The position numbers and the translations under genes were made by a program. DNA of 64,000 bases from the NCBI GenBank assembly GCA_015654835.1, contig JAATGG010000264.1, forward strand, positions 1 through 64,000, written 5' to 3'. This DNA comes from Terriglobales bacterium (GTDB taxonomy: Bacteria; Acidobacteriota; Terriglobia; Terriglobales; Acidobacteriaceae). The notes beneath the pieces are model-generated. The model was not told where the DNA came from. It saw only the letters and a program-made list of their open reading frames with translations, and did no database searches. Positions 1 through 64,000 of this stretch are shown one piece after another. The stretch's first letter is position 1, and the number at the start of each line of letters is the position of its first letter.

Positions 1-8
1 CGGACGAA

Positions 9-443
9 TTACACCGCCTGTTGCCGGGCCTCTCGCAATAGCAGCCTGTAGAGATAGACCTGCCCGAAAGCCTCGTTGGCCGCAACCGATTCGATCAGAT
101 ACTCCTGCCCCGCCACCGTCACCGCCAGCGTCATTGCAAAAAGAGACTGAGCCGACTGCAAATCCAGCGCACTGACCTGCTGCGCGACGCCGGTCGCCGA
201 CACCAGCAGTTCCCACTTCGACTCGCTTCCCTCCTGCCACGTAGGCCGAAGCTTGCGCATCACTACGGGACTAAGCACCACTTCCGCGAAGGTAGTCGAT
301 ACCAGTCCCAGCTCGGACATATTCGTGTCCGCATTCGCTCCTGTCATGCGCAACAGGGCCGTCGTTCCTGCCACACTGCGCAACAGCACGTCGGCCAACA
401 TCTGCGGCGCGCCTGCCGGGCTGCGCGGCGTTGTATCGCTCAT
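9..443 (-). CDS. Phage-like structural/head-tail protein (hypothetical)
   Basis: ORF of 144 aa, adjacent to and co-directional with the connector gene. Confidence 0.5.
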   Translation of the reverse strand: MSDTTPRSPAGAPQMLADVLLRSVAGTTALLRMTGANADTNMSELGLVSTTFAEVVLSPVVMRKLRPTWQEGSESKWELLVSATGVAQQVSALDLQSAQSLFAMTLAVTVAGQEYLIESVAANEAFGQVYLYRLLLREARQQAV

Positions 444-446
444 CGC

Positions 447-1070
447 TCACCCCAGCCTGTTCGCGATGTAAGGACGCAGCCAGGCCTGCACTGTTTCGTC
501 CACCAGCGAACTTGAAAAATATTCCATCTGCATTGTGTCGATCTTGCTCGTCCGCGCATTCAACGCCGGCGTCGATTGCGCATTCCGCACAATCTGCGCA
601 CATGCCGTCTTCACATCGTCCCCAATCGTTGCCAGGCCAGCCGTGTAAGTGACAGTCACTTCGTTGTACGGCAGTCCCAGCACATTCCACGGCAGCGTAA
701 GCTCTCCGGTAGCGGGGTCGAAGTCCACGGAGTTGGCGTCGATTGCGCTCCACTGCCCGGGCAGTGAAAAGGCTCGCGCAATCTCTGCAAAAGGCTCGTC
801 TGCAATCTCTCCCCGCCGCGGCTTTCCATAGCGGCCCTCGATACTGACCAGCGGCGTTGTCGCCGTGCCCAGCGGCGCTAACGGCAGATAACTCAGCCGC
901 GCAGTCTGCGATCCGCTGGTCAGCCGCAACCGCTCGGTATATTGGATAATGTTCAGGTCCGGCCGCCTGCAGTAGCTGTTGATCAATGCCGTGGCGGCCG
1001 TAACCCAATCCGCCGTCGTCCCCGTTGGCAATCCATAGTTCGGATAGTCCGCTGGCTGCAGATATGCCAT
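447..1070 (-). CDS. Phage head-tail connector/adaptor-like protein
   Basis: 207 aa, MAYLQPADYPNYGLPTG...TAATALINSYCRRPDL, typical gp6-like connector N-terminus, located next to the capsid gene. Confidence 0.6.
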   Translation of the reverse strand: MAYLQPADYPNYGLPTGTTADWVTAATALINSYCRRPDLNIIQYTERLRLTSGSQTARLSYLPLAPLGTATTPLVSIEGRYGKPRRGEIADEPFAEIARAFSLPGQWSAIDANSVDFDPATGELTLPWNVLGLPYNEVTVTYTAGLATIGDDVKTACAQIVRNAQSTPALNARTSKIDTMQMEYFSSSLVDETVQAWLRPYIANRLG

Positions 1071-1163
1071 ACCTCACCCTTTCTATTTCCCTGCCTATAA
1101 ACTTGGTATGGGAAAAGGCTCCATGAAACGAAGCCTCTTCCCACGCTGACACGTGCGCTCTGT

Positions 1164-2132
1164 TTACCGGTCCACTAAGACCTGGTAGTGCGCGTAGCCT
1201 GCCCCCTTCACCACCGGCGCGCCGAACTTGACCGCGACGTATTGGTGAGTCAGCGACCCCGGCAAGCCAAGCTGGAAGATCCTCGGTGTCGGATCGCCGA
1301 GCCAGTGATACTCGATCAGGTCCTCGGTCACGATATAGGCCGGCAACACCGCCGATCCCGATCCCGGTGTCCCCGTATAACTCAGGCTCCAGTCCGGAAT
1401 CAGCGGCAGGTCGCCCGCCTGCGTCGACAGCATCTTCACGCGGAACCCGCCTGTGATCTGATCGGTGTTGAGCACCACGTTGTACTCGGTCTTCATCTCC
1501 CGGTCGATCAGGTCCAGCAGCACCGGGTTGGCATAGATAGCCGTCGGCCGCACATAGTAGCCGTTGTTCGCCACCATCTGCGCCACCGCCGATTTCAATC
1601 CATCCACAATCGAGGCCGACGCGCCGATCGACACCGTGTTGCCCCCCGCCGCAATCTGCTGCGTTACGCCGTAGTATTGCGTAGTCGTCGGCGTACTCAG
1701 GCTCGTGTCATTGCCGTTCCACAAGGCCACGTCGTGCGTCACCATCACGCCGCTCACCGTGTCCACCATGTCTTTGGCTTGCAGATAGGCGAACTGCTGC
1801 TGCTGATTGCCCAGTTCGATATCGAACAGGTTGTAGTTGATCTGCGAAACAATCGCCTTCAGCGGCACGCTCCGCTCCACACGCGTCGGATTCACCACCG
1901 GCGCTACAATACTCCGCGGATTCACAAAGCCCGCCGCCCCCGGGTTCGGAATGGCCGTCTCCTCGAAAAAACGCGACGGATGCCCGGTCGCCGGAACCTG
2001 CTTGATGCGCTGTCCGAATGGACTCGAACGCCGGCAGATGTCGAAAATTTCTGTCTGATACAGTGGAACTTCGAGCGCGCCCGGCCCCATAAAATCCGCT
2101 GCTGCATGGATGTCTGCAAAGGTTGCGTTCAT
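1164..2132 (-). CDS. Phage major capsid protein-like (HK97-type context)
   Basis: Internal start MNATFADIHAAADFMGPGALEVPLYQTEIF; SU10-like major capsid features and position after the protease. Confidence 0.65.
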   Translation of the reverse strand: MNATFADIHAAADFMGPGALEVPLYQTEIFDICRRSSPFGQRIKQVPATGHPSRFFEETAIPNPGAAGFVNPRSIVAPVVNPTRVERSVPLKAIVSQINYNLFDIELGNQQQQFAYLQAKDMVDTVSGVMVTHDVALWNGNDTSLSTPTTTQYYGVTQQIAAGGNTVSIGASASIVDGLKSAVAQMVANNGYYVRPTAIYANPVLLDLIDREMKTEYNVVLNTDQITGGFRVKMLSTQAGDLPLIPDWSLSYTGTPGSGSAVLPAYIVTEDLIEYHWLGDPTPRIFQLGLPGSLTHQYVAVKFGAPVVKGAGYAHYQVLVDR

Positions 2133-2332
2133 AGGCTCTTTCCGCCCCCTCCAAGGGGCCATTCGCTGCTTGAACAGCACCATCCGGCCCTTGGTGAGCA
2201 GCCGGGGTTTCCGTCCGAGCGTTCAAAAATTCGTATCTTGAAACTCGTATCTTGGTGAGTAGCTGAAGACCAATCACATTTGGATACGCGATGCGATGGA
2301 CAACGCCACTTTCTACAAACTGCTGGCAACCG

Positions 2333-2752
2333 TCAGGCAATGCCTCCGGCCCGCAGCAATTGACTCTTCACCGCGATGCGCTGTTCCAGGCTCAGCCCCG
2401 CCAGCGCCGCGTCCAGCGTCCGCACATCCATCGGCCCCTCGGCGATACCGTGTTTGGCCAGCATCTCCGACGTCGCCGCGGGCACGGTCTTGCGCAGCGG
2501 ATTCAAGACGGCCGAAGCCGCCTTCACCTCGGCCAATTCCCGCTCGGCAGCAGCCAGTTTTTCCGCCAGTTCCTCTTCGCGTTTGCTCTGTTCCACGGTC
2601 GCGGTGATTCTCTCCACCTCGCCCGACAACACGCTTTGCCGCTCCTCCAGCCAACTCAGCGTCTTCTCCAGCAAAGCGGTTGCCGCTTCCAGCCGCTCCG
2701 CGATTCCTCGCTCCTGCTTTTCCATGCCATCCCTCTCTCGTTCGCTGCCCAC
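2333..2752 (-). CDS. Hypothetical coiled-coil protein, possible scaffold
   Basis: 139 aa, Glu/Lys/Ala-rich coiled coil between protease and capsid genes. Confidence 0.5.
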   Translation of the reverse strand: MGSERERDGMEKQERGIAERLEAATALLEKTLSWLEERQSVLSGEVERITATVEQSKREEELAEKLAAAERELAEVKAASAVLNPLRKTVPAATSEMLAKHGIAEGPMDVRTLDAALAGLSLEQRIAVKSQLLRAGGIA

Positions 2753-2891
2753 GCTCCCGCAGCCGTTTTATTAGCCAACAAAAAAAGCTCCGCGCGCGGA
2801 GCCTCTTTGCCGACATATTCACTTACTCCGAACCGCTACAGCGTTTTCGATTCCGCTCTGAACAGAACGCAAGCCGCGAATCGAAATTGCT

Positions 2892-3407
2892 CTAACTTGC
2901 CATGCGGAAACTCGTCGAGCGATAAGCCGCTTTCTCGCGCAGCAGGATAGCCGCCCCGGTAAAGGTCACCCGGGTCAGCTTCCACACCTCGGCCCGCATA
3001 TCGTCCACCCGGGCATCGGCAAGCTCATAACTCATCCCCATCGCCTCGGGTGCCTGCGCCTCGATCGCTTCCGCCACTTCGGGAAAATCGCGCGCGTAGA
3101 GATAGCCGCGCACCACCAGCCGCTGCCCGATCAAGTCCGCCTCCGTCAGCAGGCCGATCTTGCGCCGTGCATCGTGCCCATCCCATCCCGGCCGGTAATC
3201 CACCGCCATCCCCAGCAGCGAAGGCAGCGCCTGCTCTGCTGCTTCGCGCGTCAAGATCACCCGATGCCCGCGCGCTCCCGACGGTGCCTTGTCGCTGGCT
3301 GCGTTCACCATCGTCAATACCCCCTCGAAGGCCACCCGGTTGGGATGTCCTTCCACGTGGGGAATCTTTACTGCCATCGCTTCCAATCGCATGCGCTCTC
3401 CGCCCAT
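2892..3407 (-). CDS. Prohead protease-like protein
   Basis: 171 aa between portal and capsid genes; sequence VAFEGVLTMVN...GLLTEADLIGQRLVVRGYLY...MGMSYEL. Confidence 0.55.
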   Translation of the reverse strand: MGGERMRLEAMAVKIPHVEGHPNRVAFEGVLTMVNAASDKAPSGARGHRVILTREAAEQALPSLLGMAVDYRPGWDGHDARRKIGLLTEADLIGQRLVVRGYLYARDFPEVAEAIEAQAPEAMGMSYELADARVDDMRAEVWKLTRVTFTGAAILLREKAAYRSTSFRMAS

Positions 3408-3506
3408 CCGCTCTCACAACCTGGCCGGCTGCCTTCGCCTGCAACGCGGCCCGATCGCGCGCCTTTCCTATCGCAATTTTTGGAATTGGTGTAGACCGAA
3501 AATGCT

Positions 3507-4790
3507 CTAAGTCATCGCCTGCTCTATCGCTGCCTCGCCCGACAGTTGCGTCGTCCCATCCTGCCCCAAGGGTCCCAGGCCCCGCATCGCCCGCACCTCG
3601 TTCACCGTCAGCACGCCGGCTTGCAGCAATTGCACCTGCACCGCCAGCTCGGTCTCCTCGTCCCGTGCGTTCAGGTCGTTGAAAACAAATTCAAACTCCC
3701 GCCAGCCAATGCACTTGCCGAAAAGATCCCGCGTCACATGCCCGGCGAGTAACTGCGCAAGCGGTTGAATCGCCCCGCGAAAAGCCTCATCCGCAAGTTC
3801 CCCGGCGGTGGACCGGTTCACGTCCCCCTCCAACCCCAGCAGCAGCGGCGGCAGCCCAAACGCGTTGGCCACCATCCGAATCAAAAATTCCTGCCAAGCC
3901 AGCCGCAGGTCGGCGTCCGTTCCCTGCGCAAAACGCAGCACCTCCGGCTTCTGCTCCGTCGAAAGCAGCGGAACTCTTCCCGTTCCCTCGATCTCGTCCT
4001 GCCACCAGTGAATCAGCCGGTCATGCTGCGCCGGTGTCGCTTCATTCAGCCACAGCGCATATTGGGCCACCGAGTTGGCCGCCAGCTTGCCCGCAAACCG
4101 GTGCGCACTCAGGAATTGGTTGACCGTCTCGAATGCCACCTCCAGCGGTCCCAGGCCAAAAGGAGTAAAGCTGCGCGGATTCATCCGGATGTACATCAAC
4201 TGGTCGTCGCGCAAATCAATCGCGCTCGACTCCGTCTGTCCCGGCAGCGCCTGCGCATACCGCGCCGTCTCCGCCTGCCCGTCCCACCGCGCGTTGATCC
4301 GGATCGATGCGCCATCCACCGCCCATAACATCGCCGGCCGGTCTCCATCCCCGGTGGGCTCCATCTCGATCGCTCCATATCCGCCGGTCAGCGCATCCTC
4401 GATCACCTGCTCGATCAGCGTTCGAAAACTGTCGACGCCGTTCGGCTCTTCCAGCGTCCGGCGCAGTGCCCGCAGCTTTCTTTCCGCGTAGCCTACGTCC
4501 CCCGTTCTCACTCCGCGCCGCACGCGCACCTGCCAATCCATCGCCGCAATCCGGTCCTTGATGACATTGATGGCCCGGCGCACCACCGGCGTCTCCGCAA
4601 ACCGCCGCAGGCTCGCCGGCGTCGCCTTGGGCAGCAGCCGCCCTGGAAACTGCACCGGCCCCAGCACTGCAGGCAGCGCCAGGGTCTTGCGCTCCGTCTC
4701 TTCCCCGGCCGCTGCCACCTGCCGGTTGCCCGCTCTTCCGGTAGCCTGCCGCCAGATCTCTCGCAACTGCTCTCCAACCTTCACGCGCAC
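3507..4790 (-). CDS. Phage portal protein
   Basis: 427 aa; RAINVIKDRIAAMDWQV..., SFRTLIEQVIEDALTGGYGAIEME, FGLPPLLLGLEGDVNRSTAGEL motifs. Confidence 0.8.
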   Translation of the reverse strand: MRVKVGEQLREIWRQATGRAGNRQVAAAGEETERKTLALPAVLGPVQFPGRLLPKATPASLRRFAETPVVRRAINVIKDRIAAMDWQVRVRRGVRTGDVGYAERKLRALRRTLEEPNGVDSFRTLIEQVIEDALTGGYGAIEMEPTGDGDRPAMLWAVDGASIRINARWDGQAETARYAQALPGQTESSAIDLRDDQLMYIRMNPRSFTPFGLGPLEVAFETVNQFLSAHRFAGKLAANSVAQYALWLNEATPAQHDRLIHWWQDEIEGTGRVPLLSTEQKPEVLRFAQGTDADLRLAWQEFLIRMVANAFGLPPLLLGLEGDVNRSTAGELADEAFRGAIQPLAQLLAGHVTRDLFGKCIGWREFEFVFNDLNARDEETELAVQVQLLQAGVLTVNEVRAMRGLGPLGQDGTTQLSGEAAIEQAMT

Positions 4791-5016
4791 CTTCCTTCTC
4801 CCGCAGTCCCCAAAAACAAAAAAAGCACAACCCGCGAAGGGTTATGCCTCGTCTCTTCTTAGTTGCCAGCCGCCGGCTCAACGGATAAAAATACCGGCGG
4901 TCTAGCTAAATCCCAACCTCTAAATCCATGCTACACAGATCCCGGAAACAATCTGCAAACTTCGACCTACAAATCAACCGGCAGGCCTTTAGCGAGCAGC
5001 TAGAGGCTGCCCTTTT

Positions 5017-5853
5017 TCATATCCGCAGTTCCCGTCCCGCCGTCTCCGCCACCCGGCCCAGATCCGACGTCGTCAGCACCCTGATCTGGTGTTCTTCCAT
5101 CGTCTCCACCCCAAAGCGGTACATCGCCAACCGTTCCGGCTCCTCGTCCGTCGCTCCCAGCGTGGCTGCCGGCTCGACCACCGCGGTCAACTCCAGGTTC
5201 GCCCGTTCCACCCGCTCCACACCGGCCCGCAAGCCCGCCGCCGAGAACGCCAGCACCTTGGCCATTTCCACGCCCGGCTCCATGCTCACCGCATGAAACA
5301 TCCGGATCACGCCGTTCGGCCGATAGCCCACATCGATCCGCAGCGGATCTCCCGCCCGCGTATAGTCCGACGCCGCAATCCGCTTGCGCAGCAGGTCCCA
5401 CACCCCGGCCCGCTCAAACTCGCTCCGCATCTTCGACTGAATCGCCGCCCGTCCCCGCAGCCGCGTCACCCGCTCCCGCGGCGGAGGCTCCACATAGAGA
5501 CGCATCAGCTCTTCCATTCCCGCCGGAAGGCTTTCCGCCAGGTAAGCCTTGGGTACGGTCATCTGTACATTCAGCGATAGCGATTCGTCCAGCAGACGCA
5601 TCAACTTGCCCTGCGGCTCTTCCTTGAACCGCTTGCGCAGTTCGCTCTCCATGCCTTCCAGCAGCGAAGTATCCGCATTCGGGTCCAGGCACCGCACCCG
5701 GCGCCAGTCGCGGGTAAACTTCACCTCGGCCGCCTCCAGGCTGCCCTGCTCACGCAGAATCACCCCGATATGCACGTACTCGTTCCGCACTGCATCCGGC
5801 ACGTACCGCAGCAGTTGAAACTCGCATGGCCGCCGCTCGTTTCTACCCTTCAT
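5017..5853 (-). CDS. DUF3037-like protein
   Basis: 278 aa; CEFQLLRYVPDAVRNEYVHIGVILRE N-terminal signature of DUF3037. Confidence 0.75.
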   Translation of the reverse strand: MKGRNERRPCEFQLLRYVPDAVRNEYVHIGVILREQGSLEAAEVKFTRDWRRVRCLDPNADTSLLEGMESELRKRFKEEPQGKLMRLLDESLSLNVQMTVPKAYLAESLPAGMEELMRLYVEPPPRERVTRLRGRAAIQSKMRSEFERAGVWDLLRKRIAASDYTRAGDPLRIDVGYRPNGVIRMFHAVSMEPGVEMAKVLAFSAAGLRAGVERVERANLELTAVVEPAATLGATDEEPERLAMYRFGVETMEEHQIRVLTTSDLGRVAETAGRELRI

Positions 5854-5871
5854 CCCTGCCGCTCGCCCCTT

Positions 5872-6744
5872 CTAATTCACCATTCTCTCGATGCTAGACC
5901 CCCACAACGGTCCCTTCCAAGGGCCTTTCAACATTTCTTTTCCCATCGCCGCCCATTTAAGAAACGGCTTCCGATCCGATCGGCCGAATGCTTCAATCAG
6001 TTCCCGGACCTTGCTTCGGCGCGCCAGCAGCTTTTCCACCAGCGCCTCCATCTCACTCAGGTCTCCGCCGTACCACTCCGGGGGAACTTCGTTGGCCGCC
6101 GCCCACACCGTCTCCGCCGGCATCGTCTCCAGCCGCGTCAACCATGGCTCGAACGACTCCCATCCGATAATCTCCCGGTAGACATCGTTGCGATAGTAGA
6201 CCCCGCGCAGGGGAATATCCTCGAACTTCCATTCCCCGGCATGAAAACAATAGCCGTAATCGATAAACACCGCGCGATAGCGCCGCTCCCGCTGCTTGCG
6301 CGCAAACACTGCCTGCCGCCCGTTGGCGTTGCCCGTCCACTTATCTAGTGCCAGGATCCCGGCAAACTCGCCCAGGTTTCTGATCTCCGCAAGCTGTTCC
6401 TCGGGCAAAAAGTCCACCACCTGCCCCGGCATCAGCCCGCCCACGAATCGCGATCCGAACTGCAACCCAGCCTGGCACTTCACCCGCGTCTTGCCCAAAT
6501 CGATCTCCAGCTCCGGCGTGTTCTCAACCAGCCAGTCTGAAACCTCCACTAACTCGGCTTCCGGCGCCGTCAATCCCGCTGCGGTCGCCAGCCGTGAGGC
6601 CAGCAGCTCATTGGCCAGCACCCGCATGTGCTGCGGGTTATTTTGAAACTTCACGACATAGATATGGCCATCTGCGCCCAGCATCAACTGCCCTTGCGCA
6701 CCGCCCCGCATCCGCCGGATATGCTGCACCGCCAGAACCGCCAA
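5872..6744 (-). CDS. HipA-like kinase family protein
   Basis: 290 aa; GADGHIYVVKFQNNPQHMRVLANELLASRLA, LALDKWTGNANGRQAVF, FIDYGYCF kinase-like motifs. Confidence 0.75.
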   Translation of the reverse strand: MAVLAVQHIRRMRGGAQGQLMLGADGHIYVVKFQNNPQHMRVLANELLASRLATAAGLTAPEAELVEVSDWLVENTPELEIDLGKTRVKCQAGLQFGSRFVGGLMPGQVVDFLPEEQLAEIRNLGEFAGILALDKWTGNANGRQAVFARKQRERRYRAVFIDYGYCFHAGEWKFEDIPLRGVYYRNDVYREIIGWESFEPWLTRLETMPAETVWAAANEVPPEWYGGDLSEMEALVEKLLARRSKVRELIEAFGRSDRKPFLKWAAMGKEMLKGPWKGPLWGSSIERMVN

Positions 6745-6857
6745 TCCCGCCCTCTCTGGAAACTTATAGGAATTCTAAGCTCTTCCGCCGCAATTCTCCG
6801 CAAATTGCAGCCGGCTTTTCTCCACAGTACCTGATAGCGAGGATGAAACAATCCTCA

Positions 6858-8486
6858 TCACCCTCTCCGTCCTTCCAGCAGCTCCGCCCGTGCGCCCAGC
6901 CCGATCGCCATCGCCATCACCCGGTCGTCGTGCGTGCCCGCCCGCGCGCCCGTATTCCCGTCCGCCCCGCGCACAAAGCTCCTGCACTCCGCCAGCAGCC
7001 GCCGGCTCATAAACCGCTCCGGCTGCTCCACCAGCGCGGCATCCAGCCGCCCCAGCGCCGCCGGCCGGCTCATTGAGGTCGTCAGCCACCCCGGCTGCCC
7101 CGCCTGCCGATAGATCCGCGGATACTTGCAGACTGCTTCGGCCATCGCCAACACTCCGCTGCCGTGGTTGTTCCGCTCCACCACCAGCCACGCCTGGTTG
7201 TACTCGCCTGCCAGCTCCGTAACCAGCCGCGCCAGTTCCAGTCCGCCCACGTGCCCGGCAAACTCCGCACACTGCAACCCCGTCTCCAGGTCCAGTACCT
7301 CGGCTGCCGAGTAGTCGCCCTCGCTGCCCCCGCCCGCCGGATCCACCGCCACCAGGTATTCCTTGCCCTTCAGCGGGGGCAGCCAGATCTCCAGTTCCCC
7401 ATTCCGCCTCTGCGTTGCAGCCGGCAGCGCCGCCGCCAGCCGCGCCTCGATTGCCGCCAGTTCGAACACCGAGTTCCCGCTCGCCAGAAAGCAGCTCTCC
7501 GCGTCCTCGGCATACTCCTGCCGCGCCAACCCGCGGAAATTCGCGCGCACCTGCCGCCGAAACCCGATCTGCTCCAAATCCAGCCCCAACTCCAGCCCCA
7601 GTTCCCGCCCGAGCCGGTTCCGCGTCATCAGCGCCCGCTCCTCGTCCGTCAGGCTCGCCTCGGCCACGGCTTGGGCGCGATAGCGCGGCTCCATCCACCA
7701 TGGAAAGAAATGCCGCACCATCCCCGTCTCGCCCGCCTTCTGCCACTCCTCGTGAAAACAGCCCCCCACCCCGTCCGGCGTCGACTCCACAATCAGTTCC
7801 GCCCCTGGAGCCAGCGCCGCCCGCAGCCCCGCCAGCGTCTCTGCCGCATCGCCCGGCCAGCGTGCCAGCTCCGAGCAGTGCAGATTCTGCACCGTCAGCC
7901 CTCGCCCCGCGTTGCGGTCTCCCGCCGAAACCACCCGGTACTGCGAGTCCATCTCTGGAAACACCATCTGCCGCACGTTCGCCCGCGAAGTTCTCAGCGG
8001 ACCGGCGCGCAGTTCCCCCGGTAGCCACTCCAGAAACCGGTACACAATCCGGAAAATCTCCTCCGCCGCCTCCTGCGTATGCGCCACTTCCAGCGTCAGC
8101 GTTCCCGGCTGCGTAATCGTCTTCAGAAAAAATCGCGCCGCCGCCCACGTCGTCAATCCCATCTGCCGCGCCTTCAGCACAATGTTCCGCTCGCCCCGCC
8201 GCCGTTCGAACGCCCTCTGCGCCGCATTCGCCCTCAGCGGAGCCGTCCAGCCCTCCCGCGTCCTCACCAGCAGCAACTGCTCCGCCAGCGCCATGCCCAC
8301 CGTCCGTCCCCGCAAACTCGCCGGCCTCTGATCCAGAATCCTTCCGAACCGCTCCAGCTCCTCCGCATCCAATTCTTCCGGAGAAAGAATCCACTCCCGC
8401 GCTTCCTGCCCGGTTCCCTGTCCAGTTTCCCGCCCCGCTCCCCGCATAGCGCGCGCTCCATCCGCCGGGCCTCTCTCCTTTTGCAA
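6858..8486 (-). CDS. Phage terminase large subunit
   Basis: 542 aa; ERNIVLKARQMGLTTWAAARFFLKTI (Walker A-like), nuclease-domain motif YLVAVDPAGGGSEGDYSAAEV. Confidence 0.8.
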   Translation of the reverse strand: MQKERGPADGARAMRGAGRETGQGTGQEAREWILSPEELDAEELERFGRILDQRPASLRGRTVGMALAEQLLLVRTREGWTAPLRANAAQRAFERRRGERNIVLKARQMGLTTWAAARFFLKTITQPGTLTLEVAHTQEAAEEIFRIVYRFLEWLPGELRAGPLRTSRANVRQMVFPEMDSQYRVVSAGDRNAGRGLTVQNLHCSELARWPGDAAETLAGLRAALAPGAELIVESTPDGVGGCFHEEWQKAGETGMVRHFFPWWMEPRYRAQAVAEASLTDEERALMTRNRLGRELGLELGLDLEQIGFRRQVRANFRGLARQEYAEDAESCFLASGNSVFELAAIEARLAAALPAATQRRNGELEIWLPPLKGKEYLVAVDPAGGGSEGDYSAAEVLDLETGLQCAEFAGHVGGLELARLVTELAGEYNQAWLVVERNNHGSGVLAMAEAVCKYPRIYRQAGQPGWLTTSMSRPAALGRLDAALVEQPERFMSRRLLAECRSFVRGADGNTGARAGTHDDRVMAMAIGLGARAELLEGRRG

Positions 8487-8544
8487 CGATGCTCCGTTCC
8501 AAAACAGACAGAGGCCCAGCTCCCATCGCCGGCTTACTCCCGAT

Positions 8545-8952
8545 TTACTCTTTGTGCGTTATTGCTGCAATCAACAGGAGTCCACGCTTCTCGTCTGTCG
8601 TCCGGTTCCCGGCGTGCGTCTCAGTGTGGGCTTCATCCGTGGATCCCCCCACTTCGCCCGCCCACTCCGGTTCGGCCGCCAGTTCGCTCGCGGCGCTGTG
8701 CACACGCGACGGCTTCTCCGCCGCTCCGTTTCGTGCCGTCCTCTCCGCGAGTTCCATCAACAGGCGGGCGCTCTGCACATTCCCGCCCAGCGTGCTCTTC
8801 ACCAGGGACTCCGCAATCTCCGCACTGTTTTTTGAAAGCGCCTCGTCCGCGGCCTTGTTCATCTTTGCGCCGCCGCGGCTCGCCGCTTTCTTCTGCGAAC
8901 TCTTGCGTTTCCCCTTCTTGGCTACTGCAGTTTTCTGATTCGCTTCCACCAT
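8545..8952 (-). CDS. Hypothetical protein, possible small terminase / DNA-binding protein
   Basis: Internal start MVEANQKTAVAKKGKRKSSQKKAA; basic N-terminus, upstream of terL. Confidence 0.45.
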   Translation of the reverse strand: MVEANQKTAVAKKGKRKSSQKKAASRGGAKMNKAADEALSKNSAEIAESLVKSTLGGNVQSARLLMELAERTARNGAAEKPSRVHSAASELAAEPEWAGEVGGSTDEAHTETHAGNRTTDEKRGLLLIAAITHKE

Positions 8953-9327
8953 CGACCCGCCATTCCCGTCCCACCGTTCCGCGGGTATGAGTAACTCACT
9001 CGAAAAAAGGAAGAACGGCTCTGTTCCGCCGCTCTTGACTTTCCTCGTCTTGTGTCCGCGAACTCGCGGAAGTGGCACGAAACAGATCTGGAAAGCTCAC
9101 CCGCTTTCCTCTGTCCTTCTCTCTTCTTTTTGAATTGTTCTTAGCCTAACCAATCCCGCCCAAATTCCCTGCAATTCTCCCCGGCACATTTTGTCCCTTC
9201 CTTTGAGCCTGTTACCGCCAGTGCCTCTTCTCCCCTCTTTGACAAGAACGCGAACGGGCACAGCAAAAAGCACCCCGGCGCGGCTCGCCGAATCCTCTCT
9301 TCCCCAATGCTCTACCATGGACCGGTG

Positions 9328-10332
9328 ACGACTTCTTCCCTCCACACTCCCGTTCTCCTCGTTCATGGCGGCGCCTGGGCCATTCCCGCCGATGCCGCAG
9401 CCGCCCATGAAACCGGCGTCCGCAATGCCCTCGAAGCGGGCCATGCCGTCCTTTCCCGCGGCGGTTCTGCCCTCGATGCGGTTCAAGCCTCCGTCACCGT
9501 TCTTGAAGACGACCCCACCTTCGACGCCGGCCGCGGCAGCTTTCTCACCGCCGATGGCCGCGTGCAGCTAGATGCCCTGCTCATGGACGGTGGCCGCATG
9601 AAAGCCGGTGGCGTCGCCTGCGTCGAGCGGCTGCGCAATCCCATCCAGGCCGCGCGCCTGGTGCTCGAACAGAGCCCCCACGTCTATTTCGTAGGGACCG
9701 GTGCTGAAAATTTCGCCCACGCCCACGGCATGAATCTCATCGACAATGCCGAGTTGGTCCTCGACCGCGAACGCGAGCGCCTTGCCCATGCGCAGGCTCG
9801 CCAGTCCGCCGGCTTGGCCGATATCACCTTCTCCGGCCACCAGCCGTCCGTCGATCCCGCCCTGTGCGACGACAAGAGCCCTGAAACCGCCTTCGCACCT
9901 GATCCGGATTCCGCCCTGCTGAATTCTCATGACACCGTGGGCGCGGTCGCTCTCGATGTCCACGGCGATCTTGCCGCCGCTACTTCCACCGGCGGCACCC
10001 TCAACAAGACTCCCGGCCGCGTCGGCGATTCTTCGCTCATCGGCTGCGGCTGCTACGCCGACAATCTTGCCGCCGCCGTTTCTCTCACCGGATGGGGCGA
10101 ACCCATCATGAAGCTGGTCCTCGGCAAATGGGCCACCGACCGCGTCGCAGCCGGCACCCATCCCGAGCTCGCCGCCCGCGAGGCCATCGCCTATCTCTAC
10201 AACCGCCTCGGCGGACACGGCGGCATCATCCTGCTCGGCCCCGACGGCCGCTTCGGCTTCGCCCACAACACCCCCGCCATGGCCTGGGGCCTCGCCACCG
10301 CCACCGGACTCCACACCGGACTCACCGTCTAA
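9328..10332 (+). CDS. Isoaspartyl peptidase/L-asparaginase (Ntn-hydrolase, type 2 asparaginase)
   Basis: PVLLVHGGAWAIP..., LDAVQASVTVLEDDPTFDAGRGS, autocleavage region HDTVGAVALD, TSTGGTLNKTPGRVGDSSLIGCGCYAD; exact start codon uncertain. Confidence 0.9.
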   Translation, partial: TTSSLHTPVLLVHGGAWAIPADAAAAHETGVRNALEAGHAVLSRGGSALDAVQASVTVLEDDPTFDAGRGSFLTADGRVQLDALLMDGGRMKAGGVACVERLRNPIQAARLVLEQSPHVYFVGTGAENFAHAHGMNLIDNAELVLDRERERLAHAQARQSAGLADITFSGHQPSVDPALCDDKSPETAFAPDPDSALLNSHDTVGAVALDVHGDLAAATSTGGTLNKTPGRVGDSSLIGCGCYADNLAAAVSLTGWGEPIMKLVLGKWATDRVAAGTHPELAAREAIAYLYNRLGGHGGIILLGPDGRFGFAHNTPAMAWGLATATGLHTGLTV

Positions 10333-10352
10333 TCTGGTTTAAATTTCTAGAT

Positions 10353-10961
10353 ATGCTGGTTCTCGCTTCCGCCTCGCCTCGTCGCCGCGAACTCCTCACC
10401 CAGGCCGGCTTTTCCTTCACCGTGCACCCTGCCAACATCCCCGAAGACCTGGCGCCCGGCGAAGACCCCATCGCCTATGTGACCCGTCTCGCCCGCCAAA
10501 AGGCTGAAACCGTCTTTCGCGAACTGGCCGACGCTCCATGGGTCCGGCAAGCCGCATCGGCCAACCAGCCTCTGATCGTCTTGGGCGCCGATACCACCGT
10601 GACCATCGACGACCGCATCCTCGGCAAACCCGAAGACGCCGCCGATGCCGCCCGCATGTTGCGCCTGCTCTCCGGCCGTACCCATCGCGTAATCACCGGC
10701 GTTGCCGTCATCACCGCCGATGCCGCCGAGATAGCCGCCGAAGTCACCGCCGTCCGCTTTCTCACTCTCTCTGAAGAAGACATCGCCGCCTACATCGCCA
10801 CCGGCGAGCCCATGGACAAGGCCGGAGCCTACGCCATCCAGGGCTGCGCCGCTCGCTGGATTCCCCGCATCGAAGGCTGCTACTTCAACGTAGTCGGCCT
10901 CCCCCTCGCCCTGGTCTCCACCCTTCTCTCCGCCACATCACCAGCCACCGGCAGCAGGTAA
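10353..10961 (+). CDS. maf: Maf-family nucleoside triphosphate pyrophosphatase
   Basis: MLVLASASPRRRELLTQAGFSFTV; VLGADTTV; GRTHRVITGVAVI; internal ATG of ORF 10092-10961. Confidence 0.9.
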   Translation: MLVLASASPRRRELLTQAGFSFTVHPANIPEDLAPGEDPIAYVTRLARQKAETVFRELADAPWVRQAASANQPLIVLGADTTVTIDDRILGKPEDAADAARMLRLLSGRTHRVITGVAVITADAAEIAAEVTAVRFLTLSEEDIAAYIATGEPMDKAGAYAIQGCAARWIPRIEGCYFNVVGLPLALVSTLLSATSPATGSR

Positions 10962-11186
10962 CAAAGTCTAACTGGCAAGCAAGCCGCAGTCACAAGCATC
11001 GGCAAACAAAGCTGGCAACCTTCTCTTGCAGTTTCTATCTCGATAACGTCGTCCCGGGCAGGTCGAAAGGCTCGTCCACGTCACCGACGAACCTCCCGCA
11101 AAATCCTCCGCACTAAAAAGCCCAGCTTCATCCCCCGGAGCCCTCCGCGCTAAACTTTTAGCTACCTGACACCGAAGGAAAAATTC

Positions 11187-13169
11187 ATGCGGATTCGCAC
11201 CTTGCTCCATGGCGTGCTCCTGCTCCTGACCCTGTTTTTCCCAGTCTTCGCCCACGCCCAGTTCCAGCCCCCCACCGACGCAGAGCTCAAGATGACCTCC
11301 GATCCCAAAGCCCCCGGGGCAGCAGCCGTCTATCTCTATCGCGAAGAAACTACCGACGACATCCTCCACTTCCACAGCTACTACGAGCGCATCAAAGTGC
11401 TCGCGGAAAAAGGCAAGGAACTGGCCACGATCCGCGTCCCCTATGAGCCCGGCCAGTTCAAGGTCACCGGTATCAAGGGCCGCACCATCCACCCCGATGG
11501 AACCATCGTTCCGCTGACCACCAAGCCTGATGACCTCATGGACATAAAGAACGGCAAATCTCAAGTCAACACCATGGTCTTCACCCTGCCCAATGTTGAA
11601 GTCGGCAGCATCCTCGAGTATCGGCTTGAGCTTCGTTACGACGACAACATGGTCTCCTCGCCGACCTGGCATATTCAGCAGCCTTATTTCGTCCACAAAG
11701 CGCACTATATGTTCCGCGCTGTCGATGTCAACAGTGCCTGGCGTTCCATCACCAATGACCGCGGGCAACACCTCGGTCAGCTCATGTATGCCGTAACTTC
11801 CCTTCCTCTCGACTCGGTGGTTCAAAACGTCAGTGGCCGCTATACCGTCGATCTCACCGACATTCCCCCCACCCCGCACGAAGACTGGATGCCGCCGCTT
11901 AATACCATCAACAAACGCGTTGAGTTCTACTACACCTACGCTCACACAGGCGAGGAATTCTGGGACTCCGAAGGCAAGCGCTGGGCACGGGAAACCGGGG
12001 ACTTCACCACTCCCACTTCCCAGCTAAAAAAGACAGTCGCAGTGATCGTCGCTCCCACCGACACCGACGAGCAGAAAGCCCGCAAAATTTATGCAGCCGT
12101 CTTAAAGCTCGACAACACCAATTTCAGCCGCATAAAGTCCGAGGCCGAACGCAAAGCCGAGAAAATCAAAAGCATCAAGAACGCCGAAGATGTGTGGAAG
12201 CAGCAAAGCGGTTCTAGCGATGAAATCACTCTGCTCTACATAGCGCTCGGCCGCGCCGCCAATCTGAAAGTCTGGCCTGTGGAGGTGACCGACCGCAGTC
12301 GCGCCCTCTTCGATCCCCGCTTCTTAGACTCCGGTCAGTTGGACGATTATCTCGTCGAAGTCGAAATTGCAGGCAAGAGCATTCTCCTCGATCCAGGACA
12401 GAAAATGTGCACCTTCGGTCAGGTTCATTGGAAGCACGGCCTGGCCTCCGGATTCCATCTTGCCGCCAACGGACCGAGTCTTTCCACCACCCCCGCCGTC
12501 CTCTATAAGACCGCCGTGACAAAACGCATAGCCGATCTCCGGATCAATGCCGATGGAAGCATGAAAGGAACCGTGCGCATCGCGATGACCGGCCCCGAAG
12601 CACTGCACTGGCGCCAACTGGCCCTCCAAAACGACCCTGAAGAAATCAGAGAACGATTCGACGAACACATCCACAATGAAGTGCCCGATGGCGTTCAGGT
12701 CGAAACCGATCACTTCATCGGCTTGGACGATCCCGACGTCAATCTGCTCGCCATCGTCAACGTCAATGGCAACATGGGAACCGCCACCGGCAAGCGCCTC
12801 TTCCTGCCCGGCCTGTTCTTTGAATCGCGAAGCAAGCATCCCTTCGTCGCAGAAGACAAGCGCACCGCTCCCATCGACGTTCAATATGCCAGGGCCGTGC
12901 AAGACGATGTCACCTATCATCTGCCGGCCGGCTTCACCGCCGAGAGCGCGCCGCAAACGACCGACATTCAATGGCCCGACCATGCTTTCCTCAAGATCCT
13001 CTCCCTGCCCGCGGATGGCGCTGTCAAGGTGAAGCGGCTCCTGATCTATAATTTCACGCTCCTCACTCCCGACAATTACACGGAGCTTCACAACTTCTAT
13101 CAAAAGACCGCAACGGCCGATCAGCAGCAACTCGTGCTCATGCGCTCCCCAATCGCCAAAGGAAACTGA
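11187..13169 (+). CDS. DUF3857 domain transglutaminase-like exported protein
   Basis: Signal peptide, YYERIKVLAEKGKELATIRVPY and transglutaminase-like core region. Confidence 0.8.
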   Translation: MRIRTLLHGVLLLLTLFFPVFAHAQFQPPTDAELKMTSDPKAPGAAAVYLYREETTDDILHFHSYYERIKVLAEKGKELATIRVPYEPGQFKVTGIKGRTIHPDGTIVPLTTKPDDLMDIKNGKSQVNTMVFTLPNVEVGSILEYRLELRYDDNMVSSPTWHIQQPYFVHKAHYMFRAVDVNSAWRSITNDRGQHLGQLMYAVTSLPLDSVVQNVSGRYTVDLTDIPPTPHEDWMPPLNTINKRVEFYYTYAHTGEEFWDSEGKRWARETGDFTTPTSQLKKTVAVIVAPTDTDEQKARKIYAAVLKLDNTNFSRIKSEAERKAEKIKSIKNAEDVWKQQSGSSDEITLLYIALGRAANLKVWPVEVTDRSRALFDPRFLDSGQLDDYLVEVEIAGKSILLDPGQKMCTFGQVHWKHGLASGFHLAANGPSLSTTPAVLYKTAVTKRIADLRINADGSMKGTVRIAMTGPEALHWRQLALQNDPEEIRERFDEHIHNEVPDGVQVETDHFIGLDDPDVNLLAIVNVNGNMGTATGKRLFLPGLFFESRSKHPFVAEDKRTAPIDVQYARAVQDDVTYHLPAGFTAESAPQTTDIQWPDHAFLKILSLPADGAVKVKRLLIYNFTLLTPDNYTELHNFYQKTATADQQQLVLMRSPIAKGN

Positions 13170-13171
13170 TC

Positions 13172-15166
13172 ATGGCCTCCGCGCTCTCCATCAAGGCTCT
13201 ACTCGCCCGGCTCACCATGCCCGCGCTGCTTCTCTGCGCCTGCCAGCCGGGCCTCGCCAGTTGGTTCAACAAAGATAAGCAGCCCCTGCCCCAATGGGGA
13301 CTCGACGCCGCGAAGACTCCCACGCCCGACTACGCCCGGAATGCCTCGGCCGTCGTCCTCTTCAATGAGTTCGTTGAAACCATCGACGCTCAGGGCCGCG
13401 CCGTCGAGCGGCAACGCCAGGCCGTTCGCATTCTCAAGCCGCAAGGCCGCGACAATATCTGTGAGGTCGATTACGACGACGATGAGAAGCTCAACTACTT
13501 CCGCGCCTGGACCCTCGCCGCCGATCAAAAGCAATTTCAGGCCCAGGACACCGACTTCGTCGAACACGGCGATACCGATGTTCCCGTCATGTATTCCACG
13601 CGCAAATATCGCATCGTCCAGCCCCCAGCCCTCGATGTGGGCGCCACCTTCTTCTGTGAGTCCGAGGAATTGCTCCAGCCCTATTTGCAGGAAAAAATCT
13701 GGCAGATCCAGAGCGACACCCCCATCGCTTTCCAGGCTCTTGAAGTCGACCTCCCCGCCGGTCGCGCCCATGCCGAAGCCTGGCGCAACCATCTCCCCGT
13801 CAAGCCGGTTGAAGTCGCTCCAAACCACTGGCGCTGGGAGCTCAAAGACGAGCCCGCGCTCATTCTCCGCGATATCCCCTCCAGCCCCGAATGGCCTGCC
13901 CTCGCCGCCCGCATGGATATCCAATGGGGAGATGCCGCCGTCGTCGGCACTGACAACCAGTGGCGCGCGATCGGCAAGTGGGTTACGACCCTCGAAGCAA
14001 ACCGCCCCGACCCGTCCCCCGAGATCGTAGACAAGGTTCAGCAGCTCATCGCCGGTGCGCCCGACTTCTACACCAAGCTAAGCCGCATCACCGAGTCCAT
14101 CCAGAAAAACATTCGTTACTTCATCGTCATGCGCGGCATCGGCGGCCTGCAGGCCAACCACGCCTCCGATATCTTCCACAACAAATATGGCGACTGCAAA
14201 GACAAGACCACTCTCCTCATCTCCATGTTGCAGGTCGCCGGCATCCAGGCCTTCTACGTTCCCGTGGATGACCGCCGCGGCGTTGTCGATCCTGACCAGC
14301 CCTCGCTGCTCGGCAATCACATGATCGCCGCCATCGAGCTTCCCAGCAACCTGCAAGACCCTCGTCTCCAGGCAGTCGTGAAGGCCAAAAACGGCAAGCG
14401 TTATCTCATCTTCGATCCCACCAACGAACACACCCCCGTCGGCAATCTGCCCTCTTATCTGCAAGGGGGATACGGCACTCTCGCCGCCGGACCCTCCAGC
14501 CAGATCATCGCTCTGCCTGTCCTCGATCCCGACGCCAACGGCACGGAGCAGAAAGGCTCCTTCACCCTCTCGGCCGACGGAACCCTCACCGGGATTGTCG
14601 ATACCTCTCACTCCGGTCCCGACGGCGCAGAGTTCCGCCTCTTCCTCAAAAAAACCGACGAGAAGGAACGAAAAACAATCTGGGAAACGCATGTCGCCTC
14701 CACCGTCCCCGGTGCCACCCTCGATGCCTTTGAATTCGTGCAGCCGCCTGCCCTCGACAAGCCCCTCGAATTCCATTACAAGTTCACCGCCGGCCAGTAC
14801 GCCCACACCGCCGGACCTCTCCTGCTGGTCCGCCCTCATGTCGTCGGTTCGTTCGCCCTGCCCTTCAACGACAAGCCCCGTACCCTCCCCATTGACCTGA
14901 ATGCCACCGGCCACTGGCATGACAGCTTCGATATCGCCATTCCCGCCGGCTATGTAGTCGATGAAATTCCCGACCCCGTAAAAATCGACGTGGCGTTCGC
15001 CAGCTATAGCTCCTCGGTAACCGCCAAGGCCAACCTGCTTCACTGCGAACGCGAATACATCGTCCGCCAGGTGCAGATTCCGCCCGATCAGGCCAATGCC
15101 TTCCGCAATCTCGAAGGCGTCATCCTGAGCGACGAAAAAGCCACCGCCGTTCTCAAAAAACAATAG
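13172..15166 (+). CDS. DUF3857/transglutaminase domain protein (tandem paralogue)
   Basis: Signal/lipobox-like N-terminus LLLCACQPG; NKYGDCKDKTTLLISMLQVAGIQAFYV transglutaminase core. Confidence 0.85.
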   Translation: MASALSIKALLARLTMPALLLCACQPGLASWFNKDKQPLPQWGLDAAKTPTPDYARNASAVVLFNEFVETIDAQGRAVERQRQAVRILKPQGRDNICEVDYDDDEKLNYFRAWTLAADQKQFQAQDTDFVEHGDTDVPVMYSTRKYRIVQPPALDVGATFFCESEELLQPYLQEKIWQIQSDTPIAFQALEVDLPAGRAHAEAWRNHLPVKPVEVAPNHWRWELKDEPALILRDIPSSPEWPALAARMDIQWGDAAVVGTDNQWRAIGKWVTTLEANRPDPSPEIVDKVQQLIAGAPDFYTKLSRITESIQKNIRYFIVMRGIGGLQANHASDIFHNKYGDCKDKTTLLISMLQVAGIQAFYVPVDDRRGVVDPDQPSLLGNHMIAAIELPSNLQDPRLQAVVKAKNGKRYLIFDPTNEHTPVGNLPSYLQGGYGTLAAGPSSQIIALPVLDPDANGTEQKGSFTLSADGTLTGIVDTSHSGPDGAEFRLFLKKTDEKERKTIWETHVASTVPGATLDAFEFVQPPALDKPLEFHYKFTAGQYAHTAGPLLLVRPHVVGSFALPFNDKPRTLPIDLNATGHWHDSFDIAIPAGYVVDEIPDPVKIDVAFASYSSSVTAKANLLHCEREYIVRQVQIPPDQANAFRNLEGVILSDEKATAVLKKQ

Positions 15167-15345
15167 GAGATTCCAGCCAAAAGCCCACGCCCCCTTTGCC
15201 GCTCATCCGATGCCCCTCCACGGCAAAAACATACATGCCTCAAAGAAACGGGCTGTTGCCCAAATCGCGGTGCAACAGCCCCTTGCCAATGGCTATCATG
15301 GGGAGGGATGATAACGCTATCAGCCTTCCATCCTTCGAGGTACGC

Positions 15346-16299
15346 GTGACTGCCGATTCGCAAAATTCTGTCCTGGTTTACGACGTGGGAGGAAGCCACG
15401 TTTCCGCCGCCGTCTGCTACAAAGATGCCTATCGGCTTGGCTCCATCGTCGCCGCCCCGCATCCTGCCGAACAAACTCCGGATGCCTTCGTTCAAGTCCT
15501 CCACTCCCTCGGCCAGCAGGCATCCAGCGAGTCCGGCCAAATCCTCGGCGCGGAACTGGCCATGCCCGGCCCCTTCGATTACCAGGCCGGCGTCAGCCAG
15601 ATGCGCCACAAACTCCCCTATCTCTATGGAGTGAGTCTCCGCCAACTCCTTGCCCAGCGCTTCGGCTGGCAGCCGGAGCAGGTCCGCTTCCTCAACGATG
15701 CCGACGCCTTTCTCCTCGGAGAAGTTGGAGCCGGTGCCGCCCGCGGCGTCCCTCGGGCTGTCGGCATCACCCTCGGCACAGGAATCGGTTCCTCCTTCGC
15801 CGTCGATGGGCACGTTGTCACCGAAGGCCCCGGCGTCCCTCCCGGCGGAGAAATCTGGAACCTCCCCTATGAGGCTGGCATCGTCGAAGATGCCCTCTCG
15901 ACCCGGGCCATCCGCCGCGACTACCAGCAGCGTACCGGCGTCCTTCGTGAGGTGTCTGCCATCGCCGCTTCCGCGCCCGGCGATCCCGATGCTGCCGCAA
16001 TCTTTACCGAATTCGGCCGTCACCTCGGCCAGGCGTTGCGCCTCGTCCTCGCCCAGTTCGCTCCCGACGTCATCGTCATCGGCGGAGGCATCTCCCGTTC
16101 CGCGCCTCTGTTTCTCGCCGCCGCCCAGCGCGAGTTGGAGAATCCCCGCTTCCGTCTCCAGGCCTCCACCCTGCTCGATCACGCACCGCTGGTCGGTGGC
16201 GGCGTTGCCTGGTTCAGCGAAGCGGACAGCCCAATCGCCCCCAATCCCCCCGCTCCGCCCTCCGCGGATTCGCTACCGGCAGCCGGCAAAGTTCGTTAA
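15346..16299 (+). CDS. ROK family protein (sugar kinase/regulator)
   Basis: VLVYDVGGSHVSAAV, FLNDADAFLLGE, GITLGTGIGSSF, PPGGEIWN; start codon approximate (GTG region). Confidence 0.85.
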   Translation: MTADSQNSVLVYDVGGSHVSAAVCYKDAYRLGSIVAAPHPAEQTPDAFVQVLHSLGQQASSESGQILGAELAMPGPFDYQAGVSQMRHKLPYLYGVSLRQLLAQRFGWQPEQVRFLNDADAFLLGEVGAGAARGVPRAVGITLGTGIGSSFAVDGHVVTEGPGVPPGGEIWNLPYEAGIVEDALSTRAIRRDYQQRTGVLREVSAIAASAPGDPDAAAIFTEFGRHLGQALRLVLAQFAPDVIVIGGGISRSAPLFLAAAQRELENPRFRLQASTLLDHAPLVGGGVAWFSEADSPIAPNPPAPPSADSLPAAGKVR

Positions 16300-16548
16300 C
16301 CGCGCGCCCTTGCGCGAAATGCTCTGGCCAGCCTGTTCCTGTCTCGGCAATACGCGGCGGAAACAGGCTCTCCAGCCCCGGATCGCAATCCCCCATTTTT
16401 GAGCGGCCCCGCTTCCGCCCGAAGCATTTCCTCTGTGCTCGAACGAACTGCGTTTCAAATCCCAATCGATGCGCCACGACCGCCTCGCTGCTCCCGCAAG
16501 CAAGCCATCCCGCCCAACCCCGTAAGATAGTGGCTGAGCCTGAAAGCC

Positions 16549-19020
16549 ATGCCTCTCCTCGATCCCATTCCGTCTCCCGTTGCCAACGCCGACTTTGCCG
16601 CACTTGAGTGGCAGCCGCTCCTGGCTCTGGTGGCTGGTTTTGCCGCCTCTCCCGTGGGCCGCGCCGCCATCCTTGACCTTCAGCCCTCCACCGATGAATC
16701 GTGGATCACCCGCCAGCACCAGCTCACCGGCGAACTCCGTCTCCTCCTCGGCGAACAGGTTTCCATCCCCCTCGGCGGACTCTTCGATCCCACCCAGCTT
16801 GCCGCCAAGGCCCATATCCCCGGCGCCGCCCTTGAGGCCAATGAACTGCAGGCCATCGCCCGCATCGCCAACGACATCGCCGCCTGGCAATCGCTTCTGC
16901 AGTCCCCTCCCGCGCGTGTATTGGGCAGGCTTCCCGGTCTCTCCGGCCTCTCTGCCGGCCTTTCCACCGGCCTCCGTTCGCTCGCCGAGTCCATCGAGCG
17001 CAAAATTCAGCCCGATGGCTCCCTCGCCGACGACGCCTCTCCCGAACTCGGCCGCATCCGCCGCGAGCAGGAGCGCCAGCAGCGCCTCATCGAAGAGAGC
17101 CTCCGCGCCGCCCTCCGCAAGCTCTCCAGCGACGGCGCCACCCAGGACGACCTCATTACCATCCGCGGCGAGCGCTTCGTCATCCCCGTCCGCTCCGATC
17201 TCAAGCGCCGCGTCTCCGGCGTCGTCCACGGTGCCAGTTCCTCCGGCCAGACCGTCTACGTCGAGCCCCTCGAAACCATCGAGCAGAACAACGAGCTCGT
17301 CCGCCTTCTCGAAGAGGAACAGGCTGAAATCCACCGCATTTTCGTCGCCCTCACCCACATGGTCGGCGGTTATGCCGAAGCCCTTGTGGAAGGTGCCCGC
17401 GTTCTCGCTTTAGTGGATACGCTGCAGGCCCGCGCCCGCTTTGCCCGCGACTACGAGTGTGTAGCCCCCGCCATCGCACCCGATCGCCTCCACCTTGAGG
17501 CCGCCCGCCATCCTCTGCTTGAAAAGCGTCTTCGCGCCACCGGTGGCCGTGTCATCCCGCTTACTTTGGAACTCACCGCCGAGGCCCGCCAGCTCATCAT
17601 CAGCGGACCCAACACCGGCGGCAAAACCGTCACCCTCAAGACCACCGCGCTGCTGGCCATGATGGCCCAGGCAGGCCTGCCCATACCCGCCACCGCCGCC
17701 AGCTTCCCCGTCTTTGACGCTTTCCTGGCCGATATCGGCGACGCCCAGTCCATCGAAGCCGCGCTCTCCACCTTTTCCGCCCATATCACCAACCTCGACC
17801 GCCTCTCGCGCCTGGCCGATAGCCGTTCCCTCGTCCTGCTTGACGAGTTGGGCTCCGCCACCGATCCCGAAGAAGGTTCCGCGCTGGCCGTCGCCGTCGC
17901 CAGCTACTTCCTCACCGCCGGCGCCTGGTCCCTCATCTCCACCCATCACACCTCGCTCAAGGTCTACGCCGCCAACACGCCCGGCGTGCTCAATGCCGCC
18001 GCCGGCGTCGATGAACTGACCCTCGCGCCCAATTACCAGCTTCGCCTCGGCGTCCCCGGCGCCTCCGCCGGCATCCAGACCGCCGAGCGCCTCGGCCTCA
18101 ACGCCACCATCATTACCGCCGCCCGTCAGCGCCTCGGTTCCCAGCAGGTGGATATCGCCCGCTTCCTCGACCGCCTCCACAACGAGCTCACCCAGCTCGA
18201 AGCCGATCGCAAAGCCGCCCGCGAGCAGCAATACGCCCTCAATCAGGAGCGTGCCCGCCTCGCCCGCGAAGGCGACACCGAGTTGCGCGCCCGCACCCGC
18301 GAGCTTGAAACCAAGCTGGCCTCGCTGCTCAAGGATTTCGAGTTCCAGATGCGCGAAAACGTGCGCGCCATTGAAGACCGCGCCGCCCAGCAGAAGCTGT
18401 CCAAAGAAGCGGAGCGCCGCATGATCCGCCTGCGCCGCGAGTTTCAAGAGAGCTTCAACCAGACCGTCGTCGCGCATCGCAGCGGAGCCGACCAGGGCGA
18501 CACCAACGCCCAGCCGCATGTCGTCCGCCACGTTGCCGCCGGCGATCAGGTCCGCCTCAAGTCGATGAACAAGGTAGCCACCGTTCAGCGCGAAGTCGAG
18601 CAAGACCTCTTTGAAGTCGCCCTCGGCCCCATCAAGATGCGCATCAAGCGCGACGACATCGCCGAGGTCCTTCGCCCCGGCAGCGCCCAGGCCACAGAAC
18701 GGGCCGATCCCCTCGCCGCCGCCCGCAAGCAGAAGGGTGTACAGGTCACCGTTACCAGCGCCAACACCGACGACATGCGCATGGAAATCAACCTCATCGG
18801 CCGCACCGTCGACGAAGCCACCGAAGATCTCGAAAAGTACCTCGACCGCGCCTTCCTGGCCGGCCTCCCCCGCGTCCGCATCATCCACGGACACGGTGCC
18901 GGCATCCTCCGCCGCGGCGTCCGCGAATTCCTCAAGAGCCACCCCCACGTAGCCACCTTCGCCGAAGCCCCCCAGAACGAAGGCGGCCAAGGCGCCACCC
19001 TGGTCGAACTACGCCAGTAG
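16549..19020 (+). CDS. mutS2: Endonuclease MutS2 (MutS-like ATPase with C-terminal Smr domain)
   Basis: ISGPNTGGKTVTLKTTALLAMMAQAGLPIPA, LVLLDELGSATDPEEGSALA, Smr VRIIHGHGAGILRRGVREFL. Confidence 0.95.
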   Translation: MPLLDPIPSPVANADFAALEWQPLLALVAGFAASPVGRAAILDLQPSTDESWITRQHQLTGELRLLLGEQVSIPLGGLFDPTQLAAKAHIPGAALEANELQAIARIANDIAAWQSLLQSPPARVLGRLPGLSGLSAGLSTGLRSLAESIERKIQPDGSLADDASPELGRIRREQERQQRLIEESLRAALRKLSSDGATQDDLITIRGERFVIPVRSDLKRRVSGVVHGASSSGQTVYVEPLETIEQNNELVRLLEEEQAEIHRIFVALTHMVGGYAEALVEGARVLALVDTLQARARFARDYECVAPAIAPDRLHLEAARHPLLEKRLRATGGRVIPLTLELTAEARQLIISGPNTGGKTVTLKTTALLAMMAQAGLPIPATAASFPVFDAFLADIGDAQSIEAALSTFSAHITNLDRLSRLADSRSLVLLDELGSATDPEEGSALAVAVASYFLTAGAWSLISTHHTSLKVYAANTPGVLNAAAGVDELTLAPNYQLRLGVPGASAGIQTAERLGLNATIITAARQRLGSQQVDIARFLDRLHNELTQLEADRKAAREQQYALNQERARLAREGDTELRARTRELETKLASLLKDFEFQMRENVRAIEDRAAQQKLSKEAERRMIRLRREFQESFNQTVVAHRSGADQGDTNAQPHVVRHVAAGDQVRLKSMNKVATVQREVEQDLFEVALGPIKMRIKRDDIAEVLRPGSAQATERADPLAAARKQKGVQVTVTSANTDDMRMEINLIGRTVDEATEDLEKYLDRAFLAGLPRVRIIHGHGAGILRRGVREFLKSHPHVATFAEAPQNEGGQGATLVELRQ

Positions 19021-19085
19021 TTGCAAAATAGCTGCAACGTAGCTACGGTTCCAGCGCTACTTCTTATCCCTGAAGAGGAACGGCG

Positions 19086-19406
19086 ATGTTGGAAGAATTG
19101 AAAAACAAGACCTTCGCAAATGAAACGGAAGAAGCCTCCTGGTGGGAATCGAACGAGGACGCTTTGGCAAGCGAGTTCGAGAAGGCCACTGCAGAAGGCC
19201 GCGTCGGCATCGGCACAGTCGCCAGAAAAGCCGCATTGCCTTCGACAACGATCCGCCTCGATCCGGAAGATATCGCCAAAGCACGCATACAGGCCTCTGA
19301 ACGAGGCTTACGCTATCAGACCTACCTGAAAATGATCATTCACGAAGCTCTCCGCAACACCGAAACCAGCCACACCCCCTCGCCCTCACAGAATCAAAAG
19401 TCATAA
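19086..19406 (+). CDS. CopG/BrnA-like antitoxin family protein
   Basis: LPSTTIRLDPEDIAKARIQASERGLRYQTYLKMIIHEAL ribbon-helix-helix-like C-terminus. Confidence 0.7.
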   Translation: MLEELKNKTFANETEEASWWESNEDALASEFEKATAEGRVGIGTVARKAALPSTTIRLDPEDIAKARIQASERGLRYQTYLKMIIHEALRNTETSHTPSPSQNQKS

Positions 19407-19424
19407 AGCTCAAAACAATAAAAA

Positions 19425-19450
19425 GGCCTCGAAGGAATATCCCCGAGGCC
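19425..19450 (-). terminator. Rho-independent terminator downstream of clpB
   Basis: Hairpin GGCCTCG/CGAGGCC with A-run on + strand (U-run on minus transcript). Confidence 0.75.
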
Positions 19451-19540
19451 CCCAACATCCAAACAACCCAACAAGCCATCCAAGCGCCGACTCGCTAACT
19501 AGCTAACCAGCTAACCAGCTAACCAGCCAGCAATCCGCCT

Positions 19541-22180
19541 CTAAGCCATCGCCTCCCGGCTCATCGGTTCAAACCGCAACTGGTTCGAATCGCGATCCAC
19601 ATCCACCCGCACATGCGATCCGTGCAGCACCTCCCCATCGAGGATCTTCATCGCCAACGGATCTTGCACCATCCGTTGCAGTGCCCTCTTCAGCGGACGA
19701 GCCCCATACGCCGCATCCATGCCCGACGCCAGAATCAGTTGCCGCGCCGGCTCCGTCAACTCCAGCGAAATCTGCCGGTCTTCCAGCAGCTTCCGCACCT
19801 CGTTCAGCCGCAGTTCCAGAATCTCGTTCATCTGCGCGTGTCCCAGCGTATGGAAGATCACGATGTCGTCCACGCGGTTCAAAAACTCCGGCCTGAAGTG
19901 CTCGCGCAGCACCCGCATCACCGACTCCCGCGCCATTTCCAGATCGTGGTCGGTCTTCAGCGTATCGGCCGTCAGCAGCGCCGCTCCAAGGTTCGACGTC
20001 ATAATCAGCACCGTGTTTTTAAAGTCCACCGTGCGTCCCTTCGCGTCCGTCAACCGCCCATCGTCCATCACTTGCAGCAGGATGTTGAACACGTCCGGAT
20101 GCGCCTTCTCGATCTCGTCGAACAGGATCACCGCATACGGCCTGCGGCGCACCGCCTCCGTCAACTGCCCGCCTTCGTCATAGCCCACATACCCTGGAGG
20201 CGCGCCAATCAGCCGTGCCACCGCATGCTTCTCCATGTACTCGCTCATGTCGATGCGCAGCATGGCCTGCTCGTCGTCGAACAGAAACTCCGCCAGCGCT
20301 CGTGCTGTCTCCGTCTTGCCCACGCCCGTCGGTCCCAGAAAAATAAAGGAACCAATCGGTCGCTTCGGATCGCTCAACCCCGCGCGCGAACGACGAATCG
20401 CATTCGCCACCACCGACAGCGCCGCATCCTGCCCCACCACGCGCTCCCGCAGCCGCGTCTCCATCGTCACCAGCTTCTTGACCTCGCCTTCCAGCATCCG
20501 CGAAACAGGAATCCCCGTCCACTTGCTCACGATCCCGGCAATGTCTTCCTCATCCACCTCTTCCTTCAACATGCGCGCCACTCCGGACTTGCCGTCCTGT
20601 CCGGCTCCATCCTGCAGCGCGTTCAACTGCTTCAATTCCGTCTCCAGCTTGGGCAGTTCGCCATATTGAATCTGTGCCGCGCGGTCCAACTGTCCCTTGC
20701 GCGTCTGCTCCTCCGCCTCGAATCGCAGCGCCTCGATCTTCTTCTTCAATTCGCTGATGCGGCTGATCGCCTCGCGCTCCCGCGTCCACCGCGAGCGCAG
20801 CGCCGTAATCTGCTCCTGCAGCGTGGCCAGTTCGCGCTCTACCACATCCCGCCGGTCGAGGCTGTTCGCATCGGTCTCCCGCTTCAGCGCCGCGCGCTCA
20901 ATCTCCAGGGAAGTAGCCTGCCGCTCCAACTGGTCGATCTCCGTCGGCACTGAGCCGATCTGGATCGCCAACGAAGCCGCCGCCTCATCCACCAGGTCAA
21001 TCGCCTTGTCGGGCAAAAACCGGTCGCTGATATAGCGGTGCGACAACGTTGCCGCAGCTACAATCGCCGCGTCCTTGATGCGCACATTGTGGTGCGCCTC
21101 GTAGCGATCCTTCAGCCCGCGCAAAATCGCAATCGTGTCCTCGACGTTCGGCTCGCCCACATAGACAATCTGGAAGCGCCGCTCCAGCGCCGCATCCTTC
21201 TCAATGTATTTGCGGTACTCGTTCAGCGTGGTCGCGCCAATCGCCCGCAACTCGCCGCGCGCCAACGCCGGCTTCAGCATGTTGCTGGCGTCAATCGCGC
21301 CTTCTGCCGCGCCCGCGCCCACCAGCGTATGCAACTCGTCGATAAACAGCACCACCTGTCCATTCGACTCTTCAATCTCTTTCAACACCGCCTTCAGCCT
21401 GTCCTCGAACTCGCCGCGATACTTCGCTCCCGCCAGCATCGATCCCAGGTCGAGCGAGATCACCCGCTTGTCCTTCAGGCTCTCCGGCACGTCGCCGGAA
21501 ACAATCCGCCGCGCCAGTCCTTCCACAATCGCCGTCTTGCCCACGCCCGGCTCGCCAATCAGCACCGGATTGTTCTTCGTCCTGCGGCTCAGCACCTGGA
21601 CCACGCGCCGAATCTCCTCGTCGCGCCCAATCACCGGGTCCAGCTTGCCCCTGCGCGCCAGCTCCGTCAGGTCCTTGGCATACTTCTCCAACGCCTGAAA
21701 CTTTCCTTCGGGATTCTGGTCCGTCACTCGCTGCGATCCGCGTACCGCCGTCAGCGCCTTCAAAATCGCGTCGTGCGTCGCGCCCAGGGCCACCAGCGCC
21801 TCACCCGCCGCATCGCCTTTCTGATAGGCAGCGCCCAGCAGCAAGTGCTCTGTCGAAACGTACTCGTCCTTAAAGTTCGCGGCCTCCCGGAACGCCTGCT
21901 CCAGCGCCTTGTTCAACGCCTGGCTGAGTCCCGGTTGCGCCGCCGCTCCTGCCACTCGAGGCAGTTTTTCCTCGATGCTGTGCAGATCGCTCTCCAACCG
22001 TTCGGTGGGCACACCGATCTTTTCAAGCACAGCAGGAATTACGCCTTCGCGATCCTCGATCAGCGACAACAGCAAATGCACCGGCTGCATCTCCGGATTG
22101 CCAAGTTCCGTCGCCCGTTCCTGCGCCTGTTGCATCGCCTGCTGCGACTTGACTGTCAGTTTTTCCCAACGAATCGCCAT
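19541..22180 (-). CDS. clpB: ATP-dependent chaperone ClpB
   Basis: [57 protein letters not shown]. Confidence 0.97.
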
Positions 22181-22289
22181 ATCTTCCGCTCCCGGCCGCC
22201 AGCCTCTCGCTCGTCCCACACAACACTGCGAGGCCCCAGCCCACTACTCACTCAGATTGATTTCCCTGGTCCCACGTCACACAAAAAAC

Positions 22290-22332
22290 AAGCGCCGGGC
22301 CGGCAAATTTGCATTTACCTCTCCCGGCGCTT
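22290..22332 (-). terminator. Rho-independent terminator downstream of hsp20
   Basis: AAGCGCCGGG ... CCCGGCGCTT inverted repeat followed (minus strand) by a U-run. Confidence 0.7.
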
Positions 22333-22422
22333 CCAATCCCAAGCCTGACTCGTGCCCAAGCCCAGTCTGCGCCACAAGCACGACCAAGCTAACAGCTAGA
22401 AGCTAGCGGCTAGAAGCTGCTC

Positions 22423-22866
22423 TTAAGCCGCCACATTGATCTTGATCTGCTTCGGCTGCGCTTCCGGCCGCTTGGTCAGCTCCAACTTCAATACGCCCGC
22501 GTTGTAGCTGGCCTGCACATGCTCCGTATCCACCGTCGAAGGCAGTGTGAATGCGCGGAAGAAGCCGCCATAGCGCCGCTCGATCCGGTGGAAATTCTCT
22601 TCCTTCTCTTCCTTCTCGAACTTGCGCTCTCCCTTTACCGTCAGCGTGTTGTTTTCCACGCTCACGTCCAGGTCCTTCTCCTCGACCCCCGGAACCTCAA
22701 GCTTCAACATGACCTTCTTGTCGTCTTCGTAAACATCGACCGCGGGCACGAAGCTGGCAGTCGTCAATGGAGCCTCGCCCCCATCGTTCATGTCGCGGAA
22801 AAGAGAGTTCATACGGTTCTGCAATGCGACAACTTCACGAAACGGATCCCAACGAGTAATTGCCAT
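22423..22866 (-). CDS. Hsp20/alpha-crystallin family small heat shock protein
   Basis: 147 aa; MAITRWDPFREVVALQNRMNSLFRDM; LEVPGVEEKDLDVSVENNTLTVKGER. Confidence 0.95.
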   Translation of the reverse strand: MAITRWDPFREVVALQNRMNSLFRDMNDGGEAPLTTASFVPAVDVYEDDKKVMLKLEVPGVEEKDLDVSVENNTLTVKGERKFEKEEKEENFHRIERRYGGFFRAFTLPSTVDTEHVQASYNAGVLKLELTKRPEAQPKQIKINVAA

Positions 22867-23175
22867 GATTCTGTCCTCCAGATGATTTCGAATCTCTGGG
22901 CCGGGAGTGTCACTCCCAACCGCTCACTTCATCTGATGGAGACTATAGCACAAAAGATGCATAAAACATGCGCGTAATACACTCATATAACGATCCAATA
23001 AGTTATCCCCATAACTTTCATTCACTTAGCTGACAAAATCTTCTCCTGTCCCTGCGCCGAAACCTCCGGCTTAGCCCCCTTGCCTCCAAATTCGCAATCT
23101 TTCGCCCTCAAACCGCCCTCCCCGCCACTATCCTTCGCCCTTGAAAACCCGCCGGCCCTCTACAATAAAACGCAG

Positions 23176-23985
23176 ATGATCGTCGCTTCCGGTCTTCCCC
23201 AATTCCAACTGATTGACTGGCGCTGGGCTTGGCTCACCGTCACAGCCTTTCTCGCCGGTCTGCTCAACGCGGTCGCCGGAGGCGGCTCGTTCCTGCTCTT
23301 TCCCGCCATGCTGGGCATGAAGATGTTGCCCATCCAGGCCAACGCCACCAACACCGTCGCCCTCTGGCCCGGCCAGCTCACCTCCATCGCCGCCTACCGC
23401 GAAGACATCCGCAAGAACATGCGCCTCGCCATTCCCATGGGATTGGCCGGCCTTCTCGGCGGCACCGTCGGCGCTATCGTGCTGCTCAATACCCCGCAGG
23501 CCACCTTCATGCGCCTGGTGCCCTGGCTGCTGCTGGTGGCCGCCACCATCTTTGCCGCCAGCGGCCCCGTCTCCCGCTGGCTTACCCGCCGCGCCAAGCT
23601 TCTCCCCGGCGAAGCCCGCCCGCCCCGCCGCACCACCATCTTCGTCTGCACCATCTTCGTCTGCTTTTATATCGGCTATTTTGGCGCGGGAGCCGGCTTC
23701 CTCATCATCACCCTGCTCTCCCTCTTCGGCTTCCAGGACCTCAATGAAATCAACGCCCTCAAAGTCGTCTCCAGCACCCTGGCCAACGGAGTCGCCTTCC
23801 TCATCTTCGTCGTCAGCGGACAGGTCGTCTGGCGCTATTGCCTGTTGGCCATGCTCACCTGCGCCATCGGCGGCTACACCTCCGCCCGCCTCGCCCGGCA
23901 CGTCCCCCAGTCCGTCCTGCGCGGACTCGTCATCTTCATCGGCTTCTCCATGGCCGCCTGGTTCTTCTGGAACAAGGGACAGTAA
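23176..23985 (+). CDS. TSUP/TauE-SafE family membrane transporter
   Basis: LAGLLNAVAGGGSFLLFPAML; multiple TM segments; FYIGYFGAGAGFLIITLL. Confidence 0.9.
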   Translation: MIVASGLPQFQLIDWRWAWLTVTAFLAGLLNAVAGGGSFLLFPAMLGMKMLPIQANATNTVALWPGQLTSIAAYREDIRKNMRLAIPMGLAGLLGGTVGAIVLLNTPQATFMRLVPWLLLVAATIFAASGPVSRWLTRRAKLLPGEARPPRRTTIFVCTIFVCFYIGYFGAGAGFLIITLLSLFGFQDLNEINALKVVSSTLANGVAFLIFVVSGQVVWRYCLLAMLTCAIGGYTSARLARHVPQSVLRGLVIFIGFSMAAWFFWNKGQ

Positions 23986-24054
23986 ACAGGGAACAGTAGA
24001 TAGCAGACAGAGAACAGTCGGCTGTCCCCCCGTCTGCTATCTACTGTTCCCTGT
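23986..24054. repeat. 23-bp perfect inverted repeat built from degenerate heptad units
   Basis: acagggaacagtagatagcagac (23986-24008) versus gtctgctatctactgttccctgt (24032-24054). Confidence 0.9.
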
Positions 24055-24071
24055 TCCCTTAGAATAAGAAC

Positions 24072-24527
24072 ATGAGTCACGAAGGCATCCGCATCGTCAG
24101 CAAGGAGCAGGACGCGCTCGAAGCCGAGGCCGAGCGCCCGCTGCCCCGCATCGCCATCACGCCGGAGAAAGTCCGCGTCCTGCTGACCGAAGGCAAAGGC
24201 CTTGAGATCGACTGGGCCGACGGCCACAAAAGTGCCTGGACCTTTGCCTGGCTCCGCGATGCCTGCCCCTGCGCCACCTGCAACGAGGAGCGCAAAGCCG
24301 ACGGCCGCAAGTCGGGCCAGCCCAAGCCAAAGCCCACCGAGTTGCTCCCCATGTACACTCCGCCCGCCAAACCGGCCAGCGCCCATGCCGTAGGCCGCTA
24401 CGCACTCCAGTTCAACTGGCTCGACGGCCACTCCGGCGGCATCTATTCCTGGGATTACCTGCGCAAAAACTGCCAGTGCCGCGAATGCACCTTCGCCGCC
24501 GCCGAAACGCCCGGCGTTCCCAACTAA
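24072..24527 (+). CDS. DUF971 (GBBH-like N-terminal) domain protein
   Basis: GLEIDWADGHKSAWTFAWLRDACPCATCNEE; YALQFNWLDGHSGGIYSWDYLR. Confidence 0.9.
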   Translation: MSHEGIRIVSKEQDALEAEAERPLPRIAITPEKVRVLLTEGKGLEIDWADGHKSAWTFAWLRDACPCATCNEERKADGRKSGQPKPKPTELLPMYTPPAKPASAHAVGRYALQFNWLDGHSGGIYSWDYLRKNCQCRECTFAAAETPGVPN

Positions 24528-24583
24528 GTTTTTCCAACGGAATTTTAGGGTCTTTCAGAGAAGCCCATCGAGACTGAAGATGC

Positions 24584-24673
24584 GCGTAGCCCGTCATCAA
24601 CCAGGGCTACGCCCGTCCATGGCGTGGGTGCCACCGTATCCAAGCTTGATGACAGGCGGCCCAGGTAGCACCC
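24584..24673. repeat. Twin-hairpin intergenic repeat element (REP/BIME-like)
   Basis: gcgtagccc/gggctacgc (24584-24612) followed by gggtgccacc/ggtagcaccc (24626-24673). Confidence 0.6.
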
Positions 24674-24700
24674 AACCACCGGGCCCCTCGCTCTTGTTCT

Positions 24701-25654
24701 CTATCGCCAGCGAATCTTGTCGACCCGCTGGGCCTCCAGTTGCCCGCCCTGGCGCAGAATGTCGCGAACATAGTCGGCATTGCGCAACCCATACAATTCG
24801 ATGTGCGGCGCAATAATCACCAGATTCGAAACGCCCATCATGCGCAGCAACAGCGGCCTCTGGATCACCGCATCCCCCAGCCGGTGCAGTTCGTACGGCC
24901 GGTTCTCCGAATGCCAGGACCCCTCTTCGACGATCAGCCGCTGGCTCGACGCACAGTATTTGGTCGTCTTCAGCTTCAACAGGTACAGCAGCAGCAGCAG
25001 CGTAAACAGCCCGCCGAAACCGAGCTTGATCAGCAGAAGAATGCGGTCCAGTCCCAGTCCTGCTTCGTTGCCCGGTTCGCTCCGCGGCGTCTCCGGTACC
25101 GCTTCGGATGTTCCATCGGAAGAGTTCCCGTCGGCAGCCGCCTCTGCCGCGCGATGGCCGCTCCGCGGCTTGTGTCCCAGCCGGCGCGCCGGCCCGGCAG
25201 ATCGGCCTTCCGCCGTAGCGCGAATGCCCCCGCGCTCCAGCGCCGCCTGCGCCGCCGGATTGCTCCCGACAACACCACGCCCCACCGCGCAGGCGATCAG
25301 CACAATCGCCATCAAAATCGCGTACTTGATCAAGCGCGGCACCAGCAGCGCCAGCGAGGGCGACTCCTGCCAGATCATCTCTTCGTCCGTGCTGTAGCGG
25401 ATCGATTCGGCCCGCCCGGTCACCGCGTTGTCGCCAATATTGCCCAGCACACCGCTGGCGGCCTGCACGGGAATCGTTGCCGGCTTCTGCTCTAAGGTGC
25501 GGGAAATACCGGACGGCGGCTGCAATCGTTTCGAGTCGTCGGAAGACGGCGCCAAAGGAATCCTCCCTCGCCCGGCACGCCGCGTAAGCCCACAAGGAGA
25601 GCGCGCGTCCGGAAAATAGGAATCAGGGTCTCGTCTCATTATAGGCGTCGGCAA
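24701..25654 (-). CDS. Membrane protein with bacterial PH-like domain
   Basis: Two TM segments; KTTKYCASSQRLIVEEGSWHSENRPYELHRLGDAVIQRPLLLRMMGVSNLVI resembles the bPH_2 fold family. Confidence 0.65.
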   Translation of the reverse strand: MPTPIMRRDPDSYFPDARSPCGLTRRAGRGRIPLAPSSDDSKRLQPPSGISRTLEQKPATIPVQAASGVLGNIGDNAVTGRAESIRYSTDEEMIWQESPSLALLVPRLIKYAILMAIVLIACAVGRGVVGSNPAAQAALERGGIRATAEGRSAGPARRLGHKPRSGHRAAEAAADGNSSDGTSEAVPETPRSEPGNEAGLGLDRILLLIKLGFGGLFTLLLLLYLLKLKTTKYCASSQRLIVEEGSWHSENRPYELHRLGDAVIQRPLLLRMMGVSNLVIIAPHIELYGLRNADYVRDILRQGGQLEAQRVDKIRWR

Positions 25655-25686
25655 CCTGACGGCGCCGCACCGGCGGCGCCGCTCCC

Positions 25687-27123
25687 TTATGCGTTGATTG
25701 CCATGCCTTCCACCGCGCCGTAGCCATCCAGCATCGCTTCCGACAGCGTCGGATGCGCGTGGATCGTGAACATCATCTCCTCCACCGTGCCCTCCAACTC
25801 CATCACCGCCACCGCCTCGGCAATCAATTCCGTCGCCTGCGGCCCGATGATGTGAACTCCCAGAATCTCGCCATACTTTGCGTCCGACACGATCTTCACG
25901 AAGCCGTCGTGGCTGTCCACAATCGTCGCCTTGGAGTTGCCCGCGAACGGGAATTTTCCCACCTTGACGGTGTAGCCCTTCTCCTTCGCCTGCGCCTCCG
26001 TCAGCCCCGCCGAACCGATCTGCGGCTCGGTATACGTGCAGCCCGGAATCCGGTCGCGGCGCACCGGCCTGAAGTTCCGGCCGGCAATCTTCGACATCGC
26101 CACAATCCCGCTCATCGCGCCCACATGGGCCAGTTGCGGCAGGCCCGCCACAATATCGCCGATGGCAAACACGCCCGGCTCCGCCGTCTCCTGCGCTTCA
26201 TTCACCTTGATAAATCCGCGCTCCACCTCGGCCTTGATGCGGTCGAGATTGATGTTGTCGGTGCGCGGCGCCCTGCCCACGGCCACCAGCACCTTCTCGG
26301 CTTCCTTCACCTGCGTCTTGCCGTTGGAGTCGGTCCAGGTCACCTTCACGCCGGCCTCGGTCTTCTCGATCTTCTCGACCTTCGAGCCGGTATTCATGTC
26401 GATGCCTCGCTTCTTGAACACCCGCGTCAGTTCCTTCGAAATTTCCTCGTCCTCGACCGGCACAGCACGCGGCAAAAACTCGACGATGGTCACTTCCGAG
26501 CCGAAGCTGCGGAAAATCGAACTGAACTCCACGCCTACCGCCCCCGCCCCAATCACGATCAGCGACTTGGGAACCTGGTTGATGGCCAGAATTTCAACGT
26601 TGGTCAGGATGCGGCTATCGGGTTCCAGTCCAAAAATCGTGCGCGCCTCGGAGCCGGTCGCCAGAATCACGTTCTTGCCCTTCACCTGGCTGGTTTCGCC
26701 CGCCGCGCCGCCGCCGCCCTCGGTATACACCTCGACCGTATGCACGCCATCCTTGGCCGGGCCCGTCAGCCGTCCGTAGCCTTCGATGGTCGTCACCTTG
26801 TTCTTCCGCATCAGGAACTCCAGTCCCTTCGCGTGCTTCGCGACAATGCCGTTCTTGCGCTTCAACACCGTCTGCCAGTTGAGAACCGGCGCGGTCACGC
26901 CGTCGATGCCGTAGTCGGCCGCGTGCTTCAGATGATCCCAAATCTCCGCATTGAACAGAATCGCCTTGGTGGGAATGCACCCCACATGCAGGCAGGTGCC
27001 GCCCAGCTTGTCCGACTTCTCGATGAGAGCGACCTTCAGCCCGTACTCCGCGCCGCGGATCGCCGCCGTGTAGCCCGCCGGACCGCTGCCAATAATCACC
27101 ACGTCATAAATTGTCTCTGCCAA
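25687..27123 (-). CDS. lpdA: Dihydrolipoyl dehydrogenase
   Basis: YDVVIIGSGPAGYTAAIRGAEYGLKVALIEKSDKLGGTCLHVGCIPTKAI; TTG start likely. Confidence 0.95.
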   Translation of the reverse strand: MAETIYDVVIIGSGPAGYTAAIRGAEYGLKVALIEKSDKLGGTCLHVGCIPTKAILFNAEIWDHLKHAADYGIDGVTAPVLNWQTVLKRKNGIVAKHAKGLEFLMRKNKVTTIEGYGRLTGPAKDGVHTVEVYTEGGGGAAGETSQVKGKNVILATGSEARTIFGLEPDSRILTNVEILAINQVPKSLIVIGAGAVGVEFSSIFRSFGSEVTIVEFLPRAVPVEDEEISKELTRVFKKRGIDMNTGSKVEKIEKTEAGVKVTWTDSNGKTQVKEAEKVLVAVGRAPRTDNINLDRIKAEVERGFIKVNEAQETAEPGVFAIGDIVAGLPQLAHVGAMSGIVAMSKIAGRNFRPVRRDRIPGCTYTEPQIGSAGLTEAQAKEKGYTVKVGKFPFAGNSKATIVDSHDGFVKIVSDAKYGEILGVHIIGPQATELIAEAVAVMELEGTVEEMMFTIHAHPTLSEAMLDGYGAVEGMAINA

Positions 27124-27278
27124 GAGGACTCCGTTCCTGGGCGCGCTCCTTGAGAATCGAAACGCCGCTCCCACCGTTCAGTTTAACGGATGCACGGGAC
27201 AGTTTTTCGCTGCTCGATTCGGTCCGGATACAGGACTCGTTCCGGACACAGACCCCGCTTGAATTTACATGCCTGAAT

Positions 27279-28205
27279 TTACAAATTCTCTTGAACCAGC
27301 GCAGTCGCCAGCCGCAGCGTCTCCGCCTTATCGCCAAAGTCCGCCACCCAGTGCACCTCCGGCTCGCGGCGAAACCACGTCAACTGCCGCTTCGCATAGT
27401 TGCGATGCCCCTGCTGCGCGGCTTCCAGGGCCGCCGGCAAGCTCAGCGAGCCGTTCAGCACCCCCAGGGCCTGCCGGTAACCCAGCGAGTCGAGAGCCTT
27501 TACCGGACCGTAGCGGTCGAGCAGGTCGCGCGTTTCCTCGATCAGCCCCGCCGCAAACATTGCCGCGCAGCGCTGATTGAGCCGTTCATACAGCGTCTGC
27601 CGCGGCGGATTGAGTCCGATCCGCAGCATCCGAAAGCCGGTCAGTGGATCGCGCGCCATCACCTGCGACATGGGCTTCCGCGCCGCCAGGCAAATTTCAA
27701 TCGCCCGGATCAGTTTCGGCGCATCGTTCCGATGAATGCGCGCCGCCGAAGCCGGATCGAGCCGCGCCAGCACCCGGTGCAGCCAGTCTTCGGGCTGCTT
27801 TTCGCGGCTCCGTTCCAGCCGCGCCCGCAAGTCTGCCTGCCGCGCCGGCCCGGCAAAAAGCCCATCGGTCAGTGCCCGCAGGTAGAGCCCCGTCCCCCCC
27901 GTCACAATCGGCACCCTGCCCCGCCCGGCAATCTCGCGCAAGGCAGCCCGCGCACTCCGGCTATACTCCCCTGCGGTAAACGGCTGGTCCAGGTCGGCCA
28001 CGTCGATCAGGTGATGGGGCAGCCGCGCCTGTTCGGCAACAGACGGCTTGGCCGAACCCAGGTCCATGCCGCGATAGACGGCCACCGAATCGCAACTGAC
28101 GATTTCGCCGTTGAACTTCTCGCCCAGCGCCAGCGAAAGCGCCGTCTTGCCGCTGCCCGTCGGCCCCAGCAGCAGCACGGCGAGCGGCGCGGCGCGTTCC
28201 TCCAT
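27279..28205 (-). CDS. miaA: tRNA dimethylallyltransferase
   Basis: LAVLLLGPTGSGKTALSLALGEKFNGEIVSCDSVAVYRGMDLGSAKPS. Confidence 0.95.
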   Translation of the reverse strand: MEERAAPLAVLLLGPTGSGKTALSLALGEKFNGEIVSCDSVAVYRGMDLGSAKPSVAEQARLPHHLIDVADLDQPFTAGEYSRSARAALREIAGRGRVPIVTGGTGLYLRALTDGLFAGPARQADLRARLERSREKQPEDWLHRVLARLDPASAARIHRNDAPKLIRAIEICLAARKPMSQVMARDPLTGFRMLRIGLNPPRQTLYERLNQRCAAMFAAGLIEETRDLLDRYGPVKALDSLGYRQALGVLNGSLSLPAALEAAQQGHRNYAKRQLTWFRREPEVHWVADFGDKAETLRLATALVQENL

Positions 28206-28210
28206 CGTGC

Positions 28211-28399
28211 TCACGGCCGCCACCACCCCGGCGGAAAGATCCATCCCGGCCTGGTGTGCAGCAGCCACCACCCAAGAATCGCCGCCGCCACAACCAATAA
28301 CCCAAGCCCCTGGTTGCGCCGGTACACCCGCCGTTGCTCGTCGCGTCGCGCCTCTTCGGCCTGTTGCTGCGCGTAAGGCTTGATGCGGGTTTCCACCAT
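28211..28399 (-). CDS. Small single-TM membrane protein upstream of miaA
   Basis: MVETRIKPYAQQQAEEARRDEQRRVYRRNQGLGLLVVAAAILGWWLLHTRPGWIFPPGWWRP; 5 bp upstream of miaA. Confidence 0.65.
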   Translation of the reverse strand: MVETRIKPYAQQQAEEARRDEQRRVYRRNQGLGLLVVAAAILGWWLLHTRPGWIFPPGWWRP

Positions 28400-28567
28400 G
28401 CTGCGTCGCTCCCTTGCGGAGACCGGAACGGCATCCCGCCAACCATGCATCAGTATAGGGGAGTCGCAGTTTTCGCTATTTCCCCATCCGGTTTGACTTC
28501 CCCCCGCCGCATTGCGACCATAGCCTTTCGGGCCTCGGCTAAACCGGGGCAGCGAGGGGAAGCTGGC

Positions 28568-29845
28568 ATGAAGGTTTTGATCCTTGGGTCGGGGGGCCGC
28601 GAACATGCGCTGGCCTGGGCGGTTAAGCAGAGCGAACGCGTCACGGAGGTGGTGTGTGCGCCGGGCAACGGCGGCATGGCCCAGATCGCGCGCTGTATTC
28701 CTGTGGACCTCAAAGACCTCGACGCTCTGATCGGTGTAGCCCTGGCGGAGCAGCCGGGACTCACCATCGTCGGTCCGGAGCTGCCGCTCTCCCTCGGCAT
28801 CGTCAACGCTCTGCGCGAGCACGGTCTCCGCGTCTTCGGACCTACCCGCGAAGCCGCCATGCTCGAAACCAGCAAGGCCTTCGCCAAGCGCTTTCTGCAG
28901 CGCCACCAGATTCCCACCGGAGCCTACGCGGTCTGCACCACCGCCGCCGAGTTCGAGAAGGAAATCGAAAATTTCCATGCGCCTATCGTGGTCAAAGCCG
29001 ATGGGTTGGCCGCCGGCAAAGGCGTCCTGATCTGCCCCTCGCGCGCCACCGCCATCGAGGCTGCGCAAGGGCTGTTCAATGGCCGGTTGCTGGGTACGGC
29101 CGAGCAGCAGGTCATCATCGAGGAATTCCTCGAAGGCGAAGAGATCAGCTTTCTTTGCCTCACCGACGGCACCCATGTGGCGCCGCTCGTGCCCGCGCAA
29201 GACCACAAGCGCATCGGCGAACGCGACACCGGCCCCAACACCGGCGGCATGGGCGTCTACTCCACCGACGACATGCTCGAACCCGCCATGAAAGAGTGGA
29301 TTCTCCACCACATCGCCCTGCCCACCGTGCGCGGCATGGCCGAAGAAGATACTCCCTTCGCCGGCGTTCTTTATTGCGGACTGATGATGACCGCACGCGG
29401 GCCGCAGGTGCTGGAGTTCAACGCCCGCTTTGGCGATCCCGAGACGCAGGCCATCCTCATGCGGCTGGAAAGCGACCTAGTCGAAGCCTTGGAGGCCTGC
29501 GTGGACGGACGGCTCTCTGAAACAGAATTGCGCTGGAGCCCTGGTGCCTCGGCCTGCGTGATTGCCAGTTCCGGCGGCTATCCCGGCGACTACCGCACCG
29601 GATACCCCATCACCGGCCTCGACGACGCCGGCCGCGTTCCCGGGGTGCAGGTCTTCCACTCCGGCACCTCCCGCGCAGGCAATCAGTTGCTCACGGCAGG
29701 AGGCCGCGTGCTGGGTGTCACCGCCGCCGCGCCTTCCCTTGAAGAAGCTCTGAGCCGGGCCTATGAGGCCATGGCCGAGATCCACTTTGACGGCATCTAC
29801 TATCGCCGCGATATCGCCCACCGTGCGCGGAAAAAGCAGCCGTAG
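28568..29845 (+). CDS. purD: Phosphoribosylamine-glycine ligase
   Basis: MKVLILGSGGREHALAWAVKQSERVTEVVCAPGNGG; RDTGPNTGGMGVYS. Confidence 0.97.
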   Translation: MKVLILGSGGREHALAWAVKQSERVTEVVCAPGNGGMAQIARCIPVDLKDLDALIGVALAEQPGLTIVGPELPLSLGIVNALREHGLRVFGPTREAAMLETSKAFAKRFLQRHQIPTGAYAVCTTAAEFEKEIENFHAPIVVKADGLAAGKGVLICPSRATAIEAAQGLFNGRLLGTAEQQVIIEEFLEGEEISFLCLTDGTHVAPLVPAQDHKRIGERDTGPNTGGMGVYSTDDMLEPAMKEWILHHIALPTVRGMAEEDTPFAGVLYCGLMMTARGPQVLEFNARFGDPETQAILMRLESDLVEALEACVDGRLSETELRWSPGASACVIASSGGYPGDYRTGYPITGLDDAGRVPGVQVFHSGTSRAGNQLLTAGGRVLGVTAAAPSLEEALSRAYEAMAEIHFDGIYYRRDIAHRARKKQP

Positions 29846-30079
29846 CCTCCACACTCAGCTTCGAAGAACTGCGACGGCATTCGTGTCTCGGATGTGGCTA
29901 GTTGAAGGTCGAGATCGTCAGCTTGCTCCGGAACGTTGCGATCCTTACTCCGTACAGCACACTATCCGTGACAGAGGCGCAGTTGGACCACAGTGAACCG
30001 TGTAGCCGGACATCCTCCGGCATTCGCCGGCATTCGCCGGCGATTCGCTCGGCAGCGCAGCCCTCGCGTAAGCGAGCAG

Positions 30080-30394
30080 CTAGGCCGATCCCGCCGGACG
30101 CTCAGGCGAGGCACCAGGCACTGGCTGATGCTTCTGAAAACAGGAGCGGCACAGCACTGGCCTGCCCTGCGTCGGCTTAAAAGGAACCGTGGTCGGCATC
30201 GAACACTCCGAACAGGTCGTCCGGGTTTCCGTGCGTGCCCTTGAACCACCGTTCGCGCGCTTGGCCTTGCACTGCTTGCAGCGCTTGGGGTCGTTCATGA
30301 ACTGTTTGTCGTGGAAGAATAGCTGCTCGCCTGCAGTGAAGATAAATTCAGCACCACAATCGATACACTTCAACGTTCGGTCGGTAAATTCCAT
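30080..30394 (-). CDS. Zinc-ribbon protein (CxxC clusters)
   Basis: MEFTDRTLKCIDCGAEFIFTAGEQLFFHDKQFMNDPKRCKQCK...CSECSMPT...VLCRSCF. Confidence 0.8.
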   Translation of the reverse strand: MEFTDRTLKCIDCGAEFIFTAGEQLFFHDKQFMNDPKRCKQCKAKRANGGSRARTETRTTCSECSMPTTVPFKPTQGRPVLCRSCFQKHQPVPGASPERPAGSA

Positions 30395-30752
30395 GGCCGG
30401 CTTCCCTGAAGCAGAGAAAAACATCAAAATCGGCTATGGTCTTCTTCAACCTCGCCGCTCCGTTTCCCTGTCTTCTTTCCGTCTTTCCATAACAAGGGCC
30501 CGGGCCGCGATAAGAGGGCGGCGAAATTATTTATCCAATGAATCTGCAGCTCAGTAAGAATACGCTTACCAGGGACGGCTCCATCCAACTGCCTGCAAGC
30601 AAATCAGTCCCTCGCGAAAAGCCACCCCTTCGGCCCCAGCCCATTCCTTGGCCTTCACCGATATAAAAGTGGGTGGCTCTTTTCACGATTGTTTATAGCA
30701 TGTTACCGCTATCAACTGCTGGTTTTATCGCCTTAAATGGCGAAAATCCAGG

Positions 30753-30950
30753 CTAGTCCTGCTCTTTGCGAGCCTTCTTGCGATTCCGCTTGCGCGCCAA
30801 TGCTGCCTTCACGCGACGCTTCTCACCGGGCTTCAGGTAGTAGGAGTGACGCTTGACTTCCTTAATAATGTCTTCCTGCTGCACCTTCCGCTTAAACCGG
30901 CGTAGCGCGTTTTCGAGCGGCTCGCCTTCTTGTACACGAACCTCTGCCAA
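30753..30950 (-). CDS. rpsU: 30S ribosomal protein S21
   Basis: LAEVRVQEGEPLENALRRFKRKVQQEDIIKEVKRHSYYLKPGEKRRVKAALARKRNRKKARKEQD; apparent TTG start. Confidence 0.95.
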   Translation of the reverse strand: MAEVRVQEGEPLENALRRFKRKVQQEDIIKEVKRHSYYLKPGEKRRVKAALARKRNRKKARKEQD

Positions 30951-31103
30951 AGAGTCCCACCTCCCAACCTGCCTGTCGGCTATATCCATGATACTGGGAA
31001 AAATGGGAGATAAGTCAAGAAGTTGCGCATTTTCCGTCCTAATGCACACCTTTCAGTCCCAAATCCGGCGATACTCTAAACTTGAGTTGGAGGTCTCCTG
31101 ACC

Positions 31104-31628
31104 ATGATCCGCAGCTATCAGGGGCGAATGCCCCAGATCCCGTCCAGTTGCTACGTGGACCTTTCCGCCCAGCTTATTGGGGACGTATCCCTGGGCGATC
31201 ACGCCTCCGTATGGATGAATGCCGTGTTGCGCGGAGACGTAAACTCCATCCGCGTCGGGGCAAACTCCAACGTCCAGGACTGCGCCGTACTCCACGGGCA
31301 ACGCCATCTTTATCCCGTCGTGATCGGCGACTGGGTCACCATCGGCCATAACGCGACCGTCCACGGCTGCGTAGTGGAAGACGCCGTGCTAATCGGCATG
31401 GGCTCCAGAATCCTCAACGATTGCCGCATCGGCGAAGGATCGATCATCGCGGCGGGCGCCGTCGTTCCCGAACACACCGTCGTCCCGCCTCGTACCCTAT
31501 GGGCAGGCGTGCCCGCCAAGATGCGCCGCGAGCTGGGAGATGCCGACAGGGCGCTCATCCTCCAATATGCGCAGAATTATCTGGACTACACCGAGATTTA
31601 TCTGAAAGAGTCCCAAATTAGCCAGTGA
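31104..31628 (+). CDS. Gamma-carbonic anhydrase family protein
   Basis: Left-handed beta-helix hexapeptide pattern; ASVWMNAVLRGDVNSIRVGANSNVQDCAVLH; TIGHNATVHGCVV. Confidence 0.9.
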   Translation: MIRSYQGRMPQIPSSCYVDLSAQLIGDVSLGDHASVWMNAVLRGDVNSIRVGANSNVQDCAVLHGQRHLYPVVIGDWVTIGHNATVHGCVVEDAVLIGMGSRILNDCRIGEGSIIAAGAVVPEHTVVPPRTLWAGVPAKMRRELGDADRALILQYAQNYLDYTEIYLKESQISQ

Positions 31629-32008
31629 TTTCCGGACTATTCCGCGCCTGGGACTCCTCAGCGCGGAAACACGGTCGAACACGGGTAAACCAGGGAAAAT
31701 CCAGAGAAACACTCAAGAAATAAGTCTCTGAATCCCCGGCTCTGTTTGTCCCTAGATAAAAATTCCGAGGCTAAACTCTCTGCCTGCCATAGGTTAAATT
31801 GAATGGTATGTCTCAGTAGTGAATCGATTTTGCAGAGAAAAGCAAGAAAATCGGCATGTCGTGTTTACCATGTGAAACTTTGTCCCATATGAATAATGCA
31901 GACGGCAACTTCTGGCCCTTTAAAAATAAAGCGCAGAAGACAGCGGGTTGGCACAGGCTGTTTTGAAACCAGCGTGTGCTCCCCCGCCGTAGCCCCGCAT
32001 CTGCAGTT

Positions 32009-33034
32009 CTAAACCGGCAACGGATTGCGCTCGGTAAATTGGCGTTGATGCCAATAGGGATAGATGGGCGTTTGCGCGCTAGCCTCATCGAGTCTGGCTA
32101 CCTGCTCCGGGGTCAGGTTCCAACCCGTGGCGGCCAAGTTCTGCCGTAATTGCTCCTCGTTGCGCGCCCCGATGATGATCGAAGAAACCGTCGGCCTCTG
32201 CAACAGCCAGTTCAGCGCAAGCTGCGGAACCGACTTGCCCGTCTCGATGGCCATTGCATCCAGGGCATCCACGACCGTGTAGAGATATTCGTGCGGAACC
32301 TGGGGGCCGTACTCAGCGGTCTTATGCAGGCGGCTCACCTCCGGCAGCGGCTGGCCGCGCCGAATCTTGCCCGTGAGGCGCCCCCACCCCAAGGGACTCC
32401 AAACCAGCGCGCCGACCTTCTGGTCGAGGCCGAGCGGCATCAGTTCCCACTCATATTCCCGCCCAACGAGGGAGTAGTAGACTTGGTGAGCCACGTAGCG
32501 CGCCCAGCCGTAGCGTTCCGATACCGCAAGCGACTTGGCCAGATGCCAACCGGAAAAGTTGGAGCACGCGATGTACCGGACCTTGCCCTCGCGCACGAAC
32601 GTGTTCAGCGTATCGAGAACTTCTTCCAGCGGGGTCAACGCGTCGAACCCGTGAAGATGGTAAATATCGACGTAGTCGGTGCCCAGCCGGCGCAGGCTGC
32701 CTTCCAGGGCATTGCGCAGATGAAAGCGCGAGGAGCCCACGTCGTTGGGGCCGCTGCCGAAACGAAAAGTCGTCTTGGTGGAGATCAGGGCGCGGTCGCG
32801 TTTGCCTTCCAGGGCCTTGCCCAATACCTCTTCGGAGCCGCCCTCGGAGTAGACATCGGCCGTATCGAACAGGTTGACACCGGCCTCGAAGCAAATATCG
32901 ATCAGGCGGCGCGCCTCGGCGACGTCGGTCTCGCCCCAGGCTTTAAAAAATTCATTGCCACCGCCAAACGTGCCGGTGCCAAAACTAAGAGCGGGAACTT
33001 TGAGGCCTGAGCCTCCAAGAAGACGGTATTCCAT
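32009..33034 (-). CDS. Aldo/keto reductase
   Basis: FDTADVYSEGGSEEVLGKAL; YVDIYHLHGFDALTPLEE; QLALNWLLQRP. Confidence 0.93.
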   Translation of the reverse strand: MEYRLLGGSGLKVPALSFGTGTFGGGNEFFKAWGETDVAEARRLIDICFEAGVNLFDTADVYSEGGSEEVLGKALEGKRDRALISTKTTFRFGSGPNDVGSSRFHLRNALEGSLRRLGTDYVDIYHLHGFDALTPLEEVLDTLNTFVREGKVRYIACSNFSGWHLAKSLAVSERYGWARYVAHQVYYSLVGREYEWELMPLGLDQKVGALVWSPLGWGRLTGKIRRGQPLPEVSRLHKTAEYGPQVPHEYLYTVVDALDAMAIETGKSVPQLALNWLLQRPTVSSIIIGARNEEQLRQNLAATGWNLTPEQVARLDEASAQTPIYPYWHQRQFTERNPLPV

Positions 33035-33097
33035 GCCTGCTTGGATGCGACAGTCCGAGCGAGGATGCAGAGGAAAAGTAATGCACCCATAGGCGAT

Positions 33098-33319
33098 TCA
33101 AAGAAGATCCAGGAACTGGTCTACTTCCAACCCGGCTATTTTGATGAGGCTCCTCAAAGTCCCAGGAGCTAGTTCGGAATGTTGGGGAACGGTAAGATTG
33201 GCGGGGACACCTTGCTTGGTGAGTACCAGATGGCTGCCGACTTGTCCTCGATGCTGCCACCCGGCCTTTTGAAACGCCTTTGCGGCAGCCTTGCCCGAGA
33301 TGTTCGCCAGCTTCCCCAT
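33098..33319 (-). CDS. hicA: Type II toxin HicA-like
   Basis: 73 aa; AAKAFQKAGWQHRGQVGSHLVLTKQGVPANLTVPQHSELAPGTLRSLIKIAGL. Confidence 0.9.
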   Translation of the reverse strand: MGKLANISGKAAAKAFQKAGWQHRGQVGSHLVLTKQGVPANLTVPQHSELAPGTLRSLIKIAGLEVDQFLDLL

Positions 33320-33413
33320 GCGTTTACCCCACGCTTTTAATCTTGCACAAGTTCAGGTGCAGTGTGCGTGGAAAACCAGGGCGGGAATGTGGAAAACCAG
33401 TATCTGGCTACGG

Positions 33414-33626
33414 TTATACCGCGACAACGAGAGAAGCCTGATCGTCCGGCAATGCTTCTGCGGCCTTCTGATCTTCCGCCCAAAGCCAGGCGGTGATGGC
33501 CTCTTTGATATTGATCAATGCTTCCTGTTCTGTCTTTCCCTGCGAAAAACACCCGGGCAATGCCGGGCATTCGGCCACGATCCAGCCGTCTTCCTCGGGT
33601 TTCAGAACTACATGGAACATCATCAA
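33414..33626 (-). CDS. hicB: Type II antitoxin HicB-like
   Basis: 70 aa; FHVVLKPEEDGWIVAECPALPGCFSQGKTEQEALINIKEAI. Confidence 0.9.
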   Translation of the reverse strand: MMMFHVVLKPEEDGWIVAECPALPGCFSQGKTEQEALINIKEAITAWLWAEDQKAAEALPDDQASLVVAV

Positions 33627-33686
33627 AGAACTCCTGAATTGCCTTCGCCGAACAGCGTGTACTCCAACACTTATACCCTAATCAAC

Positions 33687-33705
33687 CCGTATGTACATAC
33701 AGTTT
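33687..33705. repeat. Copy 1 of 19-bp direct repeat containing palindrome GTATGTACATAC
   Basis: ccgtatgtacatacagttt; identical copy at 33857-33875. Confidence 0.85.
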
Positions 33706-33756
33706 CAGACTAATGAAAACCCATTGTTTTGCGAAGAAGTGTCCGTCTGTTGAAGG

Positions 33757-33810
33757 GTACGGGCTTTAGCCCGTACATAAGTCCAGCAGAATGAACGGGG
33801 CTTTAGCCCC
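33757..33810. repeat. Twin GGGCTTTAGCCC palindromes
   Basis: gtacgggctttagcccgtac (33757-33776) and ggggctttagcccc (33797-33810). Confidence 0.8.
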
Positions 33811-33856
33811 TGAGGAACCGCTTTCCTCTCCCTTGAGGTTTATCGGCAATCTGCGA

Positions 33857-33875
33857 CCGTATGTACATACAGTTT
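33857..33875. repeat. Copy 2 of 19-bp direct repeat containing palindrome GTATGTACATAC
   Basis: ccgtatgtacatacagttt upstream of hisS. Confidence 0.85.
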
Positions 33876-33940
33876 GGCCAATTCGTCTACAGCCATTGTC
33901 CTGCAACATAACTGCAGTGCCCATTTAGACTGGATAGGTT

Positions 33941-35245
33941 ATGACCACCCTGAAAGCTGTTCGCGGCACGCGCGACCTGTTGCCGCCCGAAACCGCGTTG
34001 TGGAACCGCATCGAGACCGTCGCCCGCTCCGTCTTTGCCCGTTACAACTTCGGCGAGATTCGTACCCCTGTTTTTGAAGACACGGCGCTATTTGCCCGCG
34101 GCGTCGGCGAAGAAACCGACATCGTCTCGAAAGAGATGTACACCTGGGAAGATCGTGCGCGGGCGCAGTCGGAAAAACCCCAGTCGCTGACCCTGCGGCC
34201 TGAGAACACGGCCGGGGTGGTGCGCGCCTACATCGAGCACAATCTCGGCCAGACCGGCGAGTTACAGAAGCTCTATTACATCGGCCCGCAGTTCCGCCGC
34301 GAGCGTCCGCAAAAGGGCCGCTACCGGCAGTTCTCGCAGATTGGCGCCGAGGTCATCGGTCCCGCTTCCGCAGGCAGCGAGTCGCCCCTGCGCGATGCCG
34401 AAGTGCTTGAAATGCTGGCCACCCTGCTCGACGAACTGGGCATCACCGGCTGGACCTTGCACATCAATTCCGTCGGCTCGGCTGCCGACCGCGTCCGTTA
34501 CAACGAAACGTTGCGCGAGGCTCTGGTTCCTTTGGCTCCGAAAATGTGTGTGGATTGCCAGCGGCGCGCGGTCACCAATCCCCTGCGTGTGCTGGACTGC
34601 AAAGTGCCGGAAGATCAGCCCATCATCGACACGCTGCCCCGGATTGCCGATTCGCTCGACGAAGCCTCCCTGGCCCACTTTGCCGCCGTCACCGCGGCCC
34701 TCGATGCAGCCGGCGTGCCCTATACGCGCAATCATCGCCTCGTGCGCGGGCTCGACTACTACACCCGCACCACGTTTGAATTCACCCACGGCGGTCTCGG
34801 CGCGCAAAATGCGCTGCTCGGCGGTGGACGTTACGACGGACTCAGCGAAGCCATTGGCGGCCCCAAGGCGCCGGGCATCGGCTTTGCCATGGGCGAGGAC
34901 CGCCTGGTGCTCACCCTGCAAGCGTTGGAAGCCGCAGCACCGCCGCGGGCCGACGCCTATGTCGCGCCACTCGGGGAGAGCTTGAACCCGGCCGCGCTGG
35001 CCCTGGCTCGCGAACTGCGTCGTGCCGGCTTGACGGTCGAATTGGGAGAAGGCGGTTTTCGCCTGAAAAAGTCCTTCGACGCCGCCGACAAGACCGCTCG
35101 CCGCATCGTCATTCTGGGCGAAGACGAGCTTCAATCCGGTATCCTGACCGTGAAGGATTTCGCCACCAGCACACAAACAAAGGTTCCTCGCGCCGAGCTG
35201 GCTGCGTTTCTCGCCGCACCCGCCGAGGGAAAAGGACACAAGTAG
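33941..35245 (+). CDS. hisS: Histidine-tRNA ligase
   Basis: AVRGTRDLLPPETALWNRIE; LTLRPENTAGVVRAYIEH; LVRGLDYYTRTTFEF. Confidence 0.97.
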   Translation: MTTLKAVRGTRDLLPPETALWNRIETVARSVFARYNFGEIRTPVFEDTALFARGVGEETDIVSKEMYTWEDRARAQSEKPQSLTLRPENTAGVVRAYIEHNLGQTGELQKLYYIGPQFRRERPQKGRYRQFSQIGAEVIGPASAGSESPLRDAEVLEMLATLLDELGITGWTLHINSVGSAADRVRYNETLREALVPLAPKMCVDCQRRAVTNPLRVLDCKVPEDQPIIDTLPRIADSLDEASLAHFAAVTAALDAAGVPYTRNHRLVRGLDYYTRTTFEFTHGGLGAQNALLGGGRYDGLSEAIGGPKAPGIGFAMGEDRLVLTLQALEAAAPPRADAYVAPLGESLNPAALALARELRRAGLTVELGEGGFRLKKSFDAADKTARRIVILGEDELQSGILTVKDFATSTQTKVPRAELAAFLAAPAEGKGHK

Positions 35246-37119
35246 TGCTCGACTTTTTAGGTAGCCTCGAACGGACGCATCTCTGCGGCGAACTACGCGC
35301 CGCCCACGCCGGCCAACAAGTCATCTTGATGGGCTGGGTCAATCGCCGCCGCGACCACGGCAACTTGATCTTCCTCGATCTGCGCGACCGCAGCGGCATC
35401 GCCCAGGTCGTGCTTGACAAGGAACTCACGCCGGACGGCCACGCCAAGGGCGAGCAGGTGCGGCCGGAGTATGTAGTCGCCGCCATCGGCAAGGTGCGCC
35501 TGCGCGGTGCCGACGCCATCAATCCCAAGATGGATACCGGCGAAATCGAGATCGAGGTCACCCAACTGCTGGTGCTGAACGACACCCGACTGGCCCCGTT
35601 TTCGCCGTCTGAAGAAGCCATCCAGAACGAAGAAGTCCGCCTCAAATACCGCTACATCGACCTGCGCCGGCCCGAGATGCAGCGCAACTTCTGGCTGCGC
35701 CACCAGATCACGCTCGCCATCCGCCAGAGCCTTAGCGGGCAGGGTTTTCTTGAAATTGAGACTCCCATCCTGACCAAGTCCACCCCCGAGGGCGCGCGCG
35801 ATTTTCTGGTGCCCAGCCGTGTCCATCCCGGCGAGTTTTACGCGCTGCCCCAGTCGCCGCAGATTTTCAAACAGATCCTCATGATTTCCGGCTTCGACCG
35901 CTACTTCCAGGTCGCGCGCTGCTTCCGCGACGAGGATTTGCGTGCCGACCGTCAGCTTGAGTTCACCCAGATCGATCTGGAAATGAGCTTTCCCCACCAG
36001 GACACCGTGTTCGCAGTGGTCGAAAAGTTCATGGCGGCGGCCTTCGCGGCAGCAGGCGTCACCCTCCCCACGCCCTTTCCGCGCATCACCTACGACGACT
36101 CGCTGCGGCAGTTTGGCAGCGACAAGCCCGACCTCCGCCTGCCCGGCCTGACGGATGTGCGCCCCGCCTTTACCGATGCCGCCCTGGCGACGCTGCAGAT
36201 CGATCCCGCTCTGCCGGTGGTAGCCCTGCGCATTCCCCATGTCGGCGAGCTGAGCCGCAAGGAACGCGAAGACAATCATCCCCTCTTCGACCAGAAAAAA
36301 GGCGCCAAGTTTATCGACGACTTCAAGCGGCTCGCCAAAGGATTTCCCGAGGCCGCGGCCAAGGTGCGCGAGTTGGCCGGCGCTGCCGAAGGCGATTTTG
36401 TCATCGTAGTGGCCGGCGATCCGGCTCATCCGGTAAAGGCCAGCGACACCAAGTTCCCCGGTCGCCTGTCCGAGCGTGAAATCAACGTCTACTCGGCCGC
36501 CGGCAACTTCCGTACCGAGCTAGCCAAAAAGTATGCCGACAAGCACGGAGCCTTCGGGGTCACCGAGAAGGTGGTTCGCGACGCCGACCCGCGCAGCGGC
36601 GCGATGGTCAACGGTGGGGCGGCCTTCAATCCCATCTGGATCGTCGATTTCCCCATGTTCGAGTACGATCTCGCAACCACCACCTGGATGCCGGCGCATC
36701 ACCCCTTCACCGCGCCGCACGAGGCCGATATGGCCAACCTGCTCACCGATCCGGCCTCCGTTCGTGCCAACTGCTACGACCTGGCCATGAACGGCCTTGA
36801 GCTGGGTTCCGGCTCCATCCGTATTCACCGCAAAGACGTGCAGCAACAGATTTTCCAGTCCCTCGGTATCAGCGACGAAGAGGCGCGCAAGCGGTTCGGA
36901 TTCTTCCTCGACGCGCTGGAGTACGGCACCCCGCCTCATGGCGGCATCGCTCTCGGCCTGGACCGCATCGTGATGCTGCTGACCGGTGCCCCCAGCCTGC
37001 GCGAAGTGATCGCCTTCCCCAAGACCGCCAAGGCAATCGACCTCATGGCCGAAGCGCCCACCACGGTCACCGAGCAGCAGTTGAAAGAACTCCATATCCG
37101 CGTAGCGCTGAAGAGTTAG
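35245..37119 (+). CDS. aspS: Aspartate-tRNA ligase
   Basis: RTHLCGELRAAHAGQQVILMGWVNRRRDHGNLIFLDLRDRSGIAQVV; FRDEDLRADRQLEFTQIDLEMSF; GTG start overlapping the hisS stop. Confidence 0.97.
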   Translation: MLDFLGSLERTHLCGELRAAHAGQQVILMGWVNRRRDHGNLIFLDLRDRSGIAQVVLDKELTPDGHAKGEQVRPEYVVAAIGKVRLRGADAINPKMDTGEIEIEVTQLLVLNDTRLAPFSPSEEAIQNEEVRLKYRYIDLRRPEMQRNFWLRHQITLAIRQSLSGQGFLEIETPILTKSTPEGARDFLVPSRVHPGEFYALPQSPQIFKQILMISGFDRYFQVARCFRDEDLRADRQLEFTQIDLEMSFPHQDTVFAVVEKFMAAAFAAAGVTLPTPFPRITYDDSLRQFGSDKPDLRLPGLTDVRPAFTDAALATLQIDPALPVVALRIPHVGELSRKEREDNHPLFDQKKGAKFIDDFKRLAKGFPEAAAKVRELAGAAEGDFVIVVAGDPAHPVKASDTKFPGRLSEREINVYSAAGNFRTELAKKYADKHGAFGVTEKVVRDADPRSGAMVNGGAAFNPIWIVDFPMFEYDLATTTWMPAHHPFTAPHEADMANLLTDPASVRANCYDLAMNGLELGSGSIRIHRKDVQQQIFQSLGISDEEARKRFGFFLDALEYGTPPHGGIALGLDRIVMLLTGAPSLREVIAFPKTAKAIDLMAEAPTTVTEQQLKELHIRVALKS

Positions 37120-37135
37120 CGCACCTTCGAAAACC

Positions 37136-37172
37136 AAAGGCCCCGCGTCTTCATCGAAGACGCGGGGCCTTT
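37136..37172 (+). terminator. Terminator hairpin after aspS
   Basis: 16-bp perfect stem aaaggccccgcgtctt/aagacgcggggccttt, loop catcg. Confidence 0.85.
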
Positions 37173-37213
37173 CATTCTTCCGCCAGATGTAGCCTGATCT
37201 TTAGGTCCGGTCT

Positions 37214-37747
37214 TTATGCCCGGTCCAACTCCGCAAACAGTTCGCTCAATGTCACGCGGATCGGCGTCTCTGCCACCGTCAGTTCCCCAGTCTGAACCAG
37301 TTCGAGCCCCGCAGCCGTGTAGCGATAGGCCAAGCGCGGTTCCGGGTCGATAATCCAGATATTCGGAATGCCAAAGCGAAGATACTGGGCAGATTTCTCC
37401 TGAATGCTGCGCAGGGAATCTTCCGGCGAAAGAATCTCGATAGCGATCAGCGGGGGGCGGGTCAAATAGCGGTCAAACGACTCGCCTGCCCGCACGGCGA
37501 GCACATCCGGAACACGAAAGCTCGTTGGCGCAACCTGGGTGCGAAGCTCAGGAAAAACCTCCACGCCCCACTCCTGCCGCTTCAACATGAAAAGAAACGT
37601 GAGATAGCGCTGAATGAGGGAGTGCTCTTTCTCGCCCAAATTGCGTTCCTCGATGCGTCCATCCACGAATTCGCGGTCGGGACTCCAACTGGCGGCAAGG
37701 TACTCCCGCACGGTCCAGAGGCTTTCCGAGGTGGGCAGAGTCGCCAT
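37214..37747 (-). CDS. Uma2 family (DUF820) putative restriction-endonuclease-fold protein
   Basis: WSPDREFVDGRIEERNLGEKEHS; LAVRAGESFDRYLTRPPLIAIEILSPEDS; IWIIDPEPRLAYRY. Confidence 0.9.
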   Translation of the reverse strand: MATLPTSESLWTVREYLAASWSPDREFVDGRIEERNLGEKEHSLIQRYLTFLFMLKRQEWGVEVFPELRTQVAPTSFRVPDVLAVRAGESFDRYLTRPPLIAIEILSPEDSLRSIQEKSAQYLRFGIPNIWIIDPEPRLAYRYTAAGLELVQTGELTVAETPIRVTLSELFAELDRA

Positions 37748-37806
37748 ATCGCTATTGTGGCTCCAAAAGCACAGCCAAGCCAGCGGAATCCGAGCGGGCG
37801 CTTAAC

Positions 37807-38130
37807 TTAGTCGGTCTGCGGAACGTCGTTCCCGCCGTCTTCTTCTTCGCCTTCGACTGAAATGCGCAAGCGGCGCAGAAAGTGGAGATCGTTCTGGGTG
37901 AACGGACCCTCCTCTTCGCTTTCCTCGGATTCGGCACTCACGCCGTCCGGGCTCTTCGCATCCTTGGCTGCGACTTCGTTGAGGCCGATGGTGGCTTCAA
38001 GCATCAGCAGCACGTCGAACCCATGCTTCCGGATGTCCTGAACAACGCCTGCAATTTGTTCGCTTTCAATAACCGACTCGTGGATCGCCTCCCCCAGTTG
38101 TTGAATGAGTTCACGCAGACGAGATGTCAC
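37807..38130 (-). CDS. Hypothetical protein
   Basis: 107 aa helical/acidic ORF with no overlapping convincing alternative. Confidence 0.5.
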   Translation of the reverse strand: MTSRLRELIQQLGEAIHESVIESEQIAGVVQDIRKHGFDVLLMLEATIGLNEVAAKDAKSPDGVSAESEESEEEGPFTQNDLHFLRRLRISVEGEEEDGGNDVPQTD

Positions 38131-38287
38131 GGATACCTCCGGGAGCGGCGGCCAGCGCGAAGAGAGGCGCGGGGAGCGGCGTATGATTTTTCTACCTTAC
38201 TTCGAGCACCGCCTGCGAGCAAATCGGAATCGGTCACAGGATGCGAAAAACTGCCACGACGGCACCGCTGCTACCATCATAGTCGAA

Positions 38288-38713
38288 ATGAGACCTCTGC
38301 TAATCGGTCGTACCCTTGGCGTCGGCCTCCGCATCGCCGGGCGGATCGCGGGCCAGTGTGTGGATGCAGCCGGCACCCCCAGCTCAGCCAAAGCTCCTGC
38401 CGCCGGGGCACCCGTCGATCATGCTGCCCGCGGACGAGCCGCCGGCCATGCCACCGCCCGCACCACCAAAGGCGTCGTTCGCGGCTTGGGAGGCTTTTTG
38501 CGCCCCTTCGGCCGCGTCGGCGGCATCCTCTGGCTTGAAGTCACCGGCGTCTTCTTCTTCCTGTTCGTGATCGCCTTCGCACCTGCCCTCTGGCGCACCC
38601 GCGCCAGCTACGCCCACGGGCCAGACCACCATACCTTCTGGGTCTCCGCCGCTCTCACGGCAGTCTTTCTCTACCTCAGTGTCAGTTCGTTTTGGCGGGC
38701 ACGAAGAAAATAG
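38288..38713 (+). CDS. Hypothetical membrane protein
   Basis: MRPLLIGRTLGVGLRIAGRIAGQ...; one to two TM segments. Confidence 0.55.
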   Translation: MRPLLIGRTLGVGLRIAGRIAGQCVDAAGTPSSAKAPAAGAPVDHAARGRAAGHATARTTKGVVRGLGGFLRPFGRVGGILWLEVTGVFFFLFVIAFAPALWRTRASYAHGPDHHTFWVSAALTAVFLYLSVSSFWRARRK

Positions 38714-38772
38714 GCTGCCAAGCCCCTGCCCTGAAAGAGCGCGGCTTGAGCCGGAAGAAAAAGCGGCCGTCC

Positions 38773-38958
38773 TTACTCTGAAGGCCCCTGCTGCAAGTGC
38801 TTGGTGGTGCTGCGGCTTAGCGCCCAGATCAGCACGCCGGTAATGACGATCCCGAGAATCACCCATGCGGAGCCGGCACCCACCCGGCTGCCTACATGAA
38901 AGCCTTCGGCTCCATGCCATCGCATCGACGCTGCTGCGTTCCCAAGTGTAGTCAACAT
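38773..38958 (-). CDS. Small membrane protein
   Basis: MLTTLGNAAASMRWHGAEGFHVGSRVGAGSAWVILGIVITGVLIWALSRSTTKHLQQGPSE. Confidence 0.5.
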   Translation of the reverse strand: MLTTLGNAAASMRWHGAEGFHVGSRVGAGSAWVILGIVITGVLIWALSRSTTKHLQQGPSE

Positions 38959-39089
38959 AGGTTGCCTCCACTGGCCGGGCACTAGGGCCCCGGCACAATA
39001 GGGGTAAAGACCCGCCGTGGCCCCGGTAGTTGCGCAGAAAAATTCAAGCCGCAAGGCCGCGCCAGTCCTGCCCACATATCCACATATCC

Positions 39090-39260
39090 TTAGACCCGCG
39101 GCGTGGGCGGCTTGCGCGTCAACCGCCAGATCCCCATGGCAAAAGCCAGCACGGCCAGCCCGTACGCCATGAAAGCGCGCTGCCCGGTATGGAGAACCCA
39201 CCCCTGATAGAGCGCAAAGGCTCCCATCGCCAACATGAGGATTCCGCGAAGCTGATTCAT
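39090..39260 (-). CDS. Small membrane protein (56 aa, below ORF-track cutoff)
   Basis: MNQLRGILMLAMGAFALYQGWVLHTGQRAFMAYGLAVLAFAMGIWRLTRKPPTPRV read directly from the minus strand. Confidence 0.6.
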   Translation of the reverse strand: MNQLRGILMLAMGAFALYQGWVLHTGQRAFMAYGLAVLAFAMGIWRLTRKPPTPRV

Positions 39261-39398
39261 AGCCGTTCCTTCAGCAATTCTTTCCCGAACGAGTTCATTC
39301 TCTCGATCCTAAACTTTCGCCCCGGTACACCGGCATTGGGTTGACCCCGCCGCGGCCAGATCCCTATCGTGAGTAGAAGAGTCTTGAAAGGACCCCCC

Positions 39399-40553
39399 AT
39401 GACCACCCCCGCCGCCCCTCTCCCCGCCACGCTCAAGAAGACTGCCCTGAACGCCACCCATCGGGCGCTGAAGGCCAAGATGGTCGATTTTGGCGGGTGG
39501 GATATGCCGGTCGAGTATCCCGGCCCCGGCGGCGGCCTGATCGCCGAGCACATCGCCGTGCGTACCGGCGTGGGCCTGTTCGACGTGAGCCACATGGGCG
39601 AGATCCAGTTCCGCGGCCCCGGTGCCCTCGCCGCCGTGCAGCACATCACCATGAACGATGCCTCGCGGCTCAAAGACGGTCAGGCCCACTACTCCGCCCT
39701 GCTCACGCCCGAGGGAACCTTCGTCGACGACATTCTCGTCCACCGGCTGGGCGAAAACGATTACCTGCTCGTCGTCAATGCCGGCACCAAGGACAAGGAC
39801 TACGCCTGGATTCGCAAGCAGGTTGGCGCCTGGCCTTCGATCCACATCAGCGACTACTCGCCCTACTACTCGCAACTGGCCCTGCAAGGCCCGCGCGCGC
39901 TCGAAACCCTCAGGAAGCTGACCAAGATCGATCTGGCCGCCATCAAAAACTACTGGTTCACCTGGGGTGAAGTAGCCGGCGTGCACAACGTGCTGATCGC
40001 CCGCACCGGCTACTCCGGCGAAGACGGTTTCGAGGTATATCTGCCCGCCGACGAAGCCACCACGGTCAAGGTGTGGGAAGCTCTGCTCGACGCAGGCAAG
40101 GAGTTCGGCATTCGCCCCTGCGGCCTAGGTGCGCGCAACACCCTCCGCCTTGAGGCCGGCATGAGCCTCTACGGACATGAAATCTCCGACTCCATCAACG
40201 TACTTGAAGCAGGCCTCGACCGCTGGCTCAAGATGGATAAGGGCGAGTTCATCGGCCGCGAAGCGCTACTGGCCGTGCAGGACGCAGGCGGCCCCAAGCG
40301 CAAAATCATCGCCCTCGAAATGGTGGAGCGCGGCATCGCCCGCGATGGCTACCCGGTACTCGATCTGGAAGGCAAAGAAGTGGGCGTCGTCACATCCGGC
40401 TCGCCTGCGCCCTTCCTCAAGACCAACATCGCCATGGCCCTGGTGCCGGCAGAAATAGCAGCCGGCGGCGCCGACGTGCTGGTCCAGGTCCGCGCCAATC
40501 GGGTAAGGGCGAAACAGGTGCCGCTGCCCTTCTACAAACGCCCCAAAAAGTAA
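39399..40553 (+). CDS. gcvT: Glycine cleavage system aminomethyltransferase T
   Basis: KTALNATHRALKAKMVDFGGWDMPVEYPG; FDVSHMGEIQFRGPGA; GLGARNTLRLEAGMSLYGHE. Confidence 0.96.
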   Translation: MTTPAAPLPATLKKTALNATHRALKAKMVDFGGWDMPVEYPGPGGGLIAEHIAVRTGVGLFDVSHMGEIQFRGPGALAAVQHITMNDASRLKDGQAHYSALLTPEGTFVDDILVHRLGENDYLLVVNAGTKDKDYAWIRKQVGAWPSIHISDYSPYYSQLALQGPRALETLRKLTKIDLAAIKNYWFTWGEVAGVHNVLIARTGYSGEDGFEVYLPADEATTVKVWEALLDAGKEFGIRPCGLGARNTLRLEAGMSLYGHEISDSINVLEAGLDRWLKMDKGEFIGREALLAVQDAGGPKRKIIALEMVERGIARDGYPVLDLEGKEVGVVTSGSPAPFLKTNIAMALVPAEIAAGGADVLVQVRANRVRAKQVPLPFYKRPKK

Positions 40554-40750
40554 AGCCATCCTTCACGGGACGCCGACAAAGCTCCCCTCAAAAAGAACTC
40601 GATGCAGCTTGGCAAGTTTCTACGCCAAGCTACATCGAAGAATTCGCTCGATAATTTTCGCACCAAGGTGTTGTAGCAGAGCTTTGTATCAGGAAGCAGC
40701 TTCAGCCGCTGACAAACATTCTCCACCGCCTGGACCAGCAAGCTCGCGCC

Positions 40751-40969
40751 CTACCCTTTGGCATCCTCATGTTCTTCATGCCACGCCATCTGGATAGCCT
40801 CCAGCCGCGACTCGTTCGATTTCGCCGCGTCGTCGGCGAAGCCTTCCAACTCCGTCACGTACCGATGCAGATCGGTAAACCGGACCGTCAGCGGATCGAC
40901 GTCGGGAAACTTCTCCTGTAGCTGAATGCCGATCTCTTCGGCGTCGGTCCACAAAATCTCACGGGGCAT
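40751..40969 (-). CDS. iscX: Fe-S cluster assembly protein IscX
   Basis: 72 aa; LWTDAEEIGIQLQEKFPDVDPLTVRFTDLHRYVTELEGFAD. Confidence 0.9.
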   Translation of the reverse strand: MPREILWTDAEEIGIQLQEKFPDVDPLTVRFTDLHRYVTELEGFADDAAKSNESRLEAIQMAWHEEHEDAKG

Positions 40970-40981
40970 CTCAGTCGCTCC

Positions 40982-41398
40982 TTATTTGCTTTCCGCCAGC
41001 GCCAGCGGCTTGCCTTCCGAGGTATAGTTGCGATTCCACTTGGGAATCTCCACCACATACTCGCCGGGCTTCGTAATCACCGCCTGGCAGCCCAGCCGCG
41101 AATTCAATTGCTGATCGGCCGCCATATCGAGCCGGTCAAGCTCCTCGTCCTCGGCCTCGCTGATGCCCGCCGCGCCTTCCTTCACCCAGATATGGCATGT
41201 CGTGCACGCGCACGATCCGCCACACGCGTGGTCCAGAAAAATATCGTTGTTCTCCGCCACATCCAAAAACGACATCGGCTTGCCGTGATGCTCATACGGC
41301 ATCGTGCCGTATTCGAACTCCACCGTCTTGCCCTCAGGCATAAAAGTGACGCGTACCAGCTTCTCGGGGGGAATATCTTTCTGCTTCTCTTCGCTCAC
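40982..41398 (-). CDS. fdx: ISC-type 2Fe-2S ferredoxin
   Basis: LDHACGGSCACTTCHIWVKEGAAGISEAEDEELDRLDMAADQQLNSRLGCQA; GTG start. Confidence 0.93.
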   Translation of the reverse strand: MSEEKQKDIPPEKLVRVTFMPEGKTVEFEYGTMPYEHHGKPMSFLDVAENNDIFLDHACGGSCACTTCHIWVKEGAAGISEAEDEELDRLDMAADQQLNSRLGCQAVITKPGEYVVEIPKWNRNYTSEGKPLALAESK

Positions 41399-41475
41399 GG
41401 CAACTGCCTCCTTGCGCTTACCCACTTGCCTTCTGCTACTTGTCCTGCCCATCGCCGACAGCGCGCTTGGCGCCT

Positions 41476-43416
<1,941 letters not shown>

Positions 43417-43422
43417 TCCTAC

Positions 43423-43842
43423 TTATTCCTTCTTTGCCTGCTTCACCCATGCGGGTGGATTCAAAACGAACTGCGCTTCGCCCCGTCCGAAAGACCAATC
43501 CACGTACGTGTTTTCGGCGAGGACCGTCATCACGTCGTCAGGCGAGACGCCGACTGCGCTCTGCAGGCCCTGCGCGATATGTGCATAGAGGGCCTGTTTC
43601 TGCTCGACCGTGCGCCCCTGGCTGAGAAAAATCTGCACGAGAATGAAATCGCCGCTGCGCCGCATGCCCATGAACCCGGCATCGACGAAAAATTCCGCAG
43701 GGCCGTGCGGGGTAACCACAATGAACTTGTCTCCCTCGGGAATCCCGATGGTCGCCCGCATGGCTTCATAGATAGCCTGCGCAATATGGCCCCGATCTTC
43801 AGCGGACCGCGACGCACCGACGGAAACGCGCACCAGAGGCAT
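43423..43842 (-). CDS. Tautomerase family protein
   Basis: MPLVRVSVGASRSAEDRGHIAQAIYEAMRATIGIPEGDKF; Pro1-type N-terminus. Confidence 0.8.
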   Translation of the reverse strand: MPLVRVSVGASRSAEDRGHIAQAIYEAMRATIGIPEGDKFIVVTPHGPAEFFVDAGFMGMRRSGDFILVQIFLSQGRTVEQKQALYAHIAQGLQSAVGVSPDDVMTVLAENTYVDWSFGRGEAQFVLNPPAWVKQAKKE

Positions 43843-43844
43843 GA

Positions 43845-44537
43845 TCAGGCTCCCAAGGTCTCGGTCACGTCACGGACCAGATTGCTGAGGTAGCGCCGCC
43901 GGTCCAGCAAGGCCACCATCGTTTTTTGTGCGGACTGGCGCGCCGCTTCATCGCCCTCGTCCCACACCTTCCACTGCCCGCGCAGATCCTGATCCACCGC
44001 ATCCAGCAGCCCGTCGAATTTCTTTTTCGCTGCGGTCAAATCCGCTTGCAGGTCCGGATCGGTCTGGCCCATCTTGCGCGCCATGCGCATCTCTTCGAGC
44101 TGCATATTCAACTCGAATACTTCTTCCAGCAAATCGGCCGGTACCCGCGACGGATCTTTCCGGTCTTTGCCGCTGTGCTCTTCGCCCATTTCCGCACCCT
44201 GCAGCTTCAGCAGATAGCCCGTCCGGCGTATCGGGTCGCGCAGCGTCCGATAGGCGTCGTTCAACAGCGCCGTATCCGCCAGGCTCCAGTCTTTCTCGTT
44301 GGGCAATGCGCGCGCAAAACGGTCCGGATGCAGCTTCCGGCTTAGGCGATGGAACTCATGCTCCAACATGCCTAAGTCGAGATCCAGCCGCGGCGCCAAT
44401 CCGAATACAGAAAAATAATCGCCTCCCGGAGGAGGCTGTATCTTGCTGCAGTGTGGGCAAAAAAGAATCGACTCGTTATGTGCGACCGAACACGACCAAC
44501 ACGCTACCGGAACTGCGCTATCGAGAACCTTCAACAT
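43845..44537 (-). CDS. hscB: Fe-S assembly J-domain co-chaperone HscB
   Basis: YFSVFGLAPRLDLDLGMLEHEFHRLSRKLHPDRFA (HPD motif). Confidence 0.92.
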   Translation of the reverse strand: MLKVLDSAVPVACWSCSVAHNESILFCPHCSKIQPPPGGDYFSVFGLAPRLDLDLGMLEHEFHRLSRKLHPDRFARALPNEKDWSLADTALLNDAYRTLRDPIRRTGYLLKLQGAEMGEEHSGKDRKDPSRVPADLLEEVFELNMQLEEMRMARKMGQTDPDLQADLTAAKKKFDGLLDAVDQDLRGQWKVWDEGDEAARQSAQKTMVALLDRRRYLSNLVRDVTETLGA

Positions 44538-44563
44538 GATCTGACCCTACCCATCGGCGCGCG

Positions 44564-44989
44564 CTACGAAGAAAATGAGGAACCGCAGCCGCACGAGCGG
44601 GTCGAGTTCGGATTGATAAAGTTGAACCCCTGCCGCATCAGCGTCTCTTCATAGTCCAGCGTCATTCCATGCAAATAAAGAAACGACTTCGGATCGACAA
44701 AAACACGCACGCCGTCGAACTCATAAATGCGGTCGCGCTCGCGAGGCTGTGTATCGAACTTGATGGAGTAGGAAAGCCCCGAGCAGCCGCCGCCCATCAC
44801 GCCAAGCCGCAGTCCGCCTTCTTCCGGCGACACGCCTTCCTTGGCCATGGCCACACGAATCCGCTTCACTGCCCGCTCCGTCACCTGCAGCCCTTGCGCC
44901 GGTGCGGCAGCCGTTGCCACTCCACCCTGCGGCTGTTCCGCAAAAGGCGTCTGCGAAGCCTGACTTCCAATCGTCACCATGTTCGTCAT
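44564..44989 (-). CDS. iscA: Iron-sulfur assembly A-type carrier IscA
   Basis: GGLRLGVMGGGCSGLSYSIKF; NPNSTRSCGCGSSF (three conserved Cys). Confidence 0.94.
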   Translation of the reverse strand: MTNMVTIGSQASQTPFAEQPQGGVATAAAPAQGLQVTERAVKRIRVAMAKEGVSPEEGGLRLGVMGGGCSGLSYSIKFDTQPRERDRIYEFDGVRVFVDPKSFLYLHGMTLDYEETLMRQGFNFINPNSTRSCGCGSSFSS

Positions 44990-45082
44990 ATTCCAGCCCC
45001 ACTCGCCGTTTCCGGCGCATTTCCAAAACCCTCTCCCTGAAAGGCCGCAGCGTCTGCCGCAGCCCTCAAAGAGTCAAACCAT

Positions 45083-45502
45083 TTACTGCGCCGTGACCGC
45101 TGCCGGCTCGGCTTCTGCCACGCCGTTCTTCTTCTTCCAGTCGCCAATCGCGGCACGAATCGCGTCTTCCGCCAGCACCGAGCAGTGAATCTTCACCGGC
45201 GGCAATGACAGTTCCTTCACGATATCCGTGTTCTTGATCGCCAGGGCATCTTCCACCGTGCGCCCCTTGATCCACTCCGTCGCCAGCGAAGAGCTGGCAA
45301 TCGCCGAACCGCAGCCGAAGGTCTTGAACTTGGCTTCTTCAATAACCTGCGTCTCCGGGTTTACGCGAATCTGCAGCCGCATCACGTCGCCGCATTCCGG
45401 CGCGCCCACCAAGCCCGTGCCCACTTCCGCCGAGCCCTTGTCCAGTTGACCTACATTGCGCGGATTGTTGTAGTGATCGATGACCTTGTCGCTGTATGCC
45501 AT
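45083..45502 (-). CDS. iscU: Fe-S scaffold IscU
   Basis: MAYSDKVIDHYNNPRNVGQLD; GAPECGDVMRLQI; FKTFGCGSAIASSS; KIHCSVLAEDAI. Confidence 0.96.
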   Translation of the reverse strand: MAYSDKVIDHYNNPRNVGQLDKGSAEVGTGLVGAPECGDVMRLQIRVNPETQVIEEAKFKTFGCGSAIASSSLATEWIKGRTVEDALAIKNTDIVKELSLPPVKIHCSVLAEDAIRAAIGDWKKKNGVAEAEPAAVTAQ

Positions 45503-45590
45503 AGCCCAATTCCTCCTGCGGGGGAAGCCGCATTCATTCGTTTGATTCGGCAGACATGCCTGCCGATGCTTCACTTCATTGCTTTCGAGC

Positions 45591-46844
45591 TTAGTGTGCC
45601 GCCCACTGAATCTTGGTCAGGTCGATGCCCTCTTTCACCATCTCGTAAAGCGGTGAAAGTTCGCGGAGCTTCTGCACGATGTCGATCACCTTGGCGGCTA
45701 CGTAATCCACCTCGGCCTGTGTGTTGAAGCGTCCCAGTCCAAAGCGAATGGAGCTATGCGCCACATCGTCGCCCAGTCCCAGCGCCTTCAAAACATACGA
45801 GGGTTCCAGCGTCGCCGACGTGCAGGCCGAGCCGCTCGATACCGCCACGTCGTTGATGCCCATCAGCAGCGACTCGCCCTCGACATACACAAAGCTCATG
45901 TTCAAGTTGCCCGGCAGCCGGTGCTCCCACGATCCGTTGACGTGGACGTAGTCCAGTGCCGACTCCAGCTTGGCCTTCAGGCTGTCGCGCAGGCCGCGCA
46001 GATACGCCGCTTCCGTATCCATCTCCTGCATCGCAATCTCGCTCGCCTTGCCCAGGCCCACAATGCCCGGCACGTTCAGCGTGCCGGAACGCATACCGCG
46101 CTCATGGCCGCCGCCGTCGATCTGCGCCGCAATCTGCACCCGCGGATTCCGCCGCCGCACATACAACGCCCCCACGCCCTTGGGACCGTAAATCTTGTGC
46201 CCCGAAAGCGACAGCACGTCGATATTGTCCGCGATCACGTCCACCGGAATCTTGCCCACCGCCTGCACCGCATCGGTGTGGAAGAGAACGCCCCTCTCAT
46301 GGCAAAGCTTGCCGATTTCGCGGAAAGGCTGCACCACGCCGATCTCGTTGTTCGCCGCCATGATCGTGACCAGGATGGTCTTGTCGTCGATCGCCCGCTT
46401 CAGGTCTTCGAGATCGATCAGCCCATCCGCCTTCACCGGCAGATACGTGACCCGATAGCCGTGCTTCTCCAGCCGCTTGCACGTGTCCAGCACTGCCTTG
46501 TGCTCGGTCACCTGCGTGATGATGTGATTGCCGCGCTCGCGATACATCTCCGCGATGCCCTTGATCGCAAGGTTGTCGCTCTCCGTCGCGCCCGACGTAA
46601 AGATGATCTCCTTCGCGGTCGCGCCGATCAGCTTCGCAATCTGCTCGCGGGCCGCTTCCACAGCCTGCTCCGCGTCCCACCCAAACGAGTGGTTGCGGCT
46701 GGCCGCGTTGCCAAACTTGGTCGTGAAAAAGGGCATCATCGCCTCCAGCACCCGGGGATCGAGCGGGCTGGTGGCATGATTGTCCATATAGATCGGCAGG
46801 TTCACCCCCGCCGGCACTTCGATTTGGCTTACAACTGTGCTCAT
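45591..46844 (-). CDS. iscS: Cysteine desulfurase IscS
   Basis: [63 protein letters not shown]. Confidence 0.96.
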
Positions 46845-46891
46845 CGCGTCTCCATCGTTTCCGCGCGCAAAGCGCCACGGGGGGAAGTCCG

Positions 46892-47350
46892 TTACAACGT
46901 TAAGGTCACGAGCGCTTGTGCCGCCACCGCTCGCCCGGCAGGCGTTTCCCGTTCCGCCAGGTCGTAGATGCTGATGCTTCTCAGCACCCCGGCGATGGTG
47001 TCGTTGACCCGCGCCAATGGTTCCTTGATGGTGCAGCTCGGCGTCAGGTCGCAAGACTTGGCGCCCTTCGTGCACGAAGTGATAAAAAACGGCCCGTCGA
47101 TGGCGTGGATCACTTCGTATGCCGAAATCTCTCGCGCATCCCGGGAAAGCGCATAGCCGCCGTTCATCCCGGCATGGGAACGAAGCAGGCCCGACTTGGT
47201 CAAAAGCTGCAGAATCTTCGCCAGCAATTGCGCCGGAATCCCGTAAGCGTCAGCTATATCCTTCGCACTCAACGCAGGCGTCTCCGGATGCTCGGCAAGA
47301 TATTTGAGCGCCATCAACCCGTAATCGGCTTTTTTGGTAAGCTTGAGCAT
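46892..47350 (-). CDS. iscR: Rrf2-family regulator IscR
   Basis: [22 protein letters not shown]; cysteine triad [14 protein letters not shown]. Confidence 0.9.
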
Positions 47351-47786
47351 GGTGGAATATCCGACTTCTTCGGTCCGTGTTCAGTATACGACCGTTTCTG
47401 TCCGCGTTTCAATATTCCATCACCCCAGATCCCATTGATTGTAAGAATCGTGATAATTGATGAAGAGGATCGATCAAGGCCCCGCTCCGGGCAATCGACG
47501 CCTCCTCCACCTGGACTTCCAGCCATCTTTCCCAGGATTTTTGAACGCTCGACCGAAGATTCAACAAATACCCATTTGCAATTGCCGTCCGGCCCGCTAC
47601 AATCTTGCGGAAAGAGTACCCGAGCAGGCCCACAACTTAAAGACTCCCGGCCCGATATGGGCGCGGCTGCCTTTTCTCCCTCCCAAAGACAAACATCCCG
47701 TTTCACGAGATGGAGAAAAGCTCCCGGCTCCTGCCGACTATGGGATACAACAGTTGGTAACCCCCTCGAATCAAATCGAACCTGGA

Positions 47787-47954
47787 ATGATGGCGACCGT
47801 CTGCAAACACCCGAGAGTACGAATCGTCTCCCGACACGATGACGCGGAATTTGTCGAGTGCCTGGAGTGTGGCGAAGTCTTTGACTCCGAAGAGTTTCAC
47901 GATATGGAGATCGAAGAAACCGTCGAAACTGAAGAAGCAGAAACCGACTCCTGA
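47787..47954 (+). CDS. Small acidic putative zinc-binding protein
   Basis: MMATVCKHPRVRIVSRHDDAEFVECLECGEVFDSEEFHDMEIEETVETEEAETDS; C-H...CxxC pattern. Confidence 0.6.
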   Translation: MMATVCKHPRVRIVSRHDDAEFVECLECGEVFDSEEFHDMEIEETVETEEAETDS

Positions 47955-48014
47955 GGACTCGGGACCTCCGTTCCAACCTCATTTTTCCGCGGCTGCCGCT
48001 GGCTGCCGGAGCGC

Positions 48015-48593
48015 CTACCCGGCGCGCCGCGATCCAGGCCGCGCCGCAATCCAGGCATAGTGCAGCCCCGAGGCTACGGTCAACAGCACCGTGGCGTCGA
48101 GCATCACCATGCGCAAATCCCACACCCACCCCGCCGGTGTCAATTGGTGCAGCAGCACCGCCGACACCGCGCTCACCTCCGCAAAGGTGTTGGCCTTGCC
48201 GAAAATGCTGGGGTGAAACTCCCGCCGGCCCACCGCCGCGTACAAAATCGCCGCCACGACCAGGATCCCCACGTCCCGCCCGAACACCAGCGCCGTGATT
48301 CTCCCCGGGATCAACCCCTTATAGGTAAGCACCAGGAACAGCGTGCTCAGCAGCAGCTTGTCCGCCACCGGATCCAGATAGTGGCCCAGCATCGTACGCT
48401 GCTTCAGCGCCCGCGCCAGCGTCCCGTCCAGCGCATCCGTCAGCCCCGCCGCCACAAACAGGCCAAAGCTCAGCGCAAACCGGTTGTCCAGAATCGTCGC
48501 AACCAGGAACGGAGCCAGGCAGATCCGCAAAAGCGTCAGCAGGTTCGGCGCCGTGCGCAGCGGGTTCAATCGTGCATTTGAAATGTCGGACAT
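48015..48593 (-). CDS. pgsA: CDP-alcohol phosphatidyltransferase (PgsA-like)
   Basis: PNLLTLLRICLAPFLVATI; DALDGTLARALKQRTMLGHYLDPVADKLLL. Confidence 0.92.
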   Translation of the reverse strand: MSDISNARLNPLRTAPNLLTLLRICLAPFLVATILDNRFALSFGLFVAAGLTDALDGTLARALKQRTMLGHYLDPVADKLLLSTLFLVLTYKGLIPGRITALVFGRDVGILVVAAILYAAVGRREFHPSIFGKANTFAEVSAVSAVLLHQLTPAGWVWDLRMVMLDATVLLTVASGLHYAWIAARPGSRRAG

Positions 48594-48965
48594 AGCGAAT
48601 TCTTGCTCAAAACCGAAGTCAAACCCTGCAATGCGGCGCAGTCGGAAAGCCCCGCAGCCAGCAAACCCAAAAGATCAAGCCCAAAATCGACCCGGCAAAC
48701 CCCGTCCCCGGTCGCAATCCAGTCCGGCCATAATCGAGTCCGGTCGCCTTCCCGGCAGCTTCTCAATAAAAAGGATAAAAGATCCCTTTTGCGTCCCCCA
48801 AATCCCGGTATCCTGTCCGCAAATCGGCCCTGCGTCAGTCCATGATCCTACAGCACCGCGCGGAGCCGTGACAGAAGCCTCAATTCTGTTACACTGGTCC
48901 AAGCGCAATCGAAGGGGCCAAATGCGCCAGGCAGGCCCGACGATACGCTTCCGTAATCGCAAGTT

Positions 48966-49042
48966 CGGGGAGTGGCTCAGCCTGGTAGAGCACCTGGTTC
49001 GGGACCAGGGGGTCGGAGGTTCGAATCCTCTCTCCCCGACCA
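48966..49042 (+). tRNA. tRNA-Pro(CGG) with encoded CCA
   Basis: cggggag...ctggttcgggaccag...gaggttcgaatcctc tctccccgacca; acceptor CGGGGAG/CTCCCCG; anticodon loop TTCGGGA. Confidence 0.95.
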
Positions 49043-49059
49043 TCTAAATCCCAATAAAA

Positions 49060-50247
49060 TCAGTTAATTAGCGAGTTCGCTGGTTCTGGCAGATTGGGAA
49101 CTTGGGTCCATTTGGGTCCAAGAATCAAATCCTCCACAGTTTGAACCGCGTTCTTTACGTCTGAAGGCACCGCCTCCAAATAAACCTCTCGCGTGATCTG
49201 CGAAGAGGAATGCCCCAACAACTCCTGCACCGCGCCTAGCGGAACTCCGGCAGAGCTGGATAGCGTTGCCGTTGCGTGACGCAGCCAGTGCCATGTGACG
49301 CCCTTCAAACCCAGCCGTTCACAGGTCGGCTTGAATTGCCGATTGAGCAGATTCCTCCGGCTCAGAGGCGTTCCTTTGCCCGTCGAGAAGACCAGGGCGT
49401 CGGGGTCAAGCCGTGACGGCTTCCACTGCTTCAAGACCTCGATGCCTTGCTTCCCCACAGGCACCGTCCGGCGGCTCCGCTTCGTCTTCGGATCGTCGAA
49501 CACGCCTTCATAAACGGTCTGCCGTACACGAATCATCCCAGCTTCGAGATCGACATCGCGCCAGCGAAGAGCGAGAAGTTCCCCAATGCGCATTCCCGTT
49601 GAACCCAACAGCAGTGCAATCGAGTGCGACGGTTCCGGCAGAGCTTGAAGCAAATCGCGAATCTTCCCCGGATCGATAGGCGTCTTTTCAGGCACCGGAC
49701 CACGGCGCGGAAAACGAGTCTTCGGGACCGGATTGGATGTGATGAGATCGTCATCCTCAGCGGCCTTCAGAATCGTTCCTAACGTTGTGCGCACATGCTT
49801 GACGGTTCTCCAAGACAGACCGGCCTTCAGCTTCCCCGAGAGAAAGCTCTGCACCGAGTCGCGAGTGATGAGCCGCAATTGCATGTCGCCGAGCGCTGGA
49901 ATCAGATGGCAGTTGACCACGTAATCGTAGTGCTGTCTGGTTGAGTGTTTGATCGTGGGCTGCACTTCCGGCCACCACCGATCCTGGATGAAGCTCTTCA
50001 ACGTCCAGGTCGATTGCGATCGATAGTCGCCGCTGTTAATCGAGCGAAGCCGGTCAGAAAGCACCTGCTGCGCTTCGCGGCGCGTGGGCATGTCGGCAAC
50101 AGGCCCGAGAACTTCAGAGCGTCGAAGCCGCCCTGTTTTCCCGTCCGGTCCGACGACAGTTTCCCACCAGCGAGCCACCCACACTTTTTGTCGCGTCCCT
50201 CTCTTGAAGAGAGAGCCTTGCTGAAAATGCCTGTTCTGGGCCATCAA
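49060..50247 (-). CDS. Tyrosine-type site-specific recombinase/integrase
   Basis: LLLGSTGMRIGELLALRWRDVDLE; HWLRHATATLSSSAGVPLGAVQELLGHSSSQITREVYLEA. Confidence 0.95.
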   Translation of the reverse strand: MMAQNRHFQQGSLFKRGTRQKVWVARWWETVVGPDGKTGRLRRSEVLGPVADMPTRREAQQVLSDRLRSINSGDYRSQSTWTLKSFIQDRWWPEVQPTIKHSTRQHYDYVVNCHLIPALGDMQLRLITRDSVQSFLSGKLKAGLSWRTVKHVRTTLGTILKAAEDDDLITSNPVPKTRFPRRGPVPEKTPIDPGKIRDLLQALPEPSHSIALLLGSTGMRIGELLALRWRDVDLEAGMIRVRQTVYEGVFDDPKTKRSRRTVPVGKQGIEVLKQWKPSRLDPDALVFSTGKGTPLSRRNLLNRQFKPTCERLGLKGVTWHWLRHATATLSSSAGVPLGAVQELLGHSSSQITREVYLEAVPSDVKNAVQTVEDLILGPKWTQVPNLPEPANSLIN

Positions 50248-50322
50248 GAAACCTCTCTTGACCCATCGAGGCGGTACTGCGTCGTGACAACAGTGTAGGT
50301 TTCAGCGGCGGTCCGCACAAGA

Positions 50323-50520
50323 CTACGCGCCATATTGATCCTGCAACCACTGCGTCACTGTTGCCGGATCGAAGCGCAGATACTTGCCGATTTTCAAGTG
50401 CGGGATGCGCTCGCGACTCCTACAGCGCGTACGTGCATAGACCCAAGTAACATGCACTTTCAAGAGTGCTGCCAGCTCATCCGCTGTCAAAAGATCGCCC
50501 AGAATGAACGCAGATGCCAT
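50323..50520 (-). CDS. AlpA/MerR-like helix-turn-helix protein, probable excisionase
   Basis: LLTADELAALLKVHVTWVYARTRCRSRERIPHLKIGKYLRFDPATVTQWLQ, directly upstream of the integrase. Confidence 0.85.
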   Translation of the reverse strand: MASAFILGDLLTADELAALLKVHVTWVYARTRCRSRERIPHLKIGKYLRFDPATVTQWLQDQYGA

Positions 50521-50544
50521 CGATCACCTCAACGGCCACAACGA

Positions 50545-51045
50545 TCAATGCCCCTGCGGAGCACTAACCTCGTTTTGGCCATCGGGCAATGTACCGAAAG
50601 AATTCGGATGAATCAAGTGGTTACTGACAAATGATCTGTAGGGCTGACCGGAGCGAATTCGCTCGCAAGCACGTTTAGTTCTGCCACTGAATACGCTCAG
50701 TTGCTTACGAGAAATGGATAGCCTTGTCGCTACTCGATCCTGATGCAATCCCGGATTTTCCCGCTTCAGGCTACCCAATAGCGCCCTCTGAATCGAAGGC
50801 GATCTGCCGAGATTCGCAAATACTTGAGACCTAGCTTGGGCTCCTGAAAACGCACATCGGGCCATGACTGGAGGATTATCATCAATCTCGTGGCCCTCGA
50901 TAATGCTTCTGACCATTTGGAGCGAGGGATTCATGACCTTTGGTTCGATGGCTAAACGCCGGCAGATCGGATTTGTATAGGGAAGTCGAAACCATAAGGA
51001 GCATCCATGAAGGCCAAAGTGATGACAGACGGATTCGAAGGCCAT
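50545..51045 (-). CDS. Hypothetical protein, possibly from an internal start MNPSLQMVRSIIEGHEIDDNP
   Basis: ORF only; contains a QDRVATRLSISRKQLSVFSGRTKRACERIRSG stretch reminiscent of HTH. Confidence 0.3.
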   Translation of the reverse strand: MAFESVCHHFGLHGCSLWFRLPYTNPICRRLAIEPKVMNPSLQMVRSIIEGHEIDDNPPVMARCAFSGAQARSQVFANLGRSPSIQRALLGSLKRENPGLHQDRVATRLSISRKQLSVFSGRTKRACERIRSGQPYRSFVSNHLIHPNSFGTLPDGQNEVSAPQGH

Positions 51046-51189
51046 GTTCGCCGCTCACTGGATCGCGTGGCGAAGATGAAGCGTGGAGAGCGCCTGGAGC
51101 TGGAAAAGATCATAACCTTTGCCGATGCGATAGATATGCAGGAGTGTCTGAGCGACGAAGCCAACTTGGAGTCGCAGGACAACACATAA
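51007..51189 (+). CDS. Hypothetical small protein
   Basis: MKAKVMTDGFEGHVRRSLDRVAKMKRGERLELEKIITFADAIDMQECLSDEANLESQDNT; purine-rich (ggag) stretch upstream. Confidence 0.5.
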   Translation: MKAKVMTDGFEGHVRRSLDRVAKMKRGERLELEKIITFADAIDMQECLSDEANLESQDNT

Positions 51190-51398
51190 AGCAGGAAAAT
51201 CCGCTTTCTTTATGGATTAGGGCGATGGATTCCCTGGCCCGAGTGCTACCAGCACCTCTGGCCCGGCCTTCTGCTTGCCCAATTTTAAGGATCAATCGAA
51301 CTCGTCAACAATAGTAAGCGAGTGTATCCAGTGGTGCGACGCTCCGACTGGATTTGCAGGCAGAGAGCGGCGACACTGGAGCAGAAGTGGGGTGCACA

Positions 51399-51611
51399 AT
51401 GACCATGAAGTGGAGCGAGATTCGAAAGCAGCACGCGCCGGAAGTGGAGGCGCGTATCCGTCAGCGGGTAGCCAATGCCGAGAAAGTCATGGCGCTTTAC
51501 GCAGCCGAAACCGATCCGAAGCTGCGCGAATTGGCCGAGACTGATTCGGAAACTTACCTGCAGATCAAGCAAGCTAGTGGTAACTTGGCGCCCACATCCG
51601 CGCAGCAGTAG
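51399..51611 (+). CDS. Hypothetical small protein with XRE-antitoxin-like N-terminus but no evident HTH
   Basis: MTMKWSEIRKQHAPEVEARIRQRVANAEKVMALYAAETDPKLRELAETDSETYLQIKQASGNLAPTSAQQ. Confidence 0.55.
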   Translation: MTMKWSEIRKQHAPEVEARIRQRVANAEKVMALYAAETDPKLRELAETDSETYLQIKQASGNLAPTSAQQ

Positions 51612-51936
51612 AGAGGCCATTATTGGGTCTACGGTCTTCGACTGTTGACGTGCTGCTGGTGTCTACTGTGCTCTCTGGGTGTACAGTTCGAACCAGCGCG
51701 ATCTCTTCTCACGAGCACAGGACGGTACGAGAAATACCTATCCGAGCGCACTGAATCTCTCTGACTTTTCCGTCTTGTGCTCGCGGAGTCGATGTTCGAT
51801 CACCACTCCCGGCGAGCGATTGAATCGCAACTTGCGCGTGCCATAAAGTAAACCAAGTCTCTCCCATCGAAAGGCAGAAAGTCCGAACGGTGGCGCGCAT
51901 CGAGCGTTCGGGGGGTGCGTTCGGGGCGGAACAGCG

Positions 51937-52173
51937 ATGCGCAAAGACCGTTCCGCCTTGTGGCTCCGGATTTTGTTGGACATAGAGCTTTCCACTCAGC
52001 GAGTTGCACTTGACGAGACGGTCGATTTTTTATGCACGGAGGACCGGAACGACCCCCGAAAATGCTGCGCATTTGCGCCACGTTCCGCGGTTTTAGGGGT
52101 CGTTCCGGTCCTCGCTCCGAGTTGCGAATTCTGTGAACATCATCTTGGCTCTCGCGGCGGTTCGCTCGCATAG
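51937..52173 (+). CDS. Unknown mini-ORF, unit 1 of a related pair
   Basis: MRKDRSALWLRILLDIELSTQRVALDETVDFLC aligns without gaps to unit 2 with synonymous codon changes; ORF runs through an 18-bp inverted repeat. Confidence 0.4.
   Translation: MRKDRSALWLRILLDIELSTQRVALDETVDFLCTEDRNDPRKCCAFAPRSAVLGVVPVLAPSCEFCEHHLGSRGGSLA
52039..52113. repeat. 18-bp perfect inverted repeat
   Basis: GAGGACCGGAACGACCCC (52039-52056) / GGGGTCGTTCCGGTCCTC (52096-52113), 39-nt loop. Confidence 0.9.
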
Positions 52174-52262
52174 GAGGAGCTGTTTTGCCAGGCATCCTAG
52201 CTACTTCGGATAGAAGGATGGCGCGCGCAGAGCATTCTATAGAACCCTTCTAATCCGTAACG

Positions 52263-52451
52263 GTGACACGCGAGGACCGTTACGCGCTATGGTTACGCCT
52301 TTCCTTGTACTTGCGCCTTCATTCGCAACGTGTTTGGTCGGGTAACCGGGTTGATTTTCTATGCGCGACGTTGCAAATCCTGTTGCTCTCGACCAACATT
52401 CCCGGCACCGGGAAATCACGCGGCTTGCAACACCGCGCGTTGATCAAATGA
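52263..52451 (+). CDS. Unknown mini-ORF, unit 2 of a related pair
   Basis: MTREDRYALWLRLSLYLRLHSQRVWSGNRVDFLC (GTG start) related to the 51937 ORF. Confidence 0.4.
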   Translation: MTREDRYALWLRLSLYLRLHSQRVWSGNRVDFLCATLQILLLSTNIPGTGKSRGLQHRALIK

Positions 52452-52530
52452 TCCGACTGTCCGTCGTAGCTTGCGCAGGAGAACCACGTCGCAATCGTTG
52501 TATTGACCACGACGCGATGTAGTCCGGGAC

Positions 52531-53397
52531 TCACAAGACCGTCTGCAGGACCTGACAGAGTAGATAGCACGCTGCCTCACTGAGAAGCAGGGCATAGTTC
52601 ACACTCTCGGTCTCTTGAGTCAGACAGACCCGTCGCGTAAGGTCAACCGGATACTTCTTATCCGCCGCTGCTGTGCGAAGGTCTGCGCCATGTGCGAGCT
52701 TGTTTCTGAGCACGAAGAGCGGAATGGCGATCTCTTCGACGGTGATTGTCGGTGCGTCAGGGTTCGCGTGCCAATTGGGAAATGCCAGTGTTTGCGGGCC
52801 AAGACAATCACACAACTTCCTTTTGAATTGTTCTTTACCTCCGCTATCGAAGATGGCCTCTAGTCCGGTGATCCATAGCAGGCCAGCGATGTACGGGTGG
52901 AAATGCTCTAGGCCGAGTTGCAGCAGCGTTAGCGCGTTCTTCTGCTCAATATTCTTGCCGTCCATCACTGGCTGTATGCGGTCGATCATGGCGGGCACGC
53001 GTGCCAGCATCGCGTCATCAAACTTGTTCATCATCGCCCACTGCCCCGGTTGCATTGGCGGGCGGCGTTCAATTTGCTGGCGCCTATAGATAAAGCCGAG
53101 CGTTCGTATTGGCTTGATCATTTGAATCGCCATCAAACCGGCGTAGAAGCGGTTTGCGCCACGTTCTGGGGCCGCATCCCATTCTCCGCCCGGTAACCAT
53201 TGAGGATATTCGCAAACAAGGTAGCGACTGGCCTTCGCTTCTTCCTCCATCTCCCCCTGTCCCTGTGCCCAATCCCAGCGAGATGCGAGGAGTTGGTCAT
53301 TGGGCCGCACCAACGAGAGGCCATCGCCTAATCGGATGAGATCGTCACCAGCTTTTGCGATTCCCAACAAAGCAGTGTGAATGGTTTCAGTACTCAT
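52531..53397 (-). CDS. HEPN (ApeA-like) domain protein candidate
   Basis: LEAIFDSGGKEQFKRKLCDCLG and FVLRNKLAHGADL, matching the HEPN RNxxxH motif. Confidence 0.65.
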   Translation of the reverse strand: MSTETIHTALLGIAKAGDDLIRLGDGLSLVRPNDQLLASRWDWAQGQGEMEEEAKASRYLVCEYPQWLPGGEWDAAPERGANRFYAGLMAIQMIKPIRTLGFIYRRQQIERRPPMQPGQWAMMNKFDDAMLARVPAMIDRIQPVMDGKNIEQKNALTLLQLGLEHFHPYIAGLLWITGLEAIFDSGGKEQFKRKLCDCLGPQTLAFPNWHANPDAPTITVEEIAIPLFVLRNKLAHGADLRTAAADKKYPVDLTRRVCLTQETESVNYALLLSEAACYLLCQVLQTVL

Positions 53398-53456
53398 ACT
53401 GAGAGCTTTCTGACCGGAGAGGCATTCGCAAGTCAAGATTCATTGTTGCGCGTCTG

Positions 53457-54734
53457 TCAGTTCTCCCATAATCCGCTGAGCGGAATTCCATGCAGATTTT
53501 CAGCGAATGGGATCACGCTCGTGCCTGTGTAGAGCACCACGCCGCGCACCCAATTCTTCCCAACCGCTTTTGACAGCGCGTCGAGGCCGCGCACATCGTT
53601 GCGTCCCAGGGTGGCTGACGCTTTGACCTCGATACCAACGACCCGACCGGCGCGATCTTCGAGCACGATATCGACCTCTTGGCCGGAGGCTGTGCGCCAA
53701 TAAAAAATCTCCGGCTGGGTCTCGCTCCATGCGGCTTGTTTGAATAGCTCCATGACAACGAAGTTCTCGAACAATGGCCCCACCAGATTCGTTTCGGCCT
53801 TTAGCCGATCCACAGTGAGGCCCAGCAGATAGGCCAATAGACCGGTGTCGTTTAGGTAGACCTTGGGTGTCTGAATGACTCGCTTGCCCAGGTTGCGCGC
53901 CCAGGGTCGCAGTAACTGCACAAGGTAGGTGGCCTCCAGCAGCGCGAAGTAGCGCTTCAGTGTGGTCTGTGGCAAAGAGACCGTGCGCGAGATGTCTGCA
54001 AAGTTGAGCAGACTGCCTGCTCGTGTTGCTATGACTGAAAGCAGACGAGGCAGAGCCGTAAGGTCGGCCACGTTCGCCAAGTCACGCACATCCCGTTGCA
54101 GGATGGTGGCGACGTAAGAGCGGAACCATGCCTCCCGCCGCGTTGCGCTTGAGCGCTCTACTGCGGAAGGATAGCCGCCCACGAGCGCCTTTTGGAGCAA
54201 TTCATCGCGTTGTGGTGTGGCCGCACGTGCAGCGGTCGGACGGAACTGCGGCGAGAAGAGCCCATCAATCAGCCCGTCGCGCCGTCCAGCCATCTCGCCC
54301 TGAGAGAAAGGCCAGAGCGTCAGAATCTCCATGCGCCCCGCCAAAGACTCGGAGATTTTTGGCAGCAGGAGCACGTTGGCCGAGCCGGTGAGAAGAAATT
54401 GGCCCGGTTGCCGCTTGCGGTCAATCGCGGCCTTGAGAACCGGAAAAATCTCAGGCGCATGCTGCACCTCATCCAGGGTGACGGGCAACGGCAAACCAGC
54501 GACAAAGCCGTTGGGGTCAGCCTTCGCCGCCGCCAGGAGGCCGGGATCGTCGAAGGTGAGGTATTGTCTTTGCTTCCCGACAACTTCGGCATCCTGTACG
54601 AGAGTGCTCTTGCCCGTCTGTCGAGCACCGTTCACCAGCACCGCTGGCGTATCCGCCAGGGCTTCCAGCAAACGCGGGGTTAGATTTCGCCGAAACATGA
54701 TGAGATTATCAACTATTTCGACGTCGATAATCAA
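53457..54734 (-). CDS. AAA ATPase with DUF4143 C-terminal domain
   Basis: LVNGARQTGKSTLVQ Walker A; YLTFDDPGLLAAAKADP; VTLDEVQHAPEIFPVLKAAID; FLLTGSANVLLLPKISESLAGR; FYWRTASGQEVDIVLE; alternative start at 54698 (MFRRNLTPRL). Confidence 0.92.
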   Translation of the reverse strand: MIIDVEIVDNLIMFRRNLTPRLLEALADTPAVLVNGARQTGKSTLVQDAEVVGKQRQYLTFDDPGLLAAAKADPNGFVAGLPLPVTLDEVQHAPEIFPVLKAAIDRKRQPGQFLLTGSANVLLLPKISESLAGRMEILTLWPFSQGEMAGRRDGLIDGLFSPQFRPTAARAATPQRDELLQKALVGGYPSAVERSSATRREAWFRSYVATILQRDVRDLANVADLTALPRLLSVIATRAGSLLNFADISRTVSLPQTTLKRYFALLEATYLVQLLRPWARNLGKRVIQTPKVYLNDTGLLAYLLGLTVDRLKAETNLVGPLFENFVVMELFKQAAWSETQPEIFYWRTASGQEVDIVLEDRAGRVVGIEVKASATLGRNDVRGLDALSKAVGKNWVRGVVLYTGTSVIPFAENLHGIPLSGLWEN

Positions 54735-54757
54735 CCATATATTGGATGATTATCGAC
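54723..54757. promoter_or_regulatory. Inverted repeat, candidate operator at the start of the DUF4143 ATPase gene
   Basis: GTCGATAATCA (54723-54733) / TGATTATCGAC (54747-54757). Confidence 0.4.
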
Positions 54758-54979
54758 ATTGAATACTTCATCATGTCCGGGAATTGCGTACAAGTCCCCC
54801 ATTCACCTTGCTTCATAGCACGTCCTCAAGTAATTACTGTCGAGAGTACGGTAATCACTGAATGACCTTGAGCTTGGGGTATCATTGCGGCAAGCAAAGA
54901 ATCATTACCATTGTGCACGCGATCCGTGGATGTACAGCCGCGACCGCGCAGCGCGCAAGCGTGAGGCTGGGTCCTAAAA

Positions 54980-55936
54980 ATGGCAAAAAGAAAAGCGGAG
55001 CGACCGCCGAAGAAAAGAACAATCACCCGCAAAGTTTTCTTCTATCGGGTTAATGCGGGCGTACATCCGGATACCGGAGCGCCTCGGGAAGTTGACCTTG
55101 GTCCAACTGTGCGGCGCATCCGAGACCTGCCGTTTACGAGTGAAGGGCGCTACCTAGATACCGCTGACGGGAAACAGATCTGCTGTTGGCCCGATACTTC
55201 TCAACCTCCGTATCGCATTCGCCTAGCGAATATCCGAAGGGGACAGTACCCACCAGTTGAGAACGCAGGCGAGTTTTCCCCGCTAGTGCTCGGCGCGGGC
55301 AAGGGACTTGCAGAAATAACACATCTTGTCCTCTTTCCCGGTGGGTATTGCGGGGCTGAATTTAACTTCTATGGCCCTCGCGCGTTTCAGCTTCCCATCT
55401 ATTTCGCTCTCAAGGTCCAGGGCTCTCTTCCGCTATTTCGGCTCAACCCAGTTGTTCGACCTGATCTAGAGAAGCGCCTCACCGAACTTAGCGACATTAA
55501 GCTACTCGACCTTAAGGTGCGTGCATCTTACGAGTCCATTCTCAAACAAGCAGATGCCGACCTCGGCGCTGCTCTTAATGCCAATATCAAAGCCGTGAAC
55601 GCGAGGCCTGAAGACGAATTCCAACTGATCTTTAAGCGGAGAAAGAACAAGAAACTCCCGTCGTTCAGCGTTCCCGAGCAACTGCTCAATGGGATACGAA
55701 GCCTAGCGAGGAGACCAGACCTTAAGGACAATGTGTCTATCTTCAAAGTTTGTGGAACTGGCAGTACAGATTCCCGATTTGTCGACATATTGCATGAACA
55801 GTTTGTTGCCGAAAGAGAAGTCGAGCCGGCTCTAGACCAATCGGGAGGAGTAGAGTCATCATCAATGTTCGAAGTGATCGAACAAGCCTATACCGAGATG
55901 CAGGAGCAGCTCTCTAAAGCCTCGGAAATCGAGTAG
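54980..55936 (+). CDS. Hypothetical protein, tentatively DUF6731-like; first gene of island two-gene module
   Basis: 318 aa; TRKVFFYRVNAGVHPDTGAPREVDLGPTVRRIRDLP...LVLFPGGYCGAEFNFYGPRAFQLPIYF. Confidence 0.75.
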   Translation: MAKRKAERPPKKRTITRKVFFYRVNAGVHPDTGAPREVDLGPTVRRIRDLPFTSEGRYLDTADGKQICCWPDTSQPPYRIRLANIRRGQYPPVENAGEFSPLVLGAGKGLAEITHLVLFPGGYCGAEFNFYGPRAFQLPIYFALKVQGSLPLFRLNPVVRPDLEKRLTELSDIKLLDLKVRASYESILKQADADLGAALNANIKAVNARPEDEFQLIFKRRKNKKLPSFSVPEQLLNGIRSLARRPDLKDNVSIFKVCGTGSTDSRFVDILHEQFVAEREVEPALDQSGGVESSSMFEVIEQAYTEMQEQLSKASEIE

Positions 55937-55939
55937 AAA

Positions 55940-56518
55940 ATGAGCCTGTCTTATCCAAATTGGTGGCGGAAGAATTTTCTCTTAGTGGAACTCTTCATCG
56001 CGCTATTGGCGACGGCGGGGCTCCTCTTGTGGTGCGTGCGGGGCAGTGGGCTGCAAGAACTCGAGAAACTTGTCCATGGGAATCGCGGTCAGATATATGG
56101 AACCCTTGCCTCCATTTGCGGCTCGCTCCTCGGGTTTGTCATTGCTACGTTATCCGTCGTCCTCGGCTTCAATACATCGAGACGCCTGGATGTCCTAAGA
56201 AAGAGCACGTACTACAAGCAGCTTTGGAGTGTCTTCACCTCTGCGATTCGAGTTCTTGCGTTCACCACCTGTGCTTGGCTCCTGGCGTTGTTCGTTGACC
56301 GAGATAGCAGCCCCAATCTCTTCATTCTTGTCCTCTGCTTCGGGGCTACATTTTTGGCAGTTTTGCGGTTGGGAAGGGCGGTGTGGGTTCTTGAAAGAAT
56401 TGTGGAAATCCTAACGGCTCCGGGTGCAGGTTTATCCGTGGAATCGTCTGAGCCTGCCCAGGCAGATGCTGTCAGCGGCAGCGGTCCCCCGTCGTCTCAG
56501 GCTGAGGAGATACAGTAA
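55940..56518 (+). CDS. Hypothetical multi-TM (about 4 TM) membrane protein; second gene of module
   Basis: 192 aa; hydrophobic segments LFIALLATAGLLLW, TLASICGSLLGFVIATLSVVLG, IRVLAFTTCAWLLALFV, LFILVLCFGATFLAVL; start 3 bp after the upstream stop. Confidence 0.75.
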   Translation: MSLSYPNWWRKNFLLVELFIALLATAGLLLWCVRGSGLQELEKLVHGNRGQIYGTLASICGSLLGFVIATLSVVLGFNTSRRLDVLRKSTYYKQLWSVFTSAIRVLAFTTCAWLLALFVDRDSSPNLFILVLCFGATFLAVLRLGRAVWVLERIVEILTAPGAGLSVESSEPAQADAVSGSGPPSSQAEEIQ

Positions 56519-56684
56519 GCAGCCCAGGCTCTAGGAAAACACTGAACCCCTAAGACAGCAATTTCATTCATGCGAACTCTTGGGTCCAACTTGGGTCCAA
56601 GTGCTGCCGAAAATCGTACAAAATCGGGGTACACGACGCAGTACCGACCTTGACGAATCAACAACTTAGCAAATCGGTTGTTGT

Positions 56685-56730
56685 TTCGGGACCAGGGGGT
56701 CGGAGGTTCGAATCCTCTCTCCCCGACCAT
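56685..56730 (+). repeat. attR: duplicated 3' part of tRNA-Pro
   Basis: 46-bp identity to 48998-49043; no 5' tRNA half upstream. Confidence 0.93.
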
Positions 56731-57120
56731 TCTTTCTCGCAAAGAATGTGTGAGTTAAGCCGCTTCGGCGGCTTTTTTCATGGGTGCGTTTTCGATACTT
56801 CGGATCCGCCCCCGCCTCGACCGAAACCGGCTCCAAATCGTCCTTCGATCTTGTCTGCCAGCCTGCCCCTCCCGAGCTTTTGCCGGCCCTCAGGCACCGT
56901 GCGGAATCCGCACCCCCCGCTTTCACCACCCTATCCGACCAAAATTCAATTAGTTAGCAACAACTCCTTGCCCCTCGGCGCCATCCAACCCATGCAGAAG
57001 CGCCGAAGACTTCCAGATACTCCCTCTTCGGAAGTTCCTTCACGGATAATCAAGGCCGGCTGGCGCACTGCCTCCCTATGGGAACCGGCAACACGGGACT
57101 GGCAATACAAGGAGAAAGAT

Positions 57121-57267
57121 ATGCTTTGGACAATTTTCGTGATCATCTTGGTTCTGTGGGCTTTAGGCTTCAGCCTCCACGTGGCCGGCGGTCTCATTCA
57201 CCTCTTGCTCGTCGTCGCCTTGGCGGTGCTGATCATCAACCTGATCACCGGACGCCGCAGCGTCTAG
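57121..57267 (+). CDS. Small lmo0937-like membrane protein
   Basis: MLWTIFVIILVLWALGFSLHVAGGLIHLLLVVALAVLIINLITGRRSV. Confidence 0.88.
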   Translation: MLWTIFVIILVLWALGFSLHVAGGLIHLLLVVALAVLIINLITGRRSV

Positions 57268-57664
57268 CAACCCGCGGGCCCAGTTGTTTTTCCCCTCTCC
57301 CGCTCGTGCCCAGTTCGTCCGAACCCGGCGTGCGCGAACCCAGACCTTAATGGCTCGGCTGCGTCCGCGCGCGCCCCTCAAGACTGCCGGCACCCCGCCA
57401 CGGGCACTCCCCCCCAGGCAGGACTCCCCAGACCTGCGCGCCTTCTGAAACGCCCCCCTTGTAAGCGGCAAAGCTCAATTCTCGTCCAACCTGACGCGGC
57501 GTAATACGCGCTCGTTCGTCATCGCTCCTCCAGCATATTTCCGCAAGAAGGACTCCCGGAAAGGGACCTCGCGATATGCGCTTTCCTTTCTCCTTCTGCG
57601 GACTTTACCGGCCCCCCTCCCACCGGGTACACTGCGACTATCTTCCACCGAGGTTCTTACATTT

Positions 57665-58054
57665 GTGAAACGTATACTCCTGGTCGAGGACCAACCGAAC
57701 GACATGCAGATTGCCGCCGGTCTGGCTCGTTCGGTCGGTATCACCGATATTGAGGCGCGCACCTCTTCGCGCGCTGCCCAAACCTATCTAGAAAAGGGCA
57801 TCCAAGGTGAAGTTCCTCTGCCCGACGGCATCGTTCTCGATCTCGATCTCGGTTACGAAAGCGGTTACGAGCTCCTGCGCTTCTGGCACAGCACCCCGGC
57901 CCTCTCTCAAATCCCCATGATTGTCTGGACCCTTCTCGGAGAAGAGCAGCGTGAAATCTGCCGCCTCTTCAAAGTCACCGTTTTTGCATCCAAGTGGGAG
58001 GGCACGACAGCCCTCAAGGATGCACTGACCAGGTTGGAACAATCCGCGCTCTAA
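57665..58054 (+). CDS. Single-domain response regulator (REC)
   Basis: MKRILLVEDQPNDMQIAAGLARSVG; GIVLDLDLGYESGYELLRFW. Confidence 0.9.
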   Translation: MKRILLVEDQPNDMQIAAGLARSVGITDIEARTSSRAAQTYLEKGIQGEVPLPDGIVLDLDLGYESGYELLRFWHSTPALSQIPMIVWTLLGEEQREICRLFKVTVFASKWEGTTALKDALTRLEQSAL

Positions 58055-58206
58055 CTGCCGGAGAGCCGCGCTCCTGATCGGCTTCCGCATGTCCCTTGCG
58101 GCTCGCTGCTTTTGTCCCCACCTGCCGCCTCAACTCACAATTTGCCTGTATCAACTGGACACTGAGTAGATAAGCAGTTCCCGTATGCTGCCCGAAGGAG
58201 GGCTCA

Positions 58207-59097
58207 ATGAGCGATTTGGCTGAAATTATTTCCCGGAACGAAGCACAGATCCATGCGGAGTGGATCCGTGGCATGGGAAGATCCACACAACGGACCGACC
58301 TGATCAGCAAGGCGGAACTGGAAGAGCAATGCGGCACGATCCTGGGTTCCATCGTGGCCGGTGTCCGCAGCGGCGGCGCCACCGAAATCACCGGTCCCGG
58401 CTGGGCCGCCGCCCGTGAGCTGCTGCAGGAGATTTCCTCCTCACGCGCTCGCCAGGGCTTCTCCCCCGTCGAAGTCGCGACCTTTGTCCTATCTCTGAAG
58501 CAGCCTCTCTTCGCAGCCATCCGCCGCGATCTCACCAAAACGCCCGACAAGCTGTTCGATACCGTCTGGATCGCCACCGAGCTGCTCGACCGCCTGGCGC
58601 TGCTCACCAGCGAAACTTTCATGTCCACTCGTGAAGAGCTGATCTCCCGCCAGCAGCAGGAGTTGCTTGAACTCTCCACCCCCGTCGTCAAGCTCTGGGA
58701 TGGCATTCTCGCTCTCCCCATCATCGGCACCCTCGACAGCGCCCGCACCCAGGTCGTCATGGAAAACCTGCTCCAGAGCGTCGTCGCCACCAACTCCCGC
58801 TACGCCATCATCGATATCACCGGCGTTCCGACCGTCGATACCCTGGTCGCCCAGCACCTGCTCAAAACCATCACCGCCGCCCGCCTCATGGGTGCCGAAT
58901 GCATCATCAGCGGTGTACGTCCCCAGATCGCGCAGACCATCGTCCACCTCGGCATCAATCTTGAAGACGTCATCACCAAGGCCAAATTGTCCGACGCCTT
59001 TGCCCTGGCCCTCAAGCGCAGCGGTCGCACCGTCGTCCGCATTTCTTCCACCGATGGCACACCCGCCGGTGGCCTGCTGACCAGCCGGGAGGGCTAA
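58207..59097 (+). CDS. rsbR: RsbR-type stressosome protein (RsbRD-like N-domain + STAS)
   Basis: STAS motif YAIIDITGVPTVDTLVAQHLLKTITAARLMGAECIISGVRPQIAQTIVHLG. Confidence 0.92.
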   Translation: MSDLAEIISRNEAQIHAEWIRGMGRSTQRTDLISKAELEEQCGTILGSIVAGVRSGGATEITGPGWAAARELLQEISSSRARQGFSPVEVATFVLSLKQPLFAAIRRDLTKTPDKLFDTVWIATELLDRLALLTSETFMSTREELISRQQQELLELSTPVVKLWDGILALPIIGTLDSARTQVVMENLLQSVVATNSRYAIIDITGVPTVDTLVAQHLLKTITAARLMGAECIISGVRPQIAQTIVHLGINLEDVITKAKLSDAFALALKRSGRTVVRISSTDGTPAGGLLTSREG

Positions 59098-59493
59098 ATG
59101 GAACGCATCCCCGTCCTTCGCATGGGTTCTCTTCTCCTGATCACCATCCAGGTGGATATGCATGACAAACTCGCCCTCCAGCTTCAGGACGATGTCACCC
59201 AGCGCATCGCCGACTGGGGCTCCACAGGCGTGCTGATCGATATCTCGTCTCTTGAAATCGTCGACTCGTTCATTGGCCGCATGCTTGCGAATATCGCCGC
59301 CATGTCGCGGGTTCTGGGAGCGGAAACCGTCGTCGTGGGGATGCAGCCCGCGGTGGCCATCACGCTGGTCGAACTCGGCATGTCGCTGCCCGGCGTACGT
59401 ACCGCGCTGAGCGTCGAAGCGGGAATGGAGCTGCTCTACGGAGCGGTTTCCGGACTGCAGTCTGGATCCGATAATGAGCCTGACCAGGACTGA
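59098..59493 (+). CDS. rsbS: RsbS-type STAS protein
   Basis: VLIDISSLEIVDSFIGRMLANIAAMSRVLGAETVVVGMQPAVAITLVELG. Confidence 0.93.
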   Translation: MERIPVLRMGSLLLITIQVDMHDKLALQLQDDVTQRIADWGSTGVLIDISSLEIVDSFIGRMLANIAAMSRVLGAETVVVGMQPAVAITLVELGMSLPGVRTALSVEAGMELLYGAVSGLQSGSDNEPDQD

Positions 59494-59878
59494 AGTGATG
59501 CCCCTCAAAACCTCGAACGATGTCGTCCTTGCCCGCCAAAAAGTGCGGCAGTGGGCCATCGAGCTCCGCTTCAGCCTGGTCGATCAGACCAAGCTCGTCA
59601 CCGCGGCAAGCGAGCTGGGCCGTAACGCTCTCGATCATGGCAAGGGCGGTCAAATGTCCATCGAACAAATCACCACCGGCGTAAAAGTCGGCCTCCGGCT
59701 GGTCTTTGAAGATCAGGGCCCCGGTATTCCCGACATTCAGCAGGCCCTCAAAGATGGATACACGACGGCTTCGGGTATGGGACTCGGCCTGGGCGGCAGC
59801 AAACGCCTCGTCAACGAATTCAGCATCGAATCCGAAGTGGGGAAAGGTACGAAAATTACGGTCGTCCGATGGAAGTAG
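59474..59878 (+). CDS. rsbT: RsbT-type GHKL serine kinase
   Basis: ELRFSLVDQTKLVTAASELGRNALDHGKGG; FEDQGPGIPDIQQALKDGYTTASGMGLGLGGSKRLVNEFSIES. Confidence 0.93.
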   Translation: MSLTRTEVMPLKTSNDVVLARQKVRQWAIELRFSLVDQTKLVTAASELGRNALDHGKGGQMSIEQITTGVKVGLRLVFEDQGPGIPDIQQALKDGYTTASGMGLGLGGSKRLVNEFSIESEVGKGTKITVVRWK

Positions 59879-60861
59879 CCTTCACGGAATGGGTTCCGGT
59901 CACTGACTCGAGTTCCGTCGGCGAAGTCCGCCGCACGGCTCTGTTGGCCGCTCAACGCCTGGAATTCGATGAAACCCGCTCCGGCGAGTTTGCCTTGCTC
60001 GCCACCGAAGCCTCCCGCAACGCCCTCATCCATGGTGGCGGAGGCCAGGTCGTCTTCAGCGGCCTCAAAGATGGCCGCGGCGCCCTCGGCTACATCCTCG
60101 CCATGGATAAAGGCGCCGGCATTCCCAACGTTGCCCTTGCCATGAGTGACGGCTACTCCACCGCCGGCACCATGGGCGGCGGCATGGGCGCCATGAAGCG
60201 CATCGCCAGCACCCTCGAAATCTTCACCGGTCGCACCGGCACCGTCGTCCTCGTGCAAATCGGCAAAGTCACTCCCGGTGACGGCCTCCAGATCGCAGGC
60301 ATGGCCGTTCCCTATCCCGGCGAACGCTTCTGCGGCGACGCCTGGACAGTGCATCGCACCCCCGAACGCACCGTAGCCCTCGCCGTCGATGGCCTCGGCC
60401 ACGGATGGGAAGCTGCCGAAGCCGCGCAGGAGGCCGTCGCCACCTTCCGCAAACGCGCCGACTCCGGCCCCGGCGACATTCTCGGCTATGTGCACGACGC
60501 CCTCAAAAAAACCCGCGGCGCCGTCGCCGCCGTCGCCGAAATCCGGCCCCGTGACAAAACTCTCGTCTACGCCGGCATCGGCAACATCGCCGCCGTCGTG
60601 CTTTCCGGCGGCGCCTCGCGCAGCCTCGTCTCCCACAACGGCACCCTCGGCGTCACCATCGCCCGGATTCAGGAGTTCAAATCCGACTGGCCCTCCGACG
60701 CCGTTCTCGTCCTTCACTCCGACGGCCTTCAGTCCCGGTGGGATCTCGCTCCCTACCCCGGCCTCCTCGCCCGCCACCCCGCGGTCATCGGCGGCGTCCT
60801 GCTCCGCGATTTTCGTCGTCAGCGGGACGATGCCAGCGTGATCGTCATCAAAGCTGTTTGA
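59869..60861 (+). CDS. GHKL-like domain + SpoIIE/RsbX-like PP2C phosphatase
   Basis: N-terminal LATEASRNALIHGGGG...DKGAGIPNV; C-terminal VALAVDGLGHGWEAAEAAQEAV and SDAVLVLHSDGLQSRWD. Confidence 0.88.
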   Translation: MEVAFTEWVPVTDSSSVGEVRRTALLAAQRLEFDETRSGEFALLATEASRNALIHGGGGQVVFSGLKDGRGALGYILAMDKGAGIPNVALAMSDGYSTAGTMGGGMGAMKRIASTLEIFTGRTGTVVLVQIGKVTPGDGLQIAGMAVPYPGERFCGDAWTVHRTPERTVALAVDGLGHGWEAAEAAQEAVATFRKRADSGPGDILGYVHDALKKTRGAVAAVAEIRPRDKTLVYAGIGNIAAVVLSGGASRSLVSHNGTLGVTIARIQEFKSDWPSDAVLVLHSDGLQSRWDLAPYPGLLARHPAVIGGVLLRDFRRQRDDASVIVIKAV

Positions 60862-60864
60862 CCT

Positions 60865-63015
60865 ATGTCCGTTTCCATCTTCCATCTCGCCCTGCGCACC
60901 GAACGCGACGTCGTTCAAGCCCGTCAGCGCGCCCGCGAAGTGGCCGCCGAACTGGGCCTCGATAACCAGGACCAGATCCGCATGGCCACCGCCACCTCCG
61001 AGATTGCCCGCAACGCCTTCCGTTACGCGCGCGGCGGCAAAGTCACCTTCTCCGTCGGACTCGAACCTCCGCAATTTCTGGAGGTCATGGTGTCGGACTC
61101 CGGACCCGGCATCGATAATCTCGACGAAATCCTCGAAGGCCGCTATAAGTCCGATACCGGCCTCGGCATGGGCATCATCGGAACCCGCCGCCTCATGGAC
61201 CAGTTCGAGATCGAGGTCGGTCCCGAAGGCACCACCGTCCGCATGGCCAAGCGCATCCCCTCCCACCAGGCCTGGACCCTGCGCACCGTCCACGACCTCA
61301 ACCAGAAAATGCAGGCCCGCGCTCCCGATAATCCCTACGAAGAAATCGAGCAGCAAAATCAGGAGCTGCTCAAGACCCTGCAGGAACTGCGCGCCCGTCA
61401 GGAAGAGTTGGAGCTGCTCAACCGCGAGCTTGAAGACACCAACCGCGGCGTCGTCGCCCTCTACGCCGAGCTAGACGAGCGCGCCGACTATCTCCGCCGC
61501 GCCTCCGAGCTCAAAACCAAGTTCCTCTCCAACGTCTCCCACGAATTCCGCACCCCGCTCAACTCCATCATTTCCCTCGCGCGCCTGCTCATGGATAAGT
61601 TCGACGGCGATCTGAGTCCGGAGCAGATGAAGCAGGTCCGCTTCATCGAGTCCTCGGCCCGCGACCTGCAGGAAATGGTCAACGATCTGCTCGATCTGGC
61701 CAAGGTGGAAGCCGGAAAAATCCGCATCCGCACCAAGCGCTTCGAGGTGCAGGAACTGTTCAGCGCCCTCAAGGGGATGCTCAAGCCCCTGCTCGCCGAC
61801 AATAACTCCGTCGACCTCATTTTTGAGGACGCTCCCGACCTGCCGCCGTTGCACACCGACGAGGGCAAAGTCTCGCAGATCCTCAGAAACCTCATCTCCA
61901 ACGCCCTCAAATTCACCCCCAAGGGCCAGGTAACCGTCTCCGCCCGCGCGGCTGAAAAAAACGAGATCCTGTTCATCGTTGCGGATACCGGCATCGGCAT
62001 CGCCCCCGAGCACCACGACACCATCTTCCGCGAATTCAGCCAGGTCGAGAACCCCTTACAGGAGCGCCATCGCGGCACCGGCCTCGGCCTGCCCCTCTGC
62101 CGCAACCTGTCCATGCTGCTCGGCGGCCGTCTCTGGCTTGAGAGCGAGGAGGGCAACGGCTCCACCTTCTTCGTCCAGATTCCCGCAGCCTACGTCGGCG
62201 AATCCGTCCGCCCTGAAGACACCGTCTCGCTGCCCGCGCCCGAGTTCCACCGCGCCCCCGTCCTCCTGCTTGAAGACAACGCCGAAACCGCCCATCTCTT
62301 CGAGTCGCACCTGCGCAACTCCGAGTTCCAGCCCATCCTTGCCTCCACCGTCGCGCAGGCCGAGGTCTGGACCGCCCGTCACAGCCCGGCCGCCGTCGTC
62401 AGCGATATCTACATCGGCGAAGACACGGCCTGGGGCTTCATCGCCCGCCTGCGCGAACGCTGGCCCGACCTGCCCCTCGTCGTCACCAGCATCTTCGAGG
62501 AGTCGCAGGCCGCCCTCTCCCGCGGCGCAAATCTCTTCCTCCCCAAGCCGCTCGACCGCGATCTGCTGCTACGCGAGTTGCGCCGGCTCACCGAGCACAC
62601 GGGAACCCGCCGCCTGCTCATCGTCGATGACAATGAAGTCTCGCGCTACATCCTCCGCGAGCTTCTCGATCAGCCCTGGCTCGATATCCGCGAGGCCGGC
62701 AGCGGCACCGCGGCCCTCGTCGCGCTCGATGAAAGTCTGCCTGACGCCCTGGTCCTCGACCTCCTCATGCCCGACATCAGCGGCTTCGAGGTCCTCCGCC
62801 GACTCCGCGCCAATCCCGCCACGGAAAATCTGCCGGTGCTGGTCTATACCTCCAAGCCTCTCTCCGAGCCCGAAAGAGCCCAGCTTGAGGCCCTTCGCAC
62901 CCGCATCGTCCGCAAAGAAGATGTCTCCACACGGCTCTCCGCTCAGCCTTTCTTGGACTGGCTCAGGACCCTCGGCATGGCGCCTGATATCCCCGCTCCG
63001 GAGCAAAATGTCTGA
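60865..63015 (+). CDS. Hybrid sensor kinase: RsbT-like GHKL domain, HisKA/HATPase and two REC domains
   Basis: RMATATSEIARNAFRYARGGKVTF; LKTKFLSNVSHEFRTPLNSIISLARL; VLLLEDNAETAHLFES; RRLLIVDDNEVSRYILREL...DALVLDLLMPDISGFEVLRRL. Confidence 0.93.
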   Translation: MSVSIFHLALRTERDVVQARQRAREVAAELGLDNQDQIRMATATSEIARNAFRYARGGKVTFSVGLEPPQFLEVMVSDSGPGIDNLDEILEGRYKSDTGLGMGIIGTRRLMDQFEIEVGPEGTTVRMAKRIPSHQAWTLRTVHDLNQKMQARAPDNPYEEIEQQNQELLKTLQELRARQEELELLNRELEDTNRGVVALYAELDERADYLRRASELKTKFLSNVSHEFRTPLNSIISLARLLMDKFDGDLSPEQMKQVRFIESSARDLQEMVNDLLDLAKVEAGKIRIRTKRFEVQELFSALKGMLKPLLADNNSVDLIFEDAPDLPPLHTDEGKVSQILRNLISNALKFTPKGQVTVSARAAEKNEILFIVADTGIGIAPEHHDTIFREFSQVENPLQERHRGTGLGLPLCRNLSMLLGGRLWLESEEGNGSTFFVQIPAAYVGESVRPEDTVSLPAPEFHRAPVLLLEDNAETAHLFESHLRNSEFQPILASTVAQAEVWTARHSPAAVVSDIYIGEDTAWGFIARLRERWPDLPLVVTSIFEESQAALSRGANLFLPKPLDRDLLLRELRRLTEHTGTRRLLIVDDNEVSRYILRELLDQPWLDIREAGSGTAALVALDESLPDALVLDLLMPDISGFEVLRRLRANPATENLPVLVYTSKPLSEPERAQLEALRTRIVRKEDVSTRLSAQPFLDWLRTLGMAPDIPAPEQNV

Positions 63016-64000
63016 CGACCGCCCCCGCATCGTGATCGTGGATGACCGCGAACAGAATCGTTATGTTCTGTGCCGCATCCTCACCCAGGCGGGGTACGAC
63101 TGCACCGAAATCGGCAGCGGTTTCGAGGCTCTCGCAGCGGCCAAAACCCTGCCCGACATCATGATTCTCGATGTCCAGCTACCCGATATCTCCGGCTACG
63201 AGGTCTGCCGCAGAATCAAGGCCGATCCGCTTACCGCGCAGATCTCCGTCCTCCAGATTTCCGCCTCTTTCGTTTCGAGCCTCGACAAGGCCCGCGCTCT
63301 CGAAGTCGGGGCAGACGGCTATCTCACGCATCCCATCGATGGCATGGTGCTGGCCGCCACCGTGCGCTCTCTGCTGCGCCTCCGCGCCGCCGAAGCCGTG
63401 GCCCTCAAGTCCGCCGAGCAATGGCAGTCCACCTTCAATGCCCTCTCTGAGGGTCTCGCCCTCATTGATGCCGAGAGCCGCCTGGTCCGCTGGAACGGCG
63501 CCTTCGCCGGCATCTGCGACTCCAAATGCCCGATCGCTCCGGGCGACGGCGCAGCCGCCTTGCTGGAGCGCTTGCTCGGCACCAGCGAGCCCCTCCAACA
63601 CGACGGCGAAGATGTCTACCGGGGCGAGTTTCAGGTGGAAGATCGCACCGTGCAGCTCACCGTCAATCTCGTCAACGCCCAGAGTCCAGGCAGTGGAAAA
63701 ATCCTCGTCCTCTCCGATGTAACCGACCGCAAGCTCGCCGAATATGCCATTCGCACCGCCGAAAAGCTTGCCGCCACCGGAAAGCTCGCCAACGCCATCG
63801 CTCACGAGATCAACAATCCCCTCGAAGCCCTCACCAACCTCATCTACCTCGCCGGAACCTCCACGTCGCTCGAAACCATCCAGGGCCTTCTCATCCACGC
63901 CAACCAGGAACTTGCCCGCATCGCCCGCATCACCAAACAGACCCTTTCCTTCCACCGGGATACCCACCATCCCGTAGTGCTCGACGTCGGTGGATTGGTA
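63008..64000 (+). CDS. REC-PAS-histidine kinase hybrid (truncated by window end)
   Basis: Read directly: MSDDRPRIVIVDDREQNRYVLCRILTQAGY...LPDIMILDVQLPDISGYEVCRRI...GKLANAIAHEINNPLEALTNLIYLAG; open to the window end, absent from the ORF track; overlaps the upstream stop by 8 bp. Confidence 0.92.
   Translation, partial: MSDDRPRIVIVDDREQNRYVLCRILTQAGYDCTEIGSGFEALAAAKTLPDIMILDVQLPDISGYEVCRRIKADPLTAQISVLQISASFVSSLDKARALEVGADGYLTHPIDGMVLAATVRSLLRLRAAEAVALKSAEQWQSTFNALSEGLALIDAESRLVRWNGAFAGICDSKCPIAPGDGAAALLERLLGTSEPLQHDGEDVYRGEFQVEDRTVQLTVNLVNAQSPGSGKILVLSDVTDRKLAEYAIRTAEKLAATGKLANAIAHEINNPLEALTNLIYLAGTSTSLETIQGLLIHANQELARIARITKQTLSFHRDTHHPVVLDVGGLV

Follow-up and report, generated by a model that had tools for sequence, protein, structure and literature searches.

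The two genes that close a mobile island in the genome of a Terriglobales bacterium (Acidobacteriota) look like a distant, hitherto undescribed relative of the RexA/RexB pair of bacteriophage lambda, a resemblance on which sequence profiles, predicted fold and gene order agree. RexAB is a classic exclusion system, familiar from Benzer's rII work. By analogy, the acidobacterial pair is probably a divergent RexAB-type exclusion (abortive-infection) system, in which the soluble protein, here called A, would sense infection and activate the pore-forming membrane protein B. The first-pass annotation of this DNA had presented the two genes as an uncharacterised system. With respect to the type of system the adjective does not hold, since RexA/RexB is a known means of exclusion; it does hold for the lineage, of which our literature search found neither a description nor a test.

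In the window, the whole stretch of 64,000 nucleotides analysed here (contig JAATGG010000264.1), gene A occupies positions 54980..55936 of the forward strand (ATG start, TAG stop) and encodes a RexA-like soluble protein of 318 aa, the putative infection sensor. Gene B (55940..56518, forward strand, ATG start) encodes a RexB-like inner-membrane protein of 192 aa with four transmembrane (TM) helices, the putative pore or effector, and the two are separated by a 3-bp gap, AAA (55937..55939, forward strand). The coordinates, sizes and spacing are exactly as first annotated, and so is the division into a soluble and a four-TM protein: hydrophobic stretches number zero in A and four in B (residues 11-38, 51-80, 97-120 and 123-151), for which the AlphaFold2 model (pLDDT 80.9) has long helices at 7-34, 49-77, 91-119 and 127-159. 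Both ORFs can be taken as real genes, because relatives at 24-44% identity keep the reading frames and the pairing at nine further loci. The two genes of these relatives either share 4-17 bases or leave a gap of up to 18, which, with the 3-bp gap in the window, points to one transcript and coupled translation of A and B.

Taken alone, window A has no significant match in Pfam (none up to E 10), PADLOC, NCBIfam, PHROGs or the PDB sequences, and it is the family that leads to RexA. PADLOC RexA matches, albeit weak ones (best 8.5e-4), are obtained for five of the ten A members, and the A family profile aligns with lambda-type RexA at an E-value of 5.1e-5 over 168 columns (hhalign). Since hhalign E-values are values for single pairs, the score was set against decoys drawn from the window and the loci. 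Once a truncated copy of A is set aside, four lambda-type phage RexA proteins outscore all unrelated decoys among 124 ORFs of similar size; shuffling or reversing the lambda RexA sequence gave 201 further controls, none of which reaches the score. An NFYGP motif, residues 129-133 in window A, is invariant throughout the A family, and several residues of A coincide with the invariants of lambda-type RexA, namely GP 132-133 (lambda 109-110), P157 and R160 (136 and 139), and D269 and L271 (226 and 228). The DNA-contact residues R219 and K221 of lambda RexA are matched only in part, by K255 and C257 of A, in a stretch where the alignment is uncertain. Sequence searches of the PDB with A and B returned nothing useful; matches to AmbP1 (0.037) and to a ribosomal protein (0.31) were dismissed as weak.

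Structure prediction adds a second line of evidence. The AlphaFold2 model of A (pLDDT 79.7), built from nine sequences with the row of Geoglobus ahangari pleomorphic virus 1 (GahPV1) left out, has a predicted RexA/RdgC-type two-domain fold. Compared with the PDB by Foldseek, it retrieves lambda RexA (8TWQ) at E 1.3e-5 and 2.7e-5, with a probability of 1.00 and 323 alignment columns, and this is the only PDB entry below 1e-3. The next matches are RdgC (0.019) and the kinetochore protein CHL4 (0.028), both of which the RexA authors report as structural relatives of RexA (PMC11077077). Despite the good E-value, the TM-score between the model and 8TWQ is low (0.37-0.41), which limits the certainty of the fold match; the rotation of RexA domains proposed in the same study (PMC11077077) could be the reason. 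A comparison of the A model with predicted viral proteins places an uncharacterised siphovirus protein first (1.9e-14, TM-score 0.67) and a recombination-associated protein of the RdgC type at rank 7.

For B, the window protein itself matches PADLOC RexB (5.3e-6), and matches of this kind are found in seven of the ten B members. The B family profile aligns with lambda-type RexB at 3.5e-4 in hhalign, an alignment of 47 columns that covers only TM2. When ranked with small multi-TM ORFs, a decoy set that is small (18) because the decoys came only from the window and the loci, the top places go to RexB proteins and to the TM partner encoded on the viral contig L016, which is described below. Against the Pfam RexB family PF15968 the score is 15.9 bits (E 0.019), short of the gathering cut-off of 27 bits, and B, as far as its sequence tells, is a RexB relative outside this curated family. 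Within the B family, TM2 has a conserved GSLLGF-like stretch, TM1 carries an acidic residue (E, or D in GahPV1) and an R of TM4 is invariant. Foldseek matches B to generic helical bundles only.

The likeness to lambda comprises the order rexA-rexB, 8TWQ as the sole significant PDB fold match, the GP, PxxR and DxL motifs, and a four-TM partner with a similar TM2. There are also differences. A is about 12-17% identical to lambda RexA, longer at its N-terminus (318 vs 279 aa) and endowed with the NFYGP motif, while B is longer than lambda RexB (192 vs 144 aa), and its first and fourth TM helices contain conserved charged residues. Moreover, lambda rex lies directly downstream of the CI repressor, whereas the window pair has no CI-type repressor beside it, the adjacent gene being a divergent AAA ATPase. 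The best-tested mechanism is that of the prophage-encoded RexABpp of Pseudomonas putida (PP_5643/PP_5644), which was recognised from the same kind of evidence, that is HHpred to RexA and a four-TM partner without recognised homologues (PMC12894663). This system, likened to ours by description and not by sequence, and unlike ours situated downstream of a CI-like repressor, two genes away, protects against phages; its RexA binds DNA and self-associates, and an excess of RexA brings about RexB-dependent growth arrest and membrane permeability, with suppressors in rexB (PMC12894663). Lambda RexA, in turn, binds DNA non-specifically and interacts with RexB (PMC11077077). Carrying dimerisation, DNA binding, trigger, pore and growth arrest over from the lambda and P. 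putida systems, we infer that A, with its RexA-like fold of the RdgC type, would form a dimer that clamps DNA, and that upon infection it would recognise phage replication DNA or a DNA-protein complex and then switch on the four-TM, RexB-like membrane protein B. Activated B would oligomerise into a pore, membrane integrity would be lost, growth would stop and the infection would be aborted, an outcome from which the population and its resident mobile island would both gain.

Exclusion has likewise been tested experimentally for the Rex-like systems of the actinophages Sbash (gp30/31), CarolAnn (gp44/43) and Butters (gp30/31), which resemble the window pair in combining a soluble protein with a small multi-TM partner. 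The soluble gene comes first in Sbash and CarolAnn, and the rex genes of Sbash and Butters, too, lie away from the repressor. Similarity between the Sbash, CarolAnn and Sejanus proteins and the A/B family is not detectable by hhalign, and the same test detects none between the actinophage and the lambda RexA/RexB proteins, so that the actinophage systems offer no bridge to lambda and in sequence the A/B family stands nearer to lambda than they do. One of them nonetheless supplies a different logic for a RexA-type fold and pairing, in which the soluble protein is itself the toxic antiviral effector and its partner keeps it inactive at the membrane until infection; mycobacteriophage Butters gp30/gp31 operates in this way (as described in PMC12894663). 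Tightly spaced, often overlapping genes would suit either kind of partner, one that neutralises A or one that A activates. We regard this logic as unlikely for A and B, given that the effector is the TM protein in the lambda, CarolAnn, Sbash and P. putida systems, and that it is lambda-type RexA/RexB, not the actinophage proteins, to which the family is closer.

Beyond the window, the pair has been found in Acidobacteriota, Chloroflexi, Actinomycetota, Alphaproteobacteria, two viral-contig loci and GahPV1. The relatives of A are encoded by metagenome-assembled genomes (MAGs) of Holophagales (L002/L005), Vicinamibacteria (L006), Blastococcus (L007) and two Chloroflexi (L008, L009), by Acetobacteraceae AT-5844 (L004), by the viral contigs L010 and L011 (the latter identical in sequence to L012) and, as gp18, by GahPV1 (L003). 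Geoglobus, the host of GahPV1, is a hyperthermophilic archaeon. Identity to the window proteins ranges from 26 to 36% for A and from 24 to 44% for B. The order is A then B on the same strand at all ten loci, with stop and start mostly overlapping. No homologues were found in plasmids, GahPV1 provides the only ones in annotated phages, and further scans for viral relatives yielded none beyond the contigs already found. The existing annotation of GahPV1 gp17-gp19 lists a generic regulator and hypothetical proteins, in an order resembling lambda cI-rexA-rexB.

Core-genome contexts or a lack of linkage had been named at the outset as findings that would speak against a defence system. Linkage is complete, and the contexts are mostly viral, mobile or defence-like, but the two Chloroflexi loci are chromosomal and have seemingly stable neighbours in common, so that the pair looks inherited there and not recently mobile. 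On L011, a phage contig, the pair is flanked by tail genes, with baseplate J upstream, on one side and by holin/lysozyme on the other, and in the Blastococcus MAG a tyrosine integrase is nearby. The Vicinamibacteria locus has a CAP12/Pycsar-type TIR protein, an effector, downstream of the pair, and at L005 an HSP90-like ATPase and a phosphoesterase precede it and an Xre/MbcA-like antitoxin follows. By eye, the Acetobacteraceae pair (L004 3937-6021) adjoins a fragment resembling an IS5-type transposase, among purine-synthesis genes. In GahPV1 (L003 6824-8683, gp17-gp19) an HxlR-type regulator is encoded directly upstream of the RexA-like and RexB-like genes. Such a neighbour is what one would look for if A bound DNA in order to tune the expression, excision or lysis decision of its own element, with B modulating A and exclusion arising as a by-product. 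We consider this a shade less probable still than the Butters-like logic: no repressor gene adjoins the pair on the window island, where only an integrase and an HTH_17 protein occur, about 4.5 kb off, several other loci have no evident mobile-element regulator beside the pair, and a four-TM partner is hard to account for by regulation alone. The reversed Kiwa system to which the first-pass annotation had drawn a parallel (a KwaA membrane protein with a DNA-binding KwaB partner) is scarcely credible and was rejected, although the sizes are alike (a TM protein of about 190 aa and a soluble one of about 300 aa) and genuine KwaA/KwaB pairs are present in genomes of the same family, as none of the ten members matches KwaA or KwaB in PADLOC, no A member matches KwaB in Pfam, the hhalign values are weak (A vs KwaB, PF16162, 0.079; B vs KwaA, 0.52) and the gene order is the opposite, with the soluble gene first. 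The literature search found no paper joining RexA, RexB and KwaB.

A had also been called DUF6731-like, a label that holds for the family as a whole, where three of the ten members match (best 2.7e-6); window A itself has no match. With the DUF6731 profile (PF20505; cut-off 27 bits) GahPV1 gp18 scores 27.6 bits and the L011 protein 26.1, just below. On a separate viral contig (L016 4891-6318) the gene for a clear DUF6731 protein (3.3e-15) precedes one for a 148-aa RexB-like TM protein, a hint that DUF6731 may be a broader family of RexA-like proteins. No function is recorded for DUF6731, the literature search found no papers mentioning it or PDC-M67, and none of the 396 genomes of the phylum contains a match; the control genome of Methanocaldococcus jannaschii has one, below the cut-off.

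Returning to RexAB-type exclusion, experimentally described systems number only five (PMC12894663). With phages and an archaeal virus among the carriers of the pair, the few cases tested so far may greatly understate how common this old mechanism is. One could go further and propose, tentatively and with belief and doubt not far from balance, that RexAB constitutes a cross-domain virus-exclusion superfamily, in which the regulator-rexA-rexB arrangement of GahPV1 would be the counterpart of lambda's, DUF6731 proteins with TM partners would make up the wider membership, and phages, archaeal viruses and tRNA islands would have spread the genes across several phyla. The presence of the same pair in an archaeal pleolipovirus is likely to be the greatest surprise to the specialist, and the family provides a functional hypothesis for the hypothetical proteins gp18 and gp19 of GahPV1 as well as for the unannotated DUF6731. 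Being a separate lineage, with strongly conserved motifs (NFYGP for A, GSLLGF for B) and members in several bacterial phyla as well as an archaeal virus, it also offers positions to mutate and hosts to compare.

The island that carries the pair in the window is 7.7 kb in size and occupies a tRNA-Pro gene (48966-49042), with A and B as the final genes before attR. The 3' half of the tRNA gene forms attL (48995..49043, forward strand), of which attR (56682..56730, forward strand) is a 49-bp direct-repeat copy identical at 48 of 49 positions. A tyrosine integrase (49060..50247, reverse strand; Phage_integrase 3.2e-26) adjoins attL, and a small excisionase-like HTH_17 protein is encoded at 50323..50520 (reverse strand). 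The divergent neighbour of the pair is an AAA_14/DUF4143 ATPase (53457..54734, reverse strand; PADLOC candidate PDC-S01, 2.4e-163), which was not seen adjoining the pair at other loci; beside it, a protein of 301 aa (52531-53436, reverse strand) is without a match in Pfam, PADLOC, NCBIfam and PHROGs. In a genome of the same genus (G388/L039) the site is empty: left flank, tRNA-Pro and right-flank terminator are contiguous, and the terminator that is directly attached to the tRNA there is found beyond attR in the window. Together with the 49-bp repeat and the integrase beside attL, the empty site bears out the island edge and attR that the first-pass annotation had placed here. The island has a GC content of 55%, the remainder of the window one of 61.5%. 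A is present in two of the 396 genomes of the phylum and in one of the 80 of the genus, which, with the att sites and the linkage at ten of ten loci, upholds the original view that the two genes form a defence-type module, linked to the membrane and carried by a mobile island. Many relatives of the same genus, for example G500:C7, G532 and G528, have several further copies of the tRNA-Pro 3' half (about 49 bp), so that in this genus tRNA-Pro seems to be a hot spot for repeated integration. To the right of the island, a run of signalling ORFs (57665-63015, forward strand), by eye response-regulator-like proteins, RsbR/RsbS-like STAS proteins, anti-sigma-type ATPases and a hybrid histidine kinase, resembles a stressosome cluster.
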